From Desulfogranum japonicum DSM 18378 (GTDB taxonomy: Bacteria > Desulfobacterota > Desulfobulbia > Desulfobulbales > Desulfobulbaceae), in assembly GCF_000429945.1 (NCBI RefSeq), contig NZ_AUCV01000056.1:1-35553 (forward strand): a stretch of DNA of 35,553 bases, in the 5' to 3' direction. Shown here one piece after another: positions 1-35,553 of the stretch. The position numbers were made by a program, and so were the translations under genes. How positions within the stretch are numbered: the first letter of the stretch is position 1; the number at the start of each line of letters is the position of its first letter. The notes under the pieces are model-generated. The model was given only the letters and a program-made list of their open reading frames with translations, was not told the DNA's origin and ran no database searches.

Positions 1-121
1 CTAAATTAAGCAGGGTATATTGCTTTACGCCTTTATCTGTCCGCTTGGATTCAACAAGGCGATAGGTATAATACTGCCCACCGTCTTTCCTTCCTTTGAT
101 TGTAGTTCTTCGAATATACAT
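1..121 (-). pseudogene. IS1634-like transposase, N-terminal piece cut by the window edge
   Basis: The minus strand reads MYIRRTTIKGRKDG and then a YYTYRLVES...LLNL stretch. This resembles the conserved start of IS1634-family transposases, where a short basic segment is followed by 'Y..LVES' and 'R..LLNLG'. The frame is open to the left edge, so only about 40 codons are visible and it cannot be told whether the element is intact outside the window. No convincing ribosome binding site precedes the ATG at 121. The family call rests on motif memory, not on an alignment. Confidence 0.5.
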
Positions 122-298
122 GCGTCGCAGCTTGGCATAAAAAAGTCTGCATGTCAAGTCTTTATTATTTTTTATGGCACTACAAGCGATGGTGAATTTC
201 TATGTGGCTGAAATTCTGACGATTTATTTTTTTAGCGCAACGAAAAACTTTCATCAGGGGAGATTTTGAGAATAATTGTCAAAAACTTGGGCTAAAGT

Positions 299-326
299 GA
301 GGTGGACCAAAAAAGCGGTCCACCTC
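299..326. repeat. Perfect 10-bp inverted repeat
   Basis: GAGGTGGACC (299-308) and GGTCCACCTC (317-326) are perfect reverse complements around an 8-nt A-rich loop. Neither strand has a T-tract just after the stem, so it is not a standard intrinsic terminator. It could be the end of a mobile element or a protein-binding palindrome. Confidence 0.6.
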
Positions 327-349
327 TGTCATGTATAATCGATATAGGC

Positions 350-502
350 TTATATAGGCTTGTTCAACTTGGAGAGGGCTGTAGGCCGCCCGCTCATCAT
401 TGACACAATATGTTCCTCGTAGCCTGCTAATTTGAATTCCTTGGCGAAAAAGAGCCCCCCCGCCACCAGGCAGAGTAAAAAATACCGTACAAACAGTTAA
501 GC
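350..502 (-). pseudogene. Possible C-terminal fragment of a membrane protein
   Basis: A minus-strand frame of about 49 codons ends at a TAA (352-350). It reads like a hydrophobic segment (RYFLLCLVAGGLFFAKEF) followed by a soluble tail (GYEEHIVSMMSGRP). The frame has no start codon and is closed upstream by a stop. Composition suggests a decayed membrane-protein end, but no family was recognised and chance is possible. Confidence 0.2.
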
Positions 503-588
503 TGTAACCACAAGTGTCACTTGTCACCAATTTATGGTGGTATTCCCTTAACCAAAGGGTGTCTGTCACTCATCCCCGACGATGAGAT

Positions 589-659
589 CGCCTATCGGAG
601 TCTTCGCTTACCTGCAAAAACCGCGCTTGCACAAATCTGAAGCACCTGCGACCAGTTAC
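589..659. repeat. Dispersed intergenic repeat, copy 1 (right half)
   Basis: This 71-bp segment matches 2310-2380 at about 65 of 71 positions by eye, including the block CCTATCGGAGTCTTCGCTTA and the terminal GACCAGTTAC. The left half seen in copy 2 is not recognisable. It lies downstream of the NSS transporter gene. Confidence 0.75.
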
Positions 660-766
660 GACTCATAAACAGTTAAAATATCAATATTGTTAACCCAGCA
701 ATCAGTTACTAAAATTTCTCTTAACTACAAATTTGTTCAAAGAACAACTGGCCTGCTGGTAGCAAT

Positions 767-2116
767 TTACAATTTAATGATGCCCACCTTGGTCAAAAAG
801 ATTACCAGAACCGCAACAGGAGCAATGTAGCGGATGGTAAAGTACCAGATACTAAATATCTTCAGATAGTTTTGCCCATCTTCGCTGATCTCCGCTTTGG
901 CAATACGTTTATCGAGAACATAACCGGTATAGATAGCAATCAACATACCACCGATGGGCAGCATAAAATTGGAGGCAATGTAGTCCAAGGAGTCGAGGAT
1001 TTCCATACCGTTAATCAATTTAATCTTTCCTAGCACTGAGTAAGACAACGCAGAGGGAATGCCAGCAATATAGACAGCCAAGGTCATCAGAACGGTGGCC
1101 TTTTTCCTGTCATAGCGTCTTTCGTCTATCATGAAGGCGGTAAGTACTTCCAAAAGGGAGATGGCAGAAGACAGGGCGGCAAAGGCCATCAGGATAAAGA
1201 ACAGTACGGCAAGAATATGACCCAGAGGAATGGTGGCAAACACCTGGGGAAGGGTTTTGAAAATGAGGCCGGGACCGGCTCCAGGTTCCATACCCACGGA
1301 GAAAACAATGGGAAAAATGGCGAGACCAGCCACGATGGCCACTAAGGTGTCGAGCACAGCGATACGGATTGACACCGGCCAAATGGGTTCGTTTTTATCC
1401 ATATAGCTGGCGTAGGTGATCATGGCACCCATAGCCAGACTGAGGGTGAAAAAAGAGTGCCCCATGGCCTCGAGCACACTGCTGACTGTCAGTTTGCTGA
1501 AATCCGGAGCCAGCATGAATTGTATCCCGGCCCAGGCTCCGTCGGTGGTCATGGCGTAGACCGCCAGCAGAAGCAGAATGACAAAAAGGCCGGGCATCAA
1601 GATCCTGTTCCATCGTTCAATTCCCTCTTTGACACCACCAATTACTGCCAGCAGGCAGAACGCCATAAATGCAGTCAGGCAGCATACCTGACGTATCGGG
1701 TCTTTTACCAGGCTACCGAACATGGCAGCTATGGCCTCCGGTTCCTGGCCGGAAAAGGCTCCGGTCAATGATTTCAGGAGATAGTCAAGGGTCCAGCCAG
1801 CAACAACCCCATAGTAGGAGAGGATGACAAAGGCGACTGAAAGATTTAACCAGCCAATAACCTGCCAGAACGGGGTTTTCGGAGTAAGTTTTCGAAAAGA
1901 GCCGACAACATCTTGCTGAGAATGGCGGCCAATGGCAAACTCTGCCATCAAAATGGGCAGGCCGCAAAATAGAATAGCTACAAGATAAACGAGAACGAAG
2001 GCTCCACCACCGTTCATACCGGTAATGAAAGGAAACTTCCATATATTCCCTAATCCAACGGCTGAACCTACAGCCGCCAGAATAAATCCTAATCTACCAC
2101 TCCAATGGTTACGCAT
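767..2116 (-). CDS. Sodium-dependent transporter, NSS/SNF family
   Basis: This inner-membrane protein of the neurotransmitter:sodium symporter (LeuT-fold) family imports an amino acid or related solute with sodium. The 449-aa product begins with the family signature around SGRLGFILAAVGSAVGLGNI and WKFPF at residues 5-30. This is the first membrane helix, whose unwound centre binds sodium and substrate. About a dozen hydrophobic segments follow, and the length fits prokaryotic members. The start is well fixed: AAAGGGAGGAG sits two bases before the ATG at 2116. The gene stands alone between repeat-bearing intergenic regions. The family call is firm; the substrate cannot be read from sequence. 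Confidence 0.95.
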   Translation of the reverse strand: MRNHWSGRLGFILAAVGSAVGLGNIWKFPFITGMNGGGAFVLVYLVAILFCGLPILMAEFAIGRHSQQDVVGSFRKLTPKTPFWQVIGWLNLSVAFVILSYYGVVAGWTLDYLLKSLTGAFSGQEPEAIAAMFGSLVKDPIRQVCCLTAFMAFCLLAVIGGVKEGIERWNRILMPGLFVILLLLAVYAMTTDGAWAGIQFMLAPDFSKLTVSSVLEAMGHSFFTLSLAMGAMITYASYMDKNEPIWPVSIRIAVLDTLVAIVAGLAIFPIVFSVGMEPGAGPGLIFKTLPQVFATIPLGHILAVLFFILMAFAALSSAISLLEVLTAFMIDERRYDRKKATVLMTLAVYIAGIPSALSYSVLGKIKLINGMEILDSLDYIASNFMLPIGGMLIAIYTGYVLDKRIAKAEISEDGQNYLKIFSIWYFTIRYIAPVAVLVIFLTKVGIIKL

Positions 2117-2232
2117 AACTCCTCCCTTTAATCGTATTAGCGAAAAAATCCGCTTATGATAGAGGGGGAATTCTCTATGTCAATAAAAAAAAGGGGGGCC
2201 AATTAAAAGGCATTTGCCAAGACCAATATACT

Positions 2233-2380
2233 GTAGCTGATCACAAGACTTCACAAAGTCTCCCGCTGGTCGCTTATCTCTTCGCACGATCGCGGTTTCC
2301 CGCATAGATAGCCTATCGGAGTCTTCGCTTACCTGCCAAAACCGCACTTGCACACATCTGAAGCATCTGTGACCAGTTAC
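2233..2380. repeat. MITE-like element, copy 2 (most complete)
   Basis: This 148-bp stretch begins GTAGCTGATCACA (2233-2245) and ends TGTGACCAGTTAC (2368-2380). These ends are inverted repeats matching at 11 of 13 positions. Its right 71 bp match copy 1, and the part from about 2291 onward matches copy 3. It carries no ORF. The combination of small size, terminal inverted repeats and several intergenic copies is typical of a miniature inverted-repeat transposable element. A target duplication was not evident. Confidence 0.65.
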
Positions 2381-2395
2381 ATCTTGCCTTATTCG

Positions 2396-2701
2396 TTACA
2401 TATTCTCGCGGACTTCATAGAGGTTCACATGGCGATCAGGGTTTAATTTGTATTTCTCGTCCTCCGGGTACAGCCTGGCTACACTGATGTCTTCACCGGC
2501 AAACGCTTTGATGCACTCAAGATTTTCCCAATAGGTCAGCAAGGTGATCTCAGCATTATCACCTAAATCCCGAGTGAGAATTTGTGCCCCAAGAAAACCT
2601 TTGGTGCCTGATGTGTCCCTTATACCTGTTTCATAGAGGTAAGCAATAAAGCCTTCTTCATGCTCTTTAGGGCAAGTAGCTTTCCATTCCCTTGCTATCA
2701 T
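2396..2701 (-). CDS. ABM-like small monooxygenase family protein
   Basis: The product is about 101 aa and resembles the antibiotic-biosynthesis monooxygenase (ABM, dimeric alpha/beta barrel) family. Features include an N-terminal strand (MIAREWKATCP), a central strand pattern with LLTYWENLECIKAFAGED at about residues 53-70, and a C-terminal strand with NLYEV. The 'YWxxLExIKAFAG' arrangement is typical of ABM proteins. Members include heme-degrading and quinone-modifying enzymes, but the substrate is unknown here. The ATG at 2701 is preferred over the GTG at 2707, because GGAG lies 5 nt before the ATG. The MITE-like element ends 16 nt beyond the stop codon. Confidence 0.7.
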   Translation of the reverse strand: MIAREWKATCPKEHEEGFIAYLYETGIRDTSGTKGFLGAQILTRDLGDNAEITLLTYWENLECIKAFAGEDISVARLYPEDEKYKLNPDRHVNLYEVRENM

Positions 2702-2778
2702 AAACACTCCATTTCACGCCATTGTTATAACATTTACATTCAGCGGGACCGTAGGCGATTCGCTGGAGTAAATGATGG

Positions 2779-3585
2779 TTATGCATCTTTTAATTTGTCG
2801 ATATAAGCTTCCAACATATCTTCAACAGTATAATTGAAAGTTTTTCTGAAGTGACTTTTAAATTGCGCCCCTTGCTGTAGACCTTTTAACAAGAATATGA
2901 ATTCTTGGGGATATGTATTTGCCAAGTAATTCACAAACATTCCGCTTTGGCTGTAAAACATCCTGGGGCCAATTGGAACAGTTGACTGAAGGGATCTGTT
3001 CAATAATGAGCCGGTTTCTTCCGGTAGAAAATACTTGCCTTCAACAAACATTGTTACGGTTTCTTTTTCAAAATTTCTGGGTGCACCACCACCGTCAGAA
3101 ACATATATGGCCAGGCCTTCCCGGAACCATCTAGGGAGAGAACGGTTAAAAGTTATTACACCCATAGTTTGAGACAACTGCACGTGCGACAACTCATGTG
3201 CAAGCATGCCATACACTTCATCTGGCAACTTCAACATCAAACCAGACAAGTAGATTTCATTCCCAACTGAAGCTCCTCTTGCTTTTCCAGATACCCCCGA
3301 AAACTTGGCGAAAGTTTCAGGGCTTGCAAAGGCGTAAACTATAACAGGTTCTTTATAAGTTCCATATTGCTCGCTTTCAACAACTTGTATCGCGTTGTTA
3401 AGATGCTGAGCTATTTCATGTGCTAATTTTTCAGCGCCGTTCTCATATAAGATCCTGCTATCAGAGGCAGAGACGTTGAAATCGGTCGTCCAACGGGCCA
3501 CACGACTTTCTATAAGGCTACATCCTCCCAGAGAAAGAAAAACTGCAATAAGTACTACAATTATTGTCAACAGTAACTTTTTCAT
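2779..3585 (-). CDS. Peptidase MA-like zinc metalloprotease lipoprotein
   Basis: This 268-aa protein starts with a lipoprotein signal peptide: MKK, a hydrophobic core, then LGGC with Cys22 as the likely lipidated residue. It should therefore be membrane-anchored and face the periplasm. A gluzincin zinc site is visible as HELSH at residues 130-134, followed by WFREGLA with Glu156 as the likely third ligand. This fits the Peptidase_MA-like group (PF13485 type). The gene lies between the ABM-like gene and IS remnants, and no operon partner is clear. The RBS is weak, and a strong hairpin lies about 30-57 nt upstream (3615-3642). The fold call is firm; the substrate is unknown. Confidence 0.8.
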   Translation of the reverse strand: MKKLLLTIIVVLIAVFLSLGGCSLIESRVARWTTDFNVSASDSRILYENGAEKLAHEIAQHLNNAIQVVESEQYGTYKEPVIVYAFASPETFAKFSGVSGKARGASVGNEIYLSGLMLKLPDEVYGMLAHELSHVQLSQTMGVITFNRSLPRWFREGLAIYVSDGGGAPRNFEKETVTMFVEGKYFLPEETGSLLNRSLQSTVPIGPRMFYSQSGMFVNYLANTYPQEFIFLLKGLQQGAQFKSHFRKTFNYTVEDMLEAYIDKLKDA

Positions 3586-3614
3586 CTCGTTAAACTCGTT
3601 CAGGGCATAATCAC

Positions 3615-3642
3615 GGTGCTGACCACCGCCGTGGACAGCACC
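3615..3642. other. Strong hairpin upstream of the metalloprotease gene
   Basis: GGTGCTG (3615-3621) pairs with CAGCACC (3636-3642), and inside it CCAC pairs with GTGG around a CGCC loop. There is no T-tract on either strand, so a 5'-leader structure of the gene starting at 3585, or debris from an insertion-sequence end, is likelier than a terminator. Confidence 0.5.
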
Positions 3643-3782
3643 AGGAGTCTGTCGGGTTCAAAAATCCTATAAGCACGGAATAACCACACAGATGATCAAA
3701 ATCATCTTTTTTCGACTACTGTTATCAAGTTGTCGTCTGAAATTTTTCTTAAAAGTCGATTTCAGATGTTCTTTGACATCGT

Positions 3783-3922
3783 TTATCCATTTAATGAAAA
3801 CATCCGTTTCAAATTCCAGGCAATAGATACAAGTGTCCATTCGCCAGTTACGGTTTCATAGCCACTGAGGGGAAATTGCCGGAATCCCATGACATGCTTA
3901 ATGATGCCAACAGCAGGTACAA
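3783..3922 (-). pseudogene. IS1182-family transposase, C-terminal fragment
   Basis: The minus strand encodes about 46 residues including VGIIKHVMGFRQFPLSG and GEWTLVSIAWNLKRMF, ending at a stop (3785-3783). This matches the characteristic C-terminal block of IS1182-type transposases ('P.FG.IK..MG...F.LRG...V..EW.L...A.N.KR'). The rest of the gene is missing. The fragment stops just before repeat copy 3 begins at about 3931, so the upstream coding part was lost or displaced there. Confidence 0.7.
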
Positions 3923-3930
3923 CTATACTT

Positions 3931-4006
3931 TATCGTTTCCCACATAGATAGCCTACCGGGGTCTTCGCTGACCTGCGAAAAACAGCGCTTGCCTGTGATC
4001 AGTTAC
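3931..4006. repeat. Dispersed repeat, copy 3, between two dead transposase fragments
   Basis: This segment matches copy 2 from about 2287 onward (TTTCCCACATAGATAGCC, then CGGGGTCTTCGCTGACCTGC) with an internal gap of about 14 nt. It ends TGTGATCAGTTAC, whose reverse complement matches the left end of copy 2 at 12 of 13 positions. The left boundary abuts the IS1182-like fragment and the right boundary abuts the ISNCY fragment. Confidence 0.7.
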
Positions 4007-4649
4007 GGCAGAAGGTATTGTTTTTGTTTGCTTTGCCGCCAGCCTGTGAGGCCTGAAATGGCACAAAGAGCTGCGACCAAGCTGATAGCCTTCCTCATTG
4101 CATCAAAAAGCAGATTAATATCTGTAGGATAATGGACGTTTGTCTCAACTACGAAAGAATCACACCTACCTTTCAGCTCGCCGTTTTCTTCCTCTTTTTT
4201 TTTACGATGTTGTGCCCAACTTCTACAACGACAATATTAATTGCGTTCAGAATATCGGGGGTGAGAAGCGATACATTATCTTTGATGGTCTGTAATTTAT
4301 ATTCATGATCGTCGCCCCAGGAACTGTGCCCGAGCATAAGCCGTATTGTTTTGTGATTATTCGCCATTTCGACAAGACGATCATAATCCCAATTCAAATT
4401 TAACCGAAGTACTCCCAAAACCAATATTCTCCATAGCTCCATTCCGGGACGGCCGTTCTTCTTATCCGTATTAGGCTGGATTCGATGTTCTAATATTTCG
4501 AACACTTTCTGACGAAGATCGGCTGTAGTGTAGATGTATTAAAGCCCCAAAAGCAAGGGTGGTATGTCATCACGAGATTTGAGATCAATTTTGACTTCAG
4601 CGATAGGAGTTTCACCTATTCTTCATTGAGGATGTTTTGTTTGTCTCAT
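4007..4649 (-). pseudogene. ISNCY-family transposase, N-terminal half, broken
   Basis: Translation in two frames rebuilds about the first 214 residues of an ISNCY-type transposase. These include KSRDDIPPLLLGL, YIYTTADLRQKVFEILE, GRPGMELWRILVLGVLRLN, LQTIKDNVSLLTP and, after a shift, GRCDSFVVETNVHYPTDINL. Inactivating changes are a TGA at 4625-4623, a TAA at 4541-4539 (probably from a Gln codon) and a frameshift at a nine-base A run (minus strand; T run 4195-4203). The gene is cut off at 4006 where repeat copy 3 starts. Full-length family members are roughly twice as long. A related fragment covering a later part of the protein lies at the right edge of the window. Confidence 0.85.
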
Positions 4650-4916
4650 GCTATGGTTCAGATTGAAGATTTTGGTACACAGCCTGTTTTTTGTCGCAGA
4701 CAATCGAATGAATTTTACACAAATTCTATATTTTCGGCATGTTAACGTAGTGCGTCGGCATTTGTCAAAATGAATATAGCTTGTAATACAAATATCTTCG
4801 CCTACTCACATATAAGTTATCTATCTGTATCTGCTATATAAATAGATTTTCGTTCAGGCACTAAATATGAAGATTGTAGCTTAGCCATCCCGCAATTTAA
4901 GGTTTTTACCAACTTT
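4650..4916. other. Intergenic, nothing recognised
   Basis: This AT-rich stretch of about 270 bp lies between the ISNCY remnant and the end of the ABC1 kinase gene. It may include the missing end of the insertion sequence, but no inverted repeat, terminator or ORF was recognised. Confidence 0.4.
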
Positions 4917-6569
4917 TCAATATTTTCTTTTGCGGATGATGTTGATCAGCAACCACACACCGAGCACTCCGGAAAACAGATAGCCGATGACGCCCAGGGC
5001 CGGAAAACCGAACAACAGAGGCTTGACGCCGGTGGTGATGATCAAAGAGGAGCCGACGATCATGGCCGCGATGATGATGCCGAATGTCACGCGGCTGGCC
5101 ACATTTTCGAGGGTATGGATAAGTCCGGAAAGGTTTTCGTGTCGAAATCCCAGTGTCAGTTCATTGCGGTCGGCCTTACCCAGCAAGCTCTCCAGGCGAC
5201 TCGGAATCTCTTTTTGCAAACTGAACAGTTGAGCAAGAGCAAACCTTAGCTTGCGCAGCACCGATTCGGCGGTGTACCGCTGGGCTGCCAGTTGGGTTAT
5301 TTGCATCTTGGCCTCTGCAACTACATCCAGCTCAGGGTAAATACACCGTGCTGTGCCTTCAGCAGCCAGCAACGCTTTGATCATGATCACCATGTCCAAG
5401 GGCAGTCGAAGGCGATAGGTCCGTAAAAGATCCGTAACCGCCATGAGCAGCTGACCGATGTTCATGTCCTGGATGGGGACTGCGTAGTGGAGGTCCAGGA
5501 TTTCAAGCAGTTCTCGCTCCAGTGCTCTTTGGTCGATGGCCGCTTCGGCATGACCGATACGCAAAAGCTCGTGGACTATGGCCTCACCATCTTTGTCCAA
5601 AATTGCCTGTAAAAAACCGATGAGCTGGTAGCGGTCACGTTCCGACAACCGGCCCGTCATGCCCCAATCAATCAAACACATGCGGCCTTCCGGCATGATC
5701 AGGATATTGCCGGGGTGCGGGTCGGCATGAAAAAAGCCGTGTTTGAGGATTTGATTGATGGCAGCCACAAGACCCTGTCTTGCCATCAATTCTGGATCGG
5801 CGATGGTTTCGCGCATAAAATCTTTCAGTTTCGCGCCCTCGATGAATTCCATCACCAGCAGGTACGCCGAGCAATACGCTTCATAAACCTCCGGTATATA
5901 GACATCGGCCTCTTCACCCGCATGGGTGCGCGCGACCTTCATGTGGCGTGCTTCGCTTCTAAAATCGAGCTCGCGTAGCAGTTTTTTTTTAATCAAGCGA
6001 ACGAGATTGGGAAGATCGAAACCGCGGAGCTCCTCGACGCGCTCGTGAAGCTGTTCGGCCAGGATGGCCAAAATATCCAGATCGGCGCGCATCTTGGCCA
6101 GAATACCCGGACGTTGGACTTTGACCGCTGCGATACGCCCATCTGCTGCCAAAACGCCGCGATGGACCTGGGAGATCGAAGCCGCCGCCACCGGCATCAC
6201 ATCAAAAACGGCAAAGGTCTCCTTAAGCGGCTTACCGGTGCTCTGCTCGATCGCCGCATTAATCTGCGACATGTCCACGGGCGCCACGTCATCTTGAAGT
6301 TTGCTGAGTTCGGTAATCAACCCCGGCGGCACCAAGTCCGGCCGCAGACTCGCCATCTGCCCGAACTTTACAAAGGTCGGTCCCAGCTCTTCGCAGGCGT
6401 ATCGAATTCTTTCAAAGGTGTCTAGCGGATGGTCGATTGGACTTTTTTTCCGCATGAACTTAGTCCCAGGAATATTGAGACGATCTACCAGATCGTCAAA
6501 TCCGTATCTCAGCAGGACCATAATGATGTCTTTGAAACGTCCCAAGCTCGTTAATGTCTTCCAATCCAT
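4917..6569 (-). CDS. ABC1/UbiB-family atypical kinase
   Basis: The 550-aa product belongs to the ABC1/ADCK/UbiB protein-kinase-like family, which supports isoprenoid-quinone biosynthesis or lipid handling at the inner membrane. Family hallmarks are present. There is a KxGQ motif (KFGQMASLRPDLVP, residues 68-81) and an Ala-rich nucleotide loop (AAASISQVH, 128-136). A VKVQRPG strand lies at 149-155, HADPHPGN at 281-288, and DWG in place of DFG at 301-303. The C-terminus has two hydrophobic segments (about 500-545) predicted to anchor it. Length is normal. The RBS before ATG 6569 is weak. The next gene upstream is the ZraP-like gene, 216 bp away. A role in menaquinone metabolism is inference. 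Confidence 0.93.
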   Translation of the reverse strand: MDWKTLTSLGRFKDIIMVLLRYGFDDLVDRLNIPGTKFMRKKSPIDHPLDTFERIRYACEELGPTFVKFGQMASLRPDLVPPGLITELSKLQDDVAPVDMSQINAAIEQSTGKPLKETFAVFDVMPVAAASISQVHRGVLAADGRIAAVKVQRPGILAKMRADLDILAILAEQLHERVEELRGFDLPNLVRLIKKKLLRELDFRSEARHMKVARTHAGEEADVYIPEVYEAYCSAYLLVMEFIEGAKLKDFMRETIADPELMARQGLVAAINQILKHGFFHADPHPGNILIMPEGRMCLIDWGMTGRLSERDRYQLIGFLQAILDKDGEAIVHELLRIGHAEAAIDQRALERELLEILDLHYAVPIQDMNIGQLLMAVTDLLRTYRLRLPLDMVIMIKALLAAEGTARCIYPELDVVAEAKMQITQLAAQRYTAESVLRKLRFALAQLFSLQKEIPSRLESLLGKADRNELTLGFRHENLSGLIHTLENVASRVTFGIIIAAMIVGSSLIITTGVKPLLFGFPALGVIGYLFSGVLGVWLLINIIRKRKY

Positions 6570-6785
6570 TGAACTTTTTTTTACTCTTCGTGCATTTTTT
6601 GCACCTTTTATCGAACTCGGATTTTACTTCGTTAAAGATTATACATCCTCACACATCATATCGCAGCCGACAGTATCCAGCTCAGCAGAATCAAGATCTT
6701 TTCGGAAAATGCCAGGGAAGGGAAAGCGCCCACACGATAACCACAACCTGAATGATATCCATGAAATTTGGAGTGTTCTGTATAC

Positions 6786-7286
6786 TCAGTTTCTTTTGGC
6801 TTCCAGATTTATCATTTTCATCTGTATCAAGTGTGAAATCATCTTTTGCTCGAACCGCCCGCGCGCCTCAGAGATTTCTTTCTGAAAACCCAGCGCTGTG
6901 ACGATGTCCGGCTGCCTTTTGACAAGCTCGGCTTTCAGATAAAGCTCCTTTTCGTAAATCGTCTGTCGCAGCGTTTCAGTGGATTTAATAAATGACTCTT
7001 GCTCGGCATTGAGCTTTTTAATCGTGACATCGCTTAAATGCCTATCATATCCCGGATACTTGTTGGATCCGCCCGACATCCCGGTTTCACGAAAACCGTA
7101 TCGCATCATGGCCCGACCGTATGCCAAAATTTCATCCGGGTCTTGCCCCATCATTCCATAGCCGCCATATCCCTCCTCGTAGCCTCCGGACCTCATCTTT
7201 TCCTGACCTAAGGCAGTCGAAGCCAACATACAGAGCACAACCATTGCCAGGATTAGCGACAGGTTGTAAATTCTTTTTAAGCACAT
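6786..7286 (-). CDS. ZraP/Spy/CpxP-like periplasmic protein
   Basis: This 166-aa protein has a signal peptide (MCLKRIYNLS, then a hydrophobic stretch to ALGQ at about residue 28). A Gly/Tyr-rich segment (GGYEEGYGGYGMMG) and a mostly helical domain with LNAEQESFIKSTETLRQTIY and ELYLKAELVKRQPD follow. This is the pattern of the LTxxQ-type Spy/CpxP/ZraP family: small periplasmic chaperones and stress sensors, some zinc-binding. A good RBS (AGGAG, 8 nt before the ATG) supports the start. A sigma54-type promoter candidate lies upstream at 7419-7434. In Enterobacteria zraP is driven by a sigma54 activator (ZraR), and here a sigma54 activator gene is the next gene upstream. Family call fairly firm; ligand unknown. 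Confidence 0.8.
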   Translation of the reverse strand: MCLKRIYNLSLILAMVVLCMLASTALGQEKMRSGGYEEGYGGYGMMGQDPDEILAYGRAMMRYGFRETGMSGGSNKYPGYDRHLSDVTIKKLNAEQESFIKSTETLRQTIYEKELYLKAELVKRQPDIVTALGFQKEISEARGRFEQKMISHLIQMKMINLEAKRN

Positions 7287-7713
7287 AACATTATCTCCTT
7301 GTCGGATATTGGGCGTTAAGCACGCTTATAGCCTGATTCAGGCACCATTCTCTGCGTCGCTCCCCGCCTTCGGCAACGGCGCGGCGTCGGGATTCAGTGT
7401 GCTGATATGCACTCACGATTCAATCTTCATGCCAGCTTTTAAACACCCGCCAATTTGGCTTCATTACTCTGATTTATCAGGATGAAACGGCAGAACGAAA
7501 AGCACGGGGAACCACTGGCGGCAACAATTAATAGATCATATGCTGCCAGTGGCCAGATATGGTCCTTTTTGCGTTTTTATGTTCTTAGGTGTTCGGTTCC
7601 TCCATACCATCGTTCCCAAATCGTGTCTTCACTTCAACCCAATGTTTGCTATGGTCATCGACAAAGAGAATTCCGGTTTCATCCTGCACATTGCCATCGA
7701 CCATAGCCGCGGT
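7287..7713. other. Intergenic region with candidate regulatory site
   Basis: About 430 bp separate the sigma54 activator gene from the ZraP-like gene. The region holds the -24/-12 promoter candidate (7419-7434) and a 39-codon in-frame extension after the activator stop. Plus-strand frames of 73-74 codons here look like shadows. Confidence 0.5.
7419..7434 (-). promoter_or_regulatory. Candidate sigma54 (-24/-12) promoter for the ZraP-like gene
   Basis: The minus strand reads TGGCATGAAGATTGAA, close to the sigma54 consensus TGGCACG-N4-TTGCA with correct spacing between the GG and the -12 element. The -12 element is imperfect (GA in place of GC). It lies about 130 nt upstream of the ATG at 7286. 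The neighbouring sigma54 activator gene makes the assignment plausible. Confidence 0.45.
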
Positions 7714-9255
7714 TTATGGGTGAGGCTTGACGATATTGAGTTTGGCCATGCGGGCCCGTAAAGTACTGCGATTAAGACCGAGGATTTCCGAAGCGCTGTT
7801 TTTACCGCTCACCTTCCAGCCGGTCTGCTCCAGGGTGTGGAGAATATGTCTTCTCTCGACGGCCTTGAGTGTTTCCTGTGCGGAAGAGGCAGCAGGCGTC
7901 TTTTTCCGTAGTTCATCGGCGAGTCGCAGCTGGGAGCCGGGTGAATTGATCACAGCCCGCTCAAGAACATTTTCCAGCTCCCGAATATTGCCGGGCCAGG
8001 AGTAACCCTGTAACACATCAACGACGGCCTTGGATGCCTGGGGAACCCCCCTGCCCATTCGCTTGCAAATTTTCTTGATAAAGAAACCGGCAAGCATGGG
8101 AATGTCATCAAGACGGTCGCGTAGTGGCGGCACGGTGATTGGAAAGACGTTCAAGCGGTACCAGAGATCCTCGCGGAACCCTCCCGTTCGAACCTCGTCT
8201 TCCAGGTTTCGATTGGTGGCGGCAAGAATTCTGGTGTTCACTTTTATGGTCCTGGCGCTCCCGAGTCGTTCAAATTCGCCGTCTTGAATCACTTTCAGTA
8301 GCTTCGCCTGCAAATCGATGGGCAACTCGCCGATCTCATCGAGAAAGATGGTTGCGCCGTCGGCAATTTCAAACCGTCCCAGCTGCCTGGTGTGCGAACC
8401 GGTGAAGGCTCCTTTTTCGTGGCCGAACAGTTCACTCTCGATCAGGTTTGCCGGCAAGGTGGCACAATTGACCTTGATCAGGGTCTTGTTTTTTCGCAGA
8501 CTCAGGCGATGAACGGCGTGGGCGACCAACTCCTTACCAGTGCCGGTTTCTCCCAGAATCAGCACGGTGGTATCGCTTGAGGCAATCTGTTCTATTTTGT
8601 GGAGGACATATTTGATGGCATTGCTTTCTCCGACAATCTTTTCATGATTGTACTTAATCTTGATCTCTTCCTGGAGAAAGGTCCGTTCCGCTTCGAGCTG
8701 ATCTTTCAGCTTTTTAATTTCGTCATAGGCTGCTTCGATTGCATCTTTTTTTCTTTCCGCTTCCTCCTTTGCGGCAATAAGTTCGACGGTGCGTTTTCCG
8801 ACAAGTTCTTCAATTTTCCTCTGATCCTCCGCTTTTTGAGTGACATCTTCGATGGCCAGCAGGATCAACTGGGTCTGCTCCGACCTGCGGTATAGCCGCC
8901 TGGCGTTCAGCAGCATTATTCTATGACCGATGCCCTCAAAGAATTGCTCCACCTCCAGATCATTGAATTCGGATTTTTTCGGCAAAATGTCTTCGAGAAG
9001 TTTCCTCAGCTCGGGAATATCCCACTGACGGTTACCGATCTCGTAGATCAGCCGTCCTTCCGTTTCGGCGGGTTTGACTTCGAAGGTAGTATAAAAGGGA
9101 CGATTGGCTTTTATCACCTTCAACTCGGAATCGAGCACAATCAATGGTTCACGAAGGGAGTCCAGAATGGTGTAGCACACCTTGACGAGCGTCTGCAGGC
9201 TGTACTCTTCGTTTTCTGTAGCCATTATCGAATTTTTCATCGGTGATGCATTCAC
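7714..9255 (-). CDS. PAS-domain sigma54-dependent transcriptional activator, Fis-type HTH
   Basis: This 513-aa bacterial enhancer-binding protein has three parts. An N-terminal PAS-like sensor (about residues 25-140) is followed by a helical linker (140-205), an AAA+ domain and a Fis-type helix-turn-helix (about 465-505, ending [15 protein letters not shown]). The AAA+ domain shows Walker A GETGTGKE (235-242), the sigma54-contact loop GAFTGS (282-287; Ser replaces the usual Ala) and Walker B IFLDEIGE (303-310). There is no receiver domain, so input comes through PAS. The start is uncertain: GTG 9255, ATG 9240 and ATG 9225 are all possible and none has a strong RBS. It follows the kinase and CheB-CheR genes on the same strand. 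Confidence 0.93.
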
Positions 9256-9486
9256 TGCAAGAGGCCCCCTGTCTGGTTTCAGTATGGGAACTCTCTGGTA
9301 ATCAGATGGCTCCCCCTGGTTTTTTAAATAGATTGTACCGGGAACTTCCGTTTAAAGCTTATCACACTTTCTTGGATTATTAAATCTCGTTATAATTTTA
9401 TCTCCCTCTTTTGAGAACTTACCAAAACTAAACCGCTGGGTTTTGATACAGGTGGAACAATGGCGATCAGCAACAGCATCGTAATG
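9256..9486. other. Intergenic gap between activator and CheB-CheR gene
   Basis: This 231-bp AT-rich gap has no ORF and no clear terminator or consensus sigma54 site. It may carry a promoter for the activator gene. Confidence 0.3.
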
Positions 9487-12400
9487 TCAGTTTTTTTCGG
9501 CTCTGCTCCGCTCCTGTGTGGCAATAGCGTATATTGTTCCCTCATCATCAAGCAGGGCCGTGGCGGTAATCGTCACCCCCAGGACCGTCCCGTCTTTATG
9601 GAGCCGCTTACTGTCATAGGGCGCGATGCTTTTCGCCATGCTCAGCTCCTGAGCCTTGGCCAACGCCTCGTGGCGTAACTCCCCAGGAATCATATCATGG
9701 ATATTCATTGTCAGTGCTTCGGATCTGGTCCACCCGTATATCCTTTCGGCGCCTGGGTTCCAGCTTATTATACGGCCTTTGAGGTCCTGGATGATCACGG
9801 CATCATCTTCTTCCCGACCAGCTACACTCAGACGAAACAAGGTATTGGTCTGGTGAAGCATTTTTTTGATTTTTTTGGCCTCCGATATGTCGATAAAGGT
9901 GATTACCGCACCTTCAATGACGTTTTCGAGGGTGCGGTAAGGCTGAATACGCAAGGTGTACCACTTGCCGGCTCTAGTATTCACATCAATCTCTCTGGCG
10001 ATCAGGGTAACCAGAACGGTTGTAACATCTGAGACCAGCTGGTCATATTCCACCAGATTGGAGACGATATGGCTGACAGGACGTCCGATATCACTCGGTA
10101 TGAGATGAATGATTTCGGTGGCCGCGGGGGTAAAGCGCAGAATATGCAGGTCATGATCGACGAAGACGGTGGCAATGCCGGTACCGGCGAGAAGGTTGTT
10201 CATGTCGTTGTTGACGCGTGACAGATCGGCGACCTTGGTCTGCAATTCGGTATTGACCGTCGTCAGTTCCTCGTTGATTGACTGCATCTCTTCCTTGGAA
10301 GTCTCCAGCTCTTCGTTGGTGGACTGCAGTTCTTCATTGACGGACTGCATCTCCTCGTTGGTGGACCGCAGTTCCTCGTTGGCGGTTTGCAGATACTCTT
10401 CCTTGGCCCAGAGTTCCTGCCGAAGCGCTGCGATAAGGGCGTTTGCCTTTCTGGTCGCCAAATTATCCTCATCCTTTTCGCCGATATCCGCAGCGGTATC
10501 CTCATCATTTGCATTCCGGCCGGCCATGCCAGAACCTGACGAACGAGTTCTATCTTCAATGACAACCAGGAAAAGAGACACTTCCACGGAGGTGGAGGGC
10601 GCCGCTCCCGGGTCCTGTATTTCAGGACGAGGCGCCAGCGGACAAACACTCAGATTGGCCGGGGTGAATTCGCTGTTGGTTTTGACCAGTATACCGGTCC
10701 GGTGCACCGGCTCTTTGGTCGCGACCGCCTGCCGCAAGGCTGAAACCAGTTCAGCTCGCAATCCTTCCCGGGCCATTTTGAGGATATTATTGACTCCGGT
10801 TTCACCGGGAGTCGGTTCAAGAAACATGCCGGCCCGGCCATGGAGATAGAGGATGTCCCCATGACTGTCGATCAGCGCGCCTATCGGTGCAACCTGGCGC
10901 AGCAGAGCCTGTTCAGTCAGTACGCGCAGCGACATTTTTCCCGGTATGGCAGCAAAGGTTGTCAGGCCTGGCTGCACTGTATGAAACGTTTTGGCGGGAG
11001 ACACGAATCGGCCCAGAATCTGTCGCTGCGGGACGGTGGAATCCTCTTTGCAGGTGTAAATCTTCATTTTCCTGTCAAGGGTTGCAAACAGATCACCATA
11101 TTCACCAACGGTTTCCGAAGTACCCAGGAAGAGATGGCCACCTGGATTGAGAGCATAATGGAAAAGTGGAATAAGCCTTTTTTGCAGCTCAGCGCTCAAA
11201 TATATGAGGAGATTCCGGCAACTGATCAGATCTATTCGAGAAAATGGCGGATCTTTGATGACATCCTGCTCGGAAAAAATCAGCATTTCACGGATCCGTT
11301 TATCGATTCGGTAGAGACTGCTCTCTGCTTCGGAGGTAAAGTACCTGGCCAATCGCTGCGGTGAGATGTCGGTGGCGATACCGGCGGGATAAAGCCCGGC
11401 TCTGGCGGTTTCTATCGCCCGGCTGTCGATATCCGTTGCGAAAACCTGGACCGTAAACTTCCTGCTCAAGGTTTCCATATGCTCGTGGAGAAGAATTGCC
11501 AGCGAATAGGCCTCTTCGCCAGTGGCGCAGCCCATGGACCAGACCCGGATGACGCTTCCACCCGGCTTACCTGAAAAGAGTGCGGGAACAACCTTTTTTT
11601 CCAGCATTGCAAAGGCCTCCGGATCCCTGAAGAAGCTGGTCACGCCGATCAGCAGATCACGAAAAAGGGCTTCAATCTCGGCAGCGTTCTGCTGGAGAAC
11701 GGTGATATATTCGTCGATGGATCCAATCTGGCGGATCGCCTGTCGCCGTTCGATGCGGCGACAAATGGTTTTTGACTTGTATTGGCTGAAATCGTGACCG
11801 GTCTGGTTCCGCAGCAGGACAAAGATTTTTTTTAGACGGCTCTCATCACATGGATCCGCTCCGGCCCCAGGCTGGTATTGGTTATCGAAGGTTTGAGCAA
11901 CATAGGCCAGGAGCTTGGCCGGCATCTCTTCCGGCGCCAATTGGTAATCAACCAGCCCCGTGTCGATGGCGCTGCGAGGCATGCCGTCAAAGTTGGCGGA
12001 CTTGGGGTCCTGAGCCATGACTATACCTCCTTCAGCTTTGACGGCCCGCATACCCTGGATACCGTCGCTGCCGGTACCGGAGAGAATGATGCAAATTGCC
12101 CGACCATGCAGGTCCTGCGCCAACGAGGAAAAGAAAAAATCAATGGGAAAACGGTGGCCCCGAGGAGCCTCAGGCTCGTAAAGCCGGAGTGAGTCGCCGC
12201 ATAAGGCCATATCTTTATTCGGCGGGATGATATAGACATTGTTGACCTCTATCTTCATCCCATCCGTAACCTCGAAGACGTCCATTGGGGTATAGCGCTT
12301 GATCAATTCGGTGAGAATACTCCGGTGATCCGGTGCCAGGTGCTGGACAAGAACAAAGGCCATTCCGGGAGGAGTATCTACCGGCATACCTGAGAAAAAA

Positions 12401-12579
12401 GATTCGAAAGCGGCCAGCCCGCCGGCCGAGGCGCCGATGCCGACAACCGGGAAATCGACGTCTTCCACAGCTTTGGAGCGATTTTGCCTTTTCCCTTCCG
12501 TTTGAGTATGTTTTTTCTTTACCCGGCTGCCGGCTTTCGATACCGTATTGTCGCTGTATTTGCTGTTTCCGCTTGTCAT
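9487..12579 (-). CDS. CheB-CheR fusion with coiled coil and PAS domains
   Basis: This protein of about 1030 aa joins both chemoreceptor-modifying enzymes. Residue numbers are from the longer ATG at 12591. The CheB methylesterase domain (about 48-235) shows GIGASAGG with Ser55, HLAPDH with His84 and GTGSDG with Asp176, giving a full catalytic triad. The CheR methyltransferase part shows the CheR N-terminal helix block (RNQTGHDFSQYKSKTICRR) and the SAM-binding motif GCATGEEAYS. A strongly repetitive heptad helix of NEELxSTNEE type follows, then two PAS domains. No kinase domain is present. The ATG at 12579 is preferred because GGAG lies 6 nt upstream. Such fusions usually act as signalling proteins rather than classical chemotaxis enzymes. 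It lies between the hybrid kinase and the sigma54 activator, co-oriented with both. Confidence 0.95.
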   Translation of the reverse strand: MTSGNSKYSDNTVSKAGSRVKKKHTQTEGKRQNRSKAVEDVDFPVVGIGASAGGLAAFESFFSGMPVDTPPGMAFVLVQHLAPDHRSILTELIKRYTPMDVFEVTDGMKIEVNNVYIIPPNKDMALCGDSLRLYEPEAPRGHRFPIDFFFSSLAQDLHGRAICIILSGTGSDGIQGMRAVKAEGGIVMAQDPKSANFDGMPRSAIDTGLVDYQLAPEEMPAKLLAYVAQTFDNQYQPGAGADPCDESRLKKIFVLLRNQTGHDFSQYKSKTICRRIERRQAIRQIGSIDEYITVLQQNAAEIEALFRDLLIGVTSFFRDPEAFAMLEKKVVPALFSGKPGGSVIRVWSMGCATGEEAYSLAILLHEHMETLSRKFTVQVFATDIDSRAIETARAGLYPAGIATDISPQRLARYFTSEAESSLYRIDKRIREMLIFSEQDVIKDPPFSRIDLISCRNLLIYLSAELQKRLIPLFHYALNPGGHLFLGTSETVGEYGDLFATLDRKMKIYTCKEDSTVPQRQILGRFVSPAKTFHTVQPGLTTFAAIPGKMSLRVLTEQALLRQVAPIGALIDSHGDILYLHGRAGMFLEPTPGETGVNNILKMAREGLRAELVSALRQAVATKEPVHRTGILVKTNSEFTPANLSVCPLAPRPEIQDPGAAPSTSVEVSLFLVVIEDRTRSSGSGMAGRNANDEDTAADIGEKDEDNLATRKANALIAALRQELWAKEEYLQTANEELRSTNEEMQSVNEELQSTNEELETSKEEMQSINEELTTVNTELQTKVADLSRVNNDMNNLLAGTGIATVFVDHDLHILRFTPAATEIIHLIPSDIGRPVSHIVSNLVEYDQLVSDVTTVLVTLIAREIDVNTRAGKWYTLRIQPYRTLENVIEGAVITFIDISEAKKIKKMLHQTNTLFRLSVAGREEDDAVIIQDLKGRIISWNPGAERIYGWTRSEALTMNIHDMIPGELRHEALAKAQELSMAKSIAPYDSKRLHKDGTVLGVTITATALLDDEGTIYAIATQERSRAEKN

Positions 12580-12591
12580 GACGGTCTCCAT

Positions 12592-12849
12592 TCTGTATTA
12601 ACCGGTCAACACACTGCAACCGTAGCCGTTATTTCGAGTGAGTAGAGCATTTCTCACGTGACCATAGCAGTACCGGGACGAAAAATCCATCGATTAGTAC
12701 TATTTAGACAAAGACATGGCGATTCATGAAAGCCGCTGCGAATACCAATAGCCCTAAATGCTATCGAGGGCGAGTAGTCCCTGCTCGCTTTTGAGAGCTC
12801 ACCCCGAATTCGCGCCCCTTTTCCTGCTGCTCACGGTCTCCCTGACTTC
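12592..12849. other. Intergenic gap holding the lost end of the upstream receiver domain
   Basis: The minus-strand frame of the hybrid kinase continues past its amber stop for 16 more codons (EVRETVSSRKRG...) to a TGA at 12801-12799. The rest of the gap has no recognised feature. Confidence 0.5.
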
Positions 12850-14619
12850 CTACTGCAACTCCCCAAAACCATAGGGGTTTCCTAGAAATGACTGAGGCAA
12901 CGCAACATGATCACCGGCCATGGCCCGGTCCTGGCTATAACCGCTGGAAAGAATAAATACTATGCCAGGATCGAGTCGCCGCAGAGCGGCAAGTGTTTGC
13001 CAGCCATCCATGCCCGGCATGATGAAATCACAGAGGACGCAGTCTATGGTTACAGGGTGTTGCTTGAATATCTCAACGGCCTCTTCACCGTCGGCGGCGA
13101 CGAGGACCTTGCAACCGACACGGTGAAGTGCTGCCTCGGCAATGAGACGAAGTGTCGGTTCGTCATTAACGACCAGAATAGTGGCTTCCTCCGCGCTTCC
13201 ACCAGTGCGGGAAACTCTTTTCTCAGGAAACACGGCAGAGCTGCTCGCCCATTTCTCTCTATAAACAGGAAGAAATACTTTAAAAACACTTCCTTTATCT
13301 TTTTTGCCGACAACCGTGACCCCCCCGTTATGAGAACGGACAATCCCAATAACCAGCGGAAGGCCCAGTCCACGACCGACAAATTTGCTACTGTAAAAAG
13401 GATCGAAGATCCGGTCAATTTCCGTCGCATCGAGACCACAACCGGTATCGGCTACCTCCAGACAAGCGTATACACTTTCACATACCTGCCAATCCACGGG
13501 GAAGCGGTGGGTTTCAGGTATATCCACCGATTTTACTGCTTCTATCCGCACCTCAACCGTACCTTCGCTTCCTCGCTGGCTCTCCCAGGCGTTGGTCACC
13601 AGGTTGTCCACAACCTGCCCGATCTGACCGGCGTTGGCGTTGATGATGAGGCCGTCGGTGGGAAGATCGGCAGCCAGGCTGGTGGTTTTAGGAATGAAAG
13701 GACGAAGTGTCTCCAGAACATCGCGGCAGGTCGCAGCAAGGTCAACAGGTTCATGAGATGAGTTGGTCTGGCCGAGGTAGGTTAGCATGGAGCCGCTCAT
13801 TTCCGCGGCTTTTTTGGCCCCATCTATGGCCGATAGAATAAATTCACGGCTTTCCGTGTCTCTGGGAAGATATTTGACAGCTAGGTCAAGGTTTCCCATG
13901 ACAATGGTGAGTTGATTGTTGAAGTAATGGGCGATGGCCCCGGCCATGCATTCGAGACTTTCAGTCTTCTGCTGTTGTCGGCTTCGGCTTTCCAGGTGTC
14001 GCGCTTCCTCTGCCAACCTCATTCCCCTGTCTATATCGCTCAGCATGATCCAACATGTCGGGGGCCCCGGCCCGTTCTCACCGACTGGAACAGTCTCCAG
14101 GCGGGCCCAGAATGACTGGTGATTATTTCGCAACATTAGCAACTTACAACTCCGCCGCTCATTCGTTTCCAAGATCGCCGCCCGATGATGGTGATAGACA
14201 TCCTGGTCATCGGGAAAAATGAACCTCGTTATTGGCTGGCCAACCACTGTCCCTCCCTCGACTCCCAGAAGGGCGGCTGCGGTCAGGTTCGCCTCGACTA
14301 TCAGCCCCGCTGCATCGATCGTCAAATAGCCCACGGGGGCGAAATTATACAGATTTTTATAGCGATTCCGCGATTCCTCAAGTTCCTCCTGGAATCGTCG
14401 CAACTCCTCGTTTTGAATCTCCAATTCAACCTGGTGAACCCGAAGTTCACGGAGCAGTCGACGTGAACTCTCAAGATCTAATGGTGCAGGCAACAATTTT
14501 TCCCACTCAAAAAGCCTGGCTTCCGCCTGTTGTCGAAGTTGCCGCTCCGGGCTTGTCAACTTTTCCCTGGAGGAAGTGTTGTGATGACCGCTTTGCTTTC
14601 CGTATGGTTTTGTCGGCAT
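12850..14619 (-). CDS. PAS histidine kinase with degenerate C-terminal receiver
   Basis: This 589-aa soluble hybrid kinase has a charged coiled-coil N-terminus (about 15-85), a PAS domain (about 86-200), a phosphoacceptor helix, an HATPase domain and a receiver (about 475-589). The phosphoacceptor block is GAIAHYFNNQLTIVMGNLDL, with Tyr after the His instead of the usual Asp/Glu. The HATPase shows NLVTNAWES (N box), ADTGCGLD and GRGLGLPLVIGIV. The receiver keeps VVNDEP, the phospho-Asp in CDFIMPGMDG and LSSGY. However, the conserved Lys of 'FLxKPY' is Asn (FLGNPY), and an amber codon follows ELQ, removing the last helix. A strong RBS (AAGGAGAGGGC) precedes the ATG. It is first in a same-strand set with CheB-CheR and the sigma54 activator. 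Confidence 0.93.
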   Translation of the reverse strand: MPTKPYGKQSGHHNTSSREKLTSPERQLRQQAEARLFEWEKLLPAPLDLESSRRLLRELRVHQVELEIQNEELRRFQEELEESRNRYKNLYNFAPVGYLTIDAAGLIVEANLTAAALLGVEGGTVVGQPITRFIFPDDQDVYHHHRAAILETNERRSCKLLMLRNNHQSFWARLETVPVGENGPGPPTCWIMLSDIDRGMRLAEEARHLESRSRQQQKTESLECMAGAIAHYFNNQLTIVMGNLDLAVKYLPRDTESREFILSAIDGAKKAAEMSGSMLTYLGQTNSSHEPVDLAATCRDVLETLRPFIPKTTSLAADLPTDGLIINANAGQIGQVVDNLVTNAWESQRGSEGTVEVRIEAVKSVDIPETHRFPVDWQVCESVYACLEVADTGCGLDATEIDRIFDPFYSSKFVGRGLGLPLVIGIVRSHNGGVTVVGKKDKGSVFKVFLPVYREKWASSSAVFPEKRVSRTGGSAEEATILVVNDEPTLRLIAEAALHRVGCKVLVAADGEEAVEIFKQHPVTIDCVLCDFIMPGMDGWQTLAALRRLDPGIVFILSSGYSQDRAMAGDHVALPQSFLGNPYGFGELQ

Positions 14620-14639
14620 GCCCTCTCCTTATCTAAGCT

Positions 14640-15598
14640 TTTTATTTACGTGGTGAGATCACCTAAAAAGCACCTTGTTTACTGATGATGCTGTTATCTG
14701 ATAAGCAAAGGAGGCTCCATTTTTCCAATAAATTTTATGTCTTCCATTGAGCGTATGATTTTTCTTGTGAATACATGGTTGAAACAACGATATCCGTTTA
14801 ACCATTTTGACTCTCGGAGAAGTAGGGGGGAAACCGGCCTGGAGCCTGTAACCATCAGTATAGTGGGTATGCCTGCAACGCGTGCTGCCGGCGTCTGGTG
14901 ATTTCTCTCGCGGACGGCTAACCGTTCTTGTCCCCGTGTTTTTTTGGCATGACAAAGTGGTCATATATGGTCGAATGGTGACATCTAACCATTTTCACGC
15001 CCCTCGGTTCTCGTCTCAAGAGTCCTGTTGCTGGCGATTTGTCATCCAATAATATAATCAGGCAGTTGTGTCAAAGATTTCAACGACATTGGGTATGAAG
15101 ATTGCTTTGTAAGTATTGACCAACTTAAAAGAGACGGCTTGAACGAACGCTGTGTCAGTGTGCGTCGTAGCTGTCCTACGATTACCAGAATCAGTACCGC
15201 CCATTGAAGGAACATTTGTTGGTGCGCAAAATTCGAGCCTTGATGTGCGGGGGTGAGTCTATTATCCCTAAGCCTGCCGAAGAGCAACAATTCTATATTG
15301 CGAGCATTGATTTCGTTAAAACAACGAGAAGATTAAAAAAGAGCTTTCTCAGACAGACTCCGGGCACCTCCTTCCCGATAGCCATATTTGGTCTATTGGT
15401 TAAGTATAACCGATTATTTCCCTCCGTTGATCAAGCCCCCGCTCTAACACTAGCGCTTTCACCTCAACAATAATCAAACAAAATCAAACTGTTACACTTC
15501 AGCAGACAGAGATCTCCGAGACTGGCGTGAAGCTTGCTTCGTAGAAGAACAAACAGAAGAAAATTCAATTCTGCGCTTCACATTTCAGGAGATCATAT
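14640..15598. other. About 960 bp without a supported gene
   Basis: This is the divergent region between the minus-strand signalling block and the plus-strand block. Frames of 80-100 codons exist (minus 14659-14964, minus 15042-15290, plus 15204-15473), but none has a good RBS, recognisable motif or convincing composition. A stop-free plus-strand stretch at 15057-15206 reads protein-like (DFNDIGYEDCFVSIDQLKRD) but has no start codon. It may be decayed gene material. Confidence 0.5.
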
Positions 15599-15769
15599 AT
15601 GCGTGCAAAAGAAACATTTAAAAAGAAAATCAAAACTAAACTCAGAGGAATCCAGGGCAAGCTGCTAGAGTTGCAGACGAAGGCCAAACAAACGAAAGCC
15701 CCACTTCGCACCAAATATATCAAGCATCTCAAAAGCATTGAACGACAGGCAGAGGACACCACATTCTAG
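15599..15769 (+). CDS. Small basic coiled-coil protein, 56 aa
   Basis: ATG at 15599 is preceded by AGGAG with 7-nt spacing, and the frame runs to a TAG at 15767-15769. The product is very rich in Lys, Arg, Gln and Leu (MRAKETFKKKIKTKLRG, then GKLLELQTKAKQTK). It has heptad-like spacing of Leu/Ile/Tyr and no signal peptide or membrane segment. It resembles a basic version of the small coiled-coil protein at 33405-33692, though shared ancestry is uncertain. The nearest gene downstream is the radical SAM gene, about 200 bp away. The strong RBS is the main support. Function unknown. Confidence 0.6.
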   Translation: MRAKETFKKKIKTKLRGIQGKLLELQTKAKQTKAPLRTKYIKHLKSIERQAEDTTF

Positions 15770-15965
15770 CTACGTCTTCTGGTGTTGAAAGAGTAGAAGT
15801 TGTTAAAACATTACGAAAAAATTCAAACATGTGAGGAAACCTACTCATAAAGAATCTAACACATTTTAATTGCCGATCGTGCTGTCTTCAATTCGATAGA
15901 TGTCGGAACATGCTTTCCTTATAACTATTAAAGTAAATGCAGATAGCTTAAAAGGAACCATTATA

Positions 15966-17498
15966 ATGAATATTCTTCTCGTATACCCCAAATTCCCTGA
16001 AACATTCTGGTCTTTTTCCTACGCCTTGAGTTTTATTGGCAGAAAGGCAGCCTTCCCGCCGCTAGGTCTGCTCACAATCGCATCCCTTTTACCTGAGGAA
16101 TGGAATAAACGTCTGGTTGATCTGAATGTCGAGGAGCTTAAAAACGGTGACCTTCTCTGGGCCGATCTGGTTTTTCTCAGCAGCATGGCGGTTCAGCGAA
16201 AATCAGTGGTTCAGATCATTGAGAGATGTCAGGCTCTGCAAATCACGGTAGCTGCGGGTGGGCCGCTCTTCACCTCCGAGCCTGAGAAATTTCCTGAGGT
16301 CGATCATTTAATTCTTAATGAAGCCGAGCTGACGCTTCCTCTTTTCCTCGCTGATATACAGAAGGGGAAACCTGAGAAAATATATCACGTGGATGGGTTC
16401 TGTGATCTTGCGTCTACCCCGCCACCACAGTGGGATTTGATAGATGTGAAGCATTATGCTTCCATGAACATCCAATTTTCTAGAGGCTGCCCGTTTAACT
16501 GCGAGTTCTGCAATGTTACGACCTTCTTTGGCAGGCATCCAAGGCTGAAAACAACTGGCCAGATAATCACTGAACTAAACCGGATCTACGCTACTGGTTG
16601 GCGCAACGGTATTTTCTTTGTCGATGATAATTTTATCGGCAACAAAGAGTTTTTAAAAAATAGCCTGCTTCCAGCCATAATCGAATGGCGGCGCGATAAA
16701 AAAGGCTGCGTCTTTTTCACCGAGTCCTCGATCAATCTCGCCGACGACCCAAAACTTCTCGACATGATGGTAAAAGCCGGATTCGATTCCGTCTTTATCG
16801 GCATAGAATCTCCCGATGAGATGAGCCTTGCAGAATGCCACAAACACCAGAACAGAAACCGTGATCTCCTTGAAAGCGTTAAACGTATCCACCGCTCTGG
16901 CTTGCAGGTCATGGGCGGCTTTATAGTCGGTTTTGACTCTGACCTACCGTCAATCTTTCAGAAACAGGTTGATTTCATACAAAAAAGCGGAATTGCAATT
17001 GCCATGGTCGGCATGCTCCAGGCTCCGCCTGGCACACGGTTGTTCGAGAGGCTCAGCGGGGAAAACCGCATCGCCAGTTTTTTCTCGGGGGATAATGTCG
17101 ACGGAACCACAAACATCATTCCCCGGATGGGCCTGGATACGCTTCTTAATGGCTACCAATCGATCATGAAAGACATCTACTCGCCGGCAAACTATTACCG
17201 TCGGGTCAGGACATTGCTCCGTGAACTCAAGACTCCGGTAGCAACAATGCCACTTAATCTTCAGCGATGCCTCTCCTTTTTTCGGGCAGCCATGCGCCTT
17301 GGCCTGCTTGGTAAAGAACGTTTCCATTACTGGCAGCTGATGTTCTGGACCCTGTTTCGCAGACCCGGACAGCTTGCCCTGGCAGTTACCCTGTCTATAT
17401 ACGGCCACCATTATCGGCGAATCTGCGAACTCTATATTTACAAAGAACAGGAAAATACCCTTCACGACCAAAATAGGAGTGTGACAATACAGAAATAA
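15966..17498 (+). CDS. B12-binding-type radical SAM enzyme with DUF4070-like C-terminus
   Basis: The product is 510 aa from the ATG at 15966, which is preferred over the ATG at 15900 because AAAGGAA precedes it and MNILLVYP is the usual start of this family. The N-terminal part (about 1-135) is a cobalamin-binding-like Rossmann domain. The radical SAM core follows, with cluster cysteines in CPFNCEFCN (Cys175, Cys179, Cys182). The rest (about 370-510) resembles the DUF4070 tail found in this class, which includes the hopanoid C-2 methylase HpnP. It therefore probably carries out a methylation or similar radical reaction on a lipid-like or other unreactive substrate. The substrate is not known. 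It precedes hflK by 86 bp on the same strand. Confidence 0.9.
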   Translation: MNILLVYPKFPETFWSFSYALSFIGRKAAFPPLGLLTIASLLPEEWNKRLVDLNVEELKNGDLLWADLVFLSSMAVQRKSVVQIIERCQALQITVAAGGPLFTSEPEKFPEVDHLILNEAELTLPLFLADIQKGKPEKIYHVDGFCDLASTPPPQWDLIDVKHYASMNIQFSRGCPFNCEFCNVTTFFGRHPRLKTTGQIITELNRIYATGWRNGIFFVDDNFIGNKEFLKNSLLPAIIEWRRDKKGCVFFTESSINLADDPKLLDMMVKAGFDSVFIGIESPDEMSLAECHKHQNRNRDLLESVKRIHRSGLQVMGGFIVGFDSDLPSIFQKQVDFIQKSGIAIAMVGMLQAPPGTRLFERLSGENRIASFFSGDNVDGTTNIIPRMGLDTLLNGYQSIMKDIYSPANYYRRVRTLLRELKTPVATMPLNLQRCLSFFRAAMRLGLLGKERFHYWQLMFWTLFRRPGQLALAVTLSIYGHHYRRICELYIYKEQENTLHDQNRSVTIQK

Positions 17499-17584
17499 CA
17501 CGTTCGAGTGAGCAGATGATCTGGATCTAACACCCCGGTCAACAGCCTTACTACCCGGAATATATATGGCCAAAGGAGGTTGAT

Positions 17585-18625
17585 ATGGCTGACCATAAGG
17601 ATCCGCTGGCACAAGCAGTGCAGAAAATCATGGAGATGATGGGGGAAAATCGTCCGAATTTTGGCGGTTTCAAGATCAAACAGGGATTAATGCTCGCAGG
17701 TGTTGCGGCGATAGCAGTCATACTCGGGACAGCCTGGTTTACCGTGCAGCCGGAAGAGACAGGCATCGTTCAACGATTTGGCAAGGCAATGAGAACCTCC
17801 GGCCCGGGCCTCCATTTCAAGCTGCCGTTTGGCATAGAAACGGTCCGCCTTCTCCCCACGGCACGGGTTCTCAAGGAGGAGTTCGGTTTCAGGACGATGT
17901 CGACCGTACCCGGTGAAAAAACACGCTATGCCCCCAGTGGTCCACACGAAGAAGAGTCATTGATGCTGACGGGTGATCTCAACGTCATTGATGTCCAGTG
18001 GATAATCCAGTACCGCATTGAAGATCCGATCCTCTTTCTTTTCAAAGTGCGAGATACCGAAAAGACTATCCGCGACACAACAGAGGCGGTAATGCGAAGG
18101 GCGGTCGGCAACCGCCTGGGCAGCGATGTCCTAACAACCGGCCGGGTTATTGTAGCAAGTGAAGCCAAGATTGAAATTCAGAAAATCCTGTCTGCGTATC
18201 AGACAGGAGTACGTCTGGTAACTGTTGAGCTTCAGGACGTCACTCCGCCGGACAGTGTCAAACCCGCTTTCAATGAGGTAAATGAGTCGCGTCAGGATAA
18301 AGAACGAACCATTAACCTCGCTCAGGAAAGGGCCAACCGCGAGATCCCCAAAGCACGTGGGGTGGCGACGCAGAGCATCAGTGAAGCCGAGGGTTACGCT
18401 CTCGAGAGAATCAACCGGGCTGAAGGCGAGGCGACTCGTTTTGCGGCAATACTCACGGAATACCAGAGTGCGCCACAGGTGACGCGCAGAAGGCTCTATC
18501 TGGAAGCCATGACCGATTTTCTTGCAGGAATGAAAGGACTCTATATCGTCGACAAGGATCAGAAAGCCATGGTCCCATGGCTTCCGCTGGAATCGTCCGA
18601 AGAAGCAGGAGGGAAACAGCCATGA
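17585..18625 (+). CDS. hflK: HflK-like SPFH/band 7 membrane protein
   Basis: This 346-aa protein has a short cytoplasmic N-terminus, one membrane helix (about 33-52) and an SPFH domain starting VQPEETGIVQRFGKAMRT. PGLHFKLPFGIETV and the HflK-type region ESRQDKERTINLAQERANREIPKARG follow, then a helical AEGYALERINRAEGEA segment. HflK and HflC assemble into a large cage that surrounds and restrains the FtsH protease in known systems. No ftsH is nearby here. The RBS is nearly perfect (AAAGGAGGT, 4 nt before ATG). Its stop overlaps the hflC start (ATGA), so the two are translationally coupled. First gene of the likely operon that includes the glucan synthase. Confidence 0.92.
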   Translation: MADHKDPLAQAVQKIMEMMGENRPNFGGFKIKQGLMLAGVAAIAVILGTAWFTVQPEETGIVQRFGKAMRTSGPGLHFKLPFGIETVRLLPTARVLKEEFGFRTMSTVPGEKTRYAPSGPHEEESLMLTGDLNVIDVQWIIQYRIEDPILFLFKVRDTEKTIRDTTEAVMRRAVGNRLGSDVLTTGRVIVASEAKIEIQKILSAYQTGVRLVTVELQDVTPPDSVKPAFNEVNESRQDKERTINLAQERANREIPKARGVATQSISEAEGYALERINRAEGEATRFAAILTEYQSAPQVTRRRLYLEAMTDFLAGMKGLYIVDKDQKAMVPWLPLESSEEAGGKQP

Positions 18626-19617
18626 AAATCACCATCAAAACTATCACAGCCGGATTACTGGTACTGCTCTTCATAGCTCTTTCAAACGCACTGTACACGC
18701 TTGAAGAAGGATTGCAGGCCATTGTCGTGCAGTTTGGCCGACCGGTGGGAAACTCAATCACCGAGGCTGGTCTACATATTAAAATACCGTTCATCCAGGA
18801 AGTGCGTCGGTTTGAGAAGCGTCTTCTGGTTTGGGACGGTGATCCGAACCAGATTCCCACCAAGGGTAGGGAGTTTATCTGGGTAGATACAACTGCGCGC
18901 TGGAGAATTGCGGATGCCAAGAAATTTCTCGAAAACGTTGCCAGTGAAGAAGGCGCTCAATCACGCCTTAACGACATTCTTGATTCCGTCGTTCGGGACC
19001 AGGTATCAAGCAGCGAACTGGTTGAACTTGTCCGCAGTGCCACCTGGGAGGTTCCCCAGGACAAGGTGCTCAAGGATATACCCAAGGAAAGAGAAGAGGA
19101 GTTGAAACGGGAAATTGCCCGGGGCAGAGAGGAAATCACCCGGACGATCCTGACCGAAGCGCAGAAGATCATTCCTCAATATGGTATCGAACTGGTCGAT
19201 GTACGTATCAAGCGCCTCGACTACGTCGAGAGTGTCCGTGAAAAGGTATACGAGAGGATGATATCCGAGCGAAAAAGAATTGCCGCCCAGTTCCGCTCGG
19301 AAGGCGAGGGTCGCAGTGCTGAGATTCTTGGCGAGATGGAAAAAGAGCTACGCCGGATTCGCTCGGAAGCTTACAAAAGAGTACAGGAAATCCAGGGTAA
19401 GGCCGATGCCGGCGCCACCCGGATCTACGGTGTTTCCTACAATAAAAATCCGGAGTTCTATGCCTTCCTGCGTACTCTTGAAAGTTACAAGGATAAAACA
19501 AACGACAACTCGGTACTCATCCTGACAACGGAAAGCGACTTCTATCAGTATGTCAAGAAAGCGTTTCCCGGAAAACCACGTAGCCTCACAGTGGAACCCC
19601 AGCCAAGCGCACCATAA
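18622..19617 (+). CDS. hflC: HflC-like SPFH/band 7 membrane protein
   Basis: The product is 331 aa from ATG 18622, chosen over ATG 18577 because AGGAGG lies 8 nt upstream and the start overlaps the hflK stop. An N-terminal signal-anchor helix (about 6-25) is followed by LEEGLQAIVVQFGRPVG, the SPFH domain, and the HflC signatures YGIELVDVRIKRLDY and VYERMISERKRIAAQFRSEG. A helical EILGEMEKELRRIRSEAYKR region and the C-terminal YAFLRTLESYKD plus DSDF-like TTESDFYQY block close the protein. Length and order match HflC well. It should pair with the preceding HflK. A 68-nt gap leads to the glucan synthase gene. Confidence 0.92.
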   Translation: MKITIKTITAGLLVLLFIALSNALYTLEEGLQAIVVQFGRPVGNSITEAGLHIKIPFIQEVRRFEKRLLVWDGDPNQIPTKGREFIWVDTTARWRIADAKKFLENVASEEGAQSRLNDILDSVVRDQVSSSELVELVRSATWEVPQDKVLKDIPKEREEELKREIARGREEITRTILTEAQKIIPQYGIELVDVRIKRLDYVESVREKVYERMISERKRIAAQFRSEGEGRSAEILGEMEKELRRIRSEAYKRVQEIQGKADAGATRIYGVSYNKNPEFYAFLRTLESYKDKTNDNSVLILTTESDFYQYVKKAFPGKPRSLTVEPQPSAP

Positions 19618-19685
19618 ACTCATGTTGAAACTATCAGCAGCATGCTGTTTTCGGCGATATAGGAGAGAAACTGATACGAGGTACT

Positions 19686-22600
19686 ATGATTCTCACAACA
19701 CTGATCGGATACTACGCAAATAAGGATGAAGCTCGTCTTGCCTTCCAGGGGCTTGCGGCCAGGGGCCACCGTCGCATCGTTCTGCTGCATAAAGGCACTG
19801 ATGGCAGGACTCGGCAGACGCGTCCTTCTTTTTTCCAGCGTACCCCTTCCCGCCTTTTCGTCGCACTGTTATGCGCCATAGTAACGGCTGCTGTTCCCAA
19901 TGTTTTTCTTTGGTTCAAACCGGATGCGGCAGAAACGTTCCATGGGCTACCGTTTTACCTGAGCGCCTGCACCTTTCTTCTGCTCACCGGTGTCATCTGG
20001 CTGCAGAGCCGGAAAGGCGGAATCGATGCTGGCATCGTGGCTGAGCATCAGGACTGGCTCATACGGGGGGAATCGGTCCTGATACTTCAGGCACCCGTAG
20101 AATCGTTACATTCTTCAGTGGCTTTCCTGCGTCGGAAAAGCGATATCCCCCCTTCCCTCTTCATACTCCACCCAAGACATGAAAGGCGTGCTACAACGCG
20201 CAAAACAGGGGCCCTCTCCGCACCCACACAGATCGTCGAGCATGCTTTCAACTACGCCAGCAAACAAAGAATCGACTCACGACTGCACTGTGGGGCTGAA
20301 CTCATTACCCGGCTGAGAAAGTCAAATAAATGGGTAAAAGCCGCCTGCGCTGATCTGGCGGCGGCAAGACGGCTGGAGCAGAAAGCCACCTTGGCGGCCG
20401 ACTGGATTCTCGACAATGAATACATACTCGAGCGAAACGCACGCGATGTCCTGCGCAACCTGCCTCTGCGATATTTTCGCCAGCTACCCGTGCTGGCCTC
20501 TGATCCGTACAGGGGAATGCCCTATATTTACGGACTGGCCAAAGATCTGGTTTCCCATACCGAGCTATATCTCGACAGGGAAAACATTCTGGCGTTCATC
20601 CGAGCCTATCAGACTGACCATGCACTGACTATTGGAGAGTTATGGGCCGTTCCGCAAATGCTGCGTATCGCCCTGATCGAGAGCATCCAGAATATGGTGA
20701 TCGTCGCCATGGAGGACCTGCGCCAGCGTCAACTGGCTGACTTCTGGGCCAACCGGTTATTTGCGGCCAACCAACAGGACGCCAACACACTCTTTTCAGT
20801 TCTGGCGGAGCTTTCGAGGAAGGAAGCGGTCCCCACTCCCTATTTCAGCATTCAGCTGGCCGGCCTTCTCTACAACGACCCCTCTGCCCTGTCGCCGGTT
20901 CAGGATTGGCTTGAGCGGGTTCATAAAAAGCCGCTGCACGATCTCACACTCCAGGAACAGAAACGACAGACACGCGAGCAGCTGTCCTGCGGCAATGCCT
21001 TCACCAGCCTGCGCCAGCTGACGCTACTTGACTGGCGCGAGATGTTCGAGCTGCTCAGCAAGGTGGAGCTAATTCTGTGCACAGATCCTTCCGGAACCTA
21101 TAGCATGATGGACTTTACAACCCGCGACCGCTGCCGCCAGGCAATTGAGAAATTGGCCAAAAATTCAGCACAGTCCGAGGAGCAGATTGCCAGCCGTGTC
21201 ACAGGCCTGGCTGCGCAGTCGGCAGAGCAGTCTTCAGACGAACTGCGAGGCCATGTTAGTTTCTGGCTGATCGGTGCAGGCAGAGATGAGCTTGCCAGCC
21301 TGCTCTCCTGCAGGGATTCTCTGCGTCACCGGATACTCTCATGGATATATAACCATCACTCTCCGGGGTATCTGCTGACGATAACGGCAAGTCTCATTCT
21401 GTTTACAGGATTCATCGTCGATTCTGCTCTTCCCTACGAACTCTTTTCACCCCGGTTTGTGAGCAGTGGAACTGGCATCCTGTTCGTCCTGCTGGCAACG
21501 ATTACTGCAAGCCAGTTGGCTATCGAGATCGTCAACTATCTCATCACCAGGTTCCTGCCCCCCCGTTACCTGCCGAAAATGGATTTTCAGCAATCGGGTA
21601 TTCCGGATGAGTTTCGGACCCTGGTGGTTGTCCCGGTCATGCTAGTCGATGAGAAATCGATCGATGGTGAAATCGAAAAGCTCGAAATCCGCTATCTGGC
21701 CAACAGGGAAAATAATCTGTCGTTCAGTCTGTTTACCGATTATACTGATTCGGAAACTCCCGGCCGAGACAACGACGCACCACTCCTGCAAAGGGCCGTT
21801 GCAGCAATCGAAGCGCTGAACAATCGTCACGACGACACCACCTTTTTTCTCTTCCACCGCGATCGTCTGTGGAGTGAATCCGAACAGAAATATATCGGCT
21901 GGGAGAGAAAACGAGGAAAACTCGAGGAACTCAACAGCCTCATCGACGGTACACGCAACGAAAGCGCGCCCCCACTGGTCCATGTGGGAGACCCGATGCA
22001 GCTGGCCGACATCCGCTTTATCATTACCCTGGACAGCGACACCCGTCTGCCTCACTCAACCGCCAGGAGAATGGTTGAAACCCTCGCCCATCCTCACAAC
22101 CGGCCTCGCTTCGATACGACAGGAGCCGTCAGGGAAGGCTCCTATACCATCATCCAGCCGCGGGTGAGCCCCACCCTTGAAAGCACAAACCGATCACTGT
22201 TCAGCAGGTTGTTCAGCGATCCTGTGGGCATAGATCCCTATTCAACTGCTATTGCCGACATCTACCAGGACCTGAGCGGCGAAGGTAACTACCACGGCAA
22301 GGGAATATACGATGTCCGTTCTTTCAACCGCCTACTTTCCGGCCGTTTTCCGGCGGAGCGGATCCTCAGCCATGACCTCATCGAAGGGGCCTACGTCCGG
22401 GTAGGACTGGCCACTGACATCGAACTCTTTGATGATTTTCCCTCTAATTATCAGGCATATAGCAACCGGGCCCATCGCTGGGTTCGGGGTGACTGGCAGA
22501 TCGCCAGCTGGATATTCAGCCATGTTCCGGGACCAGCGGGGACGAATCGCAAGAATCCGCTTTCAGCGTTCAATCGCTGGAAGATTCTCGACAATTTGCG

Positions 22601-25600
22601 GCGCAGCCTGGTTCCTGCGGCAACAGTTGGCCTGCTTGCCGTCTCCTGGTTCATCTCCTCAAAAGCGGCCGGCATCGCCACCATGGTAGTACTGCTGCTA
22701 CTTCTTTTTCAGCCGATATCACACTATTTCACCATGGTGACCAGCGGCAAAAGCCTGCGACACGTTTCCCCCGCGAAATTGCTTCACAAGCTACTCCAGG
22801 CTGCAGCAGCCGCAATCCTGCTGCCGAGCCAGGCTGCCGTCCTTCAGGATGCTGCATTTCGGGCCCTCTACCGCTTTCTGGTCTCCAAGCGTAACCTGCT
22901 CGAATGGAAAAGCGGAGACACCGGCATCTCCGCATCTTGGTGGAAATCGTTCCATGCTCTCACCTGCGTTTTTGGCAGCATCGCAAGTGTCGTTGTGGGC
23001 ATCGCCGTCTGGCAGGTCCGCCCCGCAACTCTGGTTTGGGCGATTCCCTGGCTGACGGTGTGGTTCTGCGCACCTCTACTAGGTTTGTACCTCAACCGGG
23101 AAGAGACCAATCGGCAGAAGAAGCCGTTGACCGATGCAGACAATCATTTCCTCAGACTGGTATCCAGGCGCACCTGGCGTTATTTCGCCACCTTTGTAGG
23201 TGAAAAGACCAACTGGCTGCCTCCGGATAATTACCAGGTTGCCCACCAGGACAGTCTTGCCATGCGGACCAGTCCGACCAATATCGGCCTGTGGATGACA
23301 AGTGCCCTGGGCGCCTATGATTCAGGCTACCTCACCATCAACCAGGTTCTCGACAGCCTCTCCAGCACCATGGAAACCATCGACAGGCTGCAGCAGTATC
23401 GGGGCCATTTGCTCAACTGGTACGATATCGACACCCTTACACCGCTTGAGCCACGGTATGTTTCCACCGTTGACAGCGGCAACATGCTCGGCTGCCTCTG
23501 GACCCTCGAACAGGGACTTGACGAAATGACCCAATCGCTCCTTCTCGGTGCGAACACCCTCTCCGGCTGGACCGATACGATTGAACTCCTCGAGGAGGAA
23601 CCGGCAGCGGCTCGCCTCTATGGCGACTTGAAGCGTCTGCTGGCTGAGCATGTCGGCAGACGGCCAGCACTCCCTGCCGAAGTATCTGGTCTTATCCGTC
23701 TGCAACGATTGCTTGAGAATCGTATCGACTCTGCATCTGGAACCTTCATACCGGACGGCTTGGTGGAAGAACAGCGCCAGCAAATGGCGGCCTGGACGCT
23801 CAACCGAAAGCGCTATCTGACCTGGATTGAAATTCTCGCAGAACAATCGGAAGAAGAACTCGCCCTCCTGGGCCCAGGGTTTCTCACAGCGTTGCGTCAT
23901 GATCTGCAGCATGCGCCGTCACTGGACGCCCTTGCCCATGGCCGGGTCGAGACGATGACCCTGCTTGAAAAACTGGACGCAGCATCGACTGATATTCCAC
24001 CCGCGCTCCAGGCATGGCGGGACCGTGCCACGGAGGAATTCGCCAAGGCACAATGGCTGGCCGGAGAAACCCTGAGCCAGCTGCGAAGCCTTGCAGCCAG
24101 CATCGGCAGACTGTCGGCAGGGATGAAAATGGATTTCCTCTACGACAGAGCACGTAAACTGTTCGCCATCGGTTACAACGTCTCTACCAGCTGCCTTGAT
24201 ACTTCGCGGTACGACCTGCTTGCCAGCGAAGCCCGTTTCGGCAGTTTTATCGCCATTGCCCAGGGCGATGTCCCTCTCGAGCACTGGTTCGCCATGGGCC
24301 GTCTCTATGGCGCCCACGGCTTGAAAAGGGTGCTGCTCAGCTGGACGGGCACCATGTTCGAGTATCTGATGCCGCACCTGTTCCAACGTTCCTACCCCCA
24401 TTCGCTCCTCGACAAGGCCGCCTGCGAGGCCGTCTCCATTCAAATCGGCTACGGCAGAAAAAACAACATTCCCTGGGGTATTTCCGAATCGGCCTATGCC
24501 AATCTTGACCTGAATAAAACCTACCAGTACAAAGCGTTCGGCGTGCCCCACCTGAGTCTCAAAGGCGGCTCCGAGGATCAACTGGTCGTGTCGCCCTATG
24601 CAGCCCTGCTGGCGCTGAGCATCTCACCTCGAGAGACGGTAAAAAACATAAAAATGATGGCGGAACTGGGCATATTCGGTGCCTACGGTTTCTTCGAATC
24701 CATGGATTTCAGCCGCCAGGCCCAGCGCCACGGCAGGCGCGGCATAGTTGTCGAGGCCTATATGGCCCATCATCAGGGCATGGCTTTTGTGGCTTTGGTC
24801 AACTTTCTTCACGGACAGCCTTTTTGCCGCCGCTTTCATCGTGATTCACGGGTGCGTGCATTTGAACCGCTGCTTCAGGAACGTATTCCCTCGCATCCAC
24901 CGCTGCACCTGATCCGCACCAACCACAGAGAGCAGGCAATGCTGGGCGAGGACGCCAGTTCAGCCAAGGCCAGCATCTTCACATCGTCCCACGTCCTCTC
25001 CCCAAGGAGTCTGCTCCTCAGCAATGGCGAGTTTTCCTTAATGGTTACCAACAATGGCGGCGGATACAGCCAGTGGAAGGAGTTCGAGCTTAGCCGCTGG
25101 CGATCCGATCAGACCTGTGACACCATGGGAACGTTCTGCTATTTTTACGAGCCCCAAGGCGATCATCTCTGGTCCGCCTCCTATCAGCCGGTAGGCACTG
25201 ATGCCGAGGACTGTTCAGCCGAGTTCACCCTCGACCGTGCTGTCTTCAGGCGTGACCATGAGGATATGCACAGCGAAATGGAGGTGATCGTATCACTGGA
25301 AGACAATGTCGAGATACGCCGCATCACCCTCATCAACCGCTCTTCGCGCGAGCGCACCCTTGACATGACCAGCTACGCGGAGCTCTCCATGGCGCCGCAC
25401 AATGCCGACCGTCAGCATCCTGCCTTCAACAAGCTGTTCATCCAGACGGAGGCTCTTGAAAAGGAGCAGATCCTTCTTGCCAAAAGACGCCTGCGCAGCA
25501 CCACCGATGCGCCCCTGGTGGTCGCCCATCGCTTCCTGGAGGAAGACGGTGGAGATGGTTCTCCCGCTTCCCAGGGCTGGCAGTTCGAAACCGACCGGAG

Positions 25601-28600
25601 CAGGTTTATCGGCCGCGGCCACACCCCTGCCGACCCAATGGGGGCGAGACAGGATCTGGGCAGCAGCGAGGGTTTTGTTCTTGACCCTGTATTATGCATC
25701 AAACAACGCCTCATCCTGAAACCCGGTCAGCGCGTCCGGATCGTGCTGTTGTACGCTGCCGGGGAAACCAGGGAAGAGGTGTTGCTGCTCATGGACAAGT
25801 ACAGCCTCAGCCACGCCGTTGAGCGGGCAATGGATTTTGCCTGGCGATCAGCCCAGCTGCAGCTGCAGGTCTTGCAGATCCAACCGGATGAGGCACGCAG
25901 ATTCCAGCAACTTGCGAGCCACCTGCTGTTTCCCAATCGACTGCTCCGCGCTCCGGCAAGGATTCTGCAGAAAAACCGCAAGGGCCAGTCCGGTCTATGG
26001 CCCTACGGTATTTCCGGAGATCTGCCGCTTGCCCTTGTTGTTATCGGCGAGGTTCGCGACCTCAGCCTGGTCCGCCAGATGCTTCAGGCCCATACCTATT
26101 GGCGGATGCAGGGTTTATCCACCGATCTGCTCATCCTCAATGAGGAGCCTGCCGGATACAGACGGCCGCTCCAGGAGCGACTGGAACAGATGATCCAGGT
26201 GTATGCCCCCGAGGCGGCCTCTGAACGTAAGGGCAGCGTCTACCTCCTCCAGTCTGGACAAATTCCGGAAGAGGACCTGGTACTGCTCAACGCTGCGGCC
26301 GCCGTGGTGCTGGTTGCAAACCGCGGCACTCTGCCGCAACAATTGGCCAGAGCCGTCGAAGTTGTCGAACTCGCAGAAAAAATCGAGAGCAAGTCCCTGC
26401 CGCGGGAGGTTTCCGCAGCACTGCCATTCATGGAACTTCATTATTTCAACAGTCTCGGCGGATTTACCCAGGATGGCTCGGAGTACGCTATTTACCTTGG
26501 CCCGGACATCAATACCCCGGCCCCGTGGGTGAACGTCATGTCCAATGCCAATTTCGGCACCCTGGTCAGTGAGAGTGGTGCGGGTTTCACCTGGTTTGGC
26601 AACAGCCAGCGCAATCGCCTGACCAACTGGTCCAATGACCCGGTTCTCGACCCTGCAAGCGAAGCACTCTATATCCGGGACGAGGAAACAGGCGAATTCT
26701 GGTCGCCGACCGCCGCCCCGATCCGCGAGCAAAATGCCTATCGGGCACGACACGGAGCAGGCTACACCGTTTTCGAACACAACAGCCACGGCATTGAGCA
26801 GGAACTGAGAGTTTTCGTTCCGGTCGATGATGACGACGGGCTGCCAGTCAAACTCCAAAGCCTTCGCCTCATCAACAGCTCACCCAGGTTACGCAGGCTG
26901 TCGCTCACCTACTATGTGGAGCTGACACTTGGCGAAAACCGTGAATCATCGCAGATGCACATCACCACCAATTGGGACGAAAACAGCCATTCCATCATGG
27001 CGAGAAACTATTATCATCCCGATTACCCAGACCGGATAACCTTTGTCTCTCTTTCCCCGCAGGCAGAAAGCCATAGCTGCGACCGCACTGCATTCACTGG
27101 TCGGAACTGTTCAGTTGCCGCACCCGCTGCCATGGAGTCTGTCGAGCTCTCAGGACAGAGCGGGGCCGGACTGGACCCCTGCGCGGCACTACGGGTGACG
27201 GTAGAGCTTGAGCCAGGCGAGGCAAAGCACATAACAACCATGCTCGGTCAATCAGGTTCGGTGGAGGAGACAAATGAGCTGATTCTGCGTTTCCAGAGCA
27301 TGACAGCTGTGACGGAAGCTCTAGAAAAAACCGTATCCTGGTGGAATGCGCTCCTGGGAACAATCGAAGTGCACACCCCTGAACTGTCGGTAAACCTTCT
27401 GGTAAACCGCTGGCTCCAGTATCAGAGTTTAAGCTGCCGCATCTGGGGCCGCTCCGGCTTTTACCAGTCAGGCGGTGCTTTCGGTTTTCGCGACCAGCTC
27501 CAGGATGTAATGGCCTTTCTCCATGTACGGCCGGAAATTGCCCGCCAGCAGATACTCCTTGCAGCCCGACACCAGTTCAAGGAAGGAGATGTACAGCACT
27601 GGTGGCATGAACCTTCCGGGGCCGGGATCCGTTCGCGTATTTCCGACGATCTCCTCTGGCTTCCCCATGTCGTTTCCCGCTATGTTGCAACAACAGGAGA
27701 CCGCGACATCCTCGCGGTTGAAATACCCTTTCTTGAAAGCCCGGAGCTTGCCGCTGACGAACATGAAATCTTCTTGACCCCGACGGTTTCTCTGGAAAGG
27801 GCTTCGCTCTTCGAGCACTGCAGGCGGGCGGTTGAGCACGGCCTCACCCAAGGCCCCATCAACGGCCTGCCGTTAATGGGCACCGGCGACTGGAACGACG
27901 GCATGAATCTGGTTGGTGCCGGCGGCAAGGGTGAAAGCGTCTGGCTGGCCTGGTTCCTCTGCGATGTGCTGATGGGGATGTCGGAATTGGCGGAGCTTGT
28001 AGAAATGGAGGATTTACGTCAGGACTATCTGGAGAAAAGAGAAGAGCTTATCCGGCAAATCGAGAAAAAAGGGTGGGACGGCAACTGGTACCTGCGGGCT
28101 ACCTTCGACGATGGCAGCCCGCTGGGCTCCCACCTCAACCGGGAGGCCAGGATAGACTCCCTGTCGCAGTCATGGGCCTGGCTCTCCGGGGCTGCAGGCC
28201 CGGAACGCGCCGAAGTGGCCCTGGAATCCGCCTGGGAGCACCTGGTTCGGCAGGATGACCGAGTCGCACTGCTATTTACTCCCCCGTTCGACAGCGCCGA
28301 GCCGACTCCTGGATATATCAGGGGCTACCCCCCCGGAGTGCGGGAAAACGGCGGTCAATACACCCATGCCGCTCTCTGGATGGCAATGGCATTGGCCCGT
28401 CAGGGCAATGGCCAGCGAGCGGTGGAGCTACTGCGCCTTCTCAACCCTATAGAGCATACCCGTGACACGAGTGGCGTCTGGCGCTATGACGTCGAACCGT
28501 ATGTCGTCGCAGCCGACGTATACTGGTTGCCGGGGAAAATTGGTCAAGGCGGTTGGACCTGGTATACCGGATCTGCGGCCTGGATGTACCGCGCCTGGGT

Positions 28601-28925
28601 GGAAGAGGTTCTCGGCCTGCAGATAAGAGATAACCGGATGACACTCCGTCCCGTCTTTCCCGACAACTGGCAGGGATTCATGCTCCGCTATCGATACGGG
28701 GAATCTGTGTATGAGATCAACGTGGAAAACCCGCATGCATGCGGCTGCGGGGTTGCGTCAGTGACTCTTGATGGCAAGCCCCAAAATGATGGATTCATTC
28801 TTCTTGAGAAGCATGCCTGCAAACACCATGTCCTTATCACCATGGGTTCCCCTCAACAATGGAACGAGGAAGTCGACCGCCATCACCGGAGTGCCTTGCC
28901 GGAAAGCCACTGTGAGACAAGATAA
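19686..28925 (+). CDS. ndvB: Cyclic beta-1,2-glucan synthase (NdvB/Cgs-like; GT84-GH94)
   Basis: This giant membrane enzyme (3079 aa) would make periplasmic cyclic beta-1,2-glucan from UDP-glucose: initiation, elongation and cyclisation by the GT84 part, and chain-length control by the GH94 phosphorylase part. Membrane segments lie at about 57-77, 89-106, 561-620, 975-1018 and 1088-1137. The GT84 domain (about 630-960) shows TLDSDTRLP with the DxD near 783 and HRWVRGDWQ (RW motif near 931). A glycoamylase-like region includes SESAYANLDLNKTYQYKAFG near 1600. Two GH94-type beta domains begin near 1777 and 2265. The GH94 catalytic region shows GTGDWNDGMN with Asp2738. It is slightly longer than the roughly 2800-2900 aa of rhizobial and Brucella homologues. 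ACGAGG precedes the ATG. It appears intact. Confidence 0.95.
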   Translation: MILTTLIGYYANKDEARLAFQGLAARGHRRIVLLHKGTDGRTRQTRPSFFQRTPSRLFVALLCAIVTAAVPNVFLWFKPDAAETFHGLPFYLSACTFLLLTGVIWLQSRKGGIDAGIVAEHQDWLIRGESVLILQAPVESLHSSVAFLRRKSDIPPSLFILHPRHERRATTRKTGALSAPTQIVEHAFNYASKQRIDSRLHCGAELITRLRKSNKWVKAACADLAAARRLEQKATLAADWILDNEYILERNARDVLRNLPLRYFRQLPVLASDPYRGMPYIYGLAKDLVSHTELYLDRENILAFIRAYQTDHALTIGELWAVPQMLRIALIESIQNMVIVAMEDLRQRQLADFWANRLFAANQQDANTLFSVLAELSRKEAVPTPYFSIQLAGLLYNDPSALSPVQDWLERVHKKPLHDLTLQEQKRQTREQLSCGNAFTSLRQLTLLDWREMFELLSKVELILCTDPSGTYSMMDFTTRDRCRQAIEKLAKNSAQSEEQIASRVTGLAAQSAEQSSDELRGHVSFWLIGAGRDELASLLSCRDSLRHRILSWIYNHHSPGYLLTITASLILFTGFIVDSALPYELFSPRFVSSGTGILFVLLATITASQLAIEIVNYLITRFLPPRYLPKMDFQQSGIPDEFRTLVVVPVMLVDEKSIDGEIEKLEIRYLANRENNLSFSLFTDYTDSETPGRDNDAPLLQRAVAAIEALNNRHDDTTFFLFHRDRLWSESEQKYIGWERKRGKLEELNSLIDGTRNESAPPLVHVGDPMQLADIRFIITLDSDTRLPHSTARRMVETLAHPHNRPRFDTTGAVREGSYTIIQPRVSPTLESTNRSLFSRLFSDPVGIDPYSTAIADIYQDLSGEGNYHGKGIYDVRSFNRLLSGRFPAERILSHDLIEGAYVRVGLATDIELFDDFPSNYQAYSNRAHRWVRGDWQIASWIFSHVPGPAGTNRKNPLSAFNRWKILDNLRRSLVPAATVGLLAVSWFISSKAAGIATMVVLLLLLFQPISHYFTMVTSGKSLRHVSPAKLLHKLLQAAAAAILLPSQAAVLQDAAFRALYRFLVSKRNLLEWKSGDTGISASWWKSFHALTCVFGSIASVVVGIAVWQVRPATLVWAIPWLTVWFCAPLLGLYLNREETNRQKKPLTDADNHFLRLVSRRTWRYFATFVGEKTNWLPPDNYQVAHQDSLAMRTSPTNIGLWMTSALGAYDSGYLTINQVLDSLSSTMETIDRLQQYRGHLLNWYDIDTLTPLEPRYVSTVDSGNMLGCLWTLEQGLDEMTQSLLLGANTLSGWTDTIELLEEEPAAARLYGDLKRLLAEHVGRRPALPAEVSGLIRLQRLLENRIDSASGTFIPDGLVEEQRQQMAAWTLNRKRYLTWIEILAEQSEEELALLGPGFLTALRHDLQHAPSLDALAHGRVETMTLLEKLDAASTDIPPALQAWRDRATEEFAKAQWLAGETLSQLRSLAASIGRLSAGMKMDFLYDRARKLFAIGYNVSTSCLDTSRYDLLASEARFGSFIAIAQGDVPLEHWFAMGRLYGAHGLKRVLLSWTGTMFEYLMPHLFQRSYPHSLLDKAACEAVSIQIGYGRKNNIPWGISESAYANLDLNKTYQYKAFGVPHLSLKGGSEDQLVVSPYAALLALSISPRETVKNIKMMAELGIFGAYGFFESMDFSRQAQRHGRRGIVVEAYMAHHQGMAFVALVNFLHGQPFCRRFHRDSRVRAFEPLLQERIPSHPPLHLIRTNHREQAMLGEDASSAKASIFTSSHVLSPRSLLLSNGEFSLMVTNNGGGYSQWKEFELSRWRSDQTCDTMGTFCYFYEPQGDHLWSASYQPVGTDAEDCSAEFTLDRAVFRRDHEDMHSEMEVIVSLEDNVEIRRITLINRSSRERTLDMTSYAELSMAPHNADRQHPAFNKLFIQTEALEKEQILLAKRRLRSTTDAPLVVAHRFLEEDGGDGSPASQGWQFETDRSRFIGRGHTPADPMGARQDLGSSEGFVLDPVLCIKQRLILKPGQRVRIVLLYAAGETREEVLLLMDKYSLSHAVERAMDFAWRSAQLQLQVLQIQPDEARRFQQLASHLLFPNRLLRAPARILQKNRKGQSGLWPYGISGDLPLALVVIGEVRDLSLVRQMLQAHTYWRMQGLSTDLLILNEEPAGYRRPLQERLEQMIQVYAPEAASERKGSVYLLQSGQIPEEDLVLLNAAAAVVLVANRGTLPQQLARAVEVVELAEKIESKSLPREVSAALPFMELHYFNSLGGFTQDGSEYAIYLGPDINTPAPWVNVMSNANFGTLVSESGAGFTWFGNSQRNRLTNWSNDPVLDPASEALYIRDEETGEFWSPTAAPIREQNAYRARHGAGYTVFEHNSHGIEQELRVFVPVDDDDGLPVKLQSLRLINSSPRLRRLSLTYYVELTLGENRESSQMHITTNWDENSHSIMARNYYHPDYPDRITFVSLSPQAESHSCDRTAFTGRNCSVAAPAAMESVELSGQSGAGLDPCAALRVTVELEPGEAKHITTMLGQSGSVEETNELILRFQSMTAVTEALEKTVSWWNALLGTIEVHTPELSVNLLVNRWLQYQSLSCRIWGRSGFYQSGGAFGFRDQLQDVMAFLHVRPEIARQQILLAARHQFKEGDVQHWWHEPSGAGIRSRISDDLLWLPHVVSRYVATTGDRDILAVEIPFLESPELAADEHEIFLTPTVSLERASLFEHCRRAVEHGLTQGPINGLPLMGTGDWNDGMNLVGAGGKGESVWLAWFLCDVLMGMSELAELVEMEDLRQDYLEKREELIRQIEKKGWDGNWYLRATFDDGSPLGSHLNREARIDSLSQSWAWLSGAAGPERAEVALESAWEHLVRQDDRVALLFTPPFDSAEPTPGYIRGYPPGVRENGGQYTHAALWMAMALARQGNGQRAVELLRLLNPIEHTRDTSGVWRYDVEPYVVAADVYWLPGKIGQGGWTWYTGSAAWMYRAWVEEVLGLQIRDNRMTLRPVFPDNWQGFMLRYRYGESVYEINVENPHACGCGVASVTLDGKPQNDGFILLEKHACKHHVLITMGSPQQWNEEVDRHHRSALPESHCETR

Positions 28926-28963
28926 CAGGATGATGTTCGACCCGGAATAAAGAAATATAAACT

Positions 28964-30094
28964 ATGAGAAAACGAGAAAAAGAAGCGCTGCTCATTGCCT
29001 TTTTAAAGGAAAAAATCAAGTATGAAAAGCTTGGTGATTACATTCTCCACTTGATACAGGATGACCCTTCCGCACCAAAAAATAATTTTCATACAATCAC
29101 ATATCGAATCAAGGAAAAACAAAGATTTATTCAAAAAATAGAACAAGAAAACAAAAAACTCACTCACGGTGAACCACCGATTACAGTGAAAAACTTCAAG
29201 GAACGCATGGGAGACCTCCTGGGAATTCGCCTTATATGTTTACGACTTGATGATATCAAGATACTTGAGGCATATTTTCATTATTTAGCTGAAGAGGACA
29301 TTTTCAGGTTCATTAAACAACCCAAGCAGAAGAGATCCTTTATTCTTCCGGTGGATCCAGGCGAAGAGAACGGCTGTCATGATCTGCGCTATGGCGGGTA
29401 TTCCTCTATTCATTACCAGATTGCATTAAGCGAGAGTCTCGCTGTACCTGATGAGATCAAGGGGCTCCAGGTTGAACTGCAATTGCGGACAATCCTTGAG
29501 GAAGCCTGGGGTGAGATTGATCATAAATACAGATACGCTCATACTCGAAGTGGAACAGCGCTTCCTGAATTCATACATTCCGGTTTCTATAATTTAAGCG
29601 CTTATCTTCAGGCCGCAGCAATGCAGGCGGAGTATTTATGCAGACAGGTGGAAATGTACTCTTCCGACAACAGGGAAACACATAGAGATCCAGATTTTTT
29701 ACCTTTTCCTGGTGCTGACAAACACAAACAAGATGTTGCGAAAAGCCTTTCTGCCTCGCTACCAATAGTGCAGCAAAACCTGGCAGACATTTTTGGGTTC
29801 AAATTACAAGAAAGAACACTGACATATATCCTCAAACGATTTCAGGAAGCCGGAGTACAAGGGCAGCATAAAAAAACCATGGACAAAATCCTTCACCACA
29901 AGCGAGTAGAACAGTTCAAAACTGTCTTTCATGAAATACTCACACACAAACCGTTTGAAGATAAAAACAAAAGGAATATAGATGTCATCAATGCTGTAAA
30001 TTTTGCATTATTCCATGAAACACAGGGGCCACGGTTGGCAATCGAGGGTCTACGGTCGATCCTTAAACACAGGAAAGAACGGTCCGGCTGGTGA
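28964..30094 (+). CDS. RelA/SpoT-type (p)ppGpp synthetase domain protein
   Basis: This 376-aa protein has a RelA/SpoT nucleotidyltransferase domain in its first half. It shows RIKEKQRFIQK (ATP-binding motif, 48-58), RMGDLLGIRL with Asp84 (81-90), GGYSSIHYQ (G-loop Tyr146; 144-152) and VELQLRTILEEAWGEIDHKYRY (170-191). No HD hydrolase, TGS or ACT domain is present, so it is a stand-alone synthetase rather than a long RSH. The C-terminal half (about 200-376) is helical and not recognised. It starts 38 nt after the glucan synthase stop on the same strand, with only a weak RBS (GGAATAAAG), consistent with an operon. Synthetase residues look intact; a toxin-type or tRNA-modifying variant cannot be excluded. 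Confidence 0.88.
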   Translation: MRKREKEALLIAFLKEKIKYEKLGDYILHLIQDDPSAPKNNFHTITYRIKEKQRFIQKIEQENKKLTHGEPPITVKNFKERMGDLLGIRLICLRLDDIKILEAYFHYLAEEDIFRFIKQPKQKRSFILPVDPGEENGCHDLRYGGYSSIHYQIALSESLAVPDEIKGLQVELQLRTILEEAWGEIDHKYRYAHTRSGTALPEFIHSGFYNLSAYLQAAAMQAEYLCRQVEMYSSDNRETHRDPDFLPFPGADKHKQDVAKSLSASLPIVQQNLADIFGFKLQERTLTYILKRFQEAGVQGQHKKTMDKILHHKRVEQFKTVFHEILTHKPFEDKNKRNIDVINAVNFALFHETQGPRLAIEGLRSILKHRKERSGW

Positions 30095-30179
30095 ACCAAT
30101 TCATAGTCCTCCATAAACCAGATATCAGGAATAGACAACAATGCAGAGTAGAGTAACAATTCATCAATGGAGAGACTGG

Positions 30180-31122
30180 ATTCTTGAGCATATCGGTGGC
30201 AATGCCTACGGACTGACAAGCAAAGGCAACAAATCAGTTACGTGTTTTTTTGTAAACCCAGACAACGCGCACAGGACACTTCAGGCTTTTTACATGACGA
30301 GGCGTGAATACGTCTGAACCTCTCTTGTCTGTCCGTAAAGAAAAACTGTATAACTCGTTGCAATGTCGCGCCATCTCGCTGCACAATCATCAGCACTGCC
30401 GAGACGGTTACCATAGATTCTGGAACGACCTCTTCCTTTTTTACCTGTTACAACAGGTGCAAAATCCAACAGCGCTATATTCGAGACAGTAAATGATACT
30501 TGCCGTCAGCCCCTTGTTTCAAAGGTGCCCAGAGGCCATTATTGCCAAACCAGCTATCAGTGACTACCAGTACAGTTTTTTGATAATAAGCCTGCACATC
30601 TTTTATCATATCGGCAGCTTGTTCCATTTTGCTTTTAAAGGATACGGCCTTTCCTTTGCGTTTCACATTGACGGATTTTGCCAAGATATCCTTCTTCATG
30701 ATATAAAATCGGAAATCAAGCGGTAGGCACGCCCAGCGTGACTGCACCTTCTTCAGCAAACCAATGGCAACGATACACTGTGACCAAGGATAGGCCGTTT
30801 GATTACCTTTCGAGGCATGGTTATGAAAATTGCCACAAGCGAAGATTTTTTGTCCGCTCTTGGGGGGTTATAGAATCATTCAACACCACAATGATTTCCA
30901 AGGTAATGTTGGGCTCGCCATGAAGGCATAAAACCGTTGACTCTGTATGTCCAAACCAATCAAAGTCTGCAATGCACGTAGCAAATTGGAGGTGATTGAG
31001 GAGGTGAATGGTATCACTACCGCCAGCAATGTATATGCAAACCAAACCTTTCTCTTTTGCCCCTGCTTGGTGTTTGAAAATTGTGCTTGCAGAGGAGAAA
31101 GTAAATCCTTTAATATGAACAT
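30180..31122 (-). pseudogene. IS4/IS701-type DDE transposase, multiply frameshifted
   Basis: Several minus-strand frames together rebuild most of one transposase. The N-terminus is MFILKDLLSPLQAQF through LDIQSQRFYAFMASPTLPWK (31122 to about 30885). Then come LNDSITPQERTK, KIFACGNFHNHASKGNQ and YPWSQCIVAIGLLKKV, VVTDSWFGNNGLWAPL with a DDE-type Asp, and, after another shift near 30480, GKKGRGRSRIYGNRLGS and YGQTREVQTYSRLVM, then KCPVRVVWVYKK. At least three frameshifts and an internal deletion inactivate it. The far C-terminus is missing or unrecognisable, and the remnant ends close to the stop of the RelA/SpoT-like gene. AGGAG precedes the original ATG. Confidence 0.8.
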
Positions 31123-31339
31123 GGTGAGTTGCTCCTTTTGGTATATTTTCAGTTACTTAGAACTAATTGAACTATACTATAGTTGCACTCACCATTCACC
31201 ACTTATCCTGTTGATATTGCGCAATATATTTACATTTCCGACTCAAGGTTGGCATAGAAAATGACCATGTTTTTACAGCTGTTCTCATTCAGGAACTCTT
31301 CCCATATTTACTACCCAGCTTTTAACCTTGCTGCACAAT

Positions 31340-31573
31340 TTTCAGGAAACTTCAGTAAAGCAAGGAATGGAAGCAGTTATTCCACCAAAGAAAAATCGTA
31401 AAGAACAGCGTGAATACGATAAAAACATGTATGGATTGAGGCATTTGGTGGAAAATGCGTTTTTACATCTTAAACGTTGGAGGGGGATTGTCACACGCTA
31501 TGCAAAACACACAGCTTCCTTTCTTGCAGCCGTACAGATCCGATGTATTGATTTGTGGGGCAAACTTACTTGA
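31340..31573 (+). pseudogene. IS5-family transposase, C-terminal fragment
   Basis: The plus-strand frame reads GMEAVIPPKKNRKEQREYD, then YGLRHLVENAFLHLKRWRG and RYAKHTASFLAAVQIRCIDL, ending at a natural-looking stop. This is the typical end of IS5-type transposases, with the catalytic Glu in LVENAF. The upstream two thirds, including the first two catalytic Asp, are missing. Orientation is opposite to the neighbouring IS4/IS701-like remnant. Confidence 0.8.
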
Positions 31574-31884
31574 CGGCACTATCTAGGTTTGTCGAGAAAA
31601 ATATTCAGATGGCTTATCACCGTCATCGGCAATGTTAAACATTGATCCGGGGTGTCCAACAACCGGGAAAAAGGAAATTATCGTCTTTCCAGAAGGATTT
31701 GCAACCTCTAGAATCCCAGGATATTGTCCCTTTTATAAGAAATTGAAGTACATAACAACCACCCAGACAGCAGCACTAAATATTTTGACATTGACGGCAC
31801 GACTTTCGATATTCATGAAATGAAGAAGGTAGGAATTGAACCACGAGAATTCCCAACCAAAAACCTCAGCCCGCCATTTCAGAA
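31574..31884. other. Intergenic, nothing supported
   Basis: About 310 bp lie between the IS5-like fragment and the FNT gene. A 63-codon plus-strand frame (31632-31823) has no RBS and no recognisable motif. The first bases may include the IS5-like terminal repeat. Confidence 0.4.
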
Positions 31885-32739
31885 ATGACAAAAAACGAAC
31901 AATCCCGAAAGCAAGATAGTATTGATTCCGATTTGGAGCATCCCAAAACATCAAAAAAAGATTCTCCCAAATCGCATGGAGAGATTCTCAAACAGCAAAT
32001 TGTCGATGGCCAGGTAACGTTCGATAGAAATCCAAGCAGTATTTTACTGAGTTCTCTGACAGCCGGCATGGAAATCGGATTTACCTATCTATCGATATGC
32101 ACATTACATGGCAGTTTGTTTGGCAGAGTTGACGAGATGACAATATTTAAACTGATGGCACTTGTCTACCCGGTCGGGTTTATAATGGTTGTCATGGGGC
32201 AGTCCATACTGTTTACTGAACAAACCTCCTTACTGACCCTGCCGGTACTTCACAACAAGCGAAGCATTCGCAGTTTGCTCAAACTCTGGGGCCTGGTCAT
32301 CGTGGGGAATTTGGCAGGTGGATGCATAATGGCGGTTGTCCTGATATGGATTGGGCCAAAATTGGAAGTTGTCGAGCCACACAGCATTGAAGCAATAGCG
32401 GTCCACATAACCAAATACGATAACTGGGTAATTTTTGTGAGCGCCATACTCGCCGGTTGGCTGATGGGATTATTATCCTGGCTGGTTACCGCCTCAAAAG
32501 ATACTGTGAGCAGGATTATCATTATCTATATGATTACGGCAGTACTTGCTTTTGCAGGACTACATCATAGCATTGTCGGAAACGTGGAGGTTTTCGCAGG
32601 ACTACTCATTTCAACGGAAATAACATTGCTTTCATACATATCCTTTGAAAGCATCTCACTTATAGGAAATGCACTCGGGGGTGCCGTATTTGTCGCTTTG
32701 CTGAAATACAGGGCATTTGTCTATAACGTTGAAAATTAA
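31885..32739 (+). CDS. Formate/nitrite transporter (FNT) family channel, YfdC-like
   Basis: The 284-aa protein has a hydrophilic charged N-terminus (about 1-50) followed by six hydrophobic segments. The pattern is FNT-like: SSLTAGMEIGFTYLSICTLH in the first helix, GNLAGGCIMAVVLIWIGP in the middle, and WLMGLLSWLVTASKD then GLHHSIVGNVEVFAGLL near the end. The extended N-terminus and 'LSWLV.A..D..SR' are closer to YfdC-type members than to FocA/NirC. It would be an inner-membrane channel for a small anion or a related solute. No good RBS precedes ATG 31885, but an in-frame stop soon upstream leaves no better start. It stands alone between IS debris. Confidence 0.85.
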   Translation: MTKNEQSRKQDSIDSDLEHPKTSKKDSPKSHGEILKQQIVDGQVTFDRNPSSILLSSLTAGMEIGFTYLSICTLHGSLFGRVDEMTIFKLMALVYPVGFIMVVMGQSILFTEQTSLLTLPVLHNKRSIRSLLKLWGLVIVGNLAGGCIMAVVLIWIGPKLEVVEPHSIEAIAVHITKYDNWVIFVSAILAGWLMGLLSWLVTASKDTVSRIIIIYMITAVLAFAGLHHSIVGNVEVFAGLLISTEITLLSYISFESISLIGNALGGAVFVALLKYRAFVYNVEN

Positions 32740-33404
32740 AATATATAGCCTGAATCAGTGAAAGCTTAAGGGGCAGAACCGCCCGAGCACGATTGACTAA
32801 AAAAAGATCAGCTGACGACGCATCGTCCTGCCCCATCCAGATCTCATAAAGATGGTTCCAGCCTGTTTCGATTGCTACTCTCCAGTATTTCCCAGGTCCT
32901 TTTGGAAAGTATCCGTCGTCTCTTTCGCAAAAAAGAAGCGCTTCCTTCATTCAATTTTCAGAGGAAAATCATATAAAAAAGCTACTGGATACCCCTTCTC
33001 CGCCTCCGCAAAGGTTAGACGAAATATTTCAGCTGAGATCATTTTTTCCATTCATACGACAACGATCTGGATGAAATATATCGAGAGGAGAACGTTCTTG
33101 TCACCATTGGCACCATACTTATAGTATTTATATAAAGATTTTTGTGATTCCAGGCATCTATTCTACAAACAATTTTTTTCTTTGTAAGACCGTTGGATAA
33201 GCAAGATAGTTTTCCTTCTTTCTTTTTCAAAGGTCTCAGATCTAATTAGATCCCTTAACTGCTTGGCGGTCACATTCCGACAGAATGATGAGTGATAAAA
33301 AAAACAAGTTCAAGATAAGCAATGGACGAATACCGTCCTGGAAAACATTTCAACCCGTAGTGCTGGTGTGAAGACCAGCATCCCTATTATCAATGGAGAA
33401 TGTC
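32740..33404. other. About 660 bp intergenic region
   Basis: No gene is supported. A minus-strand frame (32660-32950) overlaps the FNT gene end and lacks recognisable motifs. At 33286 a short frame starts like the next gene (MMSDKK) but stops after 29 codons. A small hairpin lies at 33361-33380. Confidence 0.5.
33361..33380 (+). other. Hairpin in the leader of the small coiled-coil gene
   Basis: TGCTGGT and ACCAGCA form a perfect 7-bp stem with the loop GTGAAG, 24 nt before the ATG at 33405. No T-tract follows, so it is not a terminator. It may be a leader structure. Confidence 0.4.
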
Positions 33405-33692
33405 ATGAGTGATAAAAATACCTACATACAAAAGACGAAAGCGAAACTTGACGAGTGGAATGCTGATATTGCCAAACTTGAAGCCAAGGCAGATGGTGCC
33501 GAGGCTGATATGAAAATCAAGTACAGTGAGGAGATTGACACACTGAAAAAGCAGCGGCAAGAGACCGCAGCCAAACTTGAGGAATTAGAGAAAGCAAGCG
33601 ATGATGCCTGGAAAGATATCAAGGCTGGTTTCGAAAATGCCTGGGACTCGCTTGGTATGGCGATGAAATCGGCTTTATCCAGATTCAAGTAA
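33405..33692 (+). CDS. Small acidic coiled-coil protein, 95 aa
   Basis: ATG 33405 (MSDKNTYIQKTKAKL) is chosen because GGAG lies 7 nt upstream; the earlier ATG at 33393 has no RBS. The product is almost entirely helical and rich in Ala, Glu, Lys and Asp (DEWNADIAKLEAKADGAEAD, then DTLKKQRQETAAKLEELEKA). The C-terminus is amphipathic with aromatic residues (DAWKDIKAGFENAWDSLG). No signal peptide or metal motif is seen. Such short coiled-coil proteins occur in many Desulfobacterota and other Proteobacteria and are uncharacterised. The gene is monocistronic here. A stress or membrane-association role is speculation. Confidence 0.75.
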   Translation: MSDKNTYIQKTKAKLDEWNADIAKLEAKADGAEADMKIKYSEEIDTLKKQRQETAAKLEELEKASDDAWKDIKAGFENAWDSLGMAMKSALSRFK

Positions 33693-33724
33693 ATCTTTTG
33701 CAATCGAGATATCTCCGCCAAACA

Positions 33725-34700
33725 CTATGCCAAGGCGCTTTCATCTCCGCTGTCCTGCGTGAACAGGCACGATAAGCCAGTGGCATCCCTAAGGCTCCAG
33801 AGAAACTCGGCATCAAGTTCATTTGGCAGTGGAGATATGTTCAGATCTGCTTCCGGAGCCGTGCTGGCGTAGCGGCCGAAATCACCATCGGCAATATGTG
33901 AGGAGGTATCGGCGGGCAGCCTGACAAGCTCAACCAGGCGAGAGAAAGATTTTCTCGCCTTTTCTTTATCCTCCTCGTGCTCGACCGCAGCGATGACTCT
34001 CATGCTGCCGTTCCATGAGTCCATCAGGCGATAGGAGAGCAGGATCGCCAGATCGAGATTGAAAAATTCCATTTCCATTTTCCAATCAGGCCCCTGGTCG
34101 AGAATCCATAGATTGACCCGCTTGTGCCTGCCGAGTCCGGCAGTCACGCGTCTGACAAAGAGGACGGCGCCCATTCGGTGCCTGGCTGCCTCTTTGATTG
34201 GATCCTCAAGCGATGTGTGAGTATCGGAATCGTTCGAGAGTTCAAGAAACGGGAAATTAGGACGGAAGAAGGCGCCTGCATACCCATACGCACGTCATCA
34301 AGAAAAAGTTCCCCTTCCATGACGGTGGAGGAGCTGTCCCCCCTCGCGCATGAAAGCATGCTGGTATCGACCTGACATGCCTGCAGTTCATCGATTTTTC
34401 CTGGAAAGGCGATGCCCAGCAACTTGATCGATCCCATGGGGTAGGCAACATGCTGGACCAGCTCAAAGCTTCCCCTGATTCTGGAAGGATCTTCCACGGG
34501 CAGCAGGATATTGGGTTTCCAGACGTGTTCGGCCCTGCCCTGAACGAATTTCACCTGTTTGGCGGCCCATTCGGCCAGTGCGGTGAACAGGCCACTTTCT
34601 CCCTGCAGTAAAGATTGACTGGACGCTGCACTTCTCGCCAGTAGCAGCTGTTTCCATGCCATTTCAGGTCGGAACGTGGTGACAGTCCGGAAGTGTTTAG
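33725..34700 (-). pseudogene. C-terminal domain of an SLC12-like cation-chloride transporter, frameshifted
   Basis: Two minus-strand frames join into one conserved domain. The first covers about 34690-34276 with SQSLLQGESGLFTALAEWAA, WKPNILLPVEDPSRIRGSF and MGSIKLLGIAFPGK up to MGMQA. The second reads FFRPNFPFLELSND and SLEDPIKEAARHRMGAVLFV, and ends LSCLFTQDSGDESALA at 33725. This resembles the cytoplasmic domain that follows the membrane part in prokaryotic Na-K-Cl-cotransporter-like APC permeases. The break is an apparent 2-nt insertion at the GGCGCC of 34271-34276. The whole membrane domain is absent, so it is a decayed remnant. A 219-codon frame starting at 34803 extends upstream, but its first 40 residues do not look like the family. 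Confidence 0.7.
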
Positions 34701-34904
34701 CAGGCCGACAATAATCTCTCGGTATCAGTATATAGTGACTGAACGCCCCCCTTTCAGCCCATTTAATTACGGGAATCATTCCCACATGATATTGTTTCAA
34801 CACTCTGATGGTCTCCGCAATGTTTGCTGGGGTTTAAATTTACCATAATCAGCAAATTTTAAACGGATCTCTCCCGCTCTCATGAAGTAATCTTGCAAAA
34901 CTAA

Positions 34905-35165
34905 ACAACCACCGACTAGAAGTCGGTGGGTTTGAATTCGCGGACTGAAAATCCTACGACACCGGCAAAGCCGGTTTATTCGATATCAAATTTATCATTG
35001 GGATCCTTTTCAAAATGATGTGCCAAGTACTCCTGAATCTTCTCTTTGGTGAGTGCCCCTGACGTTACAAAAAAATAGCCTCGTGCCAAAAATGACGTCC
35101 CCAGTATCGCTTCTTCACATGCGGAAACCGTGAACGCTAAGATTTTTTGACCCACTTGTGCTAAG
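34905..35165 (-). pseudogene. IS200/IS605-type TnpA remnant with right-end hairpin
   Basis: Minus-strand frames give FPHVKKRYWGRHFW in one frame, then ARGYFFVTSGALTKEKIQEY and LAHHFEKDPNDKFDIE in another. This is the C-terminal part of a Y1 transposase, with the catalytic Tyr in IQEYLAHH. One G is missing near 35086 (TGGCA where TGGGCA is expected), and a second shift lies just upstream near KILAF. The N-terminal half with the HUH motif is absent. The element's end hairpin is intact at 34909-34929. Confidence 0.75.
34909..34929. repeat. IS200/IS605-type terminal hairpin
   Basis: CCACCGACT (34909-34917) and AGTCGGTGG (34921-34929) form a perfect 9-bp stem with a 3-nt loop. The sequence that follows on the plus strand (GGGTTTGAATTCGCGGACTG) is typical of IS200/IS605-group ends. 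A second small hairpin (ACCGGC/GCCGGT) lies at 34961-34975 beside the tnpA stop. Confidence 0.75.
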
Positions 35166-35209
35166 ACAAACTGACCCACCCGGTTGGAGCGCGCCAACGA
35201 TGGTTATTC

Positions 35210-35553
35210 GATGGAAAGAGTGAAATCCCTTATCAAAACTGCAACTATTAAGACAGGGGAAGTTTTTCTTGGCTTCTGCAATCATGGGGACTGCAACCTG
35301 ATCATCAGTCTCATGTTCCATCACTCGATGATGAAGAAGAAAGCCATATTGATCTTCAAGTACACATACTCTGAGCCCTAATTCAACCGGTACTCCTGCT
35401 TTTCCTTTGTTGATCCACTCAGTGTGTTCCTCGAAAAGGGAGAACACTTTTTCCGAGTGTGGTATATCTTCACCATCAATGACTCGACGATGTATTTGGT
35501 CGATTTGCCTTTCTGCGTGTTTTAAAAATGAATCAATCAAACAGGCAATTGCT
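35210..35553 (-). pseudogene. ISNCY-family transposase, central part, cut at both ends
   Basis: The minus-strand frame is open from the right edge and reads FLKHAERQIDQIHRRVIDGE, HSEKVFSLFEEHTEWINKGK, GVPVELGLRVCVLEDQYGF and MIAEAKKNFP, then CSFDKGFHS. This matches the middle-to-C-terminal part of ISNCY transposases. Homology ends at about 35210, and the frame then runs into IS200-like sequence. The C-terminal fifth was therefore lost by truncation or insertion. It is the same family as the N-terminal fragment at 4007-4649. Confidence 0.8.

Follow-up and report, generated by a model that had tools for sequence, protein, structure and literature searches.

What is the 148-bp repeat at positions 2233–2380 of this Desulfogranum japonicum DSM 18378 DNA: a mobile element, a structured intergenic repeat, or a chance pairing of two short sequences? 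The window (the whole stretch analysed, 35,553 nucleotides) is one contig of the host assembly, and the host genome is 5.80 Mb in size. Copies of the repeat in the host and its relatives, their target duplications and the ends of IS66 elements in the same bacteria point to a non-autonomous DNA transposon that relies in trans on an ISBst12-group-like IS66 transposase and is present in the window as decayed relics. We put the probability of this reading at roughly 0.8.

Copies of the repeat in the window

The 148-bp element exists as it was first described: its ends read GTAGCTGATCACA and, with the right end reverse-complemented, GTAACTGGTCACA, and are identical at 11 of 13 positions. Such end pairing is by itself unremarkable, and what matters is the repetition; inverted pairs agreeing at at least 11 of 13 positions at a spacing of 140–156 number 12 in the window and 6 in one shuffled window. 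In copy 1, the strand carrying the fold conserved in relatives runs from 2380 to 2233, and model R1 aligns the entire copy on the minus strand, weakly (14.6 bits, E 0.18).

The two further partial copies proposed in the preliminary description are real, and only their limits required correction, from 589–659 to 581–709 and from 3931–4006 to approximately 3935–4006 (Table 1). Copy 2 is also seen as a 75-nt direct repeat, D2, of 92% identity. All three copies share one reading direction and sit between called genes, in line with the earlier statement that only non-coding sites are hit. Both ends together with a target duplication were found in none of the three, and the window copies are therefore regarded as decayed or truncated.

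Table 1. Coordinates of the repeat copies and of other features (window positions unless a locus is named)
Feature	Position	Strand	Basis
Family A copy 1, hairpin part without tail	2233..2380	-	profile match 2233-2384, profile positions 1-154 of 200, E 3.6e-44; 100% self-match in genome search
Inverted-repeat end, hairpin 3' side (right end of the unit in relatives)	2233..2245	+	11/13 positions; family ends
Inner inverted-repeat end GTAACTGGTCACA, hairpin 5' side	2368..2380	-	2369-2380 is GTAACTGNTCAC, 0 mismatches
Family A copy 2, without hairpin 3' part, with tail and outer end	581..709	-	profile match 581-708, profile positions 71-199, E 2.4e-28
50-bp tail of copy 2	660..709	-	outer end 698-709, inner end 648-659; terminal motif sites, tail consensus
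Family A copy 3, truncated and internally deleted	3935..4006	-	profile match 3935-4019, profile positions 64-165, E 1.2e-14
Intact inner end of copy 3	3995..4006	-	0 mismatches to motif
DruA match in IS66 element	L119:587-1486	+	PF14236, E 6.1e-37
DruA match in IS66 element	L121:379-1275	+	PF14236, E 1.8e-35
CheB-CheR-PAS fusion	9487-12591	-	domains
PAS histidine kinase with receiver	12850-14619	-	domains
Sigma-54 activator	7714-9255	-	domains

Copy number and forms in the host genome

A search of the whole host genome with the element scored 40 matches out of 148 first-look candidates, and 29 of the 40 span query position 14 or lower to 154 or higher, the element itself occupying query positions 9–156. 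Allowing up to one mismatch, a genome-wide count of the terminal motif GTAACTGNTCAC gives 630 hits, compared with 109 for the reversed control. Profile searches of contigs C1 and C2 (718 kb) detected 41 loci, 20 belonging to the window's family (family A) and 21 to a sister family (family B), which extrapolates to about 330 copies of both families per host genome. No sequence similar to the element was found in the plasmid collection.

Terminal inverted repeats are located at the exact ends of the copies, as in MITEs. Family A occurs in forms of about 148–152 bp and about 196–201 bp, and family B in forms of about 110 bp and 156–160 bp, each with additional deleted forms; the unit length in the host, about 150–200 bp, is too short for a transposase gene. 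Many family A copies run about 50 bp past the right end named in the preliminary description, to another CAGTTAC end.

Smaller arrangements of the same parts also occur. At C1:14629 a tail stands alone as a 60-bp unit and is flanked by an 8/8 duplication, and a unit of about 109 bp consisting of two tails lies at approximately C1:373018–373126, comprising a family B tail, GTAACTGGTTAC and a diverged, inverted second tail. A module of about 15–25 bp, GGTAAGCG...GACTC(CG), recurs at particular positions within many hairpins from several genera and lengthens the core there; its carriers include the element at 2233–2380, other family A copies and loci L068, L073, L084, L151 and L338. The module occurs in 48 distinct contexts, a few of the 30 listed being apparently outside hairpins, and is possibly a nested mini-element.

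Target duplications and the extent of the mobile unit

Target duplications were sought in 93 host copies, 74 of which have at least one end pair, at a threshold of at least 7 of 8 matching positions. Flanking 8-bp duplications were present in exact register in 24 of the 74 (11 of the 24 being perfect), compared with 0–2 of 73–74 in shifted registers; signals at 7 and 9 bp are mainly the same register viewed through a different word length. A chance inverted repeat is excluded by the copy number together with these duplications. Among the 24 duplication-flanked copies, 18 use the outer end and 5 the inner end, and one 142-bp case is unassigned. The original assignment of the ends to the named repeats thus holds for 5 of the 24, whereas most duplications lie at the outer end about 50 bp further on; copies ending elsewhere, which the preliminary description had named as a refuting outcome, were in part found. 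As a rule, the 148-bp form is an incomplete version of the mobile unit.

In relatives, the complete unit begins with an outer end (GTAAC..TCAC.GGG-like), followed by a tail of mostly 49–50 bp and then by a self-complementary hairpin of 107–108 nt, the 3' foot of which is the other end of the unit; 8-bp target duplications flank the whole, which measures 156–158 bp in the four relatives compared. This build is unusual in its asymmetric combination of tail and hairpin and in its three copies of the end motif per unit.

A pattern scan of named genomes, among which the host's own record may be missing, yielded 23 loci, all in Desulfobulbus, Desulfobulbaceae or Deltaproteobacteria records, including the isolate Desulfobulbus alkaliphilus DSM 24258 and, by isolate names, dolphin-mouth MAGs. 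The core is 106–108 bp in 15 of the 23, and inserts lengthen most of the others. Duplications of at least 7/8 are present at the outer end in 13 of the 23 loci (10 of the 13 at 49–51 bp), and no locus has one at the inner end. In five related genomes studied closely (59 usable of 60 copies), 49 of 59 copies have outer-end duplications, 45 of the 49 at 49–50 bp, and the controls gave 0 of 59 for the inner end and 2 of 59 for the wrong side; one of the five, G262, had no duplication among its 4 copies. A wider, partly overlapping set gave outer-end duplications in 36 of 64 copies, 23 of the 36 at 49–50 bp, with both controls at 0.

Of the 23 pattern loci, 16 were used for an alignment (A1), including L142 with its core of 116 bp; L132, L137, L139, L146, L149, L150 and L151 (cores of 113–136 bp) were left out for inserts or, in L132, an unclear right end. 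With a covariance model based on 16 cores, matches were obtained in 37 of 73 genomes of the host's family, and in 11 of 14 genera. In a phylum-wide draw the model matches 12 of 395 genomes, 8 of the 12 being in the host's order.

IS66 elements with matching ends

IS66 proteins were identified by Pfam (PF03050). In the host, the 3' end of an IS66-family transposase gene is present at two contig ends with different flanks, and the terminus of this IS lies 19 bp past the stop codon, in CTGTGATCAGTTAC. The host assembly yielded no complete IS66 and no left end of the host's IS, and matches to the IS66 protein TnpB (PF05717) numbered 0 in the host. The host locus L128 (G000:C33:54500-58000) contains a decayed IS66 3' end and, a few hundred bases away, a family A copy.

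Complete elements are found in relatives. Loci L115, L116 and L118 are 1546 bp long; each encodes a single IS66 transposase of 481 aa and has ends GTAACTAATCACAGGG, from which one end of L116 deviates by one base; L119 and L120 are 2371 bp and carry a second gene. These five, of seven IS66 elements with defined ends, are flanked by 8/8 duplications; L121 and L122, whose ends are also defined and well fitting, have no duplication. Six of 29 further IS66 loci have ends with 8/8 duplications, namely L384–L386 (about 1.6 kb), with GTAACTACTCAGCC ends, and L373–L375 (about 2.4 kb), with classic GTAAGCGC ends. In L119 and L121, a gene matching DruA, of the Druantia defence system (PF14236), precedes the transposase gene (Table 1).

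ISDge4, an IS66 element of the ISBst12 group, is described with ends GTGACTACTCAGCA and GTAACTGCTCAGCA; it contains a single transposase ORF, and its 8-bp repeat is CCTCGATG (PMC12898284). By that description, the unit shares with ISDge4 the terminal motif GTAAC..NTCA.. and the 8-bp duplication, whereas it differs in its length of about 157–200 bp, its lack of a transposase, its hairpin body and its second, inner end. IS66 elements with ends of the GTAAC..NTCA.. type measure 1546–1608 bp in the same bacteria as the unit.

The outer end of the G007 unit is identical to the L122 IS end over 17/17 nt and to the host IS66 right end over 16/16, and the family A end is identical to each of these two over 14/14. 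Units of G042, G071 and G016 reach at best 13–14/16 to IS66 ends, and unit ends agree with the classic IS66 element L375 at 5–8/16 only. Comparison with six IS66 elements and the host IS fragment revealed no similarity extending past about 17 bp into the element (best E 0.12); since the likeness stops there, the unit cannot be explained simply as an internally deleted version of any compared IS, and we infer that it is IS66-mobilised and not a deletion derivative.

Hairpin and IS66 gene occur together in 26 of 73 genomes of the host's family, with 11 having the hairpin only, 8 IS66 only and 28 neither (Fisher p 5e-5, a value that ignores the relatedness of the genomes). The draft assemblies of the 11 hairpin-bearing genomes without an IS66 match may have lost multi-copy IS. 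The duplication-rich genomes G007 and G071 have only weak IS66 matches (1.4e-6 and 5.3e-5), and G058 and G063 contain an L115-type IS with no hairpin match.

The preliminary description had suggested that the MITE-like repeat may be a non-autonomous family, and this holds, because multiple copies, defined ends, 8-bp target duplications and an IS with matching ends were all found. Given these ends and the shared 8-bp duplications, the element is probably moved in trans by an IS66 transposase like that of the ISBst12 group.

The hairpin and its strand bias

Each of eight cores folds into one hairpin, the z-scores ranging from −9.3 to −14.2; window copy 1 folds modestly, with z −1.55 on the strand of the conserved fold and −2.31 on the opposite strand. 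Recurrent features of the hairpin are a GA/GA internal loop and a bulged T. In a 16-sequence alignment, 94.8% of the cells pair and 21 of 48 pairs are changed on both sides. The covariation score is 0.387, compared with 0.197 (sd 0.013) for shuffled and at most 0.102 for slid alignments, the slid control being somewhat flattering because the structure was derived from one of the aligned sequences.

Mismatches between species are strand-biased. The 16-sequence alignment contains 119 G-T and 7 A-C mismatches, which are not independent events because several of the sequences come from one genome; G-T is seen at 31 pairs and A-C at 7, always at pairs that also show G-T. In the pattern-chosen set, the unconstrained inner columns (29 onward) contain 57 G-T and 6 A-C. 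Among host copies, single changes from paired consensus sites are 76 G-T to 65 A-C in family A and 11 to 14 in family B. In four relatives, BLAST-chosen copies (48 used) show single changes of 43 G-T and 24 A-C. Copies from five genomes chosen by the covariance model show 82 and 6, a ratio that is inflated and unusable alone because the copies were chosen on pairing score and subfamilies were mixed; all cells of a wider model-chosen set give 342 and 67. The bias is thus smaller in BLAST-chosen than in covariance-model-chosen copies.

The fold looks as if it is kept between lineages and lost within resident copies, suggesting that selection acts on what multiplies and not on each copy. The two possibilities originally posed, a MITE or a structured intergenic repeat, are not mutually exclusive: the target duplications mark a mobile element, and the conserved hairpin belongs to the same unit.

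It is conceivable, at odds clearly below even, that multiplication of the element involves a folded single strand, either RNA or one defined strand of the DNA in single-stranded form. Pointing to this are the hairpin spanning nearly the whole core, with its GA/GA loop and bulged T, and the excess of G-T over A-C on one strand. The tail lies 5' of the hairpin on the folding strand (in 49 of 59 copies, with 2 of 59 for the opposite side, and in 36 of 64, with 0). Resident copies would then decay nearly neutrally.

Genomic context and competing explanations

The conserved pairing (94.8%, both partners having changed in 21 of 48 pairs) and the 119:7 excess of G-T over A-C between species would also be expected of a structured RNA that benefits the host in cis, as a stabiliser of mRNA 3' ends, an RNase III site or a terminator, with spread by an IS being secondary. 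Such an RNA would suit the placement of the host copies too, only 1 of 93 of which overlaps a called gene (coding fraction 0.75–0.82); the corresponding count by a rough gene caller is 14 of 124 in a set drawn mainly from relatives. Orientation to genes, however, is inconsistent, with 25 sense and 17 antisense copies between co-directional genes in the host and 18 and 37 in the mostly-relatives set, which rules out a cis-acting mRNA element of fixed orientation. Changes within the host, moreover, are nearly unbiased (76:65 in family A, 11:14 in family B). A promoter in the tail was rejected, as the best sigma-70-like score among 76 distinct tails, 7.57, compares with 7.32 on the opposite strand and 7.35 after shuffling. 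So was a known Rfam RNA: the window has 0 matches at gathering score, and six loci gave only a non-credible mir-254 match (E 0.36), far below threshold. A host function is not favoured, because gene orientation is inconsistent and the tails are not promoter-like, and the structured RNA is quite improbable as the primary explanation.

The transposase itself might belong to a different family that by chance shares the GTAAC ends and the 8-bp duplication. That would fit the absence of a good IS66 match from several genomes rich in hairpins, the occurrence of the IS but no hairpin in G058 and G063, and the confinement of IS66 homology to the ends; it is nevertheless unlikely, as two of the five units match IS66 ends exactly over 14–17 nt, the duplication length and the bacteria are the same, and hairpin and IS66 genes co-occur, the transposase search having covered IS66. 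Passive spread of a palindromic repeat by recombination or replication slippage, without transposition, would account for an intergenic, palindromic, high-copy sequence of REP/ERIC-like character. This is scarcely credible, being refuted by the 8-bp target duplications, many of them perfect, by the exact ends and by the many unrelated sites.

In the preferred reading of a transposon mobilised by IS66, a transposase of the ISBst12-group type would bind the ends of the unit and insert it in trans, and insertion would prefer intergenic DNA, or the unit would survive there. The inner end at the 5' foot of the hairpin might serve as an occasional alternative end, giving rise to the 148-bp short form of the window, and the three window copies would be decayed relics. 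Selection on the mobile lineage, not on individual resident copies, would keep the hairpin. Counting against this reading are the limited extent of the IS66 matches, the hairpin-bearing genomes with no IS66 match, the hairpin-free G058 and G063, the host assembly with no complete IS66, and the lack of duplications at L121, L122 and the window copies. So does the strand bias, which simple transposition of double-stranded DNA would not lead one to expect.

Comparison with known elements

Chunjie is a bacterial MITE of Geobacter uraniireducens (PMC10969869, a review). Like Chunjie, the present element is short and non-coding, with terminal inverted repeats, direct repeats, a mostly intergenic location and size variants; it is set apart from Chunjie, as described in the review, by three end motifs about 50 bp apart, by the compensatory changes in its hairpin and by the spread of its relatives over many genera. 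The Cardinium MITE (PMC9769881) and MITEPsy1 and MITEPsy2 (PMC3189936), as described there, are likewise non-autonomous and IS-derived. The Cardinium MITE is compared with ISCca4 in a figure legend, and the IS66 element listed for that genome is ISCca16 (PMC9769881); MITEPsy1 is linked to ISPsy2, with 4-nt duplications, and MITEPsy2 to the Tn3-family ISPsy30 (PMC3189936).

Among the matches listed in open-licence literature, there was no report of IS66-type MITEs in Desulfobulbaceae. REP and ERIC-type repeats are intergenic palindromes of high copy number. The present element resembles them in these respects and differs in its 8-bp target duplications and IS66-type ends. The name of the motif Desulfotalea-1 presumably indicates the same bacterial group as that of the host. 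Desulfotalea-1 is tabulated as a candidate RNA motif of Proteobacteria, with status '?' and no Rfam number (PMC2864571). It might be an earlier sighting of the hairpin.

Implications for IS66 transposition

The mechanism of IS66 transposition has been called insufficiently characterised (PMC12898284). For IS66 there is now a large family of short elements, clearly delimited and flanked by clean 8-bp duplications, and its units of about 157 bp could act as minimal substrates defining the requirements of the transposase. The strand-biased, compensating hairpin poses a testable question, namely whether the folded strand is important in transposition; if so, this would be a DDE-type mobile element whose success hinges on a strand-specific nucleic-acid fold. 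Repeats of this kind in the intergenic DNA of many sulfate reducers can also mislead annotation, RNA discovery and assembly.

Other features of the window

A gene at 19686–28925 (+) encodes a 3079-aa protein with GH94 and glucoamylase-type domains, which we take to resemble cyclic beta-1,2-glucan synthase. Genes for a CheB-CheR-PAS fusion, a PAS histidine kinase with a receiver domain and a sigma-54 activator are consecutive in the window (Table 1).
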